Shown here in pieces: positions 1 through 64,000 of a DNA stretch of 64,000 bases. The DNA lies in assembly GCF_029866485.1 (NCBI RefSeq), contig NZ_CP092332.1:620001-684000 (forward strand). Reading direction: 5' to 3'. The notes under the pieces were generated by a model that was not told where the DNA came from, did no database searches, and worked only from the letters and a program-made list of their open reading frames with translations. The position numbers and the translations under genes are program-made. Origin of the DNA: Flavobacterium keumense. Its GTDB lineage: Bacteria > Bacteroidota > Bacteroidia > Flavobacteriales > Flavobacteriaceae. The stretch's first letter is position 1. Each line of letters starts with the position of its first letter.

Positions 1-61
1 TCTAAGAGATCGATTGAATAATTTGAATATATTTCTCATAGTAAATGGGTGCAATTGGGAA

Positions 62-1714
62 TTACTCTTTTTTGGTTTTCTTAATCAGTTTGAGACCATC
101 GGTTCTCACATCGGTTTTGATATTCACGATATAAACCCCTTCAGGGTACATGGTAAAATCAATCGGTACTGTTCTACTGGTAATAGGGAATTGTTGGAGT
201 GTTCTTCCTGATAAATCCACTAGGGTAGCCGTACCACTGGTGTACTCATAACCGATAATTACGTTGGTAAAAGTCGAGACCGGATTAGGAAATACCTCTA
301 CAGCTACTTTAGCAGGTTCTATTTTGGCTTTGTCTTGTAGTTTAACCACCCAAAAGTCATTACTGCCTATGGTGCTATTCTTATCTCCTGACGAACTCGC
401 ATTCGAGGTTCCGGCTAATAAATAACCACCATCACGAGTCTCGATTAGTTTTCTTAAGATATCTTCTCCTGCACTCCCTACAGATTGTGTCCATACTTCC
501 TGTCCTGTGGCGTCTACTTTCAAAGCGATGTAATCGTTAATACCTTTGGCTTGTTTCTTTAAGGCTAACCCAGATTCGCTGGAGGTGTCGTTTTGGGAGT
601 ACCCTCCAATTAAAAACGTATGGTCTTTGTTCTCCACCAAAGAGGTTAAGATGTCCACCTTGCCATAGTCATAGGTTTGTGACCACTCTTCGTTGCCTTT
701 AGCATCAATTTTAAGTAGCCAAAAATCAGTACCATTACTCACTGTGCCTCCTTTAGAGGTTAGTGAGCTCGTACTATTGGAATTACCTCCTATAAGATAG
801 CCTTCGTCATTTGTTTGATGAATCACATACAATTGATTGTCGCCATTACCGCCATAGGTTCTTTGCCATTCTATCCCACCCGAAACATCTATCTTCACTA
901 CCCAATAATCCCCAATACCGATACTAGGCTGGGTTTTATCTCCAGATTGAGGCGAATTAGAATAGCCTCCTAAGATGTAACCCCCATCTTTAGTTTGTTC
1001 CATACTTCTAAGCTCATCAGCATACTTACCTCCATAGGTTTTTTGCCATTGTACTTCGCCTTGTGCATTGAGTTTTACAATCCAGTAGTCCATATTACCA
1101 CGACTAGGCTCTGATTTAGAGGTTAGGTCTTTTTTGGTGATCGTAAGCGCATTTTTATTAGTTGTGGCAATGGCTACAGCTACATCGGAGCTGGAAGAAC
1201 CACCAAGGATATAGCCTCCGTCACTAGTTTGAAAAGCGCATAGTAATTCTTCTTGACCCGAGCCTCCTATGGTTTTTTGCCACTGCTCATCGCCTTTAGC
1301 ATTGAGTTTCAATACCCAAAAATCAGTATTGCCCTTACAGGAATCTTTTTTATGAAGTCCTTTTTCAGAATTGGAAGTACCTCCTAGAATAAAACCACCG
1401 TCTTTGGTTGCCTTGATACTTTTAAGTAAGTCGAATCCGGAGCCTCCTAAGCTTTTTTGCCAATCTGGTTTTCCATTCTCGTCCATCTTCCAAACCCAAT
1501 AATCTAGGTCACCTTGGTTGTTTTCTTCTTTGGTTCCAGATTTATCAGACAAAGAACTACCTGCCAGTATAAAGCCATAATCAGCCGTTGGTTGTACATC
1601 GAATAAGTAATCGGCATATTTACCCCCGTAGGACTTCTCCCAAAGAATAGTTTGCGATTGGATTAAAAACGGTACAAATAGCAATAAATAGAAGTAGATT
1701 TTCTTCATATGCAA
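62..1714 (-). CDS. T9SS-sorted secreted repeat protein
   Basis: A 550-residue secreted protein. It begins with a signal peptide (MHMKKIYFYLLLFVPFLIQSQ). About seven imperfect repeats of 60-70 residues follow, each with a core like YGGxxxDxLxxxxxTxDGGYILGGSS; the cores begin roughly at residues 28, 90, 146, 227, 290, 355 and 415. The last 75 residues (VFPNPVS...GRTLQQFPI...YPEGVYIVNI...KLIKK) match a type A T9SS C-terminal sorting domain, so the protein should be exported across the outer membrane and perhaps anchored to the surface. The repeats are of the beta-propeller-like type common in flavobacterial cell-surface proteins. Substrate or ligand is unknown. It stands alone, with about 460 bp of non-coding DNA upstream. 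The second Met (residue 3) is an equally plausible start. Confidence 0.88.
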   Translation of the reverse strand: MHMKKIYFYLLLFVPFLIQSQTILWEKSYGGKYADYLFDVQPTADYGFILAGSSLSDKSGTKEENNQGDLDYWVWKMDENGKPDWQKSLGGSGFDLLKSIKATKDGGFILGGTSNSEKGLHKKDSCKGNTDFWVLKLNAKGDEQWQKTIGGSGQEELLCAFQTSDGGYILGGSSSSDVAVAIATTNKNALTITKKDLTSKSEPSRGNMDYWIVKLNAQGEVQWQKTYGGKYADELRSMEQTKDGGYILGGYSNSPQSGDKTQPSIGIGDYWVVKIDVSGGIEWQRTYGGNGDNQLYVIHQTNDEGYLIGGNSNSTSSLTSKGGTVSNGTDFWLLKIDAKGNEEWSQTYDYGKVDILTSLVENKDHTFLIGGYSQNDTSSESGLALKKQAKGINDYIALKVDATGQEVWTQSVGSAGEDILRKLIETRDGGYLLAGTSNASSSGDKNSTIGSNDFWVVKLQDKAKIEPAKVAVEVFPNPVSTFTNVIIGYEYTSGTATLVDLSGRTLQQFPITSRTVPIDFTMYPEGVYIVNIKTDVRTDGLKLIKKTKKE

Positions 1715-2179
1715 TGGTGGTTTTGGTTAGTTGTTTAAAAAGCTATTGAAAATAGCACCTTGAAAGGGCGTATTTTCAACGAAGCAATTTTGAAAATGTT
1801 TTCGAACGTGTTCTGCGATTTTTTTAAGATTTTTTTAAGGTTTTCTATAAACCATTAGCAAAGTCAGAATCGTAAACACGGAGTCTTGAAAGAGGGCAAT
1901 TTTTCATAAGTGAAAAAGGTTAGGTATAATACGAACAATTTGGGTACTCTTGCAAATACGTGGTATTTTCTGAATGATATCGCTTTTTAAATCCGTGATA
2001 AAAATTCTAGATGTATTTACTTTACAAATTTGAAAAACAAAAAATTAATATCCAATTCACATATATTCTAAATAATTCCATTTAGGACTAAATGCAAATA
2101 ATTTTAGTTTTTAATCTCCTTTTTTTGTAAAATTGTACTCCCCTCAATGAAACTAATACAAACTAAATTGTAACGAAAT
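1715..2179. other. intergenic region, no gene seen
   Basis: A 465-bp AT-rich gap between two divergently transcribed genes. It should hold the promoters of both. I see T-rich runs near 1820-1850 but no convincing -33/-7 pair, repeat or RNA structure. Confidence 0.5.
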
Positions 2180-2428
2180 ATGGTGCCAAACGTCTTAAAA
2201 TCTATTCGATTAGCTCGAATCGAAAGAAACCACTCTCAGGAATTTATCGCCACAAGATTGAACCTAACTCAAAGTTATTATGCCAAAATTGAACGTGGCA
2301 AAGCTAAACTCTCTTTAGATTTATTTTTTCAATTACTCGATATACTAGAAATTGATTGTTTGGCTTTTTTCAAAGAGATAAAAAAACAAAATCAAACACA
2401 GTGTAATTGTTCTTGTCATATACAATAG
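2180..2428 (+). CDS. small XRE-family HTH regulator
   Basis: An 82-residue DNA-binding protein. Residues 5-65 form a Cro/C1-type helix-turn-helix domain: SIRLARIERNHSQEFIATRL, then LTQSYYAKIERGK, then LDLFFQLLDILEI. This is the usual XRE arrangement with the recognition helix around SQSYYAKIE. The short tail ends in CNCSCH, a Cys-rich cluster that might bind a metal, though this could be chance. It is the size of a phage- or element-type regulator and sits in low-GC accessory DNA beside a broken small gene. No target operator was recognised. Confidence 0.85.
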   Translation: MVPNVLKSIRLARIERNHSQEFIATRLNLTQSYYAKIERGKAKLSLDLFFQLLDILEIDCLAFFKEIKKQNQTQCNCSCHIQ

Positions 2429-2476
2429 CGCCGCATTTTTTTAAAATTGGGATTGCTTTTAAAATGAAATAACCGT

Positions 2477-2640
2477 ATGAAAAAGACTGTTACTATGACT
2501 ACAAGTGAAATAGATCGAAAGAAGAAATTGTAATTGCTTTCACAATTGAAAGCATCTCTGATTTTTCTATTCAAAAAATTGCGCAACGTCAATTGGATGG
2601 ATTTCCTTGGGATGAGTTTGCAGTTAATTTAGTACTTTAA
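2477..2640 (+). pseudogene. frameshifted small gene downstream of the XRE regulator
   Basis: An ATG at 2477 opens an 18-codon frame (MKKTVTMTTSEIDRKKKL, stop at 2531-2533). A second frame, open from 2509, reads SKEEIVIAFTIESISDFS, then IQKIAQRQLDGFP, then WDEFAVNLVL, and stops at 2638-2640. The second part has a protein-like composition but no start of its own. Joined by one frameshift near 2509-2530, the two would make a protein of about 50 residues. I do not recognise the family. The rest of the 2429-2894 gap holds only a terminator at 2835-2864. Confidence 0.4.
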
Positions 2641-2834
2641 AATTTGTCTTTAATATTGGCATTGGTTCACTTTGACTGCTTTCAACCAATTTAGGAAAGT
2701 CACTAACAGAATTCATTGACATTAGCCTTAGAAGCTTACTTTTTTTATGATAGCCCTCAGATTTGAGCTTTGGGTGGTAATTTTGTCTTTATATTTAATT
2801 TTATTGAGCCGTCCACCATTTTTGAATATAATTT

Positions 2835-2864
2835 TAAAAAAAACCTTCACGTAATTGTGAAGGT
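2835..2864 (-). terminator. rho-independent terminator of the 2895-4146 gene pair
   Basis: Perfect 8-bp stem ACCTTCAC (2843-2850) / GTGAAGGT (2857-2864) with a 6-nt loop. On the minus strand it is followed by a run of eight T (A run at 2835-2842). It lies 31 bp past the stop of the gene ending at 2895. Confidence 0.8.
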
Positions 2865-2894
2865 CTTACTATAACAACTGATTAGAAAATAAAA

Positions 2895-3530
2895 CTATTT
2901 ACGATACGGAAAATTTCTACCCACCTTACTAAACATTCTCTCAATAATTACGTAGGGATAACTATCATACTCTTGCTTCATTGTTTTGTTAAAACTCCAG
3001 AATAATTCTCCATCTGTAGCATCGTACATTGACATCGTAAATTCTCCTAACGCAACTTTATTGGACATTAAAAAATATTCGTTTACCATTGCTCCTAGCT
3101 CACTATTTGTTTTGGTATAAGTATAATCACAATAAACAACTGCATCAACTTGTAATGCTTTAGCAATTTGAAGAGGAGTAAACGAATCAAGATTTCCAAG
3201 CATATTATTCTCCTTTAAGATTGAATTCGTAATTTCTACATTTAGAACCTTTATCGGGAAATCTTCTTTTTTAATAGACATCATAGCATAAAAATTATTT
3301 TGTAAATTGTAAGATAGAACAGTTTCTTCCTCTTTGTTTTTTTGCTCATCATAACCCTTAGGAATCTTTCTAAATTTTAAAGACGTTTTAAATGGAAGAA
3401 CCGCGATTATTTTGTGATTAGATACTCTATCCAAAATATTAGGCGCACTGTACAATTTCTTTACGCTTTCTTGAGCCAATAAAAATGAATTAGAAAGCAA
3501 AACTAAAGCTACTATAAATTTTTTCATCAT
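2895..3530 (-). CDS. secreted protein of unknown function, CsgG/GNA1162-like
   Basis: A 211-residue exported protein. The signal peptide MMKKFIVALVLLSNSFLLAQ ends at a typical flavobacterial AQ site. The mature part has IIAVLPFKTSLKFR (residues 41-54), then QNNFYAMMSIKK, then LQVDAVVYCDYTY (around 130-142), then FTMSMYDATDGELFWSFNKT. The order 'IAVLPF', then 'lgVDAVVyc', then 'lyDa.tGelLW' resembles CsgG- and GNA1162-type periplasmic proteins that sense or assemble outer-membrane structures; this is inferred from motif order only. The upstream lipoprotein gene ends 1 bp before this start, so the two form a transcription unit closed by the 2835-2864 terminator. The exact substrate is unknown. 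Confidence 0.65.
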   Translation of the reverse strand: MMKKFIVALVLLSNSFLLAQESVKKLYSAPNILDRVSNHKIIAVLPFKTSLKFRKIPKGYDEQKNKEEETVLSYNLQNNFYAMMSIKKEDFPIKVLNVEITNSILKENNMLGNLDSFTPLQIAKALQVDAVVYCDYTYTKTNSELGAMVNEYFLMSNKVALGEFTMSMYDATDGELFWSFNKTMKQEYDSYPYVIIERMFSKVGRNFPYRK

Positions 3531-3531
3531 T

Positions 3532-4146
3532 TTACCAAGTATAACTTAATGTCAATTGAAATGATAATAAAGTTGAAGAGTCTGTTATTGTTAAAGTAGA
3601 TGGAAATCCTCCTGTTGGGCTATATACAGAAAACACTTTAGAAGCCATTAAATCATCTACTCCATCATTAATGTTGGAATCGGCAAAATCATAATCAAAT
3701 AACTGAAAAGTAAATGCTGAAAAAGCATTTGTAACTTCTAATGGAGTAGTTGGTACAAAGTCAAATGTTCTAGTACCATCAGATATTGCATTTGCATAAT
3801 AAGTAGTACTAGTGTAGAAATCACTTCCTACTGAGTTTTTAATCTTAACATAAATATCTGGTGTAGTATTTGCAGATGTAGGGAATAACACATCCCAATT
3901 ACTTCCATTATCAAAATTACTAAATGTTCTAACAGTAATTTTAGTAATTGTAATCTTTGAAGGGGTAGCTTGTAGCGAACAATCTATACCTGTATAACCT
4001 TGAGGGCAAGTACAACCACAATTTGAGGTTGAAACACCGCCGTTTTTACAACTTAGAGGAACACAAGGAATCAATGTATCCGAAGAACATCCAAAAAACA
4101 GTCCCAAAGTTAGAACAACAACAATTTTTGTAATAATAGTTTTCAT
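3532..4146 (-). CDS. lipoprotein with an EGF-like Cys-rich segment
   Basis: A 204-residue lipoprotein. The signal peptide ends in the lipobox LFFGC (acylated Cys about residue 20). Residues 28-56 carry six cysteines in an EGF-like pattern: CVPLSCKNGG, then SNCGCTCPQGYTGIDC. About 145 residues follow that look like a C2- or jelly-roll-like beta domain (TKITVRTFSNFDNGSNWD, then PDIYVKIKNS, then FQLFDYDFAD...DDLMASKVFSV). Similar lipoproteins are common in Bacteroidota, but I cannot name a function. It is the first gene of a pair with the secreted protein 1 bp downstream. The fold-back hairpin at 4202-4362 sits 55 bp upstream of its start. Confidence 0.75.
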   Translation of the reverse strand: MKTIITKIVVVLTLGLFFGCSSDTLIPCVPLSCKNGGVSTSNCGCTCPQGYTGIDCSLQATPSKITITKITVRTFSNFDNGSNWDVLFPTSANTTPDIYVKIKNSVGSDFYTSTTYYANAISDGTRTFDFVPTTPLEVTNAFSAFTFQLFDYDFADSNINDGVDDLMASKVFSVYSPTGGFPSTLTITDSSTLLSFQLTLSYTW

Positions 4147-4201
4147 AGTTTAATTATCCTTTCTGTCCTTGAAAGGTTTAGATAGATAATAAAAACTAAA
4201 A

Positions 4202-4362
4202 GGCGTAGGACATTTGCAGATACTTGCCTTGAAAGTCCGACCAAGAACTTGGAACAAAGTATAAGCAAAGCCTACGCCCGACGGGCGCAACTTTGAATAC
4301 TTCCTTGTTCCTTTAATACTTGGTCGGTTCTCAAGACAAGAAGTATAGCAAAACGCTATTAG
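4202..4362. repeat. ~160-bp fold-back hairpin element
   Basis: Nested inverted repeats make one long imperfect hairpin. Arms that pair include CCGACCAAG (4238-4246) with CTTGGTCGG (4319-4327), GGAACAA (4251-4257) with TTGTTCC (4305-4311), and a GC-rich tip CGCCC-GAC-GGGCG (4275-4287). The pairing continues outward with gaps to about 4202 and 4362. A competing short pair GGCGTAGG (4202-4209) / CCTACGCC (4271-4278) is also present. GC content at the tip is far above the surroundings. A minus-strand open frame over this stretch (4150-4377) is judged a by-product. Confidence 0.7.
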
Positions 4363-4557
4363 TATATTTTCGTGCAATTTATTTCACTATGTAAAATTAT
4401 AAAAAAAACCTTAAAAAAATACAACTTAGTTAACTTCTTATTTTACTAGACTGTCATTGTCTTAAGGTACAAAAGAGAGAAGTAAAACTTCGCTTTCTAA
4501 ATTTGATTCTCAATGTTTTTTAATAGATTTATTATTAACACGTATTTAAGTGTTTAA

Positions 4558-4713
4558 TCTTGTATTTATCCAAGTATTTCTAATAATCAACAAGTGCAAG
4601 GGTTAGGGAGTAAAGAAAGTAACATTACCAACAACCTAAATAAAGTAGACGATTATACTCAGAAGTATATCAAAATGCTTGAAGATAAAATTCAGCAATT
4701 GGAGAGTAAGTAG
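4558..4713 (+). pseudogene. C-terminal remnant of a phage-type repressor
   Basis: A frame with no start codon, open from 4558 to a TAG at 4711-4713. It reads NNQQVQGLGSKESNITNN, then LNKVDDYTQKYIKMLEDKI, then QQLESK. The end 'YIKMLEDKIQQLE' is typical of the coiled-coil tail of Bacteroidota XRE/S24-type repressors, where a helix-turn-helix precedes it. Upstream DNA has stops in all relevant positions and no HTH. It is therefore a truncated remnant of a prophage or element regulator. Confidence 0.5.
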
Positions 4714-5070
4714 ACTCACCCATTCGACGGCTAATACAACTAAACTTTCAAATAATTTTAAAGGAATGATTGTTTGTTTAGCCTCATTAAACATAGAATA
4801 TGGCTTAAAAAAAGCTGCTTATTAGGGCGCTGAAAAAAAATAGTATAAATAATATGAAATATCTCAAATGATATTTTTTATTATTTAGAATACTATTTTG
4901 TTATCATAAATTTCCTTAGAAAAACCTAAAGGTGAAGGTTAGAAAATCTTTTTGAAGACTACTTGAAGACCTTTTTTCTGTCAAAAACCAAAACAAAAGT
5001 CTAAAAGAACAAATAGTCCAAAATCGTTTATAAACAATTGTATTTGTTTGTAAACTATAAAGAGTTTTAA
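4714..5070. other. decayed non-coding stretch
   Basis: AT-rich DNA after the repressor remnant, with no open frame of note, no tRNA and no clear terminator. Fragments look like worn coding sequence (for example around 4735-4850) but I cannot assign them. Confidence 0.4.
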
Positions 5071-5160
5071 ATGGCTTTTGTTTTAGTTATTGCATTAATA
5101 AATTTATTAGGCTTTTGTATTACTTTTCTTTTACTATTCCTTTTTATCTTTCTTTTCTAA
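5071..5160 (+). CDS. possible 29-residue hydrophobic peptide
   Basis: ATG at 5071 to TAA at 5158-5160. The predicted peptide is almost entirely hydrophobic (MAFVLVIALINLLGF, then CITFLLLFLFIFLF), enough for one membrane span. Such peptides occur as type I toxins and small membrane proteins. The local DNA is T-rich, which by itself favours Phe/Leu codons, so this may be a chance frame. No Shine-Dalgarno evidence applies in Bacteroidota. Confidence 0.22.
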   Translation: MAFVLVIALINLLGFCITFLLLFLFIFLF

Positions 5161-5228
5161 TTTTAAAACTAGAAAACTCCATTTTCTATTTTAAACTTAA
5201 TAAAAGAACAAACTAAACAAAAGCAATT

Positions 5229-5345
5229 ATGTATACATGCCTAAAGGTTTATTCTTTTTTATTTGTAGCAATTGTTTTTTTTCTTTTCTTTTTCTTTCAA
5301 TTCAACACTAAATTGTTTCTAATGTTCTTTTTAGTAGTTAATTAG
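5229..5345 (+). CDS. possible 38-residue hydrophobic peptide
   Basis: ATG at 5229 to TAG at 5343-5345. The sequence MYTCLKVYSFLFVAIVFFLF, then FFFQFNTKLF, then LMFFLVVN has a positively charged start and a strongly hydrophobic body. It follows the 29-residue hydrophobic frame by 68 bp and precedes a candidate structured RNA. The same caveat applies: T-rich DNA gives such frames by chance. Confidence 0.22.
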   Translation: MYTCLKVYSFLFVAIVFFLFFFFQFNTKLFLMFFLVVN

Positions 5346-5369
5346 AAATCGTAAAGAAACAATCCCGGC

Positions 5370-5400
5370 ATTTTTTCTGAAATAACATTTACTATCTTTG
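5370..5400 (+). promoter_or_regulatory. Bacteroidota-type promoter for the candidate small RNA
   Basis: TATCTTTG at 5393-5400 is an exact match to the -7 consensus TAnnTTTG. A T-run at 5371-5376 sits where the -33 box would be, but lacks the G of TTTG. Transcription would start near 5407, just before the hairpin at 5420-5479. Confidence 0.5.
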
Positions 5401-5406
5401 AATTAA

Positions 5407-5485
5407 GATTTGGGATCTTGGCGGTTTGCAAATTGGTGGGGGCATCGATTTAGTATCATCTTACATACAGCAAACCGCCTAATTT
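5407..5485 (+). ncRNA. candidate small structured RNA
   Basis: A perfect 10-bp inverted repeat, GGCGGTTTGC (5420-5429) / GCAAACCGCC (5470-5479), encloses a 40-nt loop that contains a G-run (GGTGGGGGC) and ATCGAT. An exact -7 promoter box ends at 5400. The stem is GC-rich inside very AT-rich DNA, which suggests selection on structure. No open frame of sense crosses it. The T-rich tail after 5480 is weak as a terminator. I do not recognise an Rfam family. It could instead be a terminal hairpin of a lost element. Confidence 0.4.
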
Positions 5486-5506
5486 TATTTAGCTATTTTG
5501 ATTAAA

Positions 5507-5870
5507 TTATTTTTGTTGTTGTAATTGTTTTTTGAAGCAAACAAAGCAAATAAAACAAATAAAAGATAGTTGTTCTAGTTTAGTGTATTTATAAAAACAA
5601 ATCACATCTTGTTCAATGTTGTATCTAAAGAAAATGTCTTTGATTTTCTTTAAAGAATGATATAGTTTCTCACTTAGTGAAAATTGTTTGGTACTTATGT
5701 AAACACTTCTTTTGAATTCGAGTGCTTTAGCAATTTTGGCATCTACTTCAAATAGGTTTTATTTGAAGAAATGTAACGCTATTTCCTAATTGTGTTTGTA
5801 TGCTTTTTCAAATTCATATTCATTGTGATTTTCTTCTTTGTCAGATAAATAATGAAAACGGTTTTACAAC
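5507..5870 (-). pseudogene. decayed gene with in-frame stops
   Basis: One minus-strand frame reads NRFHYLSDKEENHNEY, then EFEKAYKHN, stop, EIALHFFK, stop, NLFEVDAKIAKALEFKRS, then VYISTKQFSLSEKLYHSL, then KKIKDIFFRYNIEQDVICF, then YKYTKLEQL, and ends with TAA at 5507-5509. The composition is protein-like on both sides of the two internal stops (TAG and TAA), and no start is left. It is best read as a gene inactivated by nonsense mutations. The family is not recognised. Between 5871 and 6039 I see only AT-rich DNA, presumably the upstream region of the next gene. Confidence 0.5.
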
Positions 5871-6039
5871 TAGTATTGCAAAATAGCTTCTTTTGATTTT
5901 CAAAGTTTAAAGTATTCTATAACCAATTTATATTAGAGGCATAAACAGGTTCTTTTTTTTATATATTTTTTATATTTTTACGTTAATTTTAGGATTTGAA
6001 TTTTTTTTTATTACTTTTGAGTAATCAAATTCATCAATA

Positions 6040-6996
6040 ATGATATCCATACTAAACTATTACCCTTTACTAACGGAAAAGAAAATCCCTTTAAAACCTT
6101 TAGATGTTCATCCAAGGGTGTATTTCAATTGGAAACAAGAAGGTTTGTTAAACGAAAAGGAATCTAATCCAAATGATGATAAGATAGCTGTTCAAAGAAG
6201 AAAGGTGTTTCTGAATGCTTTTGAGGCACTTTGGGTTTTAATTATTAAAGAACTTCGAAATTTAAACATCGACTTAAAAACTATTTTGGAACTAAAAAAG
6301 TTTCTTTTCACAATAGTACAAGTAGATGAAAACAAAGTAGGGGCACCTACTTTTGAAGAAATTATTGATACCTTTTTAGAAACAATTCCACTAGAGCTAC
6401 ATGATGGAGTTAAAGAAGAATTGTCAGAGAAAAACATGGATAGTTTTTTAGAAAATGTAATTGATGAAGAATCTATTATTGCCTTTAAGTACATTGGAAG
6501 TTTACTTACTGATGTTTTACTATTAAAAAAAGCAGTTTCAATTGTTATCATCAAAGAAACCAAAACATCTGAATTAGACTTTTTTATTGCACAAAATAAT
6601 AGCAATGCATCAATTAAAGAAAAAGAAGAGTTGTATGAACAATATGCTACCCATCTTTCAAAAAATACACTAATTAATATTCCAATTGTGCCATTAGTAA
6701 GTCAATTGTTTGAAGATGAAACTTTCGAGAAGTATTGTGTTTCTTTTGGTTTGTTTAATTCCCACGAAAAGAAACTACTCAAAGCCTTAAATGATGATTC
6801 TTGTAAGAAGATAAGCGTCATTAAATACGACTCGGAGCGTATTACTTTTGATATAACAAAGGAAGTAGATGTAAAGGGTGACCATGCAAAAGAAATAAGA
6901 AAGATTTTGGGTTTAAAACAATACGAAAAGGTAGAAGTAATCTACCGAAATGATAAACATCTAGTGATTAAAAATACACAAAGAGAAAATAATTAA
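6040..6996 (+). CDS. MerR-like DNA-binding protein of unknown role
   Basis: A 318-residue cytoplasmic protein. Residues 20-90 resemble a MerR-type winged-helix domain: HPRVYFNWKQEGLL followed by RRKVFLNAFEALWVLIIKEL, then LNIDLKTILELKKFLF, matching the 'yYek.GLL' and 'ikeLr.lG.sL.eIk.lL' landmarks. The middle is helical. The tail (KKISVIKYDSERITF...HAKEIRKILGLKQYEKVEVI) may be a separate small domain. It precedes a 52-residue ORF and a serine recombinase on the same strand, with 87 bp to the next start. This suggests a role in regulating the element, for instance controlling recombinase expression. That is an inference from context. Confidence 0.6.
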   Translation: MISILNYYPLLTEKKIPLKPLDVHPRVYFNWKQEGLLNEKESNPNDDKIAVQRRKVFLNAFEALWVLIIKELRNLNIDLKTILELKKFLFTIVQVDENKVGAPTFEEIIDTFLETIPLELHDGVKEELSEKNMDSFLENVIDEESIIAFKYIGSLLTDVLLLKKAVSIVIIKETKTSELDFFIAQNNSNASIKEKEELYEQYATHLSKNTLINIPIVPLVSQLFEDETFEKYCVSFGLFNSHEKKLLKALNDDSCKKISVIKYDSERITFDITKEVDVKGDHAKEIRKILGLKQYEKVEVIYRNDKHLVIKNTQRENN

Positions 6997-7083
6997 ATTA
7001 AATACGTCCTAGGTATCCCCTAGCACAAAATCGACTTATAACAAAAACAAGTATGTCCTACTTCTTTTTGTCCGAGAGTCAAA

Positions 7084-7242
7084 ATGGAATTAGAAAGAGC
7101 AAAACAAATTTTAAACAAAAACAAAGAATTAACAGAAAGTCAAATACAAGAAATTATCGCCTTGGCTGAAATGCTTGCAAGTTGTACAATTAATAATCTT
7201 AAAAAAGAAATCAAAAATGAAAAATGTCATACTTTACGTTAG
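7084..7242 (+). CDS. 52-residue ORF overlapping the recombinase start
   Basis: ATG at 7084, stop TAG at 7240-7242. The peptide is MELERAKQILNKNKELTESQ, then IQEIIALAEMLASCTINN, then LKKEIKNEKCHTLR. It looks alpha-helical, with a 'tesQIqeIialaemLA' pattern seen in short proteins placed before serine recombinases in Bacteroidota. Its end overlaps the first 26 bp of the recombinase in another frame, a sign of translational coupling. Function is unknown. Confidence 0.6.
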   Translation: MELERAKQILNKNKELTESQIQEIIALAEMLASCTINNLKKEIKNEKCHTLR

Positions 7243-8758
7243 GGTGTCTACCGATGAGCAAGCAGGAAGAGGATATTCACTCAGAGACCAAGAGCAGAAG
7301 TTGATTACTTATTGCCAAAACAATAATTTCAATGTGTTGCGTATATTCAGAGAAGATTATTCTGCTAAAACATTCAAGCGTCCTGAATTTAAAAAACTAT
7401 TAGAGTTTTGTAAAAAGAACAAAAAAGAAATACACCAATTACTTTTCATCAAATGGGATAGGTTTTCAAGAAATACTGCTGAATCCTATCAAATGATTGG
7501 AGTGTTCAATGAATTAGCTATCCAAGTAAATGCGATTGAACAACCATTGGACTTATCCATTCCAGAACAAGGATTGATGTTGGCTGTTTATCTCTCAATG
7601 CCAGAGGTGGAGAATCAGCGACGTTCTCTCAATGTTATTTCTGGGATGAGAAGAGCCTTCAAAGAAGGACGATATGTGGGTTATGCACCCAAAGGGTATG
7701 ATAATGGAAAAGATGCGGCTAAAAAGCCTATTTTAATTCCAAATGAAGATGCAAGATTCGTTCAAGAAGCTTTTGAACTCATGGCAACAGGGAATTACCA
7801 GCGCAATGAGGTCTTTTACAAGTTGAAAGAAAAGGGATTTAAGTCAAGTAAAACCGCTTTTGCAAACATCTTAAACAATCATTTGTATTACGGAGGAGTA
7901 TTTATAAAAGCATATAAAGACGAGAAAGAAACAATTGTTAATGGAATTCACGAGCCTATAATAACCAAAGCATTATTTGACAAAGTACAGCAAGTAATGA
8001 ATAACAGAAAAAGGGGAAAACAGAAAGCACCAAAAGTTTACAATGATAACTTTCCTTTGAAAGGGTTTTTACATTGTCCAATTTGCAACAAACAAATGAG
8101 GGCTAGCACATCAAAAGGAAGAACACAATACTACAGCTATTACCATTGTGTAAGCCCTTGTAAAGGGAGATATACATCTGAGGAAGTACACCAGCAAGTA
8201 ACTGCCTTTTTAGCAGATTTGTCTTTTGATAAGCAATTCCAAGAATTGTATTTTGAAATCATCAAAGAAAAATTATTAGAAGATACAAATCGAAAAGTTT
8301 TAGGACCCAAACACCATGAAAATGTAAAATCAATAGAAGATAAGTTGGTCAAAGTTCAAGATTTATACATTGATGGTGGAATAGATAAATCAGGTTATGA
8401 ATCTGCAAAAGAACGGTATGAAAATTTACTTGCCGATCTTAAATCCAAAGAAATATCTTCAGAAGACAATAAAAAGCTAATTGATTTGTACAGCAAAGCC
8501 ACAAAAAAGTTTATAAATATTGATATTCAATACAATAACTCTGATTTAGAGCAAAAACGGAAGATAATTGGTTCGATATTTGAAAAAAATATTCAATTCG
8601 AAAATAAAAAAGTTCGAACCGCAAATTTGAATCCAATCTTAAGTGAGATAGCCAGTATTAACAGGGGGTTACAAGGTAAAATGAAAAAAGGTTTAACGAA
8701 AAAATCCGTTAAACCCTTTCTCGCTCCCCCTCTTGGGCTCGAACCAAGGACCCTCTGA
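7217..8758 (+). CDS. large serine recombinase
   Basis: A 513-residue site-specific recombinase. The N-terminal resolvase domain begins NVILYVRVSTDEQ, with the nucleophile Ser11, and continues with SLRDQEQKL and FIKWDRFSRN (residues 65-95). A recombinase domain follows (about 150-260; GYAPKGYDNGK, then HEPIITKALFDKVQ). A zinc ribbon follows at about 283-320, with CPIC and then C...C (HCVSPC). A coiled coil occupies about 350-420. ATG at 7217 is preferred over an upstream in-frame ATG at 7175, because it gives the canonical start just before the catalytic strand and overlaps the 52-residue ORF. The last ~25 residues (KKGLTKKSVKPF, then LAPPLGLEPRTL) are encoded by the antisense of the tRNA-Asn terminator and tRNA 3' half, so the natural C-terminus is uncertain. 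It probably integrates or excises the surrounding element. Confidence 0.92.
   Translation: MKNVILYVRVSTDEQAGRGYSLRDQEQKLITYCQNNNFNVLRIFREDYSAKTFKRPEFKKLLEFCKKNKKEIHQLLFIKWDRFSRNTAESYQMIGVFNELAIQVNAIEQPLDLSIPEQGLMLAVYLSMPEVENQRRSLNVISGMRRAFKEGRYVGYAPKGYDNGKDAAKKPILIPNEDARFVQEAFELMATGNYQRNEVFYKLKEKGFKSSKTAFANILNNHLYYGGVFIKAYKDEKETIVNGIHEPIITKALFDKVQQVMNNRKRGKQKAPKVYNDNFPLKGFLHCPICNKQMRASTSKGRTQYYSYYHCVSPCKGRYTSEEVHQQVTAFLADLSFDKQFQELYFEIIKEKLLEDTNRKVLGPKHHENVKSIEDKLVKVQDLYIDGGIDKSGYESAKERYENLLADLKSKEISSEDNKKLIDLYSKATKKFINIDIQYNNSDLEQKRKIIGSIFEKNIQFENKKVRTANLNPILSEIASINRGLQGKMKKGLTKKSVKPFLAPPLGLEPRTL
8684..8715 (-). terminator. terminator of tRNA-Asn
   Basis: Stem GGTTTAACG (8690-8698) / CGTTAAACC (8707-8715), 8-nt loop, followed on the minus strand by a T run (A run at 8684-8689). 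It lies 9 bp beyond the tRNA 3' end and inside the recombinase reading frame. Confidence 0.8.
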
Positions 8759-8797
8759 TTAACAGTCAGATGCTCTAACCAACTGAGCTAAGGAGGA
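8724..8797 (-). tRNA. tRNA-Asn (GTT anticodon)
   Basis: 74 nt, read on the minus strand. The acceptor stem is TCCTCCT / AGGGGGA with discriminator G. The D-loop is AGCTCAGTTGGTTAGAGC, the anticodon arm CTGACTGTTAATCAG gives GTT for asparagine, and the T-arm is GGTTCGAGCC. CCA is not encoded, as usual in Bacteroidota. The 3' half is overlapped by the end of the serine recombinase frame on the plus strand, so this is a likely integration site. Confidence 0.96.
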
Positions 8798-8881
8798 AAG
8801 TGTATTTCACTTTTAAAGCGGTGCAAATATAGGGCAAAATTTGATTTTCGCAAATAATTTGCTCTAAATTTTCAATTTTTT

Positions 8882-10225
8882 TTACTTGCCTACAATGGCT
8901 TTATAAATATCATTTCCGTTAGCAAACAATAGCAATGTGATAAGTAAAACAAAACCAACCATTTGAGCATTTTCTAAAAATTTATCGCTTGGTTTCTTCC
9001 CGCTGATGATCTCGTATAACAAAAACATCACATGTCCTCCGTCTAAAGCAGGAATAGGCAATAAATTCATGACCCCAAGCATAATCGATAACAGTGCAGT
9101 AATGTTCCAAAACACTTCCCAGCTCCAAGTACTTGGAAAAATATTAAAAATAGCCGCAAATCCACCCACTTGTTTGTAGGCTTTGGTTTCTGGGTTAAAA
9201 ATCATTTTCAATTGTTTGCCATAACCTACTAACTGATCGGCTCCTTTTTGAATACCTACAGAAAATGATTCCAAGAAACCAAACTCTTGTTTACTCACTT
9301 TGTAATAGCCTAATTTTTCTAAAGAAGCCAAATCTAAAGCTGCTAATTGTACCCCCAACTTCCCATCCCCGTCCACTTGAACTGGAACTTGCATTTCTTT
9401 GTCATTTCTTAAAATTCCAGCTACAATCAATTTGTTTTTATTCTTTTCCAAGATAGCTTTAGCTTGATCTAAATATTTTGCAGGTTCTTCGTTCAAACGC
9501 AACACAACATCTTTAGGTTGTAATGTCTTGTTTTTTGATTCTTCAGAGACAGTCCCTACCACAAACGGCATTCGGATTGTTGCCAACGGACCTTTTTCTA
9601 ATTTTGACAATTGGTCTACAAAATCGACCGGCATTGTTATTGTTTGCTGTACTCCATTTCGCTCAATCAAAACCTGTTTAGCCATTAAAATCTGAGCATT
9701 CATTTGATTGTCAAACTTCAACACCTTTTGGCCGTCAATGGCTACAATTTTATCTCCTGTTTGGAAACCTGCTTTTTGCATCACTGGGTTCTCAATCAAC
9801 AGCCCGTCTTTTAAATCATTAGTAGCGATGAACATGTCGCCGTAAACAAATGTCATCCCAATGTAAATAACAAAGGCTAAAATAAAATTAACCGTTACAC
9901 CCCCTAGCATAATTATCAAACGTTGCCAAGCCGGTTTTGAACGAAACTCCCAAGGTTGCGAAGGCAAAGCCATTTGCTCCTTGTCCATACTCTCGTCGAT
10001 CATGCCCGAAATTTTGACATAACCACCCAGTGGCAACCACCCAATTCCGTATTGAGTCTCTCCGATTTTCTTTTTCCAAAGCGAAAATTTAACATCAAAA
10101 AACAAGTAGAATTTTTCTACTCGGGTTTTAAATGCCTTAGCAGGTATAAAATGCCCTAGTTCATGTAAAATAATCAATAATGATAAACTCAATAAAAACT
10201 GAGAAAGCTTGATAACAATATCCAT
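8882..10225 (-). CDS. rseP: RIP metalloprotease RseP
   Basis: A 447-residue inner-membrane site-2 protease that cleaves transmembrane segments, classically anti-sigma factors, in envelope stress signalling. The zinc motif HELGH is at residues 21-25 in the first membrane span. The span MLGGVTVNFILAFVIYIGM follows at about 106-124, then a PDZ-like region (GLLIENPVMQKAGFQTGDKI, about 142-161) and a second one. The third catalytic ligand lies in NLLPIPALDGGH near residue 395. Length and motif order are standard. It is convergent with tRNA-Asn's neighbour DNA and transcribed alone; the 10226-10597 gap upstream holds its promoter and a dispersed repeat. Confidence 0.96.
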   Translation of the reverse strand: MDIVIKLSQFLLSLSLLIILHELGHFIPAKAFKTRVEKFYLFFDVKFSLWKKKIGETQYGIGWLPLGGYVKISGMIDESMDKEQMALPSQPWEFRSKPAWQRLIIMLGGVTVNFILAFVIYIGMTFVYGDMFIATNDLKDGLLIENPVMQKAGFQTGDKIVAIDGQKVLKFDNQMNAQILMAKQVLIERNGVQQTITMPVDFVDQLSKLEKGPLATIRMPFVVGTVSEESKNKTLQPKDVVLRLNEEPAKYLDQAKAILEKNKNKLIVAGILRNDKEMQVPVQVDGDGKLGVQLAALDLASLEKLGYYKVSKQEFGFLESFSVGIQKGADQLVGYGKQLKMIFNPETKAYKQVGGFAAIFNIFPSTWSWEVFWNITALLSIMLGVMNLLPIPALDGGHVMFLLYEIISGKKPSDKFLENAQMVGFVLLITLLLFANGNDIYKAIVGK

Positions 10226-10309
10226 GGTGTTGTTTTAATTCGTATTTCGATGCACAAAAATAGACTTTTCTTTTCTATTTCAAATAGTATAAAAATGTAG
10301 TGGCTGCTA

Positions 10310-10563
10310 AAAGTTTGTTAATTCAATTTACGAGGTACGATTTACGAGGTGCGAAGTGGGATGCAGATGTGGGAAATTCAGGAAATCTTATATGTTCTTC
10401 TATTGAGCGAAGCGACCTTCTTTTGTTTCCTTATATGACTTATATGGTTTTCAATTTACGAAATACGATTTACGATTTACGAGGTTGAACACAGATTGAA
10501 GAAATCTTAATAACTAAATCTCTTAATGGTTTAAAATACTTCGCTCCTTTGAGGCAAAAAAAT
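10310..10563. repeat. dispersed intergenic repeat, copy A
   Basis: Degenerate runs of the unit TTTACGAGGTACGA, then a block with 'GATGCAGATGTGGGAAATTC', then a second run of ACGAAATACGATTTACG, followed by 'CACAGATTGAAGAAATCTTAA', 'CTCTTAATGGTTTAAAA' and 'CTTTGAGGCAAAAA' blocks. The same blocks recur at 11642-11800, 13128-13386 and, inverted, at 36779-36866. This fills the gap between rseP and the oxidoreductase. The 16-mer TTATATGACTTATATG is embedded at 10431-10446. Confidence 0.75.
10431..10446. repeat. solo copy of the 16-bp GxxExxY-cassette end
   Basis: TTATATGACTTATATG, identical to the right end of the GxxExxY cassette (20957-20972) and the reverse complement of its left end (20497-20512). 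Here it occurs alone inside a dispersed repeat, with no nuclease gene. Confidence 0.75.
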
Positions 10564-10597
10564 CGTTATTTTGCATACGCATCAAAAACAAAAAATC

Positions 10598-11641
10598 ATG
10601 CAAAAAATCAAAACGGCATTACTCTCTTACGGCATGTCTGGAAAAGTGTTTCACGCCCCATTTATAGCACTTCACCCAGGATTTGAATTGTTGGGTTCTT
10701 GGGAAAGAACCAAAAAATTAATCCAAGAAGATTATCCAAGTGTAACTAGTTATCCGAGTTTAGAATCCGTTTTAGAGTCTGATGCTGAACTCATTATAGT
10801 GAATACTCCAGTAGGAACACATTTTGAATATGCCAAAAAAGTATTGCTGGCAGGCAAACATGCGGTGGTCGAAAAAGCCTTTACCACCACCCTTGCCGAA
10901 GCAAAAGAATTGACTGATTTGGCTAAAGCCAAAGGATTAAAACTAGCCGTGTTTCAAAACAGACGCTGGGATAGTGATTTCAAAACCGTTCAAAAAATTC
11001 TGAACGAAAATAGTTTAGGCGAAATTGTGGAGGCCGAGTTTCATTTTGATCGCTACAACCCACTTTTAAGTCCAAAAATTCATAAAGAAACAGCTAACTT
11101 CGGTGCAGGTATTCTAAAAGATTTAGGCCCTCATTTAATTGACCAAGCCTTGTTTTTATTCGGAATGCCAAAGTCTGTTTTTGCTGATATTCGTATCACT
11201 CGCGAACATTCTATCGTAGATGATTACATTGATATTTTGTTATTGTATTCGGATAAAAGAGTCCGCCTGAAAGCTGGTTTTTTTGTGCGCGAACCCAATC
11301 CATCCTTTGTACTACACGGTAAAAAAGGGTCGTTCTTAAAACCCCGTGGCGATGTGCAAGAAGACGAGTTAAAACTAGGCAAAAAACCTAATTTAACCAC
11401 TTGGGGAGCCGAACCGAAAGACAAAGAGGGTTTGTTGCATACTGAAAAAAATGGGGCTATAATTCGTGAAAAAATTCCAACGCTTCAAGGCAATTATTAC
11501 GATTATTTTGATGCGGTCTATCAATCCATAACTCAAAATTTACCAGAACCTGTTACCGGTCAAGAAGGCACTAATGTGATGCAAATTATTGAAGCCGCTA
11601 TTCAAAGTAATACTGAACAAAAAGTAATTACAATAGGTTAA
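10598..11641 (+). CDS. Gfo/Idh/MocA-family oxidoreductase
   Basis: A 347-residue NAD(P)-dependent sugar or inositol-type dehydrogenase. The N-terminal Rossmann domain runs from KIKTALLSYGMSGKVFHAPF, where the glycine loop is reduced to SYGMSG, through ELIIVNTPVGTHFEYAKKVL to AGKHAVVEKAFT, with the characteristic EKAF lysine (EKP in most members). The catalytic domain contains QNRRWDSDFKTVQKIL and GAGILKDLGPHLIDQALFLF, with the DLGpHliDqa motif. This matches the YdgJ/YvaA-like subgroup. ATG at 10598 is chosen over one at 10571 because it begins the Rossmann strand. The substrate is not predictable. It is flanked on both sides by dispersed repeats. Confidence 0.93.
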   Translation: MQKIKTALLSYGMSGKVFHAPFIALHPGFELLGSWERTKKLIQEDYPSVTSYPSLESVLESDAELIIVNTPVGTHFEYAKKVLLAGKHAVVEKAFTTTLAEAKELTDLAKAKGLKLAVFQNRRWDSDFKTVQKILNENSLGEIVEAEFHFDRYNPLLSPKIHKETANFGAGILKDLGPHLIDQALFLFGMPKSVFADIRITREHSIVDDYIDILLLYSDKRVRLKAGFFVREPNPSFVLHGKKGSFLKPRGDVQEDELKLGKKPNLTTWGAEPKDKEGLLHTEKNGAIIREKIPTLQGNYYDYFDAVYQSITQNLPEPVTGQEGTNVMQIIEAAIQSNTEQKVITIG

Positions 11642-11800
11642 ATTTACGATATACGAAGTACGAAGTACGAGATGGAACGCAGACTTAAGAAATTCAAGAA
11701 ATCAAAAAAATCTTAATTAACTTAATCTCTTAATGGTTTAAAAACTTTTTTGTGTCTTTGCGCCCTTGCCTGCGGCAGGCAGGTTTGTGGCAAATCCCTC
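11642..11800. repeat. dispersed intergenic repeat, copy B
   Basis: Begins at the stop of the oxidoreductase with TTTACGATATACGAAGTACG and continues with 'GGAACGCAGACTTAAGAAATTC', 'CTTAATCTCTTAATGGTTTAA' and 'TTGCGCCCTTG' blocks. A palindromic insert, GCCTGC/GGCAGGC, lies at about 11768-11781. Copies A, C and D share the same block order. Confidence 0.75.
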
Positions 11801-11904
11801 TTTTTATAAACAATAACGTTATAATTGAATGTTCTTAACGGATTTATACTTCCCAAATCTGCTGTTTTTGTATTTTTGCGACAACAAACCCTAAAGACTT
11901 CATT

Positions 11905-13116
11905 TTGATAGATTTAAACTTTTTAGGCCGATTCAAAGGCAAAGGAAAATACAAAAAAAGCTACCGCGAAGCCAAAGCCTCTTATTTGAATAGAATCCGA
12001 TTAGGAGTGGGTTCTTTTTATTTCGGAATGGGATTGTGTTTTGCGTCATGGGCTAGCCGAATTCCCGATATTAAAACCAGTTTACATCTTAGCGAAGCTA
12101 CTTTGGGTTCTATCTTGTTTGCTGTTCCTGTAGGCCAATTAGCAATGATGCCGTTTTCGGGAAAGATAGTCACTCGTTTCGGGAGTCACCGTACTTTAGT
12201 TTTTGCCATTATCATGTATGCAATTAGTTTAACTAACTTAGGTTTGGCACCCAACCCTTGGTTACTGGCTTTAGGATTGTTCTTTTTTGGCGTGTTTGGG
12301 AATTTATCTAACATTTCGGTAAACACCCAAGGGGTTTATACAGAAGGATTGTTCAAAAGAACCATCATGTCGTCTTTTCACGGAATGTGGAGTTTAGCGG
12401 GATTTACCGGGGCGTTTGTGGGATTGGGAATGTTGGCTTTGAAGCTAACCCCTTTTCAGCATTTTGCTATTGTGGGTATCCTTGTTTTATCTTTAATTTC
12501 ATTCAATATCAAATACCTCATCATAGCAGTCGAAAAACCGCAACCGAAAAAAGAAAAAGGATTCAGAAAACCCGACAAAATGTTATTGTGGTTAGGTGTT
12601 ATCGGATTTTGTTGTATGGCAAGCGAAGGTGTGATGTTTGACTGGAGCGGCGTGTATTTCAAAGATGTAGTAAAAGCGCCTGGTCCACTTGCAATTTTGG
12701 GTTATACCTCGTTTATGATTATGATGGCCAGCGGTCGTTTTTTAGGCGATCGTTTCATTCAAAAATTTGGACGAAAAAAAGTGATGCAAATCAGCGGTGT
12801 CGTTATTTCCAGTGGCCTTTTTACAGCAGTCTTTTTTCCATTATTAATTCCGTGTACTATCGCATTTATGTTTGTGGGATTGGGGGTTTCGACTATTATT
12901 CCAACCCTATATAGTATCGCTGGAAAACATCCTGAAATTCCTACTGGCGAAGCGTTAACGGCTGTTTCAAGCGTTAGTTTCTTAGGTTTTTTAATGGGGC
13001 CACCTATAATTGGCTATATCGCAGAGGCTTTTGGATTACAATTTTCTTTTGCTTTCATTGGAATTTTCGGAGTATTCATCTCGTTTATGGTTTCTAAGAT
13101 TAAAACGGCAGAGTAA
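11905..13116 (+). CDS. MFS transporter
   Basis: A 403-residue, 12-span major facilitator. Span 1 is LGVGSFYFGMGLCFASW (about 32-48). The loop 2-3 signature is GKIVTRFGSHRT (about 84-95). A central cytoplasmic loop (PQPKKEKGFRKPDK) follows, then spans 7-12 with GRFLGDRFIQKFGRKK after span 8. It resembles the YbjJ/fucose permease-like branch; the substrate is unknown. No ATG lies upstream of span 1 in this frame, so translation probably begins at the TTG at 11905. A -7 box TATTTTTG (11871-11878) places transcription start near 11885, which supports that start. Confidence 0.88.
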   Translation: MIDLNFLGRFKGKGKYKKSYREAKASYLNRIRLGVGSFYFGMGLCFASWASRIPDIKTSLHLSEATLGSILFAVPVGQLAMMPFSGKIVTRFGSHRTLVFAIIMYAISLTNLGLAPNPWLLALGLFFFGVFGNLSNISVNTQGVYTEGLFKRTIMSSFHGMWSLAGFTGAFVGLGMLALKLTPFQHFAIVGILVLSLISFNIKYLIIAVEKPQPKKEKGFRKPDKMLLWLGVIGFCCMASEGVMFDWSGVYFKDVVKAPGPLAILGYTSFMIMMASGRFLGDRFIQKFGRKKVMQISGVVISSGLFTAVFFPLLIPCTIAFMFVGLGVSTIIPTLYSIAGKHPEIPTGEALTAVSSVSFLGFLMGPPIIGYIAEAFGLQFSFAFIGIFGVFISFMVSKIKTAE

Positions 13117-13127
13117 ATTAAAAGTTT

Positions 13128-13386
13128 GATTTACGATATACGAGGGACGATTTACGAGATATGAAGATTACACGTTCCCCTCTCGAAATCGAAGATTCAA
13201 CGATTCCAAAAAATAATATTAAAGAGAGTTATAGGGGTTGGGGGTGTGTTTTTATTTACGATATACGAGGTGCGATTTACGAGGTGGAACGCAGATTGGA
13301 AAAATTCAAGAAATCAGGAAAATCTTAATTCTCTTAATCTCTTAATGGTTCAAAAACTTTGCGCCTTTGTGGCAAAAAAACAAAAA
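13128..13386. repeat. dispersed intergenic repeat, copy C
   Basis: Two TTTACGATATACGAGG runs (13131 onward and 13256 onward) are separated by an unrelated ~80-bp stretch. The second is followed by 'GGAACGCAGATTGGAAAAATTC', 'AATCTCTTAATGGTTC' and 'TTTGCGCCTTTGTGGCAAAAA' blocks. It occupies most of the gap between the MFS gene and the TonB receptor; the remainder (13387-13561) should hold the receptor promoter. Confidence 0.75.
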
Positions 13387-13561
13387 AACTTGCCGAAAAA
13401 ATCAATCGATAATTTTTTTTACTACTTTTAACTTCAGAATTGGAACACAATACCACGCTACCCATTCTTTTTCCAAAAACACCCTTTTTAGTATTTGCTT
13501 TCAAAACAATACACCCATTGTTGTTTTGAAAAATCCCATTTTCATTTTAATCCCAAATTGT

Positions 13562-16399
13562 ATGAAAACCCTCTGCCCCAAGCTGTTTTTTCTATTCTAT
13601 ACAAGCCTGCTCTTTGCCCAAAAAGAGACCCTCATTTCTGGAAAAATTATCGATTCAAAATCACAAAGCCCTTTAATTTCGGTTGTGGTTACTATTCAAA
13701 ACACCAATCAAATGCAATTGAGTGCTGCAGATGGTAAATTCCAATTCAAAACTAATTTGCAAGGCGATCAATTAGTACTATTTCATAATCAAGGCTACAA
13801 AGACAAACTAATTGCTGTTCAGATACAAGAAAACAAATTAATTGACTTGGGAATCATCGTTTTAGAAGAAGAGGATGAAGTTAATCAACAAGGAGCTGTC
13901 ATCTCCATTTTGGATGATGATTTAGACGAAAACAATGGCGGTTCCGAAAGCACTTCGGGTTTGTTGCAGGCTTCTAAAGATGCTTTCCAACAAGCTGCAG
14001 CGTTCAATTGGGGACAATCTCGTTTTCGAGTGCGTGGGCTAGACAGCCAATATGCCCAACTCCTGATCAATGGATTAACAATGAACAAAGCGTATGATGG
14101 CAGACCGCAATGGGGCGATTGGGGCGGTCTCAACGACGTGTTGCGTAACCAAGAAATTGCCATTGGCAGCAGCCCTTCCGACTATGCTTTTGGAGGTATT
14201 TTAGGCACACAACACCTCAGCACACAAGCTTCCACCTATAAAAAAGGAACTCGGATAGCGTTCTCTGGAACCAATACCAATTACCAAGGACGAGCGATGG
14301 TTACCTATGCCTCAGGAATGAATGAGAAAGGCTGGGCATTTGTCGTTTCTGCAGGAAAACGCTATGCTAACGAAGGTTATTTTGAAGGTACAAACTATGA
14401 TGCCAATTCCATTTTTACGAGTGTTGAAAAGAAAATTAGTCCCCGAAACTCGATCAACTTTACGGCTTTTTATACACCCAATTCACGCGGGAAAAACTCG
14501 CCTAATACCGATGAAGTTGTCTCCTTAACTTCAGAGAAATACAATTCGTATTGGGGTTTTCAAAACGGAAAACAACGCAATTCTCGCATCAAATATATCG
14601 AAGAACCCGTCTTCATGCTAAACGATTATTTCAAAATTAATGCTACCACCCAGCTGAATTTGGGCGCATTTTACCAATTTGGAAAAATTAGCAACAGCAA
14701 CATTGATTACCAACACGCTAATAGCCCCGATCCCTCTTATTATCGAAAAATGCCCAGTTACTTTAGTTCGCTATACGCCAAAGATGAGGGGGAGTTTTCG
14801 GGTGCATTTACTCCTGATTTGGCGAATGCCGAACGTAGCAAAACGTTGTTTTTATCCCAACCACAAATCAATTGGGCAGCGATGTATCAAGCCAATCAAA
14901 ACCCAATTGTGGATGCCAATGGGAAAATTACGGAATTTGAACCCGCCCAGAGCAAATACATTCTTTATGAAGATAGAACCGACGACAAAAACTTAGCCTT
15001 CTCTGCTCTTTTAAATACAGAACTGACGGAGGATATCCGACTCAATGCTGGCGCTTCCTTCAATAAATTACATTCTCATAATTATCAAAATGTATTGGAT
15101 TTACTGGGCGGATTGTATTTTGAAGATGTTGATGTATTTTACAAAGGCGATCAAGCAGAATCAGATTTAAACAACCCAAACCGACAAGTGAAAGTGGGCG
15201 ACACTTATGGATACAATTTTAATTTAATGTCTGCCAAATTAGAAGGGTTTACCCAATTCCAATTTCGGTATAAAAAAGTCGATTTTTATTTGGCACAAGA
15301 ATATTCAAGCTCTACCTATCAACGCGAAGGGTTATATAAAAACGGGATTTACCCCACCAATTCTTTTGGCGAAAGCCCAACTCTTCATTTTGAAAATTTT
15401 GGTTTCAAAGGGGGGCTGACTTGGAAATTATCCGGTAAACAATTGCTACTTTTCAATGGCTCACACGCTTCCAAAGCACCTAATTTGAAAGCCGTTTTTC
15501 CTAATTCCCGACTCAATAATTCCATTGTGGATGGAATTGAAAGTGAAAACAATAGCAGTTTAGATGCGAGTTATGTTTATCGTTCGCCTAAATTAAAAAT
15601 GCGTTTTACAGGGTATTTTAGCCAAATAAAAAACGCAACAGAAACTTCCTTTTTTTATGCCGAAGGAATTTTTGACAACGGAGCGGGCAACAACAGTACC
15701 AATGCTTTTGTGAGCCAAACCTTAACCCATTTAGACAAAAAGAATTGGGGAACTGAACTGAGTTTTGAATACCAAATAAATCCCACTTTGAAAACTATTG
15801 TAGCGGCAGCTTTTGGCGAATATATCTATGCCAGCAATCCCAATGTAACCATTACTAATGACGCCAAAGCTTCGGTTGAAAATACGAATCCCGTTTTTAA
15901 TTTTGGCACTGCTGCGCTCAAAAACTACCATCAAGCAGGAACACCACAACAGGCGTATTCGTTGGGATTAGAATACCGAAATCCAAAATATTGGTGGCTA
16001 AGTACCAATGTGAATTATTTGGCAAAAAATTACATCGACATTTCTCCCATTGCGCGAACTTCAAATTTTTTTATCAATCCCGCTAGTGGATTTCCTTTTC
16101 CAGAAGCTACCGAAGAACGCGGCAGAGAACTCCTCAAACAAGAAGAATTGACTCCCCTACTATTGTTGAACTTAGTCGGAGGAAAGTCGTGGCGCATTTT
16201 CAAAAAGAACCTGAATTTGTTTTGTAGCATCAACAATTTATTGGACACTTCGTTTAAAACGGGTGGTTACGAACAAGCTCGGAATGCCAACTTTAGGCAA
16301 CGCAATCAAGACATAACCAGCGGAACACCCAACTTTGGTAACAAATATTTTTATGGCTACGGAAGAACCTATTTTGTAAGCCTTTCTATTAACTTCTAA
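13562..16399 (+). CDS. TonB-dependent outer-membrane receptor
   Basis: A 945-residue outer-membrane beta-barrel that imports ligands using TonB energy. It has the signal peptide MKTLCPKLFFLFYTSLLFAQ. A carboxypeptidase-regulatory-like domain at about 25-95 (LISGKIIDSKSQSPLISVVV) follows. The plug starts near residue 135 (RFRVRGLDSQYAQLLINGL, then EIAIGSSPSDYAFGGILG). The barrel follows and ends with FVSLSINF, a typical terminal aromatic. ATG at 13562 is chosen because it begins the signal peptide; a longer upstream frame has no such feature. The DUF5689 lipoprotein starts 13 bp downstream, so the two are likely co-transcribed and may act together. It is not a SusC-type pair, as no SusD homologue is present. 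Confidence 0.93.
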   Translation: MKTLCPKLFFLFYTSLLFAQKETLISGKIIDSKSQSPLISVVVTIQNTNQMQLSAADGKFQFKTNLQGDQLVLFHNQGYKDKLIAVQIQENKLIDLGIIVLEEEDEVNQQGAVISILDDDLDENNGGSESTSGLLQASKDAFQQAAAFNWGQSRFRVRGLDSQYAQLLINGLTMNKAYDGRPQWGDWGGLNDVLRNQEIAIGSSPSDYAFGGILGTQHLSTQASTYKKGTRIAFSGTNTNYQGRAMVTYASGMNEKGWAFVVSAGKRYANEGYFEGTNYDANSIFTSVEKKISPRNSINFTAFYTPNSRGKNSPNTDEVVSLTSEKYNSYWGFQNGKQRNSRIKYIEEPVFMLNDYFKINATTQLNLGAFYQFGKISNSNIDYQHANSPDPSYYRKMPSYFSSLYAKDEGEFSGAFTPDLANAERSKTLFLSQPQINWAAMYQANQNPIVDANGKITEFEPAQSKYILYEDRTDDKNLAFSALLNTELTEDIRLNAGASFNKLHSHNYQNVLDLLGGLYFEDVDVFYKGDQAESDLNNPNRQVKVGDTYGYNFNLMSAKLEGFTQFQFRYKKVDFYLAQEYSSSTYQREGLYKNGIYPTNSFGESPTLHFENFGFKGGLTWKLSGKQLLLFNGSHASKAPNLKAVFPNSRLNNSIVDGIESENNSSLDASYVYRSPKLKMRFTGYFSQIKNATETSFFYAEGIFDNGAGNNSTNAFVSQTLTHLDKKNWGTELSFEYQINPTLKTIVAAAFGEYIYASNPNVTITNDAKASVENTNPVFNFGTAALKNYHQAGTPQQAYSLGLEYRNPKYWWLSTNVNYLAKNYIDISPIARTSNFFINPASGFPFPEATEERGRELLKQEELTPLLLLNLVGGKSWRIFKKNLNLFCSINNLLDTSFKTGGYEQARNANFRQRNQDITSGTPNFGNKYFYGYGRTYFVSLSINF

Positions 16400-16412
16400 A
16401 TCCCAAATCACT

Positions 16413-17768
16413 ATGAAATCTCATATTCTAAATCGTGTTTTTTGTTTTGTACTCGCTGTAGTAACAACCAATTGTGTCAAAGACGAAGTCGCTATCCCTT
16501 CGCTAGAATGCACACAACCGAATTTCACCGTTAACCGAAGCGTGGAGGAAGTGCACAAGACCGCCGATGCCATTGTGGCGCAATACAAATACGACGACAT
16601 CATCGAAGCCTATGTGGTTTCATCTGACGAACACGGCAACTTTTTCAAAACCATTTCGTTTCAAACTTTGGCTACAGCTACTAAACCCGCTATTGGTTTT
16701 AGTGTTCCTGTGGATGTGAGTAATACTTATATTGATTTTCGGGTGGGCAATAAAGTGTATTTCAAATTGAAAGACCAATACACCGATATTTTTTATGGTG
16801 GCCTGCGTATTGGGAGCATTTATGTCAATTCGTTTAACGAAGGAAGTGTTGGACGGCTTTCGCCAAATATATACAAGACGGTACTCCACGCCTCTTGCAC
16901 CACAGTCAATGAAAAAGTTTTAACAAAAACGGTGGCGCTGAACGAATTGCTTCAGAACAGCTACCTCAACACCTTGGTGGAAATTCCTGATGTACAATTT
17001 GCTTCGGATGCCATTGGAAGGCATTATTATGAAAGTAGTAACGATGTGGGCGGAGGCACCAATTGGTCTTTGGAAGACAAACTAGGCAACAAAGTGTTTT
17101 TTAGAACGAGTAGTTATGCTGATTTTGCTAGTAGCATTGTTCCTTCAGGGAGCGGAAAAGTGAAAGGTATTTTGACCAAGTTTGGTGCCGACTATCAATT
17201 ACTCGCGCGTTCTGAAAAAGACGTTGCTCTAAATAGTAAACGCAACACGCCTTTTTTTGCGGAGAATTTTGAAAGTATCGTAGCCAATACCAATATCAAC
17301 TTGGCAGGTTGGACCAATATTGTTCAAAAAGGGAGCTTGTATTGGAAAGGTTCGGTCTATTCGGGTAACGGTTGTGCTGAATATGCTATAAGTGGCACCA
17401 AAGTTGCCTCGAATGTGGGGTGGTTAATCTCCCCTAAAATCGATTTAGACGTTCATACAGGCGAAATTTTGACATTTCGTGCCGCTCAGCATCATTTAGA
17501 TGTTGATTCACCTTTGAACGCTTTAGATGTCTTTATTTCGAATAATTTCGATGGAGTAAACGTTGCCTCAGCTACTTGGATTCCGCTCAAGGCTAATTTA
17601 CCTACTCAAGCCACGCCCTGGTATCAGTTTGTGGGTTCGGGTGGCATTGATTTGTCTTCCTACAGTGGGAAAGTACATATTGCCTTTCGTTACACAGGCT
17701 CTGGAAAAACACTTACTTTAGACGGTGCCTTTCAAATTGATGATGTTCAGATTTATGGAGAAAAATAA
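16413..17768 (+). CDS. DUF5689 lipoprotein with a choice-of-anchor-J-like domain
   Basis: A 451-residue lipoprotein. The signal peptide ends in a lipobox-like VVTTNC (Cys about 21). The DUF5689 domain covers about 38-280 (DDIIEAYVVSSDEHGNFFKT, then IDFRVGNKVYFKLKD, then GSGKVKGILTKFGADYQL), a fold related to OB-type domains of secreted nucleases. The last 165 residues (FFAENFESI...GWTNIVQKGSLYW...LSSYSGKVHIAFRYTGSG...FQIDDVQIYG) match the choice-of-anchor-J beta-sandwich. It lies 13 bp after the TonB receptor. It is probably a surface-exposed partner that captures the receptor's ligand, by analogy with other Bacteroidota receptor/lipoprotein pairs. Confidence 0.85.
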   Translation: MKSHILNRVFCFVLAVVTTNCVKDEVAIPSLECTQPNFTVNRSVEEVHKTADAIVAQYKYDDIIEAYVVSSDEHGNFFKTISFQTLATATKPAIGFSVPVDVSNTYIDFRVGNKVYFKLKDQYTDIFYGGLRIGSIYVNSFNEGSVGRLSPNIYKTVLHASCTTVNEKVLTKTVALNELLQNSYLNTLVEIPDVQFASDAIGRHYYESSNDVGGGTNWSLEDKLGNKVFFRTSSYADFASSIVPSGSGKVKGILTKFGADYQLLARSEKDVALNSKRNTPFFAENFESIVANTNINLAGWTNIVQKGSLYWKGSVYSGNGCAEYAISGTKVASNVGWLISPKIDLDVHTGEILTFRAAQHHLDVDSPLNALDVFISNNFDGVNVASATWIPLKANLPTQATPWYQFVGSGGIDLSSYSGKVHIAFRYTGSGKTLTLDGAFQIDDVQIYGEK

Positions 17769-17812
17769 AGTAAAATTTTATATTTTTGAAACACAAACTT
17801 AATACTAAAACC

Positions 17813-18244
17813 ATGGCAAAAATAAATCCTCATATTAACTTCAACGGCAATGCCGAAGAAGCATTTACCTTTTACAAATCTGTTTTTGGTGGAGAGTTCG
17901 CCATGGTCATGCGTTTCTCAGCATTGGCGGGTCCTGAGTTTCCAGTTGCAGAACACGAAGCCAACAAAATAATGCACATCGCACTTCCAATAGGAGATTC
18001 TGTTTTAATGGGGAATGATGTTCCTGAAATAATGGGAAAAACGAATGAAAACGAAAACAGAAGCAAAATTGTAATCAGCGCCGAAAGCAAGGAAGAAGCG
18101 GACAAACTATTCAACGGACTTTCTAAAGATGGAACCGTTGAAATGCCAATTGGCGATAGCCCTTGGGGATCCTATTTTGGCATGTTTAGAGATAAATACG
18201 GCATTGAATGGATGATAGATTACGATCCAAAATACAATAGTTAA
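17813..18244 (+). CDS. VOC-family (PhnB-like) protein
   Basis: A 143-residue cytoplasmic protein of the vicinal oxygen chelate/glyoxalase superfamily. Landmarks are INPHINFNGNAEEAFTFYKS, then FGGEF, then HIALPIGDSVLMGND and WGSYFGMFRDKYGIEWMIDY, matching the PhnB/3-demethylubiquinone-like subgroup with two betaalphabetabetabeta modules. Enzymatic activity is unknown; many members of this subgroup have no proven function. ATG at 17813 is preferred to 17786 because it begins the domain. A -7-like TATTTTTG is at 17781-17788. Confidence 0.9.
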   Translation: MAKINPHINFNGNAEEAFTFYKSVFGGEFAMVMRFSALAGPEFPVAEHEANKIMHIALPIGDSVLMGNDVPEIMGKTNENENRSKIVISAESKEEADKLFNGLSKDGTVEMPIGDSPWGSYFGMFRDKYGIEWMIDYDPKYNS

Positions 18245-18364
18245 GCAAAATTAAAGTCTAGCTATTTTCTATAAAAATAGTAGTTCCGTTTTAAAAACCG
18301 ACACGATGCAGATTTAACAGAATAAGTAAAAGCAAATGATTAAATTTGTGGCTTATTCAATGTT

Positions 18365-19591
18365 ATGCTAGAAAAAGAAGTATTAAATTTCGAGAAAACC
18401 GTTATTGTTGGGATTGTTACTCAAAGTCAATCCGAGGAAAAATTAACGGAATACTTGGACGAATTGGAGTTTTTAACCTTTACCGCGGGTGGACAGGTGG
18501 TGAAACGCTTTTGGCAAAAAATGGACAAACCGAATCCTAAAACTTTTTTAGGCACGGGAAAAATAGACGAAATCAATTTGTATGTCAGAGAAAATGGTGT
18601 TTCGACCGTAATTTTCGATGATGAATTAAGTCCTTCGCAACAGAAAAATATCTCTCGGATTATTGATTGTAAAATTCTAGACCGAACTAATTTAATCTTA
18701 GATATCTTTGCTCAAAGAGCCGAAACTTCTTATGCAAGAACTCAGGTAGAATTGGCACAATGTATTTATTTATTGCCTCGTTTGTCAGGACTTTGGACGC
18801 ACTTGGAACGCCAAAAAGGAGGTATCGGAATGCGTGGACCTGGAGAGACCGAAATTGAAACCGACCGCCGTATTGTACGTGATCGTATTTCGCTTTTGCG
18901 CGACAAAATCAAAACGATTGACAAACAAATGGGCATTCAACGTAGTAACCGTGGAGCGATGGTTCGTGTGGCTTTAGTGGGTTATACCAATGTAGGAAAA
19001 TCGACCTTGATGAATGCCGTGGGGAAAAGTGAAGTATTTGTAGAAAATAAATTGTTTGCCACTTTGGACACCACTGTTCGTAAAGTGGTGATTAAAAACC
19101 TACCTTTCTTGCTTTCGGACACGGTGGGATTCATTCGAAAATTGCCTACGCAATTGATAGATTCCTTTAAAAGTACACTAGATGAAGTCCGCGAAGCCGA
19201 CTTATTATTACACGTTGTAGATATTTCGCATCCTGATTTTGAAGATCATATTGAAGCTGTAAATCAAATTTTGCAAGACATCAAAGCCAATGACAAGCCG
19301 GTAATTATGGTGTTCAATAAGATTGATTCCTACCAACACTTAACGATTGACGAAGACGATTTAATGACCGAGAGAACAACGCGTCATTATACTCTAGAGG
19401 AATGGAAATCGACTTGGATGAACCGTGTGGGAGAACAAAATGCCTTATTTATCTCGGCCACCCAAAAAGAAAACTTTGAAGAATTTAGAGAGCGAGTATA
19501 TGAAGCCGTTAGACAAATTCACATTACGCGTTTTCCTTATAATAAATTCTTGTATCCCGATTATAAAGACGCAGTTGAGAAAGAAGAATAA
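18365..19591 (+). CDS. hflX: GTPase HflX
   Basis: A 408-residue ribosome-associated GTPase that splits stalled or stressed ribosomes. The N-terminal HflX domain includes FLGTGKIDEI and FDDELSPSQQKN. The linker is GPGETEIETDRR. The G domain has G1 GYTNVGKST (about 207-215), then LFATLDTTVR (G2), DTVGFIRKLP (G3) and NKID (G4, about 318). Length is normal. A strong terminator follows at 19595-19626. It is convergent with the DUF2480/SUF operon. Confidence 0.97.
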   Translation: MLEKEVLNFEKTVIVGIVTQSQSEEKLTEYLDELEFLTFTAGGQVVKRFWQKMDKPNPKTFLGTGKIDEINLYVRENGVSTVIFDDELSPSQQKNISRIIDCKILDRTNLILDIFAQRAETSYARTQVELAQCIYLLPRLSGLWTHLERQKGGIGMRGPGETEIETDRRIVRDRISLLRDKIKTIDKQMGIQRSNRGAMVRVALVGYTNVGKSTLMNAVGKSEVFVENKLFATLDTTVRKVVIKNLPFLLSDTVGFIRKLPTQLIDSFKSTLDEVREADLLLHVVDISHPDFEDHIEAVNQILQDIKANDKPVIMVFNKIDSYQHLTIDEDDLMTERTTRHYTLEEWKSTWMNRVGEQNALFISATQKENFEEFRERVYEAVRQIHITRFPYNKFLYPDYKDAVEKEE

Positions 19592-19594
19592 AAA

Positions 19595-19626
19595 AAGCCC
19601 TTTTGAGTTTTCAAAAGGGCTTTTTT
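19595..19626. terminator. bidirectional terminator between hflX and DUF2480
   Basis: Twelve-bp perfect stem AAGCCCTTTTGA (19595-19606) / TCAAAAGGGCTT (19611-19622) with a 4-nt loop, and T runs on both strands. It serves hflX (plus) and the SUF operon end (minus). Confidence 0.9.
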
Positions 19627-19644
19627 ACTAAACAATAAATCAAT

Positions 19645-20154
19645 TTATTTTTTCGCTTTATACAATGGCACTGCCGAACAAGCCTCGCCAAACATCACGC
19701 TTTTAGAAACTTTAATCAATTTTTGAATCGCCAAGGTATAGACTTCATTCGGAACGGCTTTTTTGGAACAGCCTTTTAAAATGACAGGGTTTTCAAAATA
19801 ATCCGTGTAATCCAACTTATTTAAAATGTCTTGATACCATTCGATAATAGCCATTTCTTTGGTTCCGTGAATTATTTTTAATGCAAAAGGAGCTAAATGA
19901 ACCGTTACCAAAGCAAACGCCCAAGCAGGTAAAATAGCATCAGTGGAACAATATAAAGCCACGTATTTGTCTTCAAATGGAGTCCAATCCATCACTTTTA
20001 ATTGTGACCTAAACTCCGTTTCTCTCAAGAGAAACCCTTCGGTTAACCACTGTGAAACATCTAAATCAACCACATGATCATCTGGATAGTAATCTTCTAA
20101 ATCGAATACTACCAAGGAACTTTGGGCTACTTTATTAATGATTTCGTCTTCCAT
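19645..20154 (-). CDS. DUF2480 family protein
   Basis: A 169-residue cytoplasmic protein. The sequence (LVVFDLEDYYPDDHVVDLDV, then YVALYCSTDAILPAWAFAL, then PVILKGCSKKAVPNEVYTLA) matches the Bacteroidota DUF2480 family, whose members often sit next to the SUF genes. Conserved cysteines in ALYCSTDAI and ILKGCSKKA suggest a metal or redox role, which is unproven. It starts 1 bp after the MIP18-type gene and is the last gene of the SUF operon. Confidence 0.9.
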   Translation of the reverse strand: MEDEIINKVAQSSLVVFDLEDYYPDDHVVDLDVSQWLTEGFLLRETEFRSQLKVMDWTPFEDKYVALYCSTDAILPAWAFALVTVHLAPFALKIIHGTKEMAIIEWYQDILNKLDYTDYFENPVILKGCSKKAVPNEVYTLAIQKLIKVSKSVMFGEACSAVPLYKAKK

Positions 20155-20155
20155 T

Positions 20156-20479
20156 TTACAGCATTCCCAACTCTAATTTTGCTTCTTCGCTCATCAAATC
20201 TTTACTCCAAGGCGGATCAAACGTAATCTCTACATCGGCATCTTTTACATTTTCGATGGATTTTACTTTTTCTTCCACTTCTCTTGGCAAACTTTCTGCC
20301 ACAGGGCAGTTTGGAGAGGTTAACGTCATTAAGATTTTTACTTCGTAATCCGTATTTACCATTACATCGTAAATCAAACCTAATTCGTATATATCAACAG
20401 GAATTTCTGGATCGTAAATTGTTTTTAATTTTTTTACAATCGCTTCTCCTAATTCGTTAGTGTCTATTTCTTGTGTCAT
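20156..20479 (-). CDS. MIP18/DUF59 iron-sulfur assembly protein (SufT-like)
   Basis: A 107-residue DUF59-domain protein. It has the family core IYDPEIPVDIYELGLIYDV (about 21-39), then TLTSPNCPVAESLP with the conserved Cys near residue 60, then ADVEITFDPPWS. This family supports Fe-S cluster maturation (SufT/PaaD/MIP18). Its position in the SUF operon fits. Before the GxxExxY cassette arrived, it probably followed sufE directly. Confidence 0.93.
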   Translation of the reverse strand: MTQEIDTNELGEAIVKKLKTIYDPEIPVDIYELGLIYDVMVNTDYEVKILMTLTSPNCPVAESLPREVEEKVKSIENVKDADVEITFDPPWSKDLMSEEAKLELGML

Positions 20480-20496
20480 AATTTGTTGTTTGTGAC

Positions 20497-20972
20497 CATA
20501 TAAGTCATATAAATTTTACTTGTAATTACTTAATCTTCTAATCTTCTGTATATTTCGTTAACAATTGTTTTTTGCCCCTCTTAATAGATATTTTTCACAT
20601 TAAAATTAATCAACAACCCTATTGGGGCATTTAATAAGTTCATATAAGTAAGCAATTGTGCTTCGAAAATGGGACTTGTTTCTGCAACCGATTTTAATTC
20701 AACAACAAGTGTGTTTTCAATAAACAAATCACATCTTAGTTTTGATTCTAATTCATAACCTTTATAATTTAACGGAATTAAAAACTCAGACGGATATTTT
20801 ATTTTTCGTAATTCTAATTCTTTTTTAAGACATTGATGATATACACTCTCCAAAAGCCCTGGTCCTAAATTTTTATGAACTTCAATAGCCGCACCATTTA
20901 CTTGGTAAATTAAATCCTTAAGATACGTCCTTGTTATATTCATATTTTTCAAAAACTTATATGACTTATATG
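20497..20972. mobile_element. GxxExxY cassette with 16-bp perfect inverted ends
   Basis: CATATAAGTCATATAA (20497-20512) and TTATATGACTTATATG (20957-20972) are exact reverse complements and bound 476 bp that hold a single gene, the GxxExxY protein. The cassette fills the space between the sufE stop (20980) and the MIP18 start (20479). Without it these would lie about 24 bp apart, as expected for an operon. A third copy of the 16-mer lies at 10431-10446. No transposase is inside. Mobility is inferred, not shown. Confidence 0.55.
20581..20952 (-). CDS. GxxExxY protein, PD-(D/E)XK nuclease-like
   Basis: A 123-residue member of the GxxExxY family, which Pfam groups with PD-(D/E)XK nucleases. The name motif is GLLESVY (residues 32-38). 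The putative catalytic set is Glu35, Asp75 in LRCDLFIEN, and Glu85/Lys87 in VVELK. The C-terminus ends soon after LLINF and is slightly short compared with members that continue into 'lkdGIkRi'. Biochemical function is unproven for the family. It interrupts the SUF operon, is transcribed in the same direction, and lies within a pair of perfect inverted repeats. Confidence 0.9.
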   Translation of the reverse strand: MKNMNITRTYLKDLIYQVNGAAIEVHKNLGPGLLESVYHQCLKKELELRKIKYPSEFLIPLNYKGYELESKLRCDLFIENTLVVELKSVAETSPIFEAQLLTYMNLLNAPIGLLINFNVKNIY

Positions 20973-20979
20973 TTTAATA

Positions 20980-21399
20980 TCATTTTTTGGAGTTGAATGC
21001 CAGGGCATACATTTTTATGTTTTTAATCATCGAAACCAATCCATTAGCACGAGTGGGCGACAAATGTTCTTTGAGTCCGATTTCGTCTATAAAGTCCATG
21101 TCAGCTTCCAAGATATCGGCTGGTTTTTGATTGGAAAAAACCCGAATCAAAATAGCAATAATTCCTTTGGTTAATATGGCATCACTATCTGCGGTAAAAA
21201 CAACTTTGCCTCCTTGTTGTTCACCTTGCAACCACACTTTCGACTGACAACCTTTGATAATGTTCTCCTCTGTTTTGAGTTCTTCTTTGATTAACGGTAA
21301 GTTTTTACCTAGCTCAATGATGTATTCATAGCGCTGCATCCAGTCGTCAAACATCGAGAATTCGTCAACTATTTCTTCTTGTATTTCTTTAATTGTCAT
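20980..21399 (-). CDS. sufE: SufE-family sulfur acceptor
   Basis: A 139-residue cytoplasmic protein that accepts persulfide sulfur from SufS and passes it to the SufBCD scaffold. Landmarks are EIVDEFSMFDDWMQRYEYII, then IKGCQSKVWL with the acceptor Cys near residue 50, then FTADSDAILTKGIIAILIRV and LSPTRANGL. ATG at 21399 is preferred; the longer frame would begin at TTG 21405. It lies 17 bp after the lipoprotein gene, in the sufS operon. Confidence 0.95.
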   Translation of the reverse strand: MTIKEIQEEIVDEFSMFDDWMQRYEYIIELGKNLPLIKEELKTEENIIKGCQSKVWLQGEQQGGKVVFTADSDAILTKGIIAILIRVFSNQKPADILEADMDFIDEIGLKEHLSPTRANGLVSMIKNIKMYALAFNSKK

Positions 21400-21416
21400 A
21401 ATCAAACTTTACTATT

Positions 21417-21839
21417 TTACTTTACAAAAGAAAGCATTTTATTCACTATTTTTTCTGTTTCAGCCGGCGGATAGCCGTGATCAAAACTTTGGGATTCGTA
21501 AACTTTCCCTTGTTTGGTTATTTTAAAACTAGCATTCGCTGCTCCGTCAAACAATCGTTTTTCGGTAGGTGCCTTCATTTGCGAAAGCGTTTCTAAATTC
21601 AATTCATTAACAACCAAAATTAAACTATTCCATTCAGCGGCCGAAAGTTTGAATGCAACTGGTTTTTCTTCTCTGTTTTTAGATATAAAAACCATTTGAT
21701 TTTCCACCCTAACGGTTTGATAAAATCCTCTTGAATAGGCTTTATATTCGACTTTTATGGAACTATCAACTGCTTTTTTTTGCCCAACACATCCAGCAAA
21801 AAATAAAATAGTGAACAACAAAACGATCGCCTTTTTCAT
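21417..21839 (-). CDS. lipoprotein of unknown function in the SUF operon
   Basis: A 140-residue lipoprotein with lipobox LFFAGC (Cys about 17). The mature part (VEYKAYSRGFYQTVRVEN, then WNSLILVVNELNLETL, then APTEKRLFDGAANASFKI, then SFDHGYPPAETEKIVNKM) is a small alpha/beta domain of a kind seen in other flavobacterial lipoproteins. It lies 12 bp after sufS and 17 bp before sufE, so it is co-transcribed. A direct role in Fe-S assembly is unlikely because it should be at the envelope. Confidence 0.75.
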   Translation of the reverse strand: MKKAIVLLFTILFFAGCVGQKKAVDSSIKVEYKAYSRGFYQTVRVENQMVFISKNREEKPVAFKLSAAEWNSLILVVNELNLETLSQMKAPTEKRLFDGAANASFKITKQGKVYESQSFDHGYPPAETEKIVNKMLSFVK

Positions 21840-21851
21840 TTTTCAGTCGTT

Positions 21852-23066
21852 TTAAGACAACATCATTTTAGCTTTTTTCACCGCTTCGACCATGATGTCA
21901 ATTTCTTCTTTGGTGTTGTAAAAAGCAAATGAAGCACGAATGGTTCCTGGAATTTCGAAGAAATTCATAATCGGTTGCGCACAGTGGTGTCCTGTTCTAA
22001 CGGCAATGCCTAATTTATCCACAATCGTTCCAATATCATAGGGATGAATCCCATCAATATTAAATGAAATCACCGAAGTTTTTTCTTCAGCCGTTCCGTA
22101 AATTTTTAATCCTTCAATGGATAATAACTGCTCGGTGGCGTAATTCAATAATTCCAATTCTTGTTTTTGAATGTTCTCAAAACCAATCGAATTTAGATAA
22201 TCTATCGCAACTCCTAACACAATTCCTCCGGCAATATTTGGCGTTCCTGCTTCAAATTTATGAGGCAATTCGGCATAAGTCGTTTTCTCAAAAGTGACTT
22301 CTTTAATCATTTCGCCACCACCTTGATAAGGAGGTAATTTATTCAACCACGCCTCTTTTCCATACAAAATTCCGGTTCCGGTTGGGCCGCACATTTTATG
22401 CCCTGAAAAAGCATAAAAATCACAATCCAATTCCTGCACATTGGGTTTTAAATGTGGCACCGCTTGTGCGCCATCAATAAAAACGGCAGCGCCAAATTGA
22501 TGCGCTTGGTCTATGATATATTTAATCGGATTAATCGTTCCTAACGCATTGGAAATATGATTGACCGTTACAATTTTTGTTTTATCCGAAAGCAATTGGT
22601 CAAAGTCTGCCATCACCAACTCTCCCTTTTCATTCATCGGAATGACTTTCAAAACGGCACCTGTTTTTTCGCACAACATTTGCCACGGCACAATATTGCT
22701 GTGGTGTTCCAAGGCCGAAACCAAAACCTCATCGTCTGCTTTCAAAATCGAGGCAAATCCATTGGCAACCAAATTCACACTATGCGTAGTCCCCGAAGTA
22801 AAAAGCACCTCGTGAGAAAATTGAGCGTTGATATGATTTTGGATTTTAATTCGAGACGCTTCATAGGAATCAGTAGCTAACTGGCTCAACGTATGCACAC
22901 CACGATGAATATTGGCGTTGATTTCGCTATAATAAGTCGCAATCGCATCAATCACTACTTGTGGTTTTTGCGAGGTCGCCCCGTTGTCAAAATACACCAA
23001 AGGTTTTCCGTTTACTTGTCTGGAAAGTATTGGAAAATCGGCTCTTATTTTTTGAATGTCAAACAT
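21852..23066 (-). CDS. sufS: cysteine desulfurase SufS
   Basis: A 404-residue PLP enzyme (class V aminotransferase fold) that releases sulfur from cysteine as a persulfide. It begins with IRADFPILSRQVNGKPLVYF. The PLP lysine is in FSGHKMCGPTGTG (about 224-236). The active-site Cys is in RTGHHCAQP (about 360-368). SufE, two genes downstream, is the partner. The gap to sufD upstream is 1.7 kb and contains an opposite-strand serine hydrolase, so sufS may have its own promoter. Confidence 0.97.
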   Translation of the reverse strand: MFDIQKIRADFPILSRQVNGKPLVYFDNGATSQKPQVVIDAIATYYSEINANIHRGVHTLSQLATDSYEASRIKIQNHINAQFSHEVLFTSGTTHSVNLVANGFASILKADDEVLVSALEHHSNIVPWQMLCEKTGAVLKVIPMNEKGELVMADFDQLLSDKTKIVTVNHISNALGTINPIKYIIDQAHQFGAAVFIDGAQAVPHLKPNVQELDCDFYAFSGHKMCGPTGTGILYGKEAWLNKLPPYQGGGEMIKEVTFEKTTYAELPHKFEAGTPNIAGGIVLGVAIDYLNSIGFENIQKQELELLNYATEQLLSIEGLKIYGTAEEKTSVISFNIDGIHPYDIGTIVDKLGIAVRTGHHCAQPIMNFFEIPGTIRASFAFYNTKEEIDIMVEAVKKAKMMLS

Positions 23067-23257
23067 TTATTTAGAATTTTTCTAAATACAAAAGTAATAA
23101 AATTGAAGTGGATTTTTACAAAACAGTTGTTAATAAAATTAAAGTTTTATTCGACATAAACTCCACAATTTTCCAAAGATGGAATTTTAAATTTGAGTCC
23201 ATTCGAGAAATCTATGTTTATTATTTACTAAATTGCATCAATTTCAAATCACTCCCA

Positions 23258-24604
23258 ATGAAAAAAATTCTTCAACTTATTGGTATATCGGCTGTTATTG
23301 GACTATTGTATTTTGGGTTTACCACCTACCCTAAACTCGATTTAATCTCTGGTTTTTCGGCCAAAAGCATTGCCTCGGCGCATTTTATCGACCATCGTTC
23401 GCAAAAACTAATTGAACAAGGCGACAACGATATCAACCTCATCGATTTGGCACAAAATACAATTGACGAAAAAGGTTTATTCGCTACCGCTTCGGTCAAT
23501 GGTGTAAAAGAACGCAAAGCAATTTATCGCGAAGGTTTGGGCGCCACGCTCATCAACGATAACTTTGATACTTCAAAACCGTATTTGATTCCTAAAAGAA
23601 CTTCGTCAAAGGCTCGTTTGGTGTATCCGTATGGCGATGCGGAGCAACAAGACAGGGTGTTTTCCAACATTGATTACGACCAATTGAACCGAACGGTAGC
23701 CAACGCTTTTGACAAAAAAGGACAGAAAAACAAGCGCACCCGCTCAGTAATTGTGATTTACAAAGACAAGATTATTGCTGAGAAATACGACACGGGTTTT
23801 GACAAAAACAGTAAACTATTGGGGTGGTCCATGACAAAAAGTATTACTGCTACCCTGTTCGGGATTTTAGAAAAACAAGGGAAATTCAACATTTACCAAC
23901 CCGCTCCTATCCCCGAATGGGCAAACGATGCGCGCAAAAAAATCACCACCAACGATTTGTTGCACATGAACTCCGGTTTAGAATGGGAAGAAAATTACGG
24001 CGCCATATCCGATGTGACTAAAATGCTTTTTCAAGCCGAAGACATGACGCGTTCGCAACTCGAAAAACCATTGGCTTTCCAGCCCAATACCCATTGGAAC
24101 TATTCTTCAGGAACAACTAATTTGCTATCCGGAATTTTGAGAAAACAGTTCAAAACCCACCAAGAGTACCTGGATTTTTGGTATTCGGCTTTAATTGATA
24201 AAATAGGAATGCACTCCATGTTGGTCGAAACCGATATGATGGGCAATTATGTGGGTTCGTCTTATGGATGGGCTACCACGCGTGATTGGGCGAAGTTTGG
24301 ATTGTTGTATTTGCACCAAGGAAATTGGAACGGAGAACAACTTTTTAAACCCAATTGGGCAAAATATGTGGCTACACCTACCAACACTTCAAACGGACAA
24401 TATGGAGGGCAATTTTGGCTGAATGCGGGCGGGCGTTTTCCTGATGCGCCTAAGGATTTGTATTTTGCCAGTGGTTTTCAAGGACAGATGGTTGCCATTT
24501 TCCCAAGTCACGACTTAGTTGTTGTGCGCATGGGACTGAAAGAAGACCCAGAGTTTAATTTTAATGGGCTACTTGGAGGAATTGTTCGCAGTATAAAAAA
24601 GTAA
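23258..24604 (+). CDS. serine hydrolase, class C beta-lactamase-like
   Basis: A 448-residue envelope protein with an N-terminal membrane anchor or signal (KKILQLIGISAVIGLLYFGF). The beta-lactamase/DD-peptidase domain has the nucleophile motif SMTKS (about 193-197), the second motif in WNYSSGTTNLL (about 287-297) and a Gly-rich C-terminal strand (FASGFQGQMVAIFPS). Members hydrolyse peptidoglycan fragments, esters or amides; the substrate is unknown. ATG at 23258 begins the hydrophobic segment and is preferred to a longer frame from 23108. It is on the opposite strand between sufD and sufS, a probable insertion into an ancestral sufBCDS operon. Confidence 0.92.
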   Translation: MKKILQLIGISAVIGLLYFGFTTYPKLDLISGFSAKSIASAHFIDHRSQKLIEQGDNDINLIDLAQNTIDEKGLFATASVNGVKERKAIYREGLGATLINDNFDTSKPYLIPKRTSSKARLVYPYGDAEQQDRVFSNIDYDQLNRTVANAFDKKGQKNKRTRSVIVIYKDKIIAEKYDTGFDKNSKLLGWSMTKSITATLFGILEKQGKFNIYQPAPIPEWANDARKKITTNDLLHMNSGLEWEENYGAISDVTKMLFQAEDMTRSQLEKPLAFQPNTHWNYSSGTTNLLSGILRKQFKTHQEYLDFWYSALIDKIGMHSMLVETDMMGNYVGSSYGWATTRDWAKFGLLYLHQGNWNGEQLFKPNWAKYVATPTNTSNGQYGGQFWLNAGGRFPDAPKDLYFASGFQGQMVAIFPSHDLVVVRMGLKEDPEFNFNGLLGGIVRSIKK

Positions 24605-24615
24605 AAACAAAAGAC

Positions 24616-24737
24616 GTTATCTAAAAAGTACTTGTTTTGTCATTCCGAATTTATTTCGGAATCTATAAATTCTGTAAATTAATACTTTATAGAAACTGAA
24701 ACAAGTTCAGTTTGACAAGAATACATTTTTAGATAAT
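24616..24737. repeat. cloverleaf-like palindromic repeat
   Basis: Outer stem TTATCTAAAAAGTA (24618-24631) pairs with TACATTTTTAGATAA (24722-24736). Inside are two hairpins: ATTCCGAA (24642-24649) / TTCGGAAT (24655-24662) and AAACTGAA (24693-24700) / TTCAGTTT (24706-24713). The layout of an outer stem with two inner hairpins is typical of small non-autonomous or REP-like elements. It lies between the converging serine hydrolase and sufD, where it may also terminate transcription. Confidence 0.65.
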
Positions 24738-24777
24738 GCCTTTACATAATTATGAGAAGGGTCATTCCTTGCGCTGA

Positions 24778-26094
24778 CTATAAATCAAACCCTAACTTCA
24801 CGCCTAATTTATTGGCGATAATAGTGGTAATTCGGTTTTTCAATTCGGGGATTTTAATGTTTTCAATCACCGCATTAGAGAACGCATATAGCAATAACGC
24901 TTTGGCTTCTTTCTTTGGAATTCCGCGTTGTTGCATGTAAAACAAAGCCGTTTCGTCTAATTGCCCCACTGTGCATCCGTGAGAACATTTCACATCATCA
25001 GCAAAAATTTCCAATTGTGGCTTCGCATTAATCGTCGCTTTATCGCTCAACAAAATGTTATTGCTTTTTTGGAAAGCATTCGTTTTTTGCGCTTCTTTTT
25101 CCACATATACTTTCCCATTGAACACTCCTGTTGAACGGTCTGAAAAAATGCCTTTGTAATCTTGGAAACTTTCGCAATTCGGTTGCGCATGATGCACCAA
25201 CGTATAATGATCCACGTGTTGCTTGTCGCCAATAATCGTAATTCCGTTTAAAGTACTTGTCAAACGTTCGCCAAAATGATAAAAATTCAAGTTGTTTCTC
25301 GTCAAATTTCCTCCAAAAGAGAAGGTTTGTACTGAAACGTGGCTTTCTTGTTTTTGAGACACATAAGTGTTGTCAATTAAGTTGGCTTCCAACTCATCAT
25401 TTTGGATTTTATAATAATCCACAATGGCTCTTTTTTGTGCAAAAATCTCGGTAACCGAATTGGTCAACACCGCATTTTCATTCAAGCATTGGTGTCTTTC
25501 GATGATTTGCACATGTGAATTTTCACCCACAATGACCAAATTCCTTGGCTGTACCAAAAGTGCTGCTTCTGAACCAGTAGAAAAATACATGATTTCAATT
25601 GGTTTATCAGCCACTTTACTTTTCGGAATGTTGATGTAAGCTCCTTCATTGGCGAAAGCCGTATTTAAAGAAGTCAACGATTCGTCTTTGCTTGCAATTT
25701 GGTTGAAATAGGTATCAATTACCATTTTGTATTTGGGTTTGGTCAATGCCGAAGACATCAAACAAACATCGATTCCGTCGTGTGTGGTAGAAGACAAATG
25801 CGAACTAAAAACGCCGTCAATAAACACCACTTTATAAGTGTCAATTTCGTGCAAAAAGTATTTTTTTACGTCCTTGAACTCAATAGTGGCTTCGTTTTTT
25901 GGGAATACACTAAAATCCTTTTTTAGAATTGCATTCAAAGAAGTGTATTTCCACGCTTCGTCTTTCTTGGTTGGGAAGCCTTTATCTTCAAAGTTTTTTA
26001 TAGCCAAAGTACGCAAGTCATGAAGTTCAGTTTGAACATCCACACGCTCTTCAAAAGCCATAAAAGACGATAGTAATTTTTCTTTTAATTCCAT
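24778..26094 (-). CDS. sufD: SufD scaffold subunit
   Basis: A 438-residue cytoplasmic protein of the SufBC2D Fe-S cluster scaffold. It has the SufB/SufD beta-helix core (VQIIERHQCLNENAVLTNSV, then VYVEKEAQKTNAFQKSNNIL) and the conserved end CSHGCTVGQLDETALFYMQQ followed by RGIPKKEAKALLL (about 373-410). It lies 70 bp after sufC and is the last gene of the sufABCD run. The 26095-26164 gap has short degenerate 'ggttgtcag' repeats. Confidence 0.96.
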   Translation of the reverse strand: MELKEKLLSSFMAFEERVDVQTELHDLRTLAIKNFEDKGFPTKKDEAWKYTSLNAILKKDFSVFPKNEATIEFKDVKKYFLHEIDTYKVVFIDGVFSSHLSSTTHDGIDVCLMSSALTKPKYKMVIDTYFNQIASKDESLTSLNTAFANEGAYINIPKSKVADKPIEIMYFSTGSEAALLVQPRNLVIVGENSHVQIIERHQCLNENAVLTNSVTEIFAQKRAIVDYYKIQNDELEANLIDNTYVSQKQESHVSVQTFSFGGNLTRNNLNFYHFGERLTSTLNGITIIGDKQHVDHYTLVHHAQPNCESFQDYKGIFSDRSTGVFNGKVYVEKEAQKTNAFQKSNNILLSDKATINAKPQLEIFADDVKCSHGCTVGQLDETALFYMQQRGIPKKEAKALLLYAFSNAVIENIKIPELKNRITTIIANKLGVKLGFDL

Positions 26095-26164
26095 TTTTTA
26101 AAGTTATCGGTTGTCAGCTGTTGGTTGTCCGTACAAAAACGGAAAACAGAAAACTGAGAACATT

Positions 26165-26914
26165 TTAAACCAACTCTTCCTTAATCCAGTCGTATCCTCT
26201 TTCTTCTAACTCTAGGGCTAATTCTTTTGTGCCTGATTTTACGATTTTTCCGTCCATCAAAACGTGAACAAAATCAGGAACAATATAGTCTAACAAACGT
26301 TGGTAGTGCGTAATTACTAAAACCGCGTTGTTTTCGTTTTTCAATTTGTTGACACCGTTAGCTACAATACGTAATGCATCGATGTCTAGACCTGAATCGG
26401 TTTCATCCAAAATAGCAATTTTAGGTTCTAACATTGCCATTTGAAAAATCTCGTTACGCTTCTTCTCTCCTCCCGAAAAACCTTCGTTTAAAGAACGTGA
26501 CAAAAACTTTCTGTCCATTTCTAATAATTCGGATTTTTCACGAATCAATTTTAGCATTTCATTCGCTGGCATCTCCTCTTGACCGTTGGCTTTACGCTTT
26601 TCGTTAATAGCCGTTTTGATAAAATTAGTCACCGAAACACCTGGAATTTCTACTGGATATTGAAATGACAAGAAGACTCCTTTGTGTGCTCTTTCTTCAG
26701 GTGCTAAATCTGCTAATTCTTCGCCATCTAAGAAAATTTCTCCTTCGGTTACTTCATAATTTTCGTTTCCGGCAATAATCGAAGACAACGTACTTTTTCC
26801 GGCACCGTTTGGTCCCATAATAGCATGTACTTCTCCTGCTTTTACTTCAAGATTGATTCCTTTTAATATTTCTTTATCGCCAATTGAAGCGTGTAAATTG
26901 CTAATTTTTAACAT
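26165..26914 (-). CDS. sufC: SufC ATPase
   Basis: A 249-residue ABC-type ATPase of the SUF scaffold. Walker [10 protein letters not shown] is at about 34-42, the Q-loop is [10 protein letters not shown], the signature is [14 protein letters not shown] (about 143-156), Walker B is [12 protein letters not shown], and the switch His is in [11 protein letters not shown]. It provides energy and conformational change for cluster assembly on SufB/SufD. It is 45 bp downstream of sufB. Confidence 0.97.
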
Positions 26915-26959
26915 TTTATTCTTTTATTTTAAACCATTTAGGTGTTAAGATTCATTAAG

Positions 26960-28408
26960 TTAACCGACGCTTCCTTCAAGCGAAATTTCTAGTAGTTTTT
27001 GTGCTTCAACGGCAAATTCCATTGGCAACTTGTTCAAAACGTCTTTACTAAATCCGTTTACGATTAAGGCAATGGCTTTTTCGGTTGGAATACCACGCTG
27101 ATTGCAATAAAACACTTGGTCTTCGCCAATTTTACTCGTGGTGGCTTCGTGTTCTATTTTAGCTGTTGGATTTTTACTTTCAATGTAGGGAAAGGTGTGT
27201 GCGCCACAACTGTTTCCCATCAACAACGAATCGCATTGCGAAAAGTTACGAGCGTTATCGGCTCTAGGGCTAATTTGAACCAATCCGCGGTAACTGTTTT
27301 GTGATTTTCCTGCTGAGATTCCTTTGGAAATAATGGTCGATTTGGTGTTTTTTCCCAAATGAATCATTTTGGTTCCTGTATCTGCTTGTTGAAAATTATT
27401 AGTAACGGCAATTGAATAAAATTCGCCAATTGAATTATCCCCTTTCAACACACAAGAAGGATATTTCCAAGTTACAGCAGAACCGGTTTCTACTTGTGTC
27501 CACGAAATTTTCGCATTTTTCTCACACAACCCTCTTTTGGTTACAAAATTATAAACTCCGCCTTTTCCTTCCTTATTTCCAGGATACCAGTTTTGAACTG
27601 TAGAATATTTAATTTCAGCATCGTCCAATGCGATCAATTCTACAACTGCTGCGTGCAATTGGTTTTCATCACGACTTGGCGCTGTACATCCTTCCAAATA
27701 ACTCACATAACTACCTTCATCAGCAATTAAAAGCGTGCGCTCAAATTGACCTGTTCCTGCTTGATTGATTCGGAAATAGGTCGACAATTCCATCGGACAT
27801 TTGACTCCTTTTGGTATGTAACAAAACGATCCGTCTGAAAATACTGCCGAATTCAAAGCGGCATAGAAATTATCTTTCATTGGAACCACAGTTCCTAAAT
27901 ATTTTTGAACTAACTCAGGATATTCACGAATAGCCTCAGAGATACTCATAAAAATAATGCCTTTTTCGGCCAATGTTTTCTTGAATGTAGTAGCTACAGA
28001 AACTGAATCTACTACAATATCCATGGCAACATTGTTCAATTTTTTTTGTTCATCGAGAGAAATACCTAGTTTTTCGTACATCGCCAACAGTTCTGGATCT
28101 ACATCATCCAGTGTTTTATTTGGGTCGGCTTTTTTAGGAGCTGAATAGTAGGAAATCGCTTGAAAATCGGGTTTTTCATAATGCACATTCGCCCATTCTG
28201 GTTCTTCCATTTGTTCCCAAGCACGAAACGCCTCAATACGCCAATCGGTCATCCATTGTGGCTCTTCTTTTTTCTTAGAAATAGCGCGTACAATCTCTTC
28301 ATTTAACCCAATAGGAAAGGTCTCCGAATCCAGTTCAGTATAAAACCCGTACTCGTACTCCTTGTTTTCGAGTTCAATTTTTAAATCGTCTTCTGTATAT
28401 TTTGACAT
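26960..28408 (-). CDS. sufB: SufB scaffold subunit
   Basis: A 482-residue protein on which the new Fe-S cluster is built. Landmarks are [20 protein letters not shown], then [20 protein letters not shown], then [15 protein letters not shown], and [20 protein letters not shown] with the functional Cys, then [20 protein letters not shown]. Length and motif order are standard. It lies 11 bp after the sufA-like gene. Confidence 0.97.
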
Positions 28409-28419
28409 AATTTAAATTT

Positions 28420-28749
28420 TTATAGAGAAAAAGACTCCCCACACCCACAAGTTCTACTTGCGTTGGGATTGTTGAACACAAATCCTTTTCCGTTTAATCC
28501 ACCTGAAAACTCCAAAACCGTTCCTGCTAAGTACAAAAATGATTTTTTCTCTACGGCAATTTTCACATTATTATCTTCAAAAACCTTGTCGTTTTCGGTG
28601 AGTTCTTTGTCAAATTTCAATTCATAAGACAAGCCTGAACAACCTCCGCTCTTCACGCCCACACGAACGTAATCTTGGGTTGCATCAAAACCGTCTTCTT
28701 GCATCATTTCAATGATTTTTTTGCTTGCTGTATCTGAAACTTTTATCAT
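28420..28749 (-). CDS. SufA/IscA-like A-type iron-sulfur carrier
   Basis: A 109-residue HesB-family protein. The three cluster-binding cysteines are in KSGGCSGLSYEL (about residue 37) and CGCGESF at the end. It carries Fe-S clusters from the SufBCD scaffold to target enzymes. It is the first gene of the SUF operon, with a -7 box 41 bp upstream. SufA and IscA cannot be told apart from sequence alone; SUF context favours SufA. Confidence 0.94.
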   Translation of the reverse strand: MIKVSDTASKKIIEMMQEDGFDATQDYVRVGVKSGGCSGLSYELKFDKELTENDKVFEDNNVKIAVEKKSFLYLAGTVLEFSGGLNGKGFVFNNPNASRTCGCGESFSL

Positions 28750-28789
28750 GTGTTGAATGGTGTTATTTTTATTTTTTCTAAATAAAGAG

Positions 28790-28797
28790 CAAAGATA
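28790..28797 (-). promoter_or_regulatory. -7 box of the SUF operon
   Basis: On the minus strand this reads TATCTTTG, an exact match to the Bacteroidota -7 consensus, 41 bp upstream of the sufA-like start. A good TTTG at -33 was not found at 17-23 bp. No operator for an iron or redox regulator was recognised. Confidence 0.5.
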
Positions 28798-28923
28798 CTA
28801 TCTTTTAAAGGAATTGCCATACACAATAGGATTTTTATAACTAATGTTAATATAGAAAAAATTGATTTCCAGAATTGGAATAAAACTATTTAGTAATTTG
28901 CATCCGTTTTAATTGAAAAAGTG

Positions 28924-29784
28924 ATGAAACTATATCCTATAGAGACTGGAAATTTTAAACTCGATGGTGGTGCTATGTTTGGCGTGGTGCCAAAAACCAT
29001 TTGGAACAAAACCAATCCTGCAGACGAGAACAATTTGATTGATATTGCAGCACGTTGTTTGTTGATTGAAGATGGGAACAGACTAATTTTGATTGATACC
29101 GGAATGGGTAACAAACAATCGGACAAGTTTTTTGGCTATTATTCGCTTTGGGGAAGCCATTCTTTGGACAAATCCTTGGCAAAATACGGTTTTCATCGCG
29201 ATGATATCACGGATGTGTTTATGACGCATTTGCATTTTGACCATTGTGGCGGAAGTATTCAATGGAACAAAGACCGAACGGGCTACGAACCCGCTTTTAA
29301 AAATGCTGTCTTTTGGAGCAATGAAAACCATTGGCAATGGGCAACCGAACCCAATGTGAGAGAAAAAGCATCTTTCTTAAAAGAGAATATTATACCCATG
29401 CAAGAAAGTGGGCAATTGCGCTTTATTCAACGTCCTGAAGAAGATTTTTTAGTGAAATCCGAATTGGGTTTTGGAATTTTATTTGTAGACGGTCATACCG
29501 AAAAGCAAATGATTCCGCACCTGCAATACCTAGACAAAACCATTGTTTTTTGTGCTGATTTATTGGCGACAGCCGGACACATTCCGATTCCGTATGTAAT
29601 GGGTTATGATACGCGTCCGCTGTTAACTATGCCTGAAAAAACAAAATTTATGAATGCCGCAGCTGAGAATAATTATTATTTATTCTTACAACACGATGCG
29701 CATAACGAAATTATTACGGTGGAAAAAACAGAAAGAGGTGTTCGATTAAAAGATGTGTTTTCTGCGGACGAGATATTAAAATAA
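28924..29784 (+). CDS. metallo-beta-lactamase-fold hydrolase
   Basis: A 286-residue cytoplasmic metallohydrolase. The metal motif HLHFDHCGG (about 102-110) follows DVFMT. Further ligands are likely in FVDGHTEKQ (His near 194) and LLQHDAHNE, and an early Asp lies in LILIDTGMG. This is the broad MBL fold, often lactonases or quorum-quenching-like enzymes; the substrate cannot be named. ATG at 28924 is chosen; GTG at 28921 is immediately before it. It is divergent from the SUF operon. Confidence 0.93.
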   Translation: MKLYPIETGNFKLDGGAMFGVVPKTIWNKTNPADENNLIDIAARCLLIEDGNRLILIDTGMGNKQSDKFFGYYSLWGSHSLDKSLAKYGFHRDDITDVFMTHLHFDHCGGSIQWNKDRTGYEPAFKNAVFWSNENHWQWATEPNVREKASFLKENIIPMQESGQLRFIQRPEEDFLVKSELGFGILFVDGHTEKQMIPHLQYLDKTIVFCADLLATAGHIPIPYVMGYDTRPLLTMPEKTKFMNAAAENNYYLFLQHDAHNEIITVEKTERGVRLKDVFSADEILK

Positions 29785-29792
29785 AGTTAATC

Positions 29793-29827
29793 TTTGCGAT
29801 TAATTGACCCAAATAAAAGTATTTTTG
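29793..29827 (+). promoter_or_regulatory. promoter of the S8 peptidase gene
   Basis: TTTG at 29793-29796, a 23-bp spacer, and TATTTTTG at 29820-29827, fitting the -33/-7 consensus of Bacteroidota, 23 bp before the start at 29851. Confidence 0.5.
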
Positions 29828-29850
29828 AATAATCATTAAAAACCAACCCG

Positions 29851-31431
29851 ATGAAAAAAATAAACTTATCCCTTTTATCACTTGTTGTGATGGCTGGTTT
29901 GTCGTTTTCGGCAACGGCACAAACTGTTACTAAAAAAGCGAAACTAACAGAAACTGAATTGAACCGATGGAGTCATTTGGATTTAGCTAAAGACACTATT
30001 CCGGGAATGAGTGTAGACAAAGCGTATGCTGAGTTGTTAAAAGGTAAAAAAGGCGTTCCTGTTATTGTTGGAATTGTGGATTCGGGAGTAGATATTGAAC
30101 ACGAGGATTTAAAATCAGTCGTTTGGACCAACAAAAAAGAAATTCCTGGAAACGGAATTGACGATGATAAAAACGGATACATTGATGATATTCACGGATG
30201 GAACTTTTTGGGCGACATCACTAAAGAAAATGTAGAATACGAACGCATCATCAAAGACAAATCATTGGTGGACGAAAAAACCTATTTGGCTGCTAAAGCA
30301 ATGAATGATAAAAAAGTAGCCGAAGCTACTCAAGGAAAAGTGCGTTTGGAACAAATGTTGGTAACTCTTACTGAAGGCGATGCTACCTTGAGCAAACATT
30401 TAGGAAAAACCACCTATACTGCCGAAGAAGTAAATGCCATTAATTCTGATGTGCCAGCAATCCAAAAAAGCAAGGCTGATATGCAAAGAATGTTGTCTTT
30501 TGGGATGCCAATTGCTGAATTAAAAGAAGCCATTCAAAAACAGTTAGACGAATTTGTTGCTTTGCTAAATGGTGACAACCTTAAACCTAATTATCGTAAA
30601 GTGTTGGGAGACAATCCAAACGACATTACAAATACTAAATACGGAAACAATAACGTTATTGGCCCAGATAAAGAAGAAGCGCGTCACGGAACCCACGTGG
30701 CTGGAATTGTAGCTCAAGGAAGAAACAACAATCTTGGAGGAGACGGAATTGCGACTAATGTTCAGATTCTAACCGTTCGCGCCGTGCCTGATGGAGACGA
30801 ATACGATAAAGACATTGCCTTGGGGATTCGCTATGCTGTAGACAACGGAGCTAAAGTAATTAACGGAAGTTTTGGCAAACCTTTTTCGCCTCATAAGCAA
30901 TGGGTTTACGACGCTATTAAATATGCTGAAAAGAAAGATGTTTTAATAGTTCACGCCGCTGGAAATGATGCTAAAGACATTGATTACAACGATAATTTTC
31001 CTAATGATTCTGATGACAAAGTAACTGAATTTGCAGACAATATGATTACGGTTGGTGCATTGAATTTTGAAAACGGTGCTAAATTAGTAGCTCGCTTTTC
31101 AAATATTGGAAAAACTAATGTAGATGTTTTTGCTCCTGGAGTAAAAATCTACGCAACTACGCCAAATAACACGTATAGTTATTTACAAGGAACCTCAATG
31201 GCATCGCCAAACGTGGCTGGGGTAGCCGCTTTGATTCGTTCGTACTACCCTAAATTATCAGCTAAACAAGTAAAACATATTTTGATGGATTCTGGTGTAG
31301 CAATTGAAAGCGATGTAATTGTAGGTGGAAAACCAGCAGATACACGTCCGTTTTCGGCACTTTCTAAATCAGGAAAAATCGTAAATGCCTACAACGCCTT
31401 GCAAATGGCTGCAAAAATGTCAAAAAAATAA
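29851..31431 (+). CDS. secreted S8 (subtilisin-like) serine protease
   Basis: A 526-residue exported protease with signal peptide MKKINLSLLSLVVMAGLSFS ending at ATAQ. The catalytic triad is Asp77 in GIVDSGVD, His279 in RHGTHVAGI, and Ser449 in GTSMASPNVAG. A roughly 150-residue insertion between Asp and His (helical, about 110-260) is typical of a Bacteroidota subgroup with partner EIPGNGIDDDKNGYIDD. No T9SS sorting domain is visible, so it is probably periplasmic. It is followed by a terminator and then the M1 peptidase. Confidence 0.95.
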   Translation: MKKINLSLLSLVVMAGLSFSATAQTVTKKAKLTETELNRWSHLDLAKDTIPGMSVDKAYAELLKGKKGVPVIVGIVDSGVDIEHEDLKSVVWTNKKEIPGNGIDDDKNGYIDDIHGWNFLGDITKENVEYERIIKDKSLVDEKTYLAAKAMNDKKVAEATQGKVRLEQMLVTLTEGDATLSKHLGKTTYTAEEVNAINSDVPAIQKSKADMQRMLSFGMPIAELKEAIQKQLDEFVALLNGDNLKPNYRKVLGDNPNDITNTKYGNNNVIGPDKEEARHGTHVAGIVAQGRNNNLGGDGIATNVQILTVRAVPDGDEYDKDIALGIRYAVDNGAKVINGSFGKPFSPHKQWVYDAIKYAEKKDVLIVHAAGNDAKDIDYNDNFPNDSDDKVTEFADNMITVGALNFENGAKLVARFSNIGKTNVDVFAPGVKIYATTPNNTYSYLQGTSMASPNVAGVAALIRSYYPKLSAKQVKHILMDSGVAIESDVIVGGKPADTRPFSALSKSGKIVNAYNALQMAAKMSKK

Positions 31432-31451
31432 TTCGAATTTGAAACCAACTT

Positions 31452-31478
31452 GGAAGGGCAAAAGCCCTTCCTTTTTTT
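31452..31478 (+). terminator. terminator of the S8 peptidase gene
   Basis: Stem GGAAGGGC (31452-31459) / GCCCTTCC (31464-31471), AAAA loop, then seven T. It ends 11 bp before the M1 peptidase start, so the two genes are separable units. Confidence 0.9.
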
Positions 31479-31488
31479 AATTTAAACC

Positions 31489-33360
31489 ATGAAGAACCTC
31501 TTTTTAATCGCTGCTTTTTCTTTTGGAATAACCGGAATGGCACAAAACACATCCTATTGGCAACAACATGTCGATTATAAAATGGATGTGAAAATGGATG
31601 TGAAAACGTATCAATACAAAGGAAAACAAGAATTGGTGTACACCAATAATTCGCCAGATACCTTGCGAAAAGTGTATTATCATTTGTACAACAATGCTTT
31701 TCAACCAGGAAGCGAAATGGACGCCAGAATTCAAAGCATTAAAGATCCAGACGCGAGAATGGTTCGCAAAATAAAAGTAGGAGAAACCGAAGTTAAAGAA
31801 AGCCGAATCAAAACGTTGCAACCTAATGAAATTGGGTATTTGCACGTTGCTAATTTCAAACAAGATGGACAAACTGCTTTGGCAAAAGAAGTGGGAACAA
31901 TCTTAGAAGTGACTTTAGCGAAGCCAATATTACCTCATTCAAAAACTACTTTTAGTTTGGATTTTGATGGTCAAGTACCAGTTCAGATTCGTCGTTCGGG
32001 AAGAAATAATGCCGAAGGTGTGGAATTATCCATGGCGCAATGGTACCCAAAATTAGCCGAATTTGATTTTGAAGGTTGGCACGCCGATCCTTACATCGCG
32101 AGAGAATTTCATGGTGTTTGGGGAAATTTTGATGTGAATATTACTATTGATTCTAATTATATTTTAGGCGGTTCGGGATATTTGCAAAACAAAAACGAAA
32201 TTGGTTATGGTTACCAAGATGCGGGAATTACTGTAGCACAACCCAAGAAAACAAAAACCCTAACTTGGCATTTTGTAGCGCCAATGGTGCACGATTTTAC
32301 TTGGGCTGCCGACAAAAACTATCTTCACGATGTGGTTGAAGGGCCTAATAATGTGGCGATTCACTTTTTGTACAAAAACAATCCTGCGATTATTGAAAAT
32401 TGGAAAAAACTACAACCACTAATGGTTAAAGTGATGGGCTTTTACAATACTACCGTAGGGAACTACCCATACAAACAATATTCTTTCATCCAAGGAGGCG
32501 ATGGCGGAATGGAATATGCCATGTGTACTTTGATGCTAGGAAACGGAAGTTTTGAAGGTATTTCGGGAACAGCGGCACACGAGTTAGCACATTCATGGTT
32601 CCAACATATTTTGGCGTCTAACGAATCCAAACACCCTTGGATGGACGAAGGTTTTACCTCGTTTATTGAAGATTTAGCGCTTAACGAATTTTCCGAAAAG
32701 AAAGTTGCCAATCCGTTCAAAGGAAGTTATATGGCTTACGCCAAATTAGTGGAGTCGGGCAAAGAACAACCACAAAGCACTCACGGTGATCGCTACGATG
32801 AAAACCGCTCGTACAGCATTTCGTCTTATGTAAAAGGAAGTATCTTTTTATCGCAATTAGGTTACTTGATTGGAGAAGATAAATTAAAAGAAACACTACA
32901 CCGTTACTATACCGATTTTAAATTCAAACACCCAACGCCAAATGACATTAAACGTTCTGCAGAACGTGTTACAGGCGCTAATTTGGATTGGTACTTATTG
33001 GACTGGACAGAAACGACTAACACTATTGATTACGGCATTAAAGAAGTAAAAGACAATGCTGCAAACACTACAGTAACGCTAGAGCGAATAGGAAGAATGC
33101 CAATGCCTATCGATGTACTAGTAGAATATGCAGACGGTACTTCAGAAAGTTTCTATATCCCGTTGCGTTTGATGAGTTTTGAAAAAGAAAACCCAACTCC
33201 TGCTATCAAAAGAACGGTCCTAAACGACTGGGCTTGGGCGTATCCTACTTTTGAATTTAGTATTGCGAAGCCCAAGGCAAGCATCAAAAAAATTACCCTT
33301 GATCCAAGCGGGTTGATGGCGGATGTGAAATTGGAAAACAATAGTTATTTAGCGAAATAA
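31489..33360 (+). CDS. secreted M1-family zinc metallopeptidase
   Basis: A 623-residue exported aminopeptidase-like enzyme. Signal peptide MKNLFLIAAFSFGITGMAQ. An N-terminal M1-type beta domain runs to about 290. The zinc site is HELAH (364-368) with the third ligand Glu387 in WMDEGFTSF, which fits the HExxH-x18-E rule. The GxMEN exopeptidase motif is replaced by GGDGGMEYAMC (about 334-344). Catalytic Tyr is probably in the segment SYSISSYVKGSIFL (about 442-455). It may degrade peptides in the periplasm. The DoxX-like gene follows after 10 bp, within one unit ending at the 33778-33803 terminator. Confidence 0.95.
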   Translation: MKNLFLIAAFSFGITGMAQNTSYWQQHVDYKMDVKMDVKTYQYKGKQELVYTNNSPDTLRKVYYHLYNNAFQPGSEMDARIQSIKDPDARMVRKIKVGETEVKESRIKTLQPNEIGYLHVANFKQDGQTALAKEVGTILEVTLAKPILPHSKTTFSLDFDGQVPVQIRRSGRNNAEGVELSMAQWYPKLAEFDFEGWHADPYIAREFHGVWGNFDVNITIDSNYILGGSGYLQNKNEIGYGYQDAGITVAQPKKTKTLTWHFVAPMVHDFTWAADKNYLHDVVEGPNNVAIHFLYKNNPAIIENWKKLQPLMVKVMGFYNTTVGNYPYKQYSFIQGGDGGMEYAMCTLMLGNGSFEGISGTAAHELAHSWFQHILASNESKHPWMDEGFTSFIEDLALNEFSEKKVANPFKGSYMAYAKLVESGKEQPQSTHGDRYDENRSYSISSYVKGSIFLSQLGYLIGEDKLKETLHRYYTDFKFKHPTPNDIKRSAERVTGANLDWYLLDWTETTNTIDYGIKEVKDNAANTTVTLERIGRMPMPIDVLVEYADGTSESFYIPLRLMSFEKENPTPAIKRTVLNDWAWAYPTFEFSIAKPKASIKKITLDPSGLMADVKLENNSYLAK

Positions 33361-33370
33361 TAGCAGGCAA

Positions 33371-33742
33371 ATGAAAAAAGAAAAAATAATTTTTTGGACA
33401 GCAACTACTCTAATTGCTTTATTTGAAGGGCTGTTACCCGCCTTAACCTCACAAACTGAATTGGCAAAAGAAGGAATTCGACATTTAGGGTATCCTGAGT
33501 ATTTTGGAAACGCCTTGGTTGTTTTTAAAGTGTTAGGAGTGCTGGCATTAATTATCCCTCAAGTTCCTCAACGAGTAAAAGAATGGGCGTATGCGGGTTT
33601 TGCTTTTAACTTTCTATTTGCGGCAATCAGCCACGGTGCTGTTGATAGTATCAATGGACAAACCTTTTTCCCGTTAGTAGTTTTAGGGATCTTAGCGGTT
33701 TCTTACATGTATTACCACAAATTAATCGAGAACAAAAATTAG
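33371..33742 (+). CDS. DoxX-like membrane protein
   Basis: A 123-residue, four-span inner-membrane protein of the DoxX-like (DUF6463/DoxX_2) type: IIFWTATTLIALFEGLLPAL, then NALVVFKVLGVLALIIPQV, then EWAYAGFAFNFLFAAISHGA, then FFPLVVLGILAVSYMYY. The motif GIRHLGYPEYF between spans 1 and 2 is typical. Function is unknown, possibly related to thiol or quinone chemistry. Co-transcribed with the M1 peptidase. Confidence 0.85.
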   Translation: MKKEKIIFWTATTLIALFEGLLPALTSQTELAKEGIRHLGYPEYFGNALVVFKVLGVLALIIPQVPQRVKEWAYAGFAFNFLFAAISHGAVDSINGQTFFPLVVLGILAVSYMYYHKLIENKN

Positions 33743-33777
33743 ATACATCATTCCAAAAACGTGATATCAATACAAAA

Positions 33778-33803
33778 AGACCTAAGTACTTAGGTCTTTT
33801 TTT
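33778..33803 (+). terminator. terminator after the DoxX-like gene
   Basis: Near-perfect palindrome AGACCTAAGT (33778-33787) / ACTTAGGTCT (33788-33797) followed by a T run. An A run precedes it, so it could act on both strands. Confidence 0.85.
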
Positions 33804-33841
33804 GTGCTTTTAAACGAGAAAAAAAGGTGTTGGTCTTAAAC

Positions 33842-33883
33842 CCTTTTGATTATTAAAAAACCAAACTATCTTTAATCAAAAGG
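33842..33883 (+). promoter_or_regulatory. inverted repeat straddling the lipoprotein promoter
   Basis: CCTTTTGATTA (33842-33852) and TAATCAAAAGG (33873-33883) are exact reverse complements, spaced by 20 bp. A -7-like TATCTTTA lies at 33867-33874, at the edge of the right half, 21 bp before the start at 33895. The layout suggests a dimeric repressor operator, or a hairpin in the leader RNA. Confidence 0.45.
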
Positions 33884-33894
33884 AAATTAAACTA

Positions 33895-34929
33895 ATGAAA
33901 CAGGTGCTGGTTTTGCTGATGTTTTTGGCTGTTTTACTAGTAGTAATCAGTTGCGAAAAAGCACGCACAGCACCTGCGTTCATTTCAAAAGAAAAGAAAA
34001 CCAAAACAGTTGTAAAGGATTCGATTGTAAAAGAGTCTATTACTACCCATATTGACACTGTTGATTACAACCAACGTCTTTGGGCTTTAAGCAACCAAGA
34101 TGCTTCGGGACGATGGCCTGTTAAAACAGTTTATCCCCTAGCTGGGGCTATTTTACCTTACCATCGCATCGTGGCATTTTATGGCAATTTGTATTCCAAA
34201 CGAATGGGCGTTTTAGGCGCATTACCCAAGCAACAAATGCTCCAAAAACTAAATTACGAAGTCAACCGATGGCACAAAGCCGATGCTTCTGTAACCACCA
34301 TTCCTGCATTGCATTATATTGCTATTACTGCCCAAAATACTCCCGGAAAAAGCAACACCCATCGACTGCGAATGCCGCACCACCAAATTGATATTGTACT
34401 ATCTTGGGCAAAAGAAATCAAGGGTATCGTTTTTTTAGATGTGCAAGTGGGACATAGTACCTTGCAAGAGGAATTACCCACCTTGGTCAAATACCTTCAA
34501 CTGCCTCAGGTTCATTTGGGCATTGACCCAGAATTTTCAATGAAAAATAAAAGTCTTCCAGGAACCAAAATCGGAACCTACTCGGCAAAAGATATCAACT
34601 ATGCGATTCGGTTTTTGGCTCAAATTGTCCGTGAAAACAAACTGCCTCCAAAAGTACTAATTGTCCATCGGTTTACCCAAAAAATGGTCACTGATTATCA
34701 TAAAATCAAACCGCTTCCCGAAGTCCAAGTTGTGATGAATATGGATGGTTTTGGCAACAAAACCTTAAAAAAATCAACCTACCACGATTGTGTTTTTAAA
34801 GAACCTGTTCAATTTACAGGTTTCAAATTATTCTATAAAAACGACACTAAAGGAAATAGCGCTGGTTTGTACTCTCCCGAAGAACTGCTCCGATTCAAAC
34901 CTAAACCCATTTACATTCAATACCAATAA
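33895..34929 (+). CDS. lipoprotein of unknown function, TIM-barrel-like
   Basis: A 344-residue lipoprotein with lipobox LLVVISC (Cys about 19). Visible blocks are RIVAFYGNLYSKRMGVLGAL (about 80-99), YEVNRWHKADASVTTIPALH, IVFLDVQVGHSTLQEEL, VHLGIDPEFSM (about 201-211), GTYSAKDINYAIRFLAQIV and PPKVLIVHRFTQKMV (about 255-269). The order of beta-strand/helix blocks with Asp/Glu-rich ends suggests a TIM-barrel enzyme, perhaps glycosidase-like. From memory, 'DPEF/W' followed by 'lP.KvLvvHqFt' also occurs in lipoproteins of Gram-positive bacteria. It overlaps nothing but lies 2 bp before a polysaccharide deacetylase, so a joint role in envelope polysaccharide modification is plausible. Confidence 0.7.
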   Translation: MKQVLVLLMFLAVLLVVISCEKARTAPAFISKEKKTKTVVKDSIVKESITTHIDTVDYNQRLWALSNQDASGRWPVKTVYPLAGAILPYHRIVAFYGNLYSKRMGVLGALPKQQMLQKLNYEVNRWHKADASVTTIPALHYIAITAQNTPGKSNTHRLRMPHHQIDIVLSWAKEIKGIVFLDVQVGHSTLQEELPTLVKYLQLPQVHLGIDPEFSMKNKSLPGTKIGTYSAKDINYAIRFLAQIVRENKLPPKVLIVHRFTQKMVTDYHKIKPLPEVQVVMNMDGFGNKTLKKSTYHDCVFKEPVQFTGFKLFYKNDTKGNSAGLYSPEELLRFKPKPIYIQYQ

Positions 34930-34931
34930 TT

Positions 34932-35690
34932 ATGAAAAAGAGTCTTGTTTTAGGTGTTGTTTTTTCCTTTTTGACCATCAGCTGGTCTTGCCACACAAAA
35001 CCCAATAATAAAAAAGAAGTTCCGATTTTGTGCTACCACAACATTAAAAATTTTAGTGCCAAGGCAAGTCCTGATGTCAAAGCCTACTCCACCACTCCCA
35101 AACGATTTACAGAACAAATGAAAGCCCTATACGATAACGGCTACCAAACCATTTCTCCTGACGAATTGTACCGCTATTTAATTCACAACGCGCTATTGCC
35201 ACCAAAACCCATTCTCATTACTTTTGACGATACGCGTGCCGAACAATTTACCTTGGCTATAGCCGAAATGAACAAATACCACTTCAAGGGCGTGTTTTTT
35301 ATTATGACCGTTTCAATAGGAAAACCGGGCTATATGACTAAAAATCAAATCAAAATTTTATCTCAAACAGGACATACTATTGGCTTACATACTTGGGACC
35401 ACACAGCGGTCACTCATTATACCGAAAATGATTGGAATACCCAATTAATTCGTCCTCGAAAACAATTAGAAAACCTGATTGGCCAACCCATTGATTATTT
35501 TTCGTACCCCTTTGGGTTGTGGAACCAAAATGCCATTTCGAAACTCAGATCCGAACATTTCAAACTCGCTTTTATCCTTTCTTCGGCAAAAGACAAAACG
35601 CATCCTGAATTCACCGTTCGAAGAAAAACTATAGCGGGAACTTGGTCCACTCCTACCATGCTAAAAGTGCTTCAGACTACTTTTCATTAA
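34932..35690 (+). CDS. polysaccharide deacetylase family lipoprotein
   Basis: A 252-residue lipoprotein (lipobox TISWSC, Cys about 17) of the NodB/carbohydrate esterase 4 family, which removes acetyl groups from chitin-, peptidoglycan- or exopolysaccharide-type substrates. Motif 1 is LITFDDTRAEQF (about 93-104). Motif 2 is GHTIGLHTWDHTAVTHY, where the usual HSxxH is HTWDH (about 154-158). The block FSYPFG is motif 3. The second Asp of TFDD is present. It starts 2 bp after the lipoprotein gene. Confidence 0.92.
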   Translation: MKKSLVLGVVFSFLTISWSCHTKPNNKKEVPILCYHNIKNFSAKASPDVKAYSTTPKRFTEQMKALYDNGYQTISPDELYRYLIHNALLPPKPILITFDDTRAEQFTLAIAEMNKYHFKGVFFIMTVSIGKPGYMTKNQIKILSQTGHTIGLHTWDHTAVTHYTENDWNTQLIRPRKQLENLIGQPIDYFSYPFGLWNQNAISKLRSEHFKLAFILSSAKDKTHPEFTVRRKTIAGTWSTPTMLKVLQTTFH

Positions 35691-35778
35691 CCAAAATTGC
35701 TGTGGTTTTAAAAAATCCGTCGAAAGCTTGCGAAAATGAAGCAAACTTTGCGAACTTTGCGCGCAAGAAAAAACAACA

Positions 35779-36759
35779 ATGGCAAAAATACTTACAGGGG
35801 TTCAAAGTACAGGAACTCCCCATTTAGGAAACTTATTAGGCGCAATCATTCCTGCAATTGAATTGTCTAACAATCCAGCAAACGAATCATTTCTTTTCAT
35901 TGCTGATTTGCATTCGGTTACCCAAATAAAAAACGGCGAAACCTTACGCGCTAATACGTACAGCACGGCAGCAGCTTGGTTAGCCTGTGGATTAAATGTA
36001 GACAAAGTAGTGTTTTATAGACAATCGGATGTGCCTCAAACTGCTGAATTGTCTTGGTATTTGAGTTGTTTTTTCCCGTTCCAACGATTGACTTTGGCAC
36101 ACTCTTTCAAAGATAAAGCGGATCGTTTAGACGATGTGAATGCAGGATTGTTTTCCTATCCTATGCTGATGGCAGCCGATATTTTATTGTATGACGCTGA
36201 ATTTGTTCCTGTGGGAAAAGACCAATTGCAACACCTTGAAATTACTCGCGATGTAGCCTCTCGTTTCAACCACCAAATGGGCGAAACATTTGTTATTCCT
36301 GAAGCCAAAATCCAAGAAGATAGTATGCTTATTCCGGGTACCAATGGTGGAAAAATGAGTAAATCCGCTAATAATGTTATCAATATTTTCTTAGACGACA
36401 AAACGTTGCGCAAGCAAATTATGAGCATAGAAACGGATAGTACACCACTAGAAGATCCAAAAAATCCAGACAGTTGCAATGCGTTTGCTATTTATAAACT
36501 TCTAGCTTCTGAAAGTGAAATCGAAACTATGAAAGCCAATTATTTAGGTGGAAATTATGGTTACGGTCACGCCAAACAAGCTTTGTTTGAACTAATTGTG
36601 GAAAAATTTAAAAACGAAAGAGCGCAATACAATTACTACATGAGCAACTTAACCGAGGTCGATGGTTTACTTCGAAAAGGCGCTGAAAAAGCAAGTGCCG
36701 TAGCAAATGGTGTTTTAGCAAAAGTGAGAGAAAAATTGGGCTTCGAAAAAATGGGTTAA
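35779..36759 (+). CDS. trpS: tryptophan--tRNA ligase
   Basis: A 326-residue class I aminoacyl-tRNA synthetase that charges tRNA-Trp. The HIGH-type motif is TGTPHLGNLLG (residues 12-22). The Trp pocket region is YPMLMAADILLYDAEFVPVG. The KMSKS motif is GGKMSKSANN (about 192-201). Length is normal. It is transcribed alone, preceded by a leader (35691-35778) with 'gaactttgcg' repeats. Confidence 0.97.
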   Translation: MAKILTGVQSTGTPHLGNLLGAIIPAIELSNNPANESFLFIADLHSVTQIKNGETLRANTYSTAAAWLACGLNVDKVVFYRQSDVPQTAELSWYLSCFFPFQRLTLAHSFKDKADRLDDVNAGLFSYPMLMAADILLYDAEFVPVGKDQLQHLEITRDVASRFNHQMGETFVIPEAKIQEDSMLIPGTNGGKMSKSANNVINIFLDDKTLRKQIMSIETDSTPLEDPKNPDSCNAFAIYKLLASESEIETMKANYLGGNYGYGHAKQALFELIVEKFKNERAQYNYYMSNLTEVDGLLRKGAEKASAVANGVLAKVREKLGFEKMG

Positions 36760-36778
36760 CATCAATTCCACAATTTTT

Positions 36779-36866
36779 TTACCATTAAGGGATTAAGATA
36801 AATTAAGATTTCTTGAATTTCTCTAATCTGCGTTCCTTCTCGTAAATCCAATATCGTAAATCGTAA
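36779..36866. repeat. dispersed intergenic repeat, copy D (inverted)
   Basis: Read on the minus strand this gives TTTACGATATTGGATTTACG, 'GGAACGCAGATTAGAGAAATTC', 'AATCTTAATTTATCTTAATC' and 'CCTTAATGGT', the same block order as copies A-C. It lies between convergent trpS and dprA. Confidence 0.75.
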
Positions 36867-36867
36867 G

Positions 36868-37968
36868 TTAAATTGCTTCAAACAGCTTACCCGGCAAAGG
36901 TCTAATCACGCCTTTCAACTCCATATTTAACAAGATTCCCGATATTTTATAAATAGGAAAATCACAGTGTAGCGCAATAAGATCAAGCAATTCTTTGCCT
37001 GTTTTTAAAAGATAGTCATAGATTTTTTGTTCGTCTTCGTCCAAAGCTACAAAGAGTTGTTTTTGTACCGATTTAACGTCTTTTTCTAAGTCCCAATTCA
37101 ACATATAAATCAAGTCGGCAGCACTAGTAAGCACGTTGGCTTTTTGGGTTTTAATCAACGTATTGCATCCCTGACTGTACTTATCAGTCACCCTACCCGG
37201 AACAGCAAATACATCTCGGTTGTACTCATTCGCCATATTGGCCGTAATCAAAGAACCTCCGCGCTCTGCCGATTCAATGACAATCGTAGCTTCGGTCATT
37301 CCTGCCACAATCCGGTTTCTTCTCACAAAATTTTCTTTATCGGGATTGGACGAACTCCAAAACTCAGTCATAAAACCACCATTTTCTTCCATTTTGGCCA
37401 CATATTTTTTATGGGCTTTGGGGTAAATTTGGTTCAGCCCATGCGCTACTACTCCAACTGTTTGAAGGTTGTTTTCCATAGCCAATTGATGTGCAACAAT
37501 ATCCACTCCATAAGCAAATCCACTCACAATAACGGGATTCAAAGGAGCTATATCTTCGATAAATTTGCGACAAAACTCTAAACCATACGAAGTAATTTGA
37601 CGTGTACCGACAATGCTAATCGTTTTCTTGTTTTTCAAGTCGATATTACCTGAACTAAACAACACGAGCGGACTGTCAAAACAATGTTTCAAACGTTCTG
37701 GATAATCGACATCTTGAAAAGTAGTTACAGTAATTGGATTGGAAGCGACGAAATGTAATTCGCGTTCTGCTTTCGCAAAAACAGATGAGTCTTTGAAATT
37801 CTTCAACAGAATAGTTCCTATTCCATCAATGGAAGCTAATTGTGACGATTTGGCTTTGAATACCGCTTCGGCAGAACCAAAATGCGTGAGCAATTTTTTT
37901 GCGATAATATCGCCTACGCCTTCTACGCGTTGTAAGGCAAGTAAATAAAATAATTCTTGGTCATTCAT
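36868..37968 (-). CDS. dprA: DNA-processing protein DprA
   Basis: A 366-residue protein that loads RecA onto incoming single-stranded DNA during natural transformation. An N-terminal helix-hairpin-helix region (VEGVGDIIAKKLLTHFG, then IDGIGTILLKNF) is followed by the Rossmann-like domain: SIVGTRQITSYGLEF (about 117-131), then VSGFAYGVDIVAH, then QTVGVVAHGLNQIYP, then GGFMTEFW, then FVRRNRIVAGMTEATIVIES and GGSLITANMANEYNRDVFAV. A C-terminal winged helix (about 310-366) completes the domain set. Single gene here. Confidence 0.96.
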   Translation of the reverse strand: MNDQELFYLLALQRVEGVGDIIAKKLLTHFGSAEAVFKAKSSQLASIDGIGTILLKNFKDSSVFAKAERELHFVASNPITVTTFQDVDYPERLKHCFDSPLVLFSSGNIDLKNKKTISIVGTRQITSYGLEFCRKFIEDIAPLNPVIVSGFAYGVDIVAHQLAMENNLQTVGVVAHGLNQIYPKAHKKYVAKMEENGGFMTEFWSSSNPDKENFVRRNRIVAGMTEATIVIESAERGGSLITANMANEYNRDVFAVPGRVTDKYSQGCNTLIKTQKANVLTSAADLIYMLNWDLEKDVKSVQKQLFVALDEDEQKIYDYLLKTGKELLDLIALHCDFPIYKISGILLNMELKGVIRPLPGKLFEAI

Positions 37969-38150
37969 TGGGGGTCAATTTGGAGTCTAAATTTAGGTAT
38001 AAAGTCGTAAAATCAGTTCTTTTTTGATAAAAATTAGTGGCTAAAATTCTATTTTCTTTATTTTTGAAATTCACAAAATAGTAGTAACTCCTTGAAATTG
38101 AAATAGCTGTAAAAATAATTCCGATTGTTAATAAAAATTGTGAATAAAAT

Positions 38151-38180
38151 TTTGATAACTATTTTCCTTGCATAACTTTG
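38151..38180 (+). promoter_or_regulatory. Bacteroidota promoter of the HU/SPOR gene
   Basis: TTTG (38151-38154), 18-bp spacer, TAACTTTG (38173-38180): a full -33/-7 match. The start codon follows at 38186, so the transcript is nearly leaderless. This promoter also argues against a longer TTG-started frame from 38168. Confidence 0.75.
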
Positions 38181-38185
38181 TTACT

Positions 38186-39121
38186 ATGAAAATTGAAAAT
38201 TACATCGCGCAACTTTTGTACCGTTACCAATGTGTAACTGTGCCGGGTTTTGGGGCTTTTTTAACTGAAATCCAATCCGCTCAATTAGTGGAAAGTTCCA
38301 ACTCGTTTTTTCCACCAAAGAAATTAATTTCTTTTAATTCTTATTTAAAGAATAACGACGGTTTATTGGCTAATCATATTGCACAAACTGAAAAAACTTC
38401 ATACGAATATGCAGTTAGCGCTATTCAATATGAAGTATTCAATTGGAAAAAAACCTTGCAAGAAACTGGTGTTTTCTCTATTAAAAACGTAGGTGACTTT
38501 TGTCTGAACGCCGATAGAAATTTAATATTCACTCCACACGATCAAACCAATTATTTGAGCAGTTCTTTTGGTTTGAGTCCGTTTGTTTCTCCACTTGTAA
38601 AAAGAGAACTATTTGAACAACAATTAGAAGCTTTAGAAGAAACAGAAACAATCCAATTAGTTCCTGAACACAAAAACAGATACACTTTCTTGAAATATGC
38701 CGCGGCTTTTGTTTTAGGATTAGGATTATTAGGAACGGTGGGTTACCCTATTTATCAAAATGAAATAGAAACCCAAAAAATAATTGTAGAAACGGCTGTT
38801 CAAAGACAGGTTCAAAACAAAATACAAGAGGCTACTTTCTTTATAGAAAGTCCAATTCCAGCCGTAACACTTACTGTTAAAGAAGGTAAGTTACCGTATC
38901 ATGTGATGGCGGGTGCTTTTAGAGACGAAGAAAACGCACAACGCATCTTTGAGGATTTAAGTGAAAAAGGATACAAAGCCAAACGAATTGAGCGTAACAA
39001 ACACGGTTTATATCCGGTTCTTTATGGAAGTTTTTCTACTTATGCCGAAGCTGAAAAAATTAAGAATGAAATCAGGGCCAAAGAAAATCCTGAAGCTTGG
39101 ATTTTAATTGAATCATTATAA
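38186..39121 (+). CDS. HU-like (CCDC81-type) and SPOR-domain membrane protein
   Basis: A 311-residue protein. The N-terminal ~130 residues (IENYIAQLLYRYQCVTVPGF, then FNSYLKNNDGLLANHIAQ, then GDFCLNADRNLIFTP) match the paired bacterial HU-CCDC81 domains. One membrane span follows (LKYAAAFVLGLGLLGTVGY, about 176-194). The C-terminal SPOR domain (YHVMAGAFRDEENAQRIFED, then GLYPVLYGSFSTYAEAEKI) binds denuded peptidoglycan. Topology suggests a cytoplasmic HU part linked to a periplasmic septal-peptidoglycan sensor, perhaps coupling division with the nucleoid. The promoter fixes the ATG at 38186. Confidence 0.9.
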   Translation: MKIENYIAQLLYRYQCVTVPGFGAFLTEIQSAQLVESSNSFFPPKKLISFNSYLKNNDGLLANHIAQTEKTSYEYAVSAIQYEVFNWKKTLQETGVFSIKNVGDFCLNADRNLIFTPHDQTNYLSSSFGLSPFVSPLVKRELFEQQLEALEETETIQLVPEHKNRYTFLKYAAAFVLGLGLLGTVGYPIYQNEIETQKIIVETAVQRQVQNKIQEATFFIESPIPAVTLTVKEGKLPYHVMAGAFRDEENAQRIFEDLSEKGYKAKRIERNKHGLYPVLYGSFSTYAEAEKIKNEIRAKENPEAWILIESL

Positions 39122-39127
39122 AATATA

Positions 39128-39151
39128 AACCGCCTCGAAAGGCGGTTTTTT
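39128..39151 (+). terminator. terminator of the HU/SPOR gene
   Basis: Stem AACCGCCT (39128-39135) / AGGCGGTT (39140-39147), CGAA tetraloop, then T run. Confidence 0.9.
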
Positions 39152-39156
39152 ATTGA

Positions 39157-41427
39157 CTATATATTCAAACTTGCTTTAAACATTTTGGCTTCTTCCCAGC
39201 TGAATTTATCGCCATGTTTTTCCATTAATCCGTTTAACGATTCTTCTTTGTATCCTTCAAATGCAGCCGCAAGTTCGTCTAATTTATCCGAAGGAAGGAT
39301 GTCTTCAATAGCAACTACTTCCGTTTGTATCAAACGAACGAAATGATTGTAAATCGTTTGTTGGGTCAACATTCTGATGGAAGCTATTTCAGCAATTGAA
39401 TTGTTTTGTTTCCACAAATCATAGGTTTCTTCCACCGTGGTTTTCTTGGTAGGTGATTTTGTTTTCTTTTTAGGAAGATAACGTTCTTCGTCTAAGTCGT
39501 CTTCAATCAAGTTCGCATTTACCTTTTTAAAGGTAGCTTGAATGGCTGCTACTTTTCGACTGACGTACATTTTAATTTCGGGTGAAGCTAATTTTTCTTT
39601 CGAAATAGTTTCTCCCGCCACAACAGTTTCTATTAAACGTTTGGCCTTCATTAATCGCAAAACAACTTTGGTTTGAAGTTCTTCTAAAAACACTAATTCG
39701 TCAAAATACGCCTTGGCTTTTTTAAGTCGCTTCACTTCTTCTAGTTTCCACAAAATCTCAAAAACCAACTCGTCCATTGGATTAAAAAAGTAGGTATAAG
39801 CGGCTTGTATCCGTTCTGAAATATGATTCAAATCGACCGTTTCTTGACTAAATAGCACATTCAATTGCTGAATGAATTTTTTAGCCGGCTCAACCACTTT
39901 CTCTATTCTTTCAGTTTGTTCCTTAGCCCAATAGGAATATTTGGCTTTGGAAGACACCTCCGATTTATCGTTATAACTATACTGATGGTTGCGCCATTCT
40001 TGAGCTAAATCTGCCCATTCAAAGGTTTGGACCAAATACTGATGAATGAAATTTTTGGTTTCAAAATGCAGGGCGTTTTCCAAATGCGTTTCTGAAGCTT
40101 TGTTCAATGAATAGTCCATCACGTCCTGATCGTTTGAAATACCATTCATTTGCAGCGGAGAAAGCAAAATAAGCCCATTTAACGAACGCAAACGTGATAA
40201 GGCAACATAGGCCTGCCCGGGCAGAAAAACTTGCGATACATCGAGCGCAGCTTTGTCAAACGTCAAGCCTTGACTCTTATGAACGGTAATCGCCCAAGCT
40301 AACTTAATCGGATAATGCACAAACGTGCCTAAAACCTCTTCCTCAATTTCTTTGGTCGTGTCGTTTACTTTGTAGCGAATGTTTTGCCATTCGTATTTTT
40401 CAACCTCAATGGTTTTATCTTCTTCGGGAAAATAAACCAGAATTTCTTTGGCAGAAAGTGATTTAATCACGCCCATTTTTCCGTTGAAGTATTTTTTATC
40501 GAAAGACAAATCATTCTTAACAAACATAATTTGCGCTCCTTCTTTCAAACGCAATACTTCATCTACTGGATAAATTTTATCTGGAAAATCACCTGTTATT
40601 TCTGGCGAATACAACCATTCTTTACCCTCTAAGTCTTCCAAGGCTTGTGAATTTATCGTATCCGCTTTGGCATTATGAGTCGTCAAAGTGATATAGCCTT
40701 TATTGGCTTTCAAATCAAAATTAGGCTGAACGTATTGATTTAAAGTGGTAATATCTTCTTTTGAAATTTGATTGTTGCGCAGGTTATTCAAAACCGAAAT
40801 AAACGCATCATCCGTCTGACGGAAGATTTTATCCAACTCAATATATAAAGGCGGATTTTGTTGCACCACCTGCGAATGAAAAAAGAATTTTCCTTTGTAA
40901 TAGTTTTTCAAGGTACGCCATTCGTCATCTCGAATTACAGGAGGTAATTGCAATAAGTCACCAATAAACAACACCTGAACGCCACCAAACGGTTTGTTGT
41001 TTTTACGCACTGTTTGCATCATAAAATCCATTGCATCAAGCAAATCGGCGCGCAACATACTTACTTCGTCAATAATCAATAATTCCATGTTGCGGATTAC
41101 AGATTGTTTTAAACCGCTCATTTTGAAATGACGTCGCAAGGTGGCTTTCGATTCAAACTTGGTGTGCTCTGAAAAATCAGGTGCTGAATTATCTGGTAAA
41201 AATCCGCCAAAAGGTAATTGAAACATCGAATGTATGGTAACTCCTCCAGCATTCAAAGCTGCAATTCCTGTTGGGGCAACAACAACGGTATTTTTATGAG
41301 TAGTTTCAATGATTTCGCGAAGAAGCGTTGTTTTTCCGGTTCCTGCTTTGCCCGTAAGAAAAACGGAACATTGCGTTTGATTAATAAATCTTAGAGTATA
41401 AGAAGCGGCTTCGGATATAGTTTGCAT
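39157..41427 (-). CDS. PIF1-like helicase with C-terminal helix-turn-helix
   Basis: A 756-residue superfamily 1 DNA helicase. Walker A GKAGTGKTTLLREI is at about 26-39, then VVAPTGIAALNAGGVTIHSM, Walker B LLIIDEVSMLRADLL, QVLFIGDLLQLPPV, and the late motif LAWAITVHKSQGLTFDKA then AYVALSRLRSL (about 380-410). The C-terminal part has a helical linker, a KKKTKSPTKKTT basic stretch, and a HTH_40-type domain (VEETYDLWKQNNSIAEIA, then TQQTIYNHFVRL). Bacteroidota PIF1-like helicases with this tail are common but little studied; roles in G-quadruplex or replication-fork handling are inferred from PIF1. Confidence 0.93.
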   Translation of the reverse strand: MQTISEAASYTLRFINQTQCSVFLTGKAGTGKTTLLREIIETTHKNTVVVAPTGIAALNAGGVTIHSMFQLPFGGFLPDNSAPDFSEHTKFESKATLRRHFKMSGLKQSVIRNMELLIIDEVSMLRADLLDAMDFMMQTVRKNNKPFGGVQVLFIGDLLQLPPVIRDDEWRTLKNYYKGKFFFHSQVVQQNPPLYIELDKIFRQTDDAFISVLNNLRNNQISKEDITTLNQYVQPNFDLKANKGYITLTTHNAKADTINSQALEDLEGKEWLYSPEITGDFPDKIYPVDEVLRLKEGAQIMFVKNDLSFDKKYFNGKMGVIKSLSAKEILVYFPEEDKTIEVEKYEWQNIRYKVNDTTKEIEEEVLGTFVHYPIKLAWAITVHKSQGLTFDKAALDVSQVFLPGQAYVALSRLRSLNGLILLSPLQMNGISNDQDVMDYSLNKASETHLENALHFETKNFIHQYLVQTFEWADLAQEWRNHQYSYNDKSEVSSKAKYSYWAKEQTERIEKVVEPAKKFIQQLNVLFSQETVDLNHISERIQAAYTYFFNPMDELVFEILWKLEEVKRLKKAKAYFDELVFLEELQTKVVLRLMKAKRLIETVVAGETISKEKLASPEIKMYVSRKVAAIQATFKKVNANLIEDDLDEERYLPKKKTKSPTKKTTVEETYDLWKQNNSIAEIASIRMLTQQTIYNHFVRLIQTEVVAIEDILPSDKLDELAAAFEGYKEESLNGLMEKHGDKFSWEEAKMFKASLNI

Positions 41428-41490
41428 CGGGCGTATAGATTTGAGAGTGCTAAAATATTGAAAATAAAGATTCCTTAGTAAAGTTGACTC

Positions 41491-41534
41491 AAAAAAAATG
41501 CCTCCGATCTAGTTCAAGATGAAGGCATTTTTGA
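41491..41534. terminator. terminator of the OmpH/Skp gene
   Basis: Stem AAAAATGCCT (41494-41503) / AGGCATTTTT (41523-41532) with a 19-nt loop and T runs on both sides. It serves the minus-strand gene ending at 41549. Confidence 0.75.
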
Positions 41535-41548
41535 AAAATACGTTTTTC

Positions 41549-42112
41549 TTATTTTTTAGCTGGTGCTTTTTCTTCTTTAACTCCAGTTGCTTTATATTTT
41601 TCGTTTAACGCTTTGATTAAATCTTCGGTAATATCATACTTGTCCTCAGCATACAATACTGATGCCACATCACCTGTTCCAAAGATATAAGAGTATCCTT
41701 TTTCTTTTCCGTAGGCTTTGATGAATTTTTTAACACCCGAAACCAACGAATCCATTTCTTTTCCGCTTTCTTGTTGTAATTGTTGAGACAATTGTTGTTG
41801 AGCATAGCCCAATTGTTGCTCTCTCTTTTGTAATTCTGCACCCTTTTGTTGTGCCCAAGCTTGTCCATTGGCTTGTGCTTGCGCTTGAAAATTAGACGCT
41901 TCTTGTTTAAAACGATTAATCTCTGCTTCTAACAACCTTCCTTTTTCTTCTGCTTGTGCTTTGTATTTTGCTTCAAGATCTTTAGCTTCTGTGTATTCGC
42001 TCATTAATTTCGAAGTATCTACATAAGCGGTTTTAACTTCTTTAACCTCTGCTTTTTTGTCACAAGCAATAACTGAAATTGAAAGTGCAATAATTACTAA
42101 TACTTTTTTCAT
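41549..42112 (-). CDS. OmpH/Skp-family protein, predicted lipoprotein
   Basis: A 187-residue envelope chaperone-like protein. It starts with a lipobox-type signal (VIIALSISVIAC). Residues 27-110 are a Glu/Gln/Ala-rich coiled coil (LEAKYKAQAEEKGRLLEAEI, then AQQKGAELQKREQQLGYAQQ) as in Skp 'tentacles'. The end GYSYIFGTGDVASVLYAEDK then ITEDLIKALN is the conserved OmpH C-terminal block. It probably helps outer-membrane proteins to fold. The lipid anchor is unlike classical soluble Skp, but is common in Bacteroidota. Confidence 0.9.
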   Translation of the reverse strand: MKKVLVIIALSISVIACDKKAEVKEVKTAYVDTSKLMSEYTEAKDLEAKYKAQAEEKGRLLEAEINRFKQEASNFQAQAQANGQAWAQQKGAELQKREQQLGYAQQQLSQQLQQESGKEMDSLVSGVKKFIKAYGKEKGYSYIFGTGDVASVLYAEDKYDITEDLIKALNEKYKATGVKEEKAPAKK

Positions 42113-42323
42113 TTTGTGAATTTGTAAATTTTAAGTGTATCGGACAAAAATATAAAAAAATAGATAGTCCTAACAAAAACTTGAAAAAATGGTGTATTAT
42201 TTAATACATCAGTTTTTATTATAGTGATCGCGTTTGTTATAATTTACGATTATTAAAAACGGTTCCTAACGGCTCGATTTAAAACGGTTTCTTTTAAAAT
42301 ACAACCAAATCCTTATGCAACCA

Positions 42324-42348
42324 TAAAAAAGCGCTCTAAAAGCGCTTT
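42324..42348 (-). terminator. terminator of the methyltransferase gene
   Basis: Stem AAAGCGCT (42328-42335) / AGCGCTTT (42341-42348) with a 5-nt loop; T run on the minus strand (A run from 42324). It lies 9 bp after the stop at 42358. Confidence 0.8.
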
Positions 42349-42357
42349 AAATGATTT

Positions 42358-43206
42358 TTACCAATTTTTAAGCACATAAATATGAGAAGAATACTCCAAA
42401 TCTGATTTTGCTCTTATATTTGACCATAATCCAATGAAAAATGCTTTTATAAAGTTCATTCTTCCTGTTTTGTATTTTTCAGATAATAAACTCACATAAA
42501 ACGAATCAAATTTCATAGGAAGAATTTTAACTAATTCCATTTGTTCTTTTTGAAATAATTTTTGAATCGCTTTTTTTGAGAAATGCCAAAAATGAATAGG
42601 TACATCATATGCTGCCCAAAATTTACCATAATATGCCGCATCAAACGATTTGAAATTAGGAACTGCAATAATTAAAGAACCTGTTGGTTTTAACAAACGC
42701 TTCAATTCTTTTATTTGGTGATCCAAATCAGGTACGTGTTCTAAAACATGCCACATTGTAATTACATCAAAAGAATGGTCATCTAGTTGCGCGATAGCCT
42801 CTACAAAAGAAACGCCTTTGTTAATGGCTATCTGTTTTGCTTTATCACTAGGTTCGACGCCTGTAGTTTCCCAACCGTTTTGTTTGGCTACCGAAAGAAA
42901 CTCTCCCGTACCTGCTCCAATGTCAAGAATTCGTCCCTTATTAGGTTGCAACGAATTAATTAAATTTAATTTGTTTTTTAAAGCAATGGATTTTACAAAA
43001 TGATACGCTTTTTCAAACAAAGAGCGCTTACTGTCTGTGTGCGAAATGTAATCAGCACTTTCATAATACTTTCCAAGCACATCTAAACTAGGTTGTGGAT
43101 GCGTAATCAACATATCCAACTCTTCGTCTAGATACAGGTCAAAAATTTCTTTGGAAACAGAATAATCAGTAACAGTAAGAAAATGTTTTTTGTTTGAAAT
43201 AGTCAT
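42358..43206 (-). CDS. class I SAM-dependent methyltransferase
   Basis: A 282-residue enzyme. SAM-binding motif I is RILDIGAGTGEFLSVA (about 91-106), then TGVEPSDKAKQIA (motif II), then FDVITMWHVLEHVPDLDHQI (motif III), and LLKPTGSLIIAVPNFKS. The N-terminal part (HPQPSLDVLGKYYESADYIS) and C-terminal part (YDVPIHFWHFSKKAIQKLF) match the Methyltransf_23 group that acts on sugars, lipids or quinone-like small molecules. The substrate is unknown. It lies 52 bp upstream of a parS site and downstream of mnmG on the same strand. Confidence 0.9.
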   Translation of the reverse strand: MTISNKKHFLTVTDYSVSKEIFDLYLDEELDMLITHPQPSLDVLGKYYESADYISHTDSKRSLFEKAYHFVKSIALKNKLNLINSLQPNKGRILDIGAGTGEFLSVAKQNGWETTGVEPSDKAKQIAINKGVSFVEAIAQLDDHSFDVITMWHVLEHVPDLDHQIKELKRLLKPTGSLIIAVPNFKSFDAAYYGKFWAAYDVPIHFWHFSKKAIQKLFQKEQMELVKILPMKFDSFYVSLLSEKYKTGRMNFIKAFFIGLWSNIRAKSDLEYSSHIYVLKNW

Positions 43207-43260
43207 TGTAAATTATATTCTTTTGTTTTAAATCCTTTTAAAAACAGGTCTTCACAGCGT

Positions 43261-43276
43261 AGTTTCACGTGGAACA
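43261..43276 (-). promoter_or_regulatory. parS-like ParB binding site 1
   Basis: On the minus strand TGTTCCACGTGAAACT: 15 of 16 match to the bacterial parS consensus TGTTnCACGTGAAACA. It lies between the methyltransferase start and the mnmG stop. Confidence 0.75.
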
Positions 43277-43278
43277 AT

Positions 43279-45150
43279 TTATCTTCCCATATAAATCAGT
43301 AAAACTGAAACATCGCTCGGTGATACGCCGCTTATTCTAGAAGCTTGAGCAATAGTAGTGGGTTTAATTTTACTTAGCTTTTGTTTCGCCTCAATTGACA
43401 TTGATTTGATCTTGTGATAATCAAAGTCCTCGGGGATTTTAACTTCTTCCAAACGCGTTAGTTTATCCGCATTGTTTCTTTCCTTTTCAATATAACCCGA
43501 ATATTTTACTTGGATCTCGGCTTGTTCTAACACTTCTTGATCGATATTGTTTTCTTTGACATAGGTAATTACCTTTTCAAACTTTAAAATATCATCCAAA
43601 TCTATTTGAGGTCTAGAAAATATTTTAAACATTTTATCCCCCTGAGAGATTGGTGCAGAAGCTTTAGATTCTAAAATTGGATTCGTTTCTGCTACCGAAA
43701 CACTTGTTTCTTTGAAAAAATTGACCATTTTCTCCGACTCGTTTAACTTAAATTCCATACGGCGCATACGTGCTTCAGAAGCCAAACCAATTTCGTACGA
43801 CATAGGCGTCAATCTAAAATCGGCATTATCCTGGCGTAATAAGGTTCTATATTCAGCACGAGAAGTAAACATTCGATACGGTTCTTCTGTTCCTTTAGTA
43901 ATCAAATCATCAATTAAAACACCTATATAAGCCTCGTCTCTTTTTAAAATTAACGGTGCTTTTTCATGTACTTTTAAGTGGGCATTAATTCCCGCCATTA
44001 ATCCTTGAGAAGCTGCTTCTTCATAGCCTGTTGTTCCGTTAATTTGTCCCGCAAAATACAAGCCTTCAACCAACTTGGTTTCTAAGGTATGTTTTAACTG
44101 AGTTGGTGGAAAATAATCGTATTCAATAGCATAACCTGGCCGTAAAAATTTCACATTTTCAAAACCTGCTACCGAACGCAGTGCTTTAAATTGAATGTCT
44201 TCAGGTAAAGAAGTAGAGAAGCCATTTACATACACTTCGCACGTTTTCCATCCTTCTGGTTCTACAAATAATTGATGTCTTTCTTTATCTGCAAAACGAT
44301 TGATTTTATCTTCAATTGAAGGGCAATATCTTGGTCCCAAACTCTTAATTCGGCCATTAAACATGGGCGAACGATCAAAACCTTCTCTTAAAATATCGTG
44401 AACTTCTAAAGAAGTGTACGTCATGTGACATGATCTTTGATGAATCAACGGAGACGTTACATCAGAATACGAAAACTTATCTGGTTTAGCATCTCCTTTT
44501 TCTTCATTCATTTTAGAATAATCCAACGAACGTCCATCCACTCGAGGAGGTGTTCCTGTTTTCATTCGTCCCGCTTGAAAACCCGCATTTACTAAATCTT
44601 CTGTGATTCCATACGCAGCGCTCTCTCCTGCTCTACCACCACCAAATTGTTTTTCGCCAATATGAATCAATCCATTCAAAAATGTACCATTGGTCAACAC
44701 CACTGATTTGGATTTTATTTCCACTCCAAGAGCTGTTCTAATTCCTTTGATTTTTCCGTTTTCAATAATCAAACCGCTCACCATTTCTTGATAAAAATCA
44801 AGATTGGGAGTGGTCTCCAACATCATTCTCCATTCTTCAGAAAAACGCATTCTATCACTCTGTACTCGTGGCGACCACATTGCTGGTCCTTTGGATTTAT
44901 TCAACATTTTAAATTGAATTGCGGTTCTATCCGATACTATTCCAGAGTAACCCCCCAAAGCATCAATTTCGCGTACAATTTGTCCTTTTGCAATTCCACC
45001 CATAGCGGGATTACATGACATTTGCGCAATGTTTTGCAAACTCATTGTAACCAACAATGTTGTTGAACCTAAATTAGCAGCGGCGGCAGCGGCCTCACAA
45101 CCTGCGTGACCCGCGCCCACAACAATTACATCATACTCGTTTAAAAACAT
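43279..45150 (-). CDS. mnmG: tRNA uridine-5-carboxymethylaminomethyl modification enzyme MnmG
   Basis: A 623-residue FAD enzyme that, with MnmE, modifies U34 of several tRNAs. The dinucleotide fold is VIVVGAGHAGCEAAAAA (about 8-24). Family blocks are SCNPAMGGIAKGQIVREIDA (about 45-64), GTPPRVDGRSLDYS, CPSIEDKINRFADK, and AGQINGTTGYEEAASQGLMA (about 365-384). The C-terminal helical domain ends with ARISGVSPSDVSVLLIYMGR. Length is normal. It is flanked on both sides by parS sites, in keeping with the location of this gene (gidA) near the origin in many bacteria. Confidence 0.98.
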   Translation of the reverse strand: MFLNEYDVIVVGAGHAGCEAAAAAANLGSTTLLVTMSLQNIAQMSCNPAMGGIAKGQIVREIDALGGYSGIVSDRTAIQFKMLNKSKGPAMWSPRVQSDRMRFSEEWRMMLETTPNLDFYQEMVSGLIIENGKIKGIRTALGVEIKSKSVVLTNGTFLNGLIHIGEKQFGGGRAGESAAYGITEDLVNAGFQAGRMKTGTPPRVDGRSLDYSKMNEEKGDAKPDKFSYSDVTSPLIHQRSCHMTYTSLEVHDILREGFDRSPMFNGRIKSLGPRYCPSIEDKINRFADKERHQLFVEPEGWKTCEVYVNGFSTSLPEDIQFKALRSVAGFENVKFLRPGYAIEYDYFPPTQLKHTLETKLVEGLYFAGQINGTTGYEEAASQGLMAGINAHLKVHEKAPLILKRDEAYIGVLIDDLITKGTEEPYRMFTSRAEYRTLLRQDNADFRLTPMSYEIGLASEARMRRMEFKLNESEKMVNFFKETSVSVAETNPILESKASAPISQGDKMFKIFSRPQIDLDDILKFEKVITYVKENNIDQEVLEQAEIQVKYSGYIEKERNNADKLTRLEEVKIPEDFDYHKIKSMSIEAKQKLSKIKPTTIAQASRISGVSPSDVSVLLIYMGR

Positions 45151-45204
45151 TTTTTATTAATTTAATTCCCTCGGTTGGATTATGAATTGAATATATTTTG
45201 CAGA

Positions 45205-45220
45205 TGTTCCACGTGAAACA
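45205..45220 (+). promoter_or_regulatory. parS ParB binding site 2
   Basis: TGTTCCACGTGAAACA, exact match to the parS consensus, in the 45151-45246 gap between mnmG and ybeY. Confidence 0.9.
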
Positions 45221-45246
45221 TCTTGCGTTTAATTTAAAATTACCAG

Positions 45247-45666
45247 CTATTGTTCCACGTGAAACATTGCTAATTTTTCATCTTCTTTATAGCGCATTAC
45301 TTGCTCATCCGATTGTGTTTTGTCTTTGTATCCACAGTAGTGTAACACCCCGTGAACCATTACTCGTTTTAACTCTTCTTCAAACGAAACCTTAAAATCG
45401 TTGGCGTTGTCTTGTACTCTTTCTACCGAAACAAAAATGTCACCATTTAGTTCGTTACCCATCGAATAATCAAAACTAATGATGTCGGTTAACGTGTCAT
45501 GGTTTAAATATTCCAAGTTGATTTTTAAAAGATATTCGTCGTCGCAAAAGATATAATTAATCTCCCCTTCCTTCTTATCTTCTGAAATAATTACTTGAGA
45601 CAACCAAGAAGAAATCGCGTCTTCGTTCTCTAAAGTAAAGTTGGTTTCGTAATTGAAATCGATCAT
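45247..45666 (-). CDS. ybeY: rRNA maturation endonuclease YbeY
   Basis: A 139-residue metal-dependent endonuclease for 16S rRNA 3'-end maturation and ribosome quality control. Landmarks are YLNHDTLTDIISFDYS (about 54-69), then GDIFVSVERV and the metal site MVHGVLHYCGYKD (about 107-119). The third histidine of the canonical H-x3-H-x5-H is replaced: the sequence has GYKD where GYDH is usual. Its last six codons (MFHVEQ) are formed by the parS site 45251-45266. It overlaps the DUF4175 stop by 4 bp (45663-45666), so the genes are translationally coupled. Confidence 0.92.
   Translation of the reverse strand: MIDFNYETNFTLENEDAISSWLSQVIISEDKKEGEINYIFCDDEYLLKINLEYLNHDTLTDIISFDYSMGNELNGDIFVSVERVQDNANDFKVSFEEELKRVMVHGVLHYCGYKDKTQSDEQVMRYKEDEKLAMFHVEQ
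45251..45266 (+). promoter_or_regulatory. parS ParB binding site 3, inside ybeY
   Basis: TGTTCCACGTGAAACA, exact match to the parS consensus, overlapping the last codons of ybeY (stop codon at 45247-45249). Site 2 is 46 bp away in the same orientation. Confidence 0.9.
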
Positions 45667-48600
45667 TTTTTATTAAAATAATTTTGAACCTTTTCGTTAA
45701 AATTCGAGCGCAAAGGTAAGGATTGTCTATTTAATATCTCAATGCTATTCAAATATTCTAACAAAGGCTTGGGTAAAGCATTGGCTGTATTTGAAAATTG
45801 TTTTTTATTGCTTTCTGATTCTCTTTTATTTTCTTCTCCTTGTTGTTGCAACGCTGTTTTTAATTTTAATAATTCTTGTTGAATGTTGTTAGCTTTTTGA
45901 ACGGTTTCGTTCTTAAAACCTTTGTTTAATAATTGCTTTTCCAACTGTTTCATTTGATCTAAAGCAGACTGTCCTTTACCTCCAATTCCTTGCTTTTCTA
46001 ATTCGCTTTCAAGCGCTTCTCGAAGTTTACGTTGCTCTTTATAAAGTTGCATTATCGCCTCAGCATCACCTTCACCTTGTTCTCCACTTTGACCGTTCTT
46101 TTGTGACTTGCCAGATTTGCCTTGCTGTCCATTCTCTTTCATTCCTTGCTTCATTTGTTCGCCCAAGCCTTGTTGCTTTTTAATAATGTCGGGCAATTGC
46201 ATTCCTTGCCCCTGACCTGGCTTTGGTTTTCCACTACTCATTCCCGACAAAGACAGTTGCATATTGAACAGCATATCACTCAGTCTATCCGCTAATTTAT
46301 TGGCGTCTGAAACGGCATATTGTTGGTGTGAAATCCCTTTAGTAAATTGAGAATTGGTTAGGGTTTCAATAGCTTTATCGACATTGTATTGCACATTGCC
46401 CACTTGCTTGGTAATCTCTTCAGCAATTTTAGGATTGCGCAAAGACATCGCAAATAGACTGTCGTCAACATGTTTGAATTGTTGTTTTAGATTCTGTTGA
46501 ATTTTTATGTTTTTATTAAACGAAGGCGAAGCCGATTTCGTCTCTTTAAATTGTTTCATCACCTCTTCTTGAGCATTAGAAAAAGCCAAAAGATTATCTG
46601 TAATTTGTCGCAACATTTTCACATCTTCTTGCAATTGTTCCATTTCAGAAGACTCCATGCTCTCTTGCATTTTTTGAGACATTTCTTTCATTTTATTAGC
46701 GGCTGATTTTTGCTTAGATTGTGCTTTTGGAGTGTTGTTTTGCTGCAATTCGTCCAACGCTTTTTTCAAATCATCGTCAATACTTTTTTCTTTAGATTCT
46801 TGTTTGGGTAAATCCAATGGGGCTTTTAATTCGGTATTGTCTTTTTGAAGATCCTTCAACTCTTGTTGAATCTTATCAAAAGACGCATTAATACTTTCTT
46901 GCTTGTCGGATTTATTTTCTTTTCCGCTGTTAGACAATTGTTCTTGCTTTTCTGAAAGGTGATCTAATTTAGCTGCCAATTGCTGGGCTTTTTTCTCCAC
47001 ATAAAATCGCTTAGTGAGCTCCACCAATTGTGCCAAATTTTTAGTTTGATTTTTACTTTGCTGTTTGTAATTGTCCAATTTTTGAAGCAACTCCTCTGCT
47101 CCTATTTTGTCATTTAGTTTTTGAAGTTCGTCTAACAACTTTTTGTTTTTATCGGATTCTTGAGTGGTTTTTTCAAGACGTTTTACCAAGTCTTCTTTCA
47201 AAGGATCTTTTTGATCCGACTTAAAGCTTTCTAAATTGGCTTTCATCTTTTCTGCAAATTCCTGCATCATTTGTTCTTGGTTTTTTTGACGCTTCAAGAA
47301 ATCTGTTACTTTTTGTTGCTCTTTGAATTCAAACTCGTTTTTCTCTTTTCCTAATTTTTTCAATTTATCTAATTCGACCAATTGCTTTTCCTGAGTCTTT
47401 AACGACTTTTCTAATCCGTTGCTGTTTTCGTTTTGCTGTTGCAAGGATTGTTCTTCTTTCTCTTCGGCTGTGGCCAAACGTGAAGAAAAAACAGCGGATT
47501 TAGTTCGTTTGAAATGATGTATCGCATCATTGTCAAAAACTTCAAAATAGTACTCGTAAACAATTCCTGATTGAACCGGTAAACTACTTGGAAACGAAAA
47601 AATAAATTGATCAAAAGCCGCTGGCTTAATTGCAATTGTTCCACGCTTAGCATTGGCGAGTTTGTCTTTAGGATAATACACAACTTGAAGCCTAGACAAA
47701 CCATAATCATCCGAGATTTGACCCACGCAATAATTGGTTCCCAACTTTAAACTATCTGGAGCATGGCCGACTTGAATAGCGGGGAACTGGTCTTTTACCA
47801 CGGCAAATTGATAATTTAACTTTTCGTGCTGTTTTGCGTTAGCATTGGAACTACTAATTTGATACTCTGTGTTTTGAATAATCGTTTTAGCCAAAATAAA
47901 TTGATTCCCTTTTTTAGCAAAAGAAACGGCCGTTCCAGCACTTTTCCAATTCATTTTTTGAGTGGCTTGGGTCGTAATTTTCCATACTACTTGCGTTCCC
48001 TCAGGAATTATAGCGTTACCTGTTCCTTGAAGGGTTTCGGGTTTCTTTTTCAAATAAGATGGAAACCTCAATTGCATTTCAAAATTGGTTATCGAAGGCA
48101 CTGCAATTACTTGTAATTGATACTCATTGGAACTGATTTCATTCGCTTCCAAATGAAAAGTTAAATCTTGCTTAGGATGGGTAATCGTGTATTTGAATTC
48201 GCCAGGACGAACGGTTTCCATATAATAACTTTCGTTATTGAAAAAAATCATGGTTTTCTCAGGAACCACTTTTCCTTCGGTACGGACACGAATCGTAAAA
48301 TCTTTATTTTCTTCGGTAGTTAAAGTGGTATTGAGAATTTGAAATTGGAAAGGTGCAGGTGGAGCAAATGCCGTATTGAAATGGACCACTCGATTAAAAC
48401 TTTGAAATAACACACTGCTATTGCCAGTTGCATAAAAAAAGAAAATACAACCTATTGGCACTACTACCCAAGGTAAATACTTCTTATTGGCCTTAAAATT
48501 AACTGCATTAGTAAAAGGAATAGGTTGTAATTCGATTGATTTTTGTTGAATAGACGCCAATAACAATTCGGATTGCGCTGTATTTTGTGCCAACTGAAGA

Positions 48601-48932
48601 AAGTTAGTTAGCTTATCTCCTACTTCGTTAAAATGATTCCCAATGATCTCAGACGCTTGTTTATAATTAATTCCCTTTTTTAGTTTAACCAACTTGAAAG
48701 TGGGGAACAAAATCAGCCGAATCAACAAAACCAATTCAACCAAAATAAACACCAAAAACAAAACGGTGCGTGCATTTGGTTTCAGCCATAGAAAATATTC
48801 GATACTCAAAGTGAAAAGAAAATACAGCAATCCTAAACCGAAAAAGAAGATGATTCCCTTGATCAATTCATTTGCGTAATACTTTCTTATGAAAGCTTCT
48901 AATTTCTGATATATGATTTCTTCAGTTGACAA
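45663..48932 (-). CDS. DUF4175 family large membrane/coiled-coil protein
   Basis: A 1089-residue protein. Two spans near the N-terminus (IIFFFGLGLLYFLFTLSI, then TVLFLVFILVELVLLIRLIL) and a third at about 152-172 (LPWVVVPIGCIFFFYATG) are followed by a periplasmic beta-rich region (about 185-480). A very long Lys/Gln/Glu-rich coiled coil follows (about 490-1010), with a Gly/Gln-rich patch near 900-960. The architecture matches the DUF4175 family. Function is unknown; the envelope location and coiled coil suggest a structural or secretion role. ybeY overlaps its end. Confidence 0.9.
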   Translation of the reverse strand: MSTEEIIYQKLEAFIRKYYANELIKGIIFFFGLGLLYFLFTLSIEYFLWLKPNARTVLFLVFILVELVLLIRLILFPTFKLVKLKKGINYKQASEIIGNHFNEVGDKLTNFLQLAQNTAQSELLLASIQQKSIELQPIPFTNAVNFKANKKYLPWVVVPIGCIFFFYATGNSSVLFQSFNRVVHFNTAFAPPAPFQFQILNTTLTTEENKDFTIRVRTEGKVVPEKTMIFFNNESYYMETVRPGEFKYTITHPKQDLTFHLEANEISSNEYQLQVIAVPSITNFEMQLRFPSYLKKKPETLQGTGNAIIPEGTQVVWKITTQATQKMNWKSAGTAVSFAKKGNQFILAKTIIQNTEYQISSSNANAKQHEKLNYQFAVVKDQFPAIQVGHAPDSLKLGTNYCVGQISDDYGLSRLQVVYYPKDKLANAKRGTIAIKPAAFDQFIFSFPSSLPVQSGIVYEYYFEVFDNDAIHHFKRTKSAVFSSRLATAEEKEEQSLQQQNENSNGLEKSLKTQEKQLVELDKLKKLGKEKNEFEFKEQQKVTDFLKRQKNQEQMMQEFAEKMKANLESFKSDQKDPLKEDLVKRLEKTTQESDKNKKLLDELQKLNDKIGAEELLQKLDNYKQQSKNQTKNLAQLVELTKRFYVEKKAQQLAAKLDHLSEKQEQLSNSGKENKSDKQESINASFDKIQQELKDLQKDNTELKAPLDLPKQESKEKSIDDDLKKALDELQQNNTPKAQSKQKSAANKMKEMSQKMQESMESSEMEQLQEDVKMLRQITDNLLAFSNAQEEVMKQFKETKSASPSFNKNIKIQQNLKQQFKHVDDSLFAMSLRNPKIAEEITKQVGNVQYNVDKAIETLTNSQFTKGISHQQYAVSDANKLADRLSDMLFNMQLSLSGMSSGKPKPGQGQGMQLPDIIKKQQGLGEQMKQGMKENGQQGKSGKSQKNGQSGEQGEGDAEAIMQLYKEQRKLREALESELEKQGIGGKGQSALDQMKQLEKQLLNKGFKNETVQKANNIQQELLKLKTALQQQGEENKRESESNKKQFSNTANALPKPLLEYLNSIEILNRQSLPLRSNFNEKVQNYFNKK

Positions 48933-49064
48933 ATACGTCGGCTTTATTTTTAACCAATAAAAGTAACAATTTATAAGAATACACCACTGTTAAAAAAATC
49001 AATCGAAATATCAAGTAATTTGAAGCTATATTTGCAAAAGAATAAAAAGTTAAAAAAAGCTATC

Positions 49065-50570
49065 ATGTTAAAGCCAATTCGTGTGCGTTTTGCACCTAGT
49101 CCAACGGGACCTTTACATATCGGTGGGGTTCGTACCGCCTTATTTAATTATTTGTTTGCCAAGAAAAATAACGGAACTTTCTTCTTACGAATTGAAGATA
49201 CCGACCAAAATCGTTTTGTAGCTGGTGCCGAAGAATACATCTTGGAAGCCTTAAATTGGTTAGGGATTGCACCTGATGAAACCGTTGGAAAGAATGAAAA
49301 ATTTGGCCCTTACCGCCAAAGCGAACGAAAAGAGTTGTACCAGCAATATGCCAATCAATTAATCAATTCTGGAAATGCGTATTATGCTTTTGATACTGCT
49401 GAAGCTTTGGATGCGCATAGAAAACAACACGAAGAACAAGGAAAAACATTCATCTACAACCATCACAATAGAGAAAAATTAGACACTTCGTTAGTGATTT
49501 CTAAAGAAGAAACCGAAAGAAGAATCGCTGCAGGTGAAGAATATGTAATCCGTTTTAAAACTCCTGTAAATGAAACTTTGCATTTACACGACATCATTCG
49601 CGGAGACGTAAAATTTGAAACCAATTTACTAGACGATAAAGTATTATTTAAAAGCGACGGAATGCCAACGTACCACTTGGCAAATATTGTGGACGACCAT
49701 TTGATGGAAACCTCACACGTTATTCGTGGCGAAGAATGGTTGCCTTCTATGCCGTTGCACGTTTTATTGTACCGTGCTTTTGGTTGGGAAGCGCCCGAAT
49801 TTGCTCATTTGCCCTTGATTCTAAAACCAATTGGAAACGGAAAATTATCCAAAAGAGATGGTGATAAAATGGGATTCCCGGTATTTCCATTAGAATGGAA
49901 AACAGAAGAAGGTGTTTCATCAGGTTACAGAGAAAAAGGATTTTTTCCAGAAGCTGTAGTTAACTTTTTAGCCTTATTGGGTTGGAACGATGGAACCGAA
50001 AAAGAATTATTTTCTTTGGAAGAGTTGGTCCAAAATTTCGATTTAAATCGAGTACATAAAGCGGGAGCTAAATTTGATCCTGAAAAAAATAAATGGTTCA
50101 ATCACCAATATTTGATACAACAGCCAGATGCTGATTTGGCGAAAGCCTTCTCTCCTATTTTGACCGAAAAAGGAATTACAATTGAAGAAAATAAATTAAT
50201 TACCATTGTTTCATTAATAAAAGAACGTGCGCATTTTGTTTCTGAATTTTGGGAATTAAGTGACTACTTTTTTGAAGCGCCAAGTTCGTACGATGAAAAA
50301 GCATCCAAAAACTGGAAAGAGGAAACGCCTGCTTTAATGCAAAATTTAATTGCTGTTTTAGACGGGATTCAAGACTTTACTGCTTCAACAATAGAAACGG
50401 TTGTTAAAGAATGGATGACGGCTAATGAAATTGGAATGGGAAAAATAATGCAACCTTTCCGTTTGAGTTTAGTAGGTGCTTTAAAAGGCCCTCACCTATT
50501 TGACATTGCTGAATTGATTGGAAAACAAGAAACCATTCAACGAATTCAAAAAGCAATAGCTAGTTTATAA
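49065..50570 (+). CDS. gltX: glutamate--tRNA ligase
   Basis: A 501-residue class I synthetase that charges tRNA-Glu. The HIGH motif is APSPTGPLHIGGVRTALFN (about 9-27). The KMSKS-type motif is GKLSKRDGDKMG (about 260-271). The bacterial GluRS zinc-binding loop is not obvious. ATG at 49065 begins the catalytic strand; a TTG-started frame from 49020 is rejected. A -7 box TATATTTG lies at 49027-49034, which would place the transcript start near 49041 and supports ATG 49065. It diverges from DUF4175. Confidence 0.97.
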   Translation: MLKPIRVRFAPSPTGPLHIGGVRTALFNYLFAKKNNGTFFLRIEDTDQNRFVAGAEEYILEALNWLGIAPDETVGKNEKFGPYRQSERKELYQQYANQLINSGNAYYAFDTAEALDAHRKQHEEQGKTFIYNHHNREKLDTSLVISKEETERRIAAGEEYVIRFKTPVNETLHLHDIIRGDVKFETNLLDDKVLFKSDGMPTYHLANIVDDHLMETSHVIRGEEWLPSMPLHVLLYRAFGWEAPEFAHLPLILKPIGNGKLSKRDGDKMGFPVFPLEWKTEEGVSSGYREKGFFPEAVVNFLALLGWNDGTEKELFSLEELVQNFDLNRVHKAGAKFDPEKNKWFNHQYLIQQPDADLAKAFSPILTEKGITIEENKLITIVSLIKERAHFVSEFWELSDYFFEAPSSYDEKASKNWKEETPALMQNLIAVLDGIQDFTASTIETVVKEWMTANEIGMGKIMQPFRLSLVGALKGPHLFDIAELIGKQETIQRIQKAIASL

Positions 50571-50592
50571 TTCTAAACTTGGCAAAAAAATA

Positions 50593-50618
50593 AAAGAGGC
50601 TTAATTGCCTCTTTTTTT
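50593..50618. terminator. bidirectional terminator between gltX and the 83-residue gene
   Basis: Stem AAAGAGGC (50593-50600) / GCCTCTTT (50607-50614) with a TTAATT loop; T runs on both strands. The minus-strand stop codon of the adjacent gene (50601-50603) lies in the loop. Confidence 0.85.
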
Positions 50619-50852
50619 ATGGATAAGCCAATCAATAACATACGGAATGGCTAGTTGTAAAATGCGTACATACGAATTAGAAAACACTTTTTTGTAAGAC
50701 GTTAATGCTTCTTGAAAAAGATTTTTGGGTTGTAATGTTTCTTTTGTTTTTTCCACACTCAACAAAATATGTTGCTTATGAATTTCTTTTTCCAGCTTTA
50801 GAATTTCTAAGTCGGCATTAATTTGATCGTAGGATGAATAGTGTTTAGACAT
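50601..50852 (-). CDS. small protein of the YtxH/holin-like cluster
   Basis: An 83-residue protein with an amphipathic N-terminal half (YDQINADLEILKLEKEIHKQ) and a weakly hydrophobic end (NSYVRILQLAIPYVIDWLIH). It matches the small DUF6327-like proteins that follow holin-like genes in flavobacteria, as far as I recall. It starts 2 bp after the upstream gene and ends in the shared terminator. Membrane-associated; function unknown. Confidence 0.8.
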   Translation of the reverse strand: MSKHYSSYDQINADLEILKLEKEIHKQHILLSVEKTKETLQPKNLFQEALTSYKKVFSNSYVRILQLAIPYVIDWLIHKKRGN

Positions 50853-50854
50853 AA

Positions 50855-51205
50855 TTAATCATTAAAAAAGATGGCTGAAAATTTCTCTAAAATAGGTCCT
50901 TCTACAATTTTATCTTTCACTAAAAATAATAATCCTGTAAGAATCAAATAAAATCCTCCAACGATTAGAAAACCCAAAGCGGTATTGTTGAAATAACTTC
51001 CAATAGCAAACGCCGCTGCAATAGAACCAAACAAAATTACCATACTCAAACAAAGTACAATTAAAAGGAATTTAACAATCATTGTGGTTGATTGCATCAA
51101 AACTTTAAAACCACGAAGTTTATAATACTCAATATTGGTTTCTATATACCCTTTTGCGTGTTCTTGAATTTGTTCGGTTTGATTTTTTATTTCTTCAAAA
51201 GCCAT
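50855..51205 (-). CDS. holin-like (phage_holin_3_6/DUF1469) membrane protein
   Basis: A 116-residue inner-membrane protein with two long spans (MIVKFLLIVLCLSMVILFGS, then FLIVGGFYLILTGLLFLV) after a helical cytoplasmic segment (NQTEQIQEHAKGYIETNIEY). This is the Actinobacteria/Bacteroidota holin-X or DUF1469 layout. Despite the name, such genes are chromosomal and usually accompany YtxH proteins, probably in membrane stress. Middle gene of a three-gene operon. Confidence 0.85.
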   Translation of the reverse strand: MAFEEIKNQTEQIQEHAKGYIETNIEYYKLRGFKVLMQSTTMIVKFLLIVLCLSMVILFGSIAAAFAIGSYFNNTALGFLIVGGFYLILTGLLFLVKDKIVEGPILEKFSAIFFND

Positions 51206-51228
51206 AATTTAGGTATTTGGGGTGGAAC

Positions 51229-51558
51229 TTATTTTTGAAGTTTGGCGTTTTGCTCTTTCAATTCGGCTAATTTTTGTTCTAAAAATGAAATAACATCTTC
51301 TGTTTTATAACTCACATTAGAAATCAAATCTTCAAATGAGTCTTCTAAAGTATCTTTGGAAGATGACAATTTATTTTTAAGCTGCTCTGAAACTTCATCT
51401 AATTTTTGTTTCAAATCGTCTTTTGCCTCTTGAAAACCATCTTTTATTTTTTCTCTTGTTTTTGAACCTTTATCTGGAGCAAATAAAATTCCAACTCCTG
51501 CACCAATTAATGCACCTGTTACAAGTGCCAATAAAGAATTTCCTGAAGTACTTGACAT
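51229..51558 (-). CDS. YtxH-domain protein
   Basis: A 109-residue membrane-anchored protein. An N-terminal glycine-rich span, LLALVTGALIGAGVGILFAP, is followed by DKGSKTREKIKDGFQEAK and a long coiled coil. This is the general stress-type YtxH/YhaH family, thought to act at the membrane during stress. It is first in the operon with the holin-like and 83-residue genes. The region upstream (51559-51860) holds only a promoter region and the glnS terminator. Confidence 0.9.
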   Translation of the reverse strand: MSSTSGNSLLALVTGALIGAGVGILFAPDKGSKTREKIKDGFQEAKDDLKQKLDEVSEQLKNKLSSSKDTLEDSFEDLISNVSYKTEDVISFLEQKLAELKEQNAKLQK

Positions 51559-51806
51559 AATTTCTATTTTTTATCAATTGCTACCTTAAAGATACGTTAT
51601 TTTTTTCTTTTTTGAGATAAGAACTCGTTAAACTGTCCTTTTATAAGATAAAAAGTAAATAAATAAGTTTAAATCGATTCATTTTACAAAATAGTATTCT
51701 ATGTTATAAAAAGAAAAATAGTTGCTCAAAATTGATTTATTTAAGCTGTTTTTAATTAGATAAATCAATTAAAAATTAAATAGTAATAAATATCGATTAT
51801 AATAAC

Positions 51807-51830
51807 AAAACCCACTAGTAAGTGGGTTTT
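51807..51830 (-). terminator. terminator of glnS
   Basis: Stem AAAACCCACT (51807-51816) / AGTGGGTTTT (51821-51830), 4-nt loop AGTA, T runs on both strands. It lies 30 bp after the glnS stop. Confidence 0.88.
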
Positions 51831-51860
51831 TAATTTATAAAATTGATACCGTATTCTTTT

Positions 51861-53957
51861 TTAAATTTGATTTAAAAGAGACAAAACCGTTTCATTTTTT
51901 TCAGTGGCTTTCAATTCAAATAACATGGTTTTAAAATTTTCTAAATGAATCGTGTCGTGAATCAAGTTTTGTAAAACAGCGATTCGAACTAAAGCCAATT
52001 GACTTTTCAACGACATGGTATATAATTTTGATAACGCCTCTGAATCAATATCGGCTGGATTTACTTTATCTGAATGTTCCAAAATCAAATTGGCAAACAA
52101 TAAGGAATTATTGTCGTTTTTGATGTTTTTCAAAATCGTTTGATTGACTAAACTATAATTATCAATAGTTTTGATGTTATCAATAATCGTCTTTAATATG
52201 GCTTCGGCAGCAGAAGCGTCTTTTTCTTTAACGTATTTATTGATTTCTTTTTGAGTATTTATCAATACATTTTCTTCCTTCTTCCCTTTTTCTTCCCAAG
52301 CATCTTTCAATCCTACGGTTTTGTTGAAAACTAAGTTTTCGGCCGTTGAATCTTTGTCCACATTGAAATAACCCAAACGTTGGAACTGAAATTTATCACC
52401 TGCTTGAACTGATTTTAAACTTGGTTCTACATATCCAGTGGTAATTTGCAACGAATTTGGATTCATAAACTCTAAGAAATTCTTCTCTTTATGACTGTCG
52501 GGAGCTTCGTCAATAAATAAACGATCGTACAAACGTACTTCGGCTGCTACGGCGTGAGCAATAGAAACCCAGTGTAAGGTGCCTGCTACTTTTCTTTGAC
52601 TGGCTTCGCTTCCACTTCCGCTTCGGCTATCTTCGTCATACGAAACGTGAATTTCAGTAATGTTACCATTAGCATCTTTCACCACAGATTCGCCTTTAAT
52701 GATGTAGGCGTTTTTCAATCGGACTTCTTTACCTAAACTCAAACGGAAAAACTTAGCAGGAGCTTCTTCTAAAAAGTCTTCTCTTTCGATGTATAATTCT
52801 CTAGAAAAGGGTACTTTTCTAAAACCAGCGCTTTCGTCTTCTTGATTATTTTCAGCATCTAACCATTCTTCTTTTCCTTCAGGATAATTCGTGATGACCA
52901 CTTTTACAGGATCTAAAACCGCCATCACACGAGGAGCTGTTTTATTCAGATCTTCGCGTAAGCAAAATTCTAAAAGTGAATAATCAATTACATTTTCTCT
53001 TTTGGCAACACCAATAATATCACAGAATTTACGAATTGAATTGGGTGTATATCCTCTTCTTCGTAATCCTGAAATTGTTGGCATTCTTGGGTCGTCCCAA
53101 CCATCTACAAAATTTTCTTGAACCAATTGCAAGAGTTTTCTTTTACTCATTACCGTATAATTCAAGTTCAAACGTGCAAATTCGTATTGATTAGGTCGCA
53201 CTTTATTAACATCATAAATTTGGTCTAAAAACCAATTGTATAATTCACGGTGCATCACAAATTCTAAGGTACAAATAGAATGTGAAATTTGTTCGATATA
53301 ATCACTTTCTCCATGTGCATAATCGTACATCGGATAGATTTTCCATTCGTTAGCCGTTCTATGATGATGACGGTGTAAAATACGGTACATCAACGGGTCA
53401 CGCATCAACATATTAGTCGAAGCCATGTCAATTTTAGCTCGTAAAACGTGAGTTCCTTCTGGAAAATCGCCGTTTTTCATGGCTTCGAATAAGGTTAAAT
53501 TTTCTTCAACAGAACGGATTCTAAACGGACTATCCACACCAGGTTGCGTGGGTGTTCCTTTTTGAGCCGCCATTTCTTCTGAAGTTTGGCTATCTACATA
53601 AGCTTTTCCGTTTTTAATCAATTGAATTGCCCAATCGTATAATTGCTGAAAATAGTCAGAAGCATACTGTTCATTAGCCCAATTGAATCCTAACCATTGT
53701 AAATCTTCTTTAATTGCATCTACATATTCTTGCTCTTCTTTGGCTGGATTAGTATCGTCAAAACGCAAATTTACTGGCGCATTGTACTTTAAACCCAAAC
53801 CAAAATTCAAACAAATTGATTTAGCGTGACCAATGTGTAAATACCCATTTGGCTCCGGTGGAAAGCGAAAACGCAATTGATCCTGCGGAAAACCAGAGGC
53901 TAAATTATCTTCTATAATTTGTTCAATGAAATGCAATGATTTTTCTTCTGATGCCAT
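51861..53957 (-). CDS. glnS: glutamine--tRNA ligase fused to a YqeY domain
   Basis: A 698-residue class I synthetase. The HIGH motif is RFPPEPNGYLHIGHAKSICL (about 32-51); the KMSKS motif is TVMSKRKLLQLV (about 266-277). The anticodon-binding beta-barrels follow to about 545. The last ~145 residues (KKEENVLINTQKEINKYVKE...) form a YqeY/GatB-like helical domain that may increase tRNA-Gln binding; this fusion is common in Bacteroidota. ATG at 53957 (MASEEKSLHFIEQ) is preferred to 53987. Confidence 0.96.
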   Translation of the reverse strand: MASEEKSLHFIEQIIEDNLASGFPQDQLRFRFPPEPNGYLHIGHAKSICLNFGLGLKYNAPVNLRFDDTNPAKEEQEYVDAIKEDLQWLGFNWANEQYASDYFQQLYDWAIQLIKNGKAYVDSQTSEEMAAQKGTPTQPGVDSPFRIRSVEENLTLFEAMKNGDFPEGTHVLRAKIDMASTNMLMRDPLMYRILHRHHHRTANEWKIYPMYDYAHGESDYIEQISHSICTLEFVMHRELYNWFLDQIYDVNKVRPNQYEFARLNLNYTVMSKRKLLQLVQENFVDGWDDPRMPTISGLRRRGYTPNSIRKFCDIIGVAKRENVIDYSLLEFCLREDLNKTAPRVMAVLDPVKVVITNYPEGKEEWLDAENNQEDESAGFRKVPFSRELYIEREDFLEEAPAKFFRLSLGKEVRLKNAYIIKGESVVKDANGNITEIHVSYDEDSRSGSGSEASQRKVAGTLHWVSIAHAVAAEVRLYDRLFIDEAPDSHKEKNFLEFMNPNSLQITTGYVEPSLKSVQAGDKFQFQRLGYFNVDKDSTAENLVFNKTVGLKDAWEEKGKKEENVLINTQKEINKYVKEKDASAAEAILKTIIDNIKTIDNYSLVNQTILKNIKNDNNSLLFANLILEHSDKVNPADIDSEALSKLYTMSLKSQLALVRIAVLQNLIHDTIHLENFKTMLFELKATEKNETVLSLLNQI

Positions 53958-54106
53958 TTTAAAAATTTTGAAAAGCAAAGTTATCAAATTTGTTGGTGAT
54001 TCGTCGATATATAAGGTGGTTTATTCGGCTTTACAACTAAAAAAACAAAACATTTTGTACTTTTATCCTTTTAAAACGATAAAAATTTATCCAGCAAATA
54101 ACATCA

Positions 54107-54466
54107 ATGGGAACTATTAAACTAAAAAATATTCGCACTTTTTCGTATCACGGTTGTTTAGTAGAAGAAGGAAAAATTGGGTCAGATTATAGCGTGGATT
54201 TAGAAGTAAAAACCGATTTACGTAAATCGTGTATTTCAGATGATTTAGCAGATACGGTTGATTATGTGCTTTTAAACCAAATTGTGGTTGAAGAAATGGC
54301 GGTTCGTTCTGATTTATTAGAACATGTTGCACATCGTATTATTGTTCGTGTTTTTGCAGAAGCACCATCTGTTTCCCGAATTAAAATTGGGGTTTCAAAA
54401 TTAAATCCGCCTATTGGTGGTGACGTTGAAGCAGTTACCATTGAAATGGAAGAATACAGAACTTAA
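54107..54466 (+). CDS. folB: dihydroneopterin aldolase
   Basis: A 119-residue enzyme of folate synthesis that cleaves 7,8-dihydroneopterin to 6-hydroxymethyl-dihydropterin. It contains the family pattern IRTFSYHGCLVEEGKIG (about 9-25), DYSVDLEVKT, DTVDYVLLNQIV, and a conserved Glu/Lys region VAHRIIVRVFAE then IKIGVSKLNPPIGG (catalytic Lys about 101). Length is standard. It diverges from glnS with 149 bp between starts. Confidence 0.93.
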   Translation: MGTIKLKNIRTFSYHGCLVEEGKIGSDYSVDLEVKTDLRKSCISDDLADTVDYVLLNQIVVEEMAVRSDLLEHVAHRIIVRVFAEAPSVSRIKIGVSKLNPPIGGDVEAVTIEMEEYRT

Positions 54467-54482
54467 TTTGTAAAAGGGGCTA

Positions 54483-54512
54483 TTGTAAAGTATAAACTTT
54501 TTGTTATCTTTG
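54483..54512 (+). promoter_or_regulatory. promoter of tRNA-Cys
   Basis: TTG (54483-54485), 19-bp spacer, TATCTTTG (54505-54512): a full Bacteroidota -33/-7 pair 17 bp before the tRNA 5' end. Confidence 0.8.
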
Positions 54513-54529
54513 CCACCCAATAAACAATT

Positions 54530-54600
54530 GGCGTCGTGGCCGAGCGGCTAGGCTGGGCTCTGCAAAAGCTCCTACTCCGGTTCGAATCCGGACGATGCCT
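54530..54600 (+). tRNA. tRNA-Cys (GCA anticodon)
   Basis: 71 nt. Acceptor stem GGCGTCG / CGATGCC with one G-U pair and discriminator T. The D-arm is GGCCGAGCGGCTAGGC. The anticodon arm CTGGGCTCTGCAAAAGCTC carries GCA for cysteine. The T-arm is CCGGTTCGAATCCGG. CCA is not encoded. Degenerate copies of the 3' end follow at ~90-bp intervals. Confidence 0.95.
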
Positions 54601-54810
54601 CAAGAAGAGATACAGCAATGTGTCTCTTTTTTTTGTTTAAATTTTTAAAAAAAATTAAGTAAAATTATAGTTCGAATCCAGACGATGCCTCAAGAACCTT
54701 AAGGAAACTTGGAGGTTTTTTTATGATTAATTTTTAGAAAAAATTAAATAAAATTATAGTTTGAATCCGGACGATAACTCTCAAAAAGGACAGCGATGTG
54801 TCTCTTTTTT
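54581..54810. repeat. three ~90-bp tandem units of the tRNA-Cys 3' end
   Basis: The segment TTCGAATCCGGACGATGCCT at the end of tRNA-Cys (54581-54600) recurs at 54671 (one mismatch) and, more worn, at 54760, i.e. spacings of 90 and 89 bp. Each copy is followed by a terminator-like hairpin with a T run (AGAGATACA...TGTGTCTCT type in units 1 and 3) and an AT-rich stretch ending AAAATTATAG. No gene is in the 54601-54934 gap apart from these units and a fragment of the dispersed repeat near 54820-54836. Confidence 0.8.
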
Positions 54811-54934
54811 TTACTTAATTGCGAGGTACGAAGTAATTTAAAAATTAGATAAAGTTAAGATGCTACTCCAGTTCTCCTGAATTATAGGGACAAAATACAA
54901 TCAAAACCTATAGTCTATTTAGAAGTTTAAATAT

Positions 54935-55621
54935 TTATCTTTCCTCAATCTTCTCCCAAGCATTTTTAACCATTTCTTTTTCTTTTGGAAACCAACCTTG
55001 CGAAATTAAAATCACACCAAAAACAATTAAAACAATACTAATTGCTTTTTTAATTTTAAGGATATTAGTGGGTGTTAATTTTGATTTTAACTGCTTGGCC
55101 AAAACAATTTTTAAGCAATCTACCAGTAAATACGTTACAATTACTGAGGTGAAAAAAGTCATCATTCTAGGAGTTTGCATTTCTAATTTTGGCCCTACAG
55201 AAATGATAATAGCTAACCAAAATCCTAGCACTCCAATATTAATAATATTCAAGAAAAATCCTTTTGCTAAAAGACTTCCGTAATTTTTTTTAATGATTTC
55301 GTCATCAATAGCTTCGTATTGAATTTTAGCTTGTTTTTTTAATTTAACAAACGAAATTATTCCGTAAGCTACCATTACAATTCCTCCAAAAATAAATAAA
55401 GCGGGTTTATCTTTTAAACTTGAAATCAAACGATAACTCCCTAAATAAGCTACTCCAATAAAGAAAATATCACCTAAAACCACTCCTAAATCAAAAGCTA
55501 AAGCAGCTCGAAATCCTTTGGTTATACTGGTTTCTATTAAAATAAAAAATACAGGACCTATCATAAAACTGAGGAAAATTCCCCAGGGTAATCCAGTTAA
55601 AATATCATTTATCATTAGCAT
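54935..55621 (-). CDS. LysE-family exporter
   Basis: A 228-residue, six-span inner-membrane protein. It begins with the family start ILTGLPWGIFLSFMIGPVFF and contains ALAFDLGVVLGDIFFIGVAY, FIFGGIVMVAYGIISFVKL and LAKGFFLNIINIGVLGFWLA (the LysE 'GflLNl.NPgv' region). Such proteins export amino acids or other small metabolites; the substrate is unknown. The second Met (55615) is an alternative start. It ends 19 bp beyond the DUF2807 gene in the same direction. Confidence 0.9.
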   Translation of the reverse strand: MLMINDILTGLPWGIFLSFMIGPVFFILIETSITKGFRAALAFDLGVVLGDIFFIGVAYLGSYRLISSLKDKPALFIFGGIVMVAYGIISFVKLKKQAKIQYEAIDDEIIKKNYGSLLAKGFFLNIINIGVLGFWLAIIISVGPKLEMQTPRMMTFFTSVIVTYLLVDCLKIVLAKQLKSKLTPTNILKIKKAISIVLIVFGVILISQGWFPKEKEMVKNAWEKIEER

Positions 55622-55640
55622 AGATTTGGGTTTAAACTAC

Positions 55641-56306
55641 TTATTTTATTATTTCAATTCGTCCACCAATAACTGTTTTTTGATTGACTTGTTTTGGTTT
55701 TCCATACACAGTAATATCACCTCCTGCTCTTACTTTAGCATCTACTAATTCTGTAGCAAAAACAGTGGCTTCACCCCCTGCATTGATACTAACTACAGTT
55801 TGTTCAGTAGTTAATTCTTTACCCTCATATAGTGCACCAGCTGATACTAAAATATCTTGATTTTTAGCAATTCCTTCTGTGTTGACTATACCTCCACTTA
55901 TAATTTTTACATTTAATTTTGACACTTCTAAACGAACATCAATTTTAGCGCCTTCTTTTGCAATAATATTAAAAGTGGTTCCTTTAAAAACAGCTTCACT
56001 CGAAATTTGAGCACCTTCATTAGCTTCAACTGCATCTAAATCAGTATAATATACTTTAGCTTTTACTTGATTTCCTTTCAATAATTTAGTCAATGGCATT
56101 CTCAATTTTAACTCCCCATTTCTATTGACTACTTCTACCTCATTTGAATTAATCCCTGAAAGTTCAATTCTATTCTCTTCTGAAGCAATTAACTCCACTG
56201 TTATTTGGTCAAAAGCAGTTACTTTATGAAAATCACCTACTTTTTTCTCAGTTTGAGAATAGGTTAATGAACTGATTAATAATAGACTACATAGTAATTT
56301 TTTCAT
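55641..56306 (-). CDS. secreted DUF2807 (head GIN domain) protein
   Basis: A 221-residue exported protein. Signal peptide MKKLLCSLLLISSLTYSQ is followed by a DUF2807 right-handed beta-helix-like domain: VGDFHKVTAFDQITVELIAS (about 22-41), then LRMPLTKLLKGNQVKAKVYY, then GAQISSEAVFKGTTFNIIAK and AGGDITVYGKPKQVN. Such 'putative auto-transporter adhesin, head GIN' proteins are frequent in Bacteroidota. Function is unknown, possibly a surface or periplasmic binding protein. Confidence 0.88.
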   Translation of the reverse strand: MKKLLCSLLLISSLTYSQTEKKVGDFHKVTAFDQITVELIASEENRIELSGINSNEVEVVNRNGELKLRMPLTKLLKGNQVKAKVYYTDLDAVEANEGAQISSEAVFKGTTFNIIAKEGAKIDVRLEVSKLNVKIISGGIVNTEGIAKNQDILVSAGALYEGKELTTEQTVVSINAGGEATVFATELVDAKVRAGGDITVYGKPKQVNQKTVIGGRIEIIK

Positions 56307-56327
56307 AATACTTTTTTTAAAATAAAC

Positions 56328-58508
56328 TTATTCGTTTCTTCTGATAAAGTGAAAATCCAATTGTTTTTTAACTAAATCGGCATTTTTAACTTTTACAAAA
56401 ATCTCATCTCCTAGTTGTAATAAACCATGAGAAGTAGCACCAACTAAAGCGTATTGTTTTTCGTCAAAAGTATAATAATCCTCTTTAATATCTCTAATTC
56501 GAACCATACCTTCGCATTTATTTTCGATAATTTCGACATAAATACCCCATTCGGTTACTCCAGAAATTACCCCTAAAAACTCTTGATCTTGGTGATTTTG
56601 CATGTATTTAACCTGCATGTATTTAATAGAATCTCGCTCTGCATTCGTAGCTAAACCTTCCATAGTAGACGAATGTAAACATTTGGATTCGTAAGTTTCT
56701 TCATCTACTGATTTTCCACCATCTAAATAATACTGCAACAAACGATGCACCATTACATCTGGATACCTACGAATAGGTGAAGTAAAATGGGAATAATAAT
56801 CAAAAGCTAATCCGTAATGACCAATATTATCCGTAGAATATTTTGCTTTACTCATACTACGAATAGTTAAAGTATCAATTAAGTTTTGCTCTTTTTTACC
56901 TACAACTTCACTCAATAAATTATTCAACGATTTAGAGATATCACCTTTGTTTCTAAAGTCGATTTTATAGCCAAACTTAGCAATAACAGTTTGCATTGCA
57001 ATTAATTTATCTTCATTAGGCTCATCGTGAATACGGTATACGAAAGTTTTCTTTTGTTTACCAATAAATTCAGCCACTTTTCTATTGGCTAAAAGCATGA
57101 ATTCTTCAATCAAATGATTAGCATCTTTGGAGATTTTGAAATACACTCCAGCAGGTTCTCCTTCTTGATCTAAGTTGAATTTTACTTCCACTTTATCAAA
57201 AGAAATAGCGCCTTCATTCATTCTATTTCTACGCAAAATTTTAGCCAATGCATCTAATTTCAGTGTAGCATCAACAATTTCCTTTGAAACTTGATACGGT
57301 GCGCCTGTAATCGAGATTTCTTGCGGAATAGTATGCTCTTTGGTTTCAATAATATATTGGGCTTCTTCGTAAGCAAAACGTTGGTCAGAAAAAATTACAG
57401 TTCTTCCAAACCATTGATTAACTACTTGCGCTTTTTCATTGATTTCAAATACCGCAGAAAAAGTGTATTTTTCTTCGTGTGGACGTAAAGAACAAGCATA
57501 ATTTGACAATACTTCAGGAAGCATTGGTACTACTCGATCTACTAAATATACCGAAGTAGCTCTTTGATAAGCTTCGTCATCTAAAATAGTACCTTCTTCT
57601 AAATAAAAAGAAACATCGGCAATATGAATTCCAATTTCATAATTTCCATTCTCTAACTTTTTGAAAGACAACGCATCATCAAAATCTTTAGCGTCTTTTG
57701 GATCGATAGTAAAAGTTAAAGTATCGCGCATATCCCGACGCTTGGCTATTTCGCTTTCGTGAATTGTAGTGTCTATTTTTTGCGCATAGGTTTCTACTTC
57801 AATAGGAAATTCAGACGGTAAACCATATTCAGCTAAAATAGCGTGAATTTCTGTATCATGTTCTCCTGGTTTTCCAAGCACTTTTATTACTTTTCCAAAA
57901 GGACTATCGGCTCTTTTAGGCCAATCTTCAATATGAACCAACACCACATCACCTTGCTCCGCCTCTCCTATTTTGTCTTTTGGAATAAAAATATCAGTGT
58001 ACATTTTTGGATTGGCAGTAGCAACAAAAGAAAAGTTTTTTTGAATATCAATAACCCCAACAAAATCGGTTTTATTTCGTTCAATTACTTCAATCACTTC
58101 TCCTTCTGGTCGACGTCCTTTTCTACGGTTATAAACATACACTTTTACCGTATCCTTATCTAAAGCTCTATTTAAATTATTAGTTGGAATAAAAACATCT
58201 TCTTCTAAATCTGGACAAATAAAATAAGCAGTTTTACGGCTGGTCATATCAATTGTACCTTCGTAATAATCTTGACTAACCGCCTTAATTAAATATTTTC
58301 CAGGTTCTGATTCGATAATTGTTTTTTTAGCTGCTAAAATTTTTAAATCTTTTATAATTTGATTTCTACTTTGAGTATCGTCTAAATCTAATTTAGCGGC
58401 TATTTGCTTGTAATTAAATACTTTATTAGCATTTTGAGACAGTATTTTTACAATTTTTTCAGAGTAAGTCTTCTCTTTTTTGAGCGGTTTTCTTAAACGC
58501 TTTCCCAT
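56328..58508 (-). CDS. rnr: ribonuclease R
   Basis: A 726-residue 3'-5' exoribonuclease that degrades structured RNA. The N-terminal winged-helix region (YSEKIVKILSQNANKVFNYK) is followed by cold-shock/OB domains (about 80-230), the RNB catalytic domain with LTFTIDPKDAKDFDDALSFK (about 262-281; catalytic Asp cluster) and HFTSPIRRYPDVMVHRLLQY (about 566-585). The C-terminal S1 domain is at about 640-720 (EFLGVISGVTEWGIYVEIIE). Length is standard. It points away from the AT-rich 58509-59311 region. Confidence 0.97.
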   Translation of the reverse strand: MGKRLRKPLKKEKTYSEKIVKILSQNANKVFNYKQIAAKLDLDDTQSRNQIIKDLKILAAKKTIIESEPGKYLIKAVSQDYYEGTIDMTSRKTAYFICPDLEEDVFIPTNNLNRALDKDTVKVYVYNRRKGRRPEGEVIEVIERNKTDFVGVIDIQKNFSFVATANPKMYTDIFIPKDKIGEAEQGDVVLVHIEDWPKRADSPFGKVIKVLGKPGEHDTEIHAILAEYGLPSEFPIEVETYAQKIDTTIHESEIAKRRDMRDTLTFTIDPKDAKDFDDALSFKKLENGNYEIGIHIADVSFYLEEGTILDDEAYQRATSVYLVDRVVPMLPEVLSNYACSLRPHEEKYTFSAVFEINEKAQVVNQWFGRTVIFSDQRFAYEEAQYIIETKEHTIPQEISITGAPYQVSKEIVDATLKLDALAKILRRNRMNEGAISFDKVEVKFNLDQEGEPAGVYFKISKDANHLIEEFMLLANRKVAEFIGKQKKTFVYRIHDEPNEDKLIAMQTVIAKFGYKIDFRNKGDISKSLNNLLSEVVGKKEQNLIDTLTIRSMSKAKYSTDNIGHYGLAFDYYSHFTSPIRRYPDVMVHRLLQYYLDGGKSVDEETYESKCLHSSTMEGLATNAERDSIKYMQVKYMQNHQDQEFLGVISGVTEWGIYVEIIENKCEGMVRIRDIKEDYYTFDEKQYALVGATSHGLLQLGDEIFVKVKNADLVKKQLDFHFIRRNE

Positions 58509-59311
58509 ATTTCTTTTCTTAAAAGTCTAAAATTACAAATAAGATATCAGAATACCTTTTTAAAGACTCAGATTTATTAAAAATATAACTTTTAGTAAAA
58601 GATTAATTATCCTTAAAAAATATATTTTTTAAAACTTCAAAGTTGTCAACATCTATTTAAAATATCAAAAAGAAAAGAAAATTAAAATTTATTTTTTGAT
58701 GGTTATTATAGCGTGTTAATAGTTAGTATAAATTTTTTTAAAACGTATTTGAAATGAAGTTGTAAGTAGTTATTTTTAGTTGTTAACACCTTTTTTCGCG
58801 GTTAAATATTTAAAAATAAAGACATTCTTGATTTTAATTAACAACAGTTGATAACCTAAAAAACATTCATTTTGTAGATAAGTAAATTTTTAAAATTTGT
58901 TAATAAAGATGTTTTTGTTTTTCATAACTTTTCTAAAAATTATAGAAACTAAATTAGGATTTTTAAATCCAGTTTTTGATTATAAATTTTTTCTTTTCAA
59001 AGATTAAAAACTTCTTATTTTCTATTTTTAGTTATTAACAAAGTATGTTAATTTAATATTCTCTGAAAATCAACTAATTGCATTTTGCTGTTAACAATTC
59101 AAAATTTTAACATTTTTGATGTAAAAAAATAGTTGATTTCTAAATTGTTACAAATTAATTTTTTAGTAATACTTTGTTAAATTGACAGTTACAGCACTCT
59201 TTAAAAAAATTAGTTTTTAGTTAATAAAGAAACAAAGAAACCCATCTATTTATAAATTCTAACTCGAAATCTTTCCCTATTTTTGAACACAAATTAAACA
59301 CACAATTAACA
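58509..59311. other. AT-rich divergent region, candidate replication origin
   Basis: An 803-bp gene-free stretch between divergent rnr and rpiB, strikingly AT-rich. It contains a cluster of DnaA-box-like or related sequences: TGTTAATAG (58714-58722), TGTTAACAC (58781-58789), AGTTGATAA (58846-58854), TGTTAATAA (58898-58906), TTATTAACA (59032-59040), TGTTAATTT (59046-59054) and TGTTAACAA (59089-59097). None is a perfect TTATCCACA. A -7 box for rpiB, TATTTTTG, is at 59278-59285. parS sites lie 13-15 kb away. No open frame or RNA gene is seen. Confidence 0.4.
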
Positions 59312-59743
59312 ATGAGAATTTCAATAGGAAACGACCACGCTGGTCCAGAGTATAAAAAAGCAATTGTAGCTATGCTTGAGGCAAAAGGTCACCAAATCAC
59401 TAATTATGGAACCGATTCTTTTGATGCAGTAGATTATCCTGATTTAGCGCATCCAGTCGCTCAAGATGTAGAAGAAGGAAAAGCTGATTTTGGCATTGTG
59501 ATTTGCGGTAGTGGTAACGGAATTGCGATGACGGTGAATAAACATCAAAAAGTGCGCGCCGCTTTATGTTGGATGAAAGAAATTGCTGCTTTGGCTCGTT
59601 TACATAATGACGCAAATGTAATTAGTATTCCTGCTCGTTATACTTCTATTCCGCAAGCCGTAGAAATGGTTGAAACTTTTTTATCTACTGAATTTGAAGG
59701 CGGAAGACACCAAAACCGCGTGAATAAAATTGCTTGTCAATAA
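59312..59743 (+). CDS. rpiB: ribose-5-phosphate isomerase B
   Basis: A 143-residue isomerase that interconverts ribose-5-phosphate and ribulose-5-phosphate in the pentose phosphate pathway. Landmarks are ISIGNDHAGPEYKKAIV (about 3-19), DYPDLAHPVAQDV, the catalytic-Cys block FGIVICGSGNGIAMTVNKH (about 65-83) and NVISIPARYTS. Length is normal. Its last 59 bp overlap the convergent DUF1294 frame. Confidence 0.96.
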   Translation: MRISIGNDHAGPEYKKAIVAMLEAKGHQITNYGTDSFDAVDYPDLAHPVAQDVEEGKADFGIVICGSGNGIAMTVNKHQKVRAALCWMKEIAALARLHNDANVISIPARYTSIPQAVEMVETFLSTEFEGGRHQNRVNKIACQ

Positions 59744-60002
59744 AATAATAAATTACAACTAAGAAGATTAGTTGAATAATAAGAACTCCATAAAACTTCC
59801 AAAGGAAATTTCTTTTGGAAGTTTTGTGTTTAAATCCCCACATTCCCATTCCGACACCCAGACTCCCTCCTAAAAAAGCCCAGAAAAGTAAAGTGTTTTC
59901 GGAGACTCTTCGTTTTTTGTTTCGGGCTAAATATTTATCGCAACCTACCAGAATGAAGCTCAAAACAGAAATGGTTAAAAAATAATAATATAAAAGCAGC
60001 AT
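59685..60002 (-). CDS. DUF1294 membrane protein
   Basis: A 105-residue inner-membrane protein: LLLYYYFLTISVLSFILVGC (span 1), then DKYLARNKKRRVSENTLLFW with the family 'DK..A....RRvsE..Ll..a..GG' pattern, then LGGSLGVGMGMWGFKHKTSK and a final span LIIQLIFLVVIYYFI. ATG at 60002 is chosen because the longer frame adds an unlikely N-terminus. The last ~20 residues are encoded antisense to rpiB. Function is unknown. Confidence 0.88.
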   Translation of the reverse strand: MLLLYYYFLTISVLSFILVGCDKYLARNKKRRVSENTLLFWAFLGGSLGVGMGMWGFKHKTSKRNFLWKFYGVLIIQLIFLVVIYYFIDKQFYSRGFGVFRLQIQ

Positions 60003-60059
60003 GAGAGTAGATATGTGGGGTAAAGATATTATTTTCGTGTTACAATATATTTTTACTTC

Positions 60060-62183
60060 ATGACCAACATTCAATTCATCGCAAAATCGGTGGCTACAGC
60101 CCCCGTTAATATTCAAAAAACAGTTCAATTATTGAACGAAGATTGTACGATTCCGTTTATTTCTCGATATCGAAAAGACCAAACGGGTAATCTAGACGAG
60201 GTAGTAATTGAACAAATTGCTAAATTGAACAAGCAATACGATGAGTTAATCAAACGAAAAGAAAGCATGCTTAAAACTATCGAGGAGCAAGGGCAACTTT
60301 CGCCTGAATTAGCTAAAAAAATTCAAGATAGTTTTGATTTGCAAGAGTTAGAAGATTTGTATTTGCCTTTCAAAAAGAAGAAAAAAACCAAGGCTGATGT
60401 GGCGCGCGAGAACGGTTTGGAGCCATTGGCTAAAATAATTATGGCGCAAAATAATGATGATATTGACTTTATTTCGACCCAATACATCAATGATAATGTG
60501 ATTAACGAAGAAGCCGCTTTGCAAGGCGCTCGTGATATTATTGCAGAATGGATTAATGAAAATATTCACGTTCGTCAACAGTTGCGTCGCTTGTTTCATC
60601 GAAAAGCAACTATTACGACTAAGGTGATAAAAATTAAAAAAGACGACGAAGCTGCACAAAAATTTTCGCAATATTTTGATTGGTCAGAGCTCTTGAGTAA
60701 AACACCACCCCATCGATTAATGGCGATGTTGCGTGCCGAAAATGAAGGTTTTGTTAAGTTAAAAATTGAAGTGGATATTGACGAGGCGTATGATATCATT
60801 GACGAATTGATTTTGAAACGTCAAAACGATACCACTCCCCACATTCAATTAGCCATTGAAGACAGTTATAAACGGTTGTTACTTCCCGCGATTGCCAATG
60901 AAACCTTGCAAGAAGCTAAAGCTAAAGCTGATGCCAATTCTATTCAGGTTTTTGCGACCAATTTAAGTCAACTTTTGTTAGCGCCTCCTTTGGGCGAAAA
61001 ACGCATTTTAGCGATTGATCCCGGTTATCGTTCGGGTTGTAAAGTAGTTTGTTTGGACGAAAAAGGCGATTTGTTGTACAACGAAACGATTTACCCGCAT
61101 GCGCCTCAAAACGAAGACGCTATGGCTATGAAAAAAATCCGTTCAATGGTTAATTCGTATAAAATTGATGCCATTGCCATTGGTAACGGAACCGCTTCCC
61201 GCGAAACGGAATTTTTTGTCAAAAAAATTGCTTTCGATAAAGAAGTTCAGGTTTTTGTGGTTTCAGAGGCGGGCGCTTCGGTCTATTCCGCATCAAAAAT
61301 TGCCCGAGAAGAATTTCCTAATTATGATGTTACCGTTCGTGGTTCTGTTTCTATTGGGCGACGATTGAGCGATCCTTTAGCCGAATTGGTAAAAATCGAT
61401 CCAAAAGCCATTGGCGTAGGCCAATACCAACACGATGTGGATCAAAACAAACTAAAAGAAGAATTAGATGCTACCGTGATTCGTTGTGTCAACTCGGTGG
61501 GAATCAATATCAATACGGCTAGCAAGCATTTATTGAGTTATGTGAGTGGAATAGGAGAGAAGTTGGCCGAAAATATAGTCCAATACCGTTCAGAAAATGG
61601 TCCGTTTGACGACCGAAAACAACTGAAAAAAGTGCCTCGACTGGGTGATAAAGCGTTCCAACAAGGCGCGGCCTTTATCCGAATTAAAGAAGGAAAAAAT
61701 CCGCTGGACAACTCGGCGGTGCATCCTGAAGCCTATCCAATTGTAGAAAAAATGGCTAAAGATTTGAAGCTTTCGGTACATGAATTAATTGGCAACAAAG
61801 ACAAAACAGCTTTAATCAAAGCTGAAAATTATACTACGCCAGAAATTGGTTTGTTGACTTTAAAAGACATTTTAAAAGAGCTAGAAAAACCAGGGTTAGA
61901 CCCAAGAAAATCGGCTAAAATATTTGAGTTTGACCCGAATGTTAAATCCATAAAAGACCTGAAATCAGGCATGATTTTACCAGGGATTGTGAATAACATT
62001 ACCAATTTTGGTTGTTTCGTAGATATTGGAATTAAAGAAAGCGGTTTGGTTCATATTTCCCAACTGAAAGCGGGTTTTGTGAGCGATGTGAATGAGGTGG
62101 TAAAATTACACCAACACGTAGAGGTAAAAGTAACTGAAGTGGATGAAGACCGCAAACGAATTCAATTGACGATGATTTTATAA
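60060..62183 (+). CDS. tex: Tex-family RNA-binding transcription accessory protein
   Basis: A 707-residue nucleic-acid-binding protein. The order is an N-terminal helical Tex domain (VNIQKTVQLLNEDCTIPFIS, then RYRKDQTGNLDEVVIEQI), the YqgF-like RNase H fold (RILAIDPGYRSGCKVVCLDE, about 316-335), helix-hairpin-helix repeats (ASKHLLSYVSGIGEKLAENI, about 485-504) and a C-terminal S1 domain (GMILPGIVNNITNFGCFVDI, about 638-657). Tex acts in transcription and RNA handling; the exact role is not settled. A terminator follows at 62187-62215. Confidence 0.96.
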   Translation: MTNIQFIAKSVATAPVNIQKTVQLLNEDCTIPFISRYRKDQTGNLDEVVIEQIAKLNKQYDELIKRKESMLKTIEEQGQLSPELAKKIQDSFDLQELEDLYLPFKKKKKTKADVARENGLEPLAKIIMAQNNDDIDFISTQYINDNVINEEAALQGARDIIAEWINENIHVRQQLRRLFHRKATITTKVIKIKKDDEAAQKFSQYFDWSELLSKTPPHRLMAMLRAENEGFVKLKIEVDIDEAYDIIDELILKRQNDTTPHIQLAIEDSYKRLLLPAIANETLQEAKAKADANSIQVFATNLSQLLLAPPLGEKRILAIDPGYRSGCKVVCLDEKGDLLYNETIYPHAPQNEDAMAMKKIRSMVNSYKIDAIAIGNGTASRETEFFVKKIAFDKEVQVFVVSEAGASVYSASKIAREEFPNYDVTVRGSVSIGRRLSDPLAELVKIDPKAIGVGQYQHDVDQNKLKEELDATVIRCVNSVGININTASKHLLSYVSGIGEKLAENIVQYRSENGPFDDRKQLKKVPRLGDKAFQQGAAFIRIKEGKNPLDNSAVHPEAYPIVEKMAKDLKLSVHELIGNKDKTALIKAENYTTPEIGLLTLKDILKELEKPGLDPRKSAKIFEFDPNVKSIKDLKSGMILPGIVNNITNFGCFVDIGIKESGLVHISQLKAGFVSDVNEVVKLHQHVEVKVTEVDEDRKRIQLTMIL

Positions 62184-62186
62184 AAC

Positions 62187-62215
62187 AAAAACCCAAGTTG
62201 TAACTTGGGTTTTTA
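62187..62215. terminator. terminator between tex and tatA
   Basis: Stem AAAAACCCAAGTT (62187-62199) / AACTTGGGTTTTT (62202-62214), which is nearly a perfect palindrome, with flanking A and T runs. It can act in both directions. Confidence 0.9.
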
Positions 62216-62252
62216 TTTTAAATATAAAGAATTACTCTTTTGTTTGCTTCGC

Positions 62253-62432
62253 CTATTCGCCTTTTTGGCTTGAGTCTTCTTTTTTATCTGATGAATCGTC
62301 TTTGGCAGCGTTTTTAAATTCTTTAATTCCGCTTCCTAAACCTTTCATCAATTCTGGAATTTTTTTACCTCCAAAAAGCAATAAAATAAATGCTCCAATA
62401 ACAAGTAATTCCGTAACACCAAATCTTCCCAT
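62253..62432 (-). CDS. tatA: Sec-independent translocase TatA
   Basis: A 59-residue protein: [20 protein letters not shown], then [20 protein letters not shown], then [20 protein letters not shown] short membrane span is followed by the FGGKKIPEL hinge (Phe-Gly plus basic residues), an amphipathic helix ([16 protein letters not shown]) and a charged tail, the classic TatA/E layout. TatA oligomers form the channel for folded proteins in the twin-arginine pathway. TatC is not in the window. It is convergent with tex; the start at 62432 is 215 bp from the next gene's start. Confidence 0.93.
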
Positions 62433-62647
62433 AACTAAGATATTTTATATGCCGTAGCAAATTTGTTTAACAATGAAGTACAAATGTATATAGAATTAGT
62501 GAATGGCAATTCTTTTTTAATCATTTATTTGGTTTTAAAAGCGTTAAAATTCTATTAAAATGTGATTTTGTAGTCTTTGTTCTTCTAAAATTACGCCCTA
62601 GTACCAAAGCTAATAATTGTTTATATTTGTTCAATAAACCAAAAAAA

Positions 62648-63136
62648 ATGTCTAAAAAGGGATTAAAAAGACAGCAATTAAAAGAAAACCTGTTCAACAA
62701 AAGGCGTTTAATCATTTTAAACGAAGATACTTTTGAGGAAACCTTTTCGCTAAAACTCACTTTGATGAATGTTTTTGTGGTGGTAAGTTTGAGCGCTATT
62801 TTCATCATTTTTGTGACCACTTTTATCATTGCTTTTACTCCTTTACGGGAATTTATTCCGGGATATTCTTCTTCACAATTAAAACGTGATGCTACCGAAT
62901 TAGCCCTAAAATCAGATTCTTTGACTCAGGCTTTGGAACAAAATGAAGCCTACATCAAATCACTTAAAAAAGTGTTGACAGGCGAGTTAGAGTATGCTAA
63001 ATTCAATAAAGACTCTATCCTTTCTTCGGTGGAAGAAGCTCCAGCAGAAGGTAATTTATCCGCTTCAAAAGAAGAACTAGAATTACGAAAACGAGTAACT
63101 AAAGAAGAGCAACAAGCGTCTAAAAAGAACAAATAA
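62648..63136 (+). CDS. membrane coiled-coil protein of unknown function
   Basis: A 162-residue protein with one span (MNVFVVVSLSAIFIIFVTTF, about 40-60) after a basic cytoplasmic start (SKKGLKRQQLKENLFNKRR). The periplasmic part is helical (LKRDATELALKSDSLTQALE, about 80-105) and ends in a charged tail. It resembles the N-terminal half of flavobacterial M23-type murein hydrolases that have lost, or never had, the peptidase domain. ATG at 62648 is favoured. The GH3-family gene starts 9 bp downstream, so they are co-transcribed. Confidence 0.75.
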   Translation: MSKKGLKRQQLKENLFNKRRLIILNEDTFEETFSLKLTLMNVFVVVSLSAIFIIFVTTFIIAFTPLREFIPGYSSSQLKRDATELALKSDSLTQALEQNEAYIKSLKKVLTGELEYAKFNKDSILSSVEEAPAEGNLSASKEELELRKRVTKEEQQASKKNK

Positions 63137-63145
63137 ATTTACACA

Positions 63146-64000
63146 ATGTCCATAAAATCTATTGCGGCTCGATTATTTGCACGCCAAGTGGTGAAAAACA
63201 CACAGGCTTGGGCTACAAATCCTGTGGAAACCCAAAACAAGGTGTTCCAAAAATTAATTCGTCAAGCGAAAGACACGCAATTTGGACGAGACCATCATTT
63301 TGACCAAATACAAACCCCTGCCGATTTTGCTCAACACGTTCCGGTTCGCGATTATGAAGAATTGAAACCGTATGTGGAGCGAGTAGTAAAAGGGGAGGAG
63401 AACGTGCTTTGGAAAGGAAAACCGCTTTATTTTGCTAAAACTTCGGGGACAACCTCGGGAGCAAAATACATTCCGTTGACTAAGGAATCCATGCCGTACC
63501 ATATCGAGGCGGCTCGCAATGCCATTTTGCATTACATTCACGAAACAGGAAACGCTGATTTTGTGGATGGTAAAATGATTTTCCTGCAAGGAAGCCCTAT
63601 TCTAGAAGAAAAAAACGGAATAAAATTGGGGCGTTTGTCTGGAATTGTCGCGCATTTTGTTCCGAAATATTTACAAAAAAATCGCATGCCATCTTGGGAA
63701 ACCAATTGCATTGAGGATTGGGAAACCAAAGTCAACGCTATTGTTGAAGAAACGTTCAACGAAAATATGGCGGTGATTTCAGGAATTCCGTCTTGGGTTC
63801 AAATGTATTTTGAAAAATTGCAGCAAAAAGGAGGCAAGCCTGTTGGCGAAATCTTTAAAAACTTTAATTTGTTCATTTACGGCGGAGTCAATTACGAACC
63901 CTATCGTGCCAAATTCGAAAATTTAATCGATCGAAAAGTGGATTCAATTGAGCTATTTCCAGCCTCGGAAGGATTTTTTGCTTACCAAGATAGTCAGAAG
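63146..64000 (+). CDS. GH3-family acyl-adenylating protein (partial, cut by window end)
   Basis: The first 285 codons of a GH3 auxin-responsive-promoter-like protein; the gene runs off the window. The sequence starts MSIKSIAARLFARQVVKNTQ and has the ATP/AMP-binding motif FAKTSGTTSGAKYIPL (about 95-110), the acyl-substrate region GKMIFLQGSPILEEKNGIKL and the second motif FIYGGVNYEPYRAKFE (about 246-261), then ELFPASEGFFA. Bacterial GH3 proteins adenylate carboxylic acids and join them to amino acids or other amines; the substrate is unknown. It is in the same unit as the coiled-coil gene. Confidence 0.93.
   Translation, partial: MSIKSIAARLFARQVVKNTQAWATNPVETQNKVFQKLIRQAKDTQFGRDHHFDQIQTPADFAQHVPVRDYEELKPYVERVVKGEENVLWKGKPLYFAKTSGTTSGAKYIPLTKESMPYHIEAARNAILHYIHETGNADFVDGKMIFLQGSPILEEKNGIKLGRLSGIVAHFVPKYLQKNRMPSWETNCIEDWETKVNAIVEETFNENMAVISGIPSWVQMYFEKLQQKGGKPVGEIFKNFNLFIYGGVNYEPYRAKFENLIDRKVDSIELFPASEGFFAYQDSQK

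Follow-up and report, generated by a model that had tools for sequence, protein, structure and literature searches.

GxxExxY nuclease genes between inverted short-unit arrays, apparently a largely overlooked class of very small DNA elements

The stretch of Flavobacterium keumense DNA analysed here (the window; 64,000 nucleotides, positions 620,001 to 684,000 of the forward strand of contig NZ_CP092332.1) carries, between sufE and a MIP18/SUF-associated gene, one small gene of the GxxExxY family enclosed by two exact reverse-complement 16-mers (Table 1). This arrangement, and a third, solitary copy of the 16-mer elsewhere in the window, had been proposed from the letters of the DNA alone; the enclosing pair and the solo copy are exact matches, and profile matches of both neighbours place the unit where it had been said to lie. 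Of the 500 bp that separate sufE from the MIP18 gene, the cassette takes up 476, so that 24 bp are left without it, in agreement with the operon spacing of about 24 bp that the sequence-only reading had given. That reading had also described the 16-mer as a palindromic end with an internal 9-bp direct repeat: the repeat is there, but a single end is no palindrome, the inversion existing only between the two members of the pair. The inverted arms fold into a 21-bp stem. The match of the 16-mer to shuffled sequence is low, with a mean of 1.04 matches even when up to three mismatches are allowed.

Table 1. Features of the GxxExxY unit and its surroundings, in window coordinates
Feature	Position	Strand	Remarks
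5'-side arm of the GxxExxY gene (sense orientation)	20957..20972	-	CATATAAG twice, 9 bp apart; pairing reaches 20952
3'-side arm of the GxxExxY gene	20497..20512	+	exact reverse complement; pairing to 20517 with one mismatch
GxxExxY gene (TIGR04256, PF13366)	20581..20943	-	120 aa from ATG; D72/E82/K84 kept
In-frame remnant after the GxxExxY stop	20530..20580	-	still resembles the C-terminus of relatives
sufE, upstream neighbour	20980..21405	-	profile match
MIP18/SUF-associated gene (TIGR02945), downstream neighbour	20156..20479	-	profile match
Solo 16-mer	10431..10446	-	no GxxExxY gene alongside

The window protein belongs to the GxxExxY family (130 bits against a TIGR04256 cut-off of 35) and matches the PD-(D/E)XK superfamily profile PF13366 with 126.7 bits, whereas a profile search at E 0.001 returned nothing beyond these two models and thus no HUH tyrosine transposase. 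The Asp75, Glu85 and Lys87 pointed out earlier as residues of the PD-(D/E)XK type were recovered in the 123-aa ORF and become D72, E82 and K84 when the protein is read from its ATG, with 120 aa (the alternative start is a TTG at 20952); in an alignment of 39 GxxExxY proteins D72 and E82 are invariant and K84 nearly so. An in-frame stop truncates the window protein about 17 residues earlier than three translated relatives, and since the frame past this stop still reads like those relatives, the window copy has lost part of its C-terminus. A sequence search found no relatives in the PDB. The family has a weak profile similarity to Cas4 (PADLOC Cas4 profile, E 1.4e-05 for the protein of locus L217 and 0.025 for that of the window; Pfam Cas4, matched at E up to 1 by 23 of the 39 aligned proteins, the lowest E being 0.00012), from which the GxxExxY protein differs in being about 120 aa long and framed by its own arrays. 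At least 49 of 61 genomes of the window genus have a GxxExxY gene, as do 73 of 148 in its phylum. A single query protein matched 8 plasmid records out of 72,556 and none of the 50,697 phage records, and on these near-absent matches the idea of GxxExxY genes as phage or plasmid cargo was rejected.

Alignment of the sufE–MIP18 junction in strains lacking the gene had been suggested as a check, and empty sites, such as a homing endonuclease would cut and convert, were indeed found. Among 30 junctions of the genus, taken as the best SufE matches, the unit is present in 10; six are empty, with a spacing of 4–8 bp, including that of G115, which is the closest relative among the 30 (95% SufE identity); and 11 have spacers of 50–155 bp, with array-like motifs in L051, L059 and L060. 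The junctions of three species (L048, L057 and L065) hold inserts of 720–751 bp that give no GxxExxY match. Across the genus the unit was seen at the sufE site in at least 37 of 192 genomes, a lower bound because presence was read by eye (G088 was set aside and six genomes without a SufE match were excluded).

Inverted arms are a property of GxxExxY genes well outside this junction. The arm score used here is that of the best ungapped inverted match between the 250-bp flanks on each side of the gene, with a threshold of 14. This threshold was reached by 70% of 93 loci of the window genus (cross-locus pairs 6.2%, shifted controls 0/64), by 46% of 28 loci of the phylum Bacteroidota (cross-locus pairs 4.1%, shifted controls 0/55) and by 45 of 77 named loci from many phyla (cross-locus pairs 4.5%, shifted controls 2/279), the last being the usable part of the best 80 of 571 loci in one scan of genome contigs. 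No arm pair scored 14 at 32 of the 77 named loci and, within the genus, at about 30% of the 93, the Methanothrix locus scoring 8, and at three of the 45 named loci above threshold (L219, L248 and L292) the matches are unlike arrays. Going by titles, mostly of MAGs, and with some phylum placements presumptive, the 45 armed loci include Acidobacteria, Chlamydiota, Planctomycetota, Verrucomicrobiota, Chloroflexota, Cyanobacteria, Spirochaetota, Nitrospinota, Ignavibacteria, several Proteobacteria and others.

Each arm is a short array of 8–11-bp units. Outside the window clade the commonest unit is CRCNRAG, repeated at a spacing of 8–11 bp and reading forward in the 5' flank but in reverse in the 3' flank; at least two inward-facing copies stand on both sides at 37/91, 20/27 and 49/77 loci of the three sets, as against 0, 4 and 13 loci for the opposite orientation, and TAAC is the most frequent four-base run ahead of the first unit (42/278). 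The sufE-site units lack CRCNRAG (0/10) because their unit is CATATAAG, and even there the arm sequences vary by species (GTCATATAAG, GGCATATAAG, GGCATTTAAG, GTGATATAAG). Within a sufE-site unit the two arms generally agree, with scores of at least 18 in 7 of 11 units and of 16 in L049, 15 in L058 and 10 in L054; L047 was scored as a miss through a gene start misplaced by our script, although its arms are visible. In the sufE-site unit of G012 the arms disagree at one variable base. Apparently the GxxExxY gene of L047 (G074) is itself frame-shifted, close to a short internal duplication. The proposal that GxxExxY genes travel as minimal cassettes is partly supported: many of them form minimal units between inverted repeats, and empty sites occur, but the units mostly keep to conserved places and have no 16-mer in common, each clade having arrays of its own; a fixed 16-mer as universal end is ruled out by the differing units of other clades.

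Arrays of the window type also occur alone. The whole 2.54-Mb genome holds five exact 16-mers and one with a single mismatch (reversed control, none); the exact 16-mer was found in 17 of 60 relatives, all of the window genus, and a wider 17-mer pattern in at least 114 of 199 genus genomes, for which six matches of the reversed control were listed. A search for the 16-mer in the genome and its relatives, as had been advised, thus gave few copies in its own genome but a wide distribution without the gene among relatives. At short spacing, the two variable bases agree in 31 of 42 inverted array pairs (hand-read among the matches listed, one of them, in G017, belonging to a sufE-site unit), against 20.3 when shuffled within genomes, and an agreement of 31 was not reached in 20,000 shuffles. 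The solo 16-mer of the window and those at G000:C1:1305936 and 1307658 share a one-sided extra stretch, gagcgaag.gac, which suggests a separate small repeat family that contains them.

The median density of solo arrays was 3.6 per Mb in 37 genomes with the sufE-site unit (this group being a lower bound) and 0 in 155 genomes without it, a raw association with p 3e-9, and p 0.01 in 30 genomes. Several large genomes contradict it: G008 has at least 99 solo arrays, and G079, G098 and G132 at least 47, 50 and 45, with no match to the window protein at E 1e-25 among the matches listed in any of the four. We do not claim, then, that solo arrays are the product of the sufE-site protein; other GxxExxY genes are present in G008 and G079. 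Array pairs often stand where there is no such gene, even in genomes without close proteins, as would be expected if the arms were MITE-type repeats of some transposase and the GxxExxY genes mere passengers between two of them. We regard this as unlikely. The solo copies do include gene-less short inverted-repeat elements of the MITE kind; unlike the situation for MITEs, no cognate transposase was identified among the loci read.

Passengers, moreover, should vary from one repeat pair to the next, and this is not what was seen when 1.264 Mb of the window genome, in stretches picked partly for the known genes they hold, was scanned for inverted pairs 250–600 bp apart. Four pairs scored above 16, the maximum of the mirror control; of the top three, one surrounds a four-helix-bundle gene and two surround GxxExxY genes, among them that of the window, while the fourth encloses neither kind of gene. 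The third GxxExxY gene within the scanned stretches has an arm score of 15, and the listed four-helix-bundle genes 784157 and 795805 were absent from the scan matches at that score. The framed four-helix-bundle gene (G000:C1:480803-481224) has counterparts: in a sample of such loci (TIGR02436; L099–L128, 29 usable of 30), which have unit types of their own (TTAGT-like and others), 52% score at least 14, with cross pairs at 4.8% and shifted controls at 0/56. Since these similarly framed genes encode no nuclease, they count against reading the unit as a nuclease element. In the same genome, G000:C1:436608-437059 holds a back-to-back palindrome, twice, with AACC ends facing, which resembles abutted element ends, and gene-less CACATAG- and CATTAAG-type arm pairs lie at 856356-856505 and 1235884-1235959 of the same contig; the four GxxExxY genes of this genome use other arm types.

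If the arms belong with the gene, the two should change together, and the protein tree points this way. That tree, a quickly made one whose columns are few and whose branches are long, holds 131 proteins; the 95 assigned to an arm class, the other 36 rows being dropped, require 5 class changes as against a shuffled mean of 37.9 (least 32). When each site is represented by a single row (42 rows), the count is 4 against 14.1 (least 11), the classes in both cases being patterns written after inspecting the arms. One site, bordered by presumed methionine-aminopeptidase-like and methyltransferase-like genes, houses two GxxExxY clades, six rows with CRCRAAG arms and three with CRCRGATT (7 of the 9 loci were read), and another site mixes CRCRGATT (5) with CGAATT (1). 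Considering that the arm class tracks the protein clade and that two clades have different arms at one site, we conclude that it is the protein, not the location, that the arms follow, which speaks against passengers between MITE-type repeats; since arms and gene are linked, plain inheritance explains part of the co-variation. The two arms within one copy are also more alike than are arms of different copies.

The unit is bounded at its arms as well. In DNA alignments of at least 330 bp between copies at different sites (978 directed comparisons), similarity runs more than 20 bp beyond the outer arm border in only 5 cases upstream and 7 downstream, the maximum overrun being 41 and 29 bp, and it stops inside the arms in 915 and 891; the unit is thereby bounded from above, its exact border not being proven. 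Between copies at the same site the alignment overruns the arms in 288 (upstream) and 272 (downstream) of 475. In G005 two units, 79.5% identical across 443 bp, flank one gene, presumably rfbB-like, and this pair points to the copying of a whole unit. These observations bear on whether the arms are simply a host regulatory or structural feature, a terminator or binding site, standing beside these genes and unrelated to mobility. Such a role would suit the tendency of GxxExxY clades towards conserved genomic places, most units remaining at conserved sites and being inherited in place, yet it does not account for the paired, inward-facing geometry, for similarity that ends at the arms, for arms that change together and with the protein, or for a whole-unit duplication, and we think it improbable.

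A further possibility is that the arms act in RNA, forming a stem at which RNase III would cut the GxxExxY part out of the sufE–MIP18 message as an intervening sequence. The unit does lie between co-directional operon genes with arms that give a stem, and an intervening sequence of similar anatomy is known from the 23S rRNA of Coxiella, in which one small gene is reported to be accompanied by heptamer repeats and a terminal stem of 28 bp (PMC4990558). Were an RNA stem under selection, G-U should exceed A-C among arm mismatches in sense orientation, yet the counts were 103 against 106 at 155 loci and, with a tolerant alignment, 160 against 198 at 133 loci (p 0.05, in the direction opposite to an RNA stem); four-helix-bundle loci gave 12 against 14, too few to tell. 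Moreover, the whole window unit folds no better than shuffled sequence (z -1.18, 12 of 100 shuffles being equally good). Given this lack of a G-U excess, the arms seem to matter as DNA; the RNA stem was accordingly given up as the main model, and excision from the message appears a poor explanation. The 23S intervening sequences with S23/four-helix-bundle genes share with the GxxExxY unit a small gene in a terminal inverted-repeat loop with short tandem units alongside (PMC4990558), but they have another protein family and an rRNA location, whereas the GxxExxY unit is intergenic and its arms carry no sign of RNA-stem selection.

The best-supported analogy is that the element may work like a REP/RAYT unit. 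A RAYT gene is reported to be flanked by two inverted short repeats with more copies between genes, the gene clade to be linked to the repeat type, and the gene to be mostly vertical and unseen on plasmids (PMC2817692, PMC8049555); the GxxExxY unit resembles REP/RAYT and REPINs in its one gene, inverted repeats, scattered extra copies, clade–repeat link and mostly vertical inheritance. A gene between two inverted repeat copies is what was found at the window locus, at 70% of the 93 genus loci and at 45 of the 77 named ones, and the repeat type of GxxExxY units is linked to the gene clade. The unit is nevertheless no RAYT, since it encodes a PD-(D/E)XK nuclease instead of an HUH/Y1 enzyme, and its repeats are arrays of 8–11-bp units whereas those of REP/RAYT are single short palindromes.

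We suggest, as a reading that has close to an even chance of being right, a two-part DNA element made up of a PD-(D/E)XK nuclease gene and two inverted short-unit arrays, which the encoded protein probably recognizes. Judging from anatomy and co-variation, the nuclease may bind its own array as DNA, in the form of a hairpin, a cruciform or paired ends, and may cut there; repair after cutting would keep both arms alike and would occasionally copy arms, or the entire unit, into another intergenic gap, the unit otherwise being passed on mostly at its existing site, in the manner of RAYT genes. Against this reading weigh the genomes with many solo arrays but no close protein, the loci at which clear arms are missing, and the shortened window protein. 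More speculatively, such units could be pan-bacterial minimal self-recognizing elements in which a Cas4-like PD-(D/E)XK nuclease replaces the transposase, with clade-specific arrays, arms kept alike by cut-and-repair, and arm pairs, occasionally entire units, that spread into intergenic positions; the four-helix-bundle genes would then perhaps form a parallel class.

Finally, no earlier description of GxxExxY genes framed by such arrays was found in the literature searched, and the framed genes appear to be a class of very small DNA elements that has drawn little attention. The name GxxExxY is a frequent annotation with no known function behind it, and the array adjoining each gene would provide a readable DNA target that makes function directly testable; the framing arrays would in addition go some way towards accounting for the many short arrays between genes, and a system based on a nuclease would join REP/RAYT.
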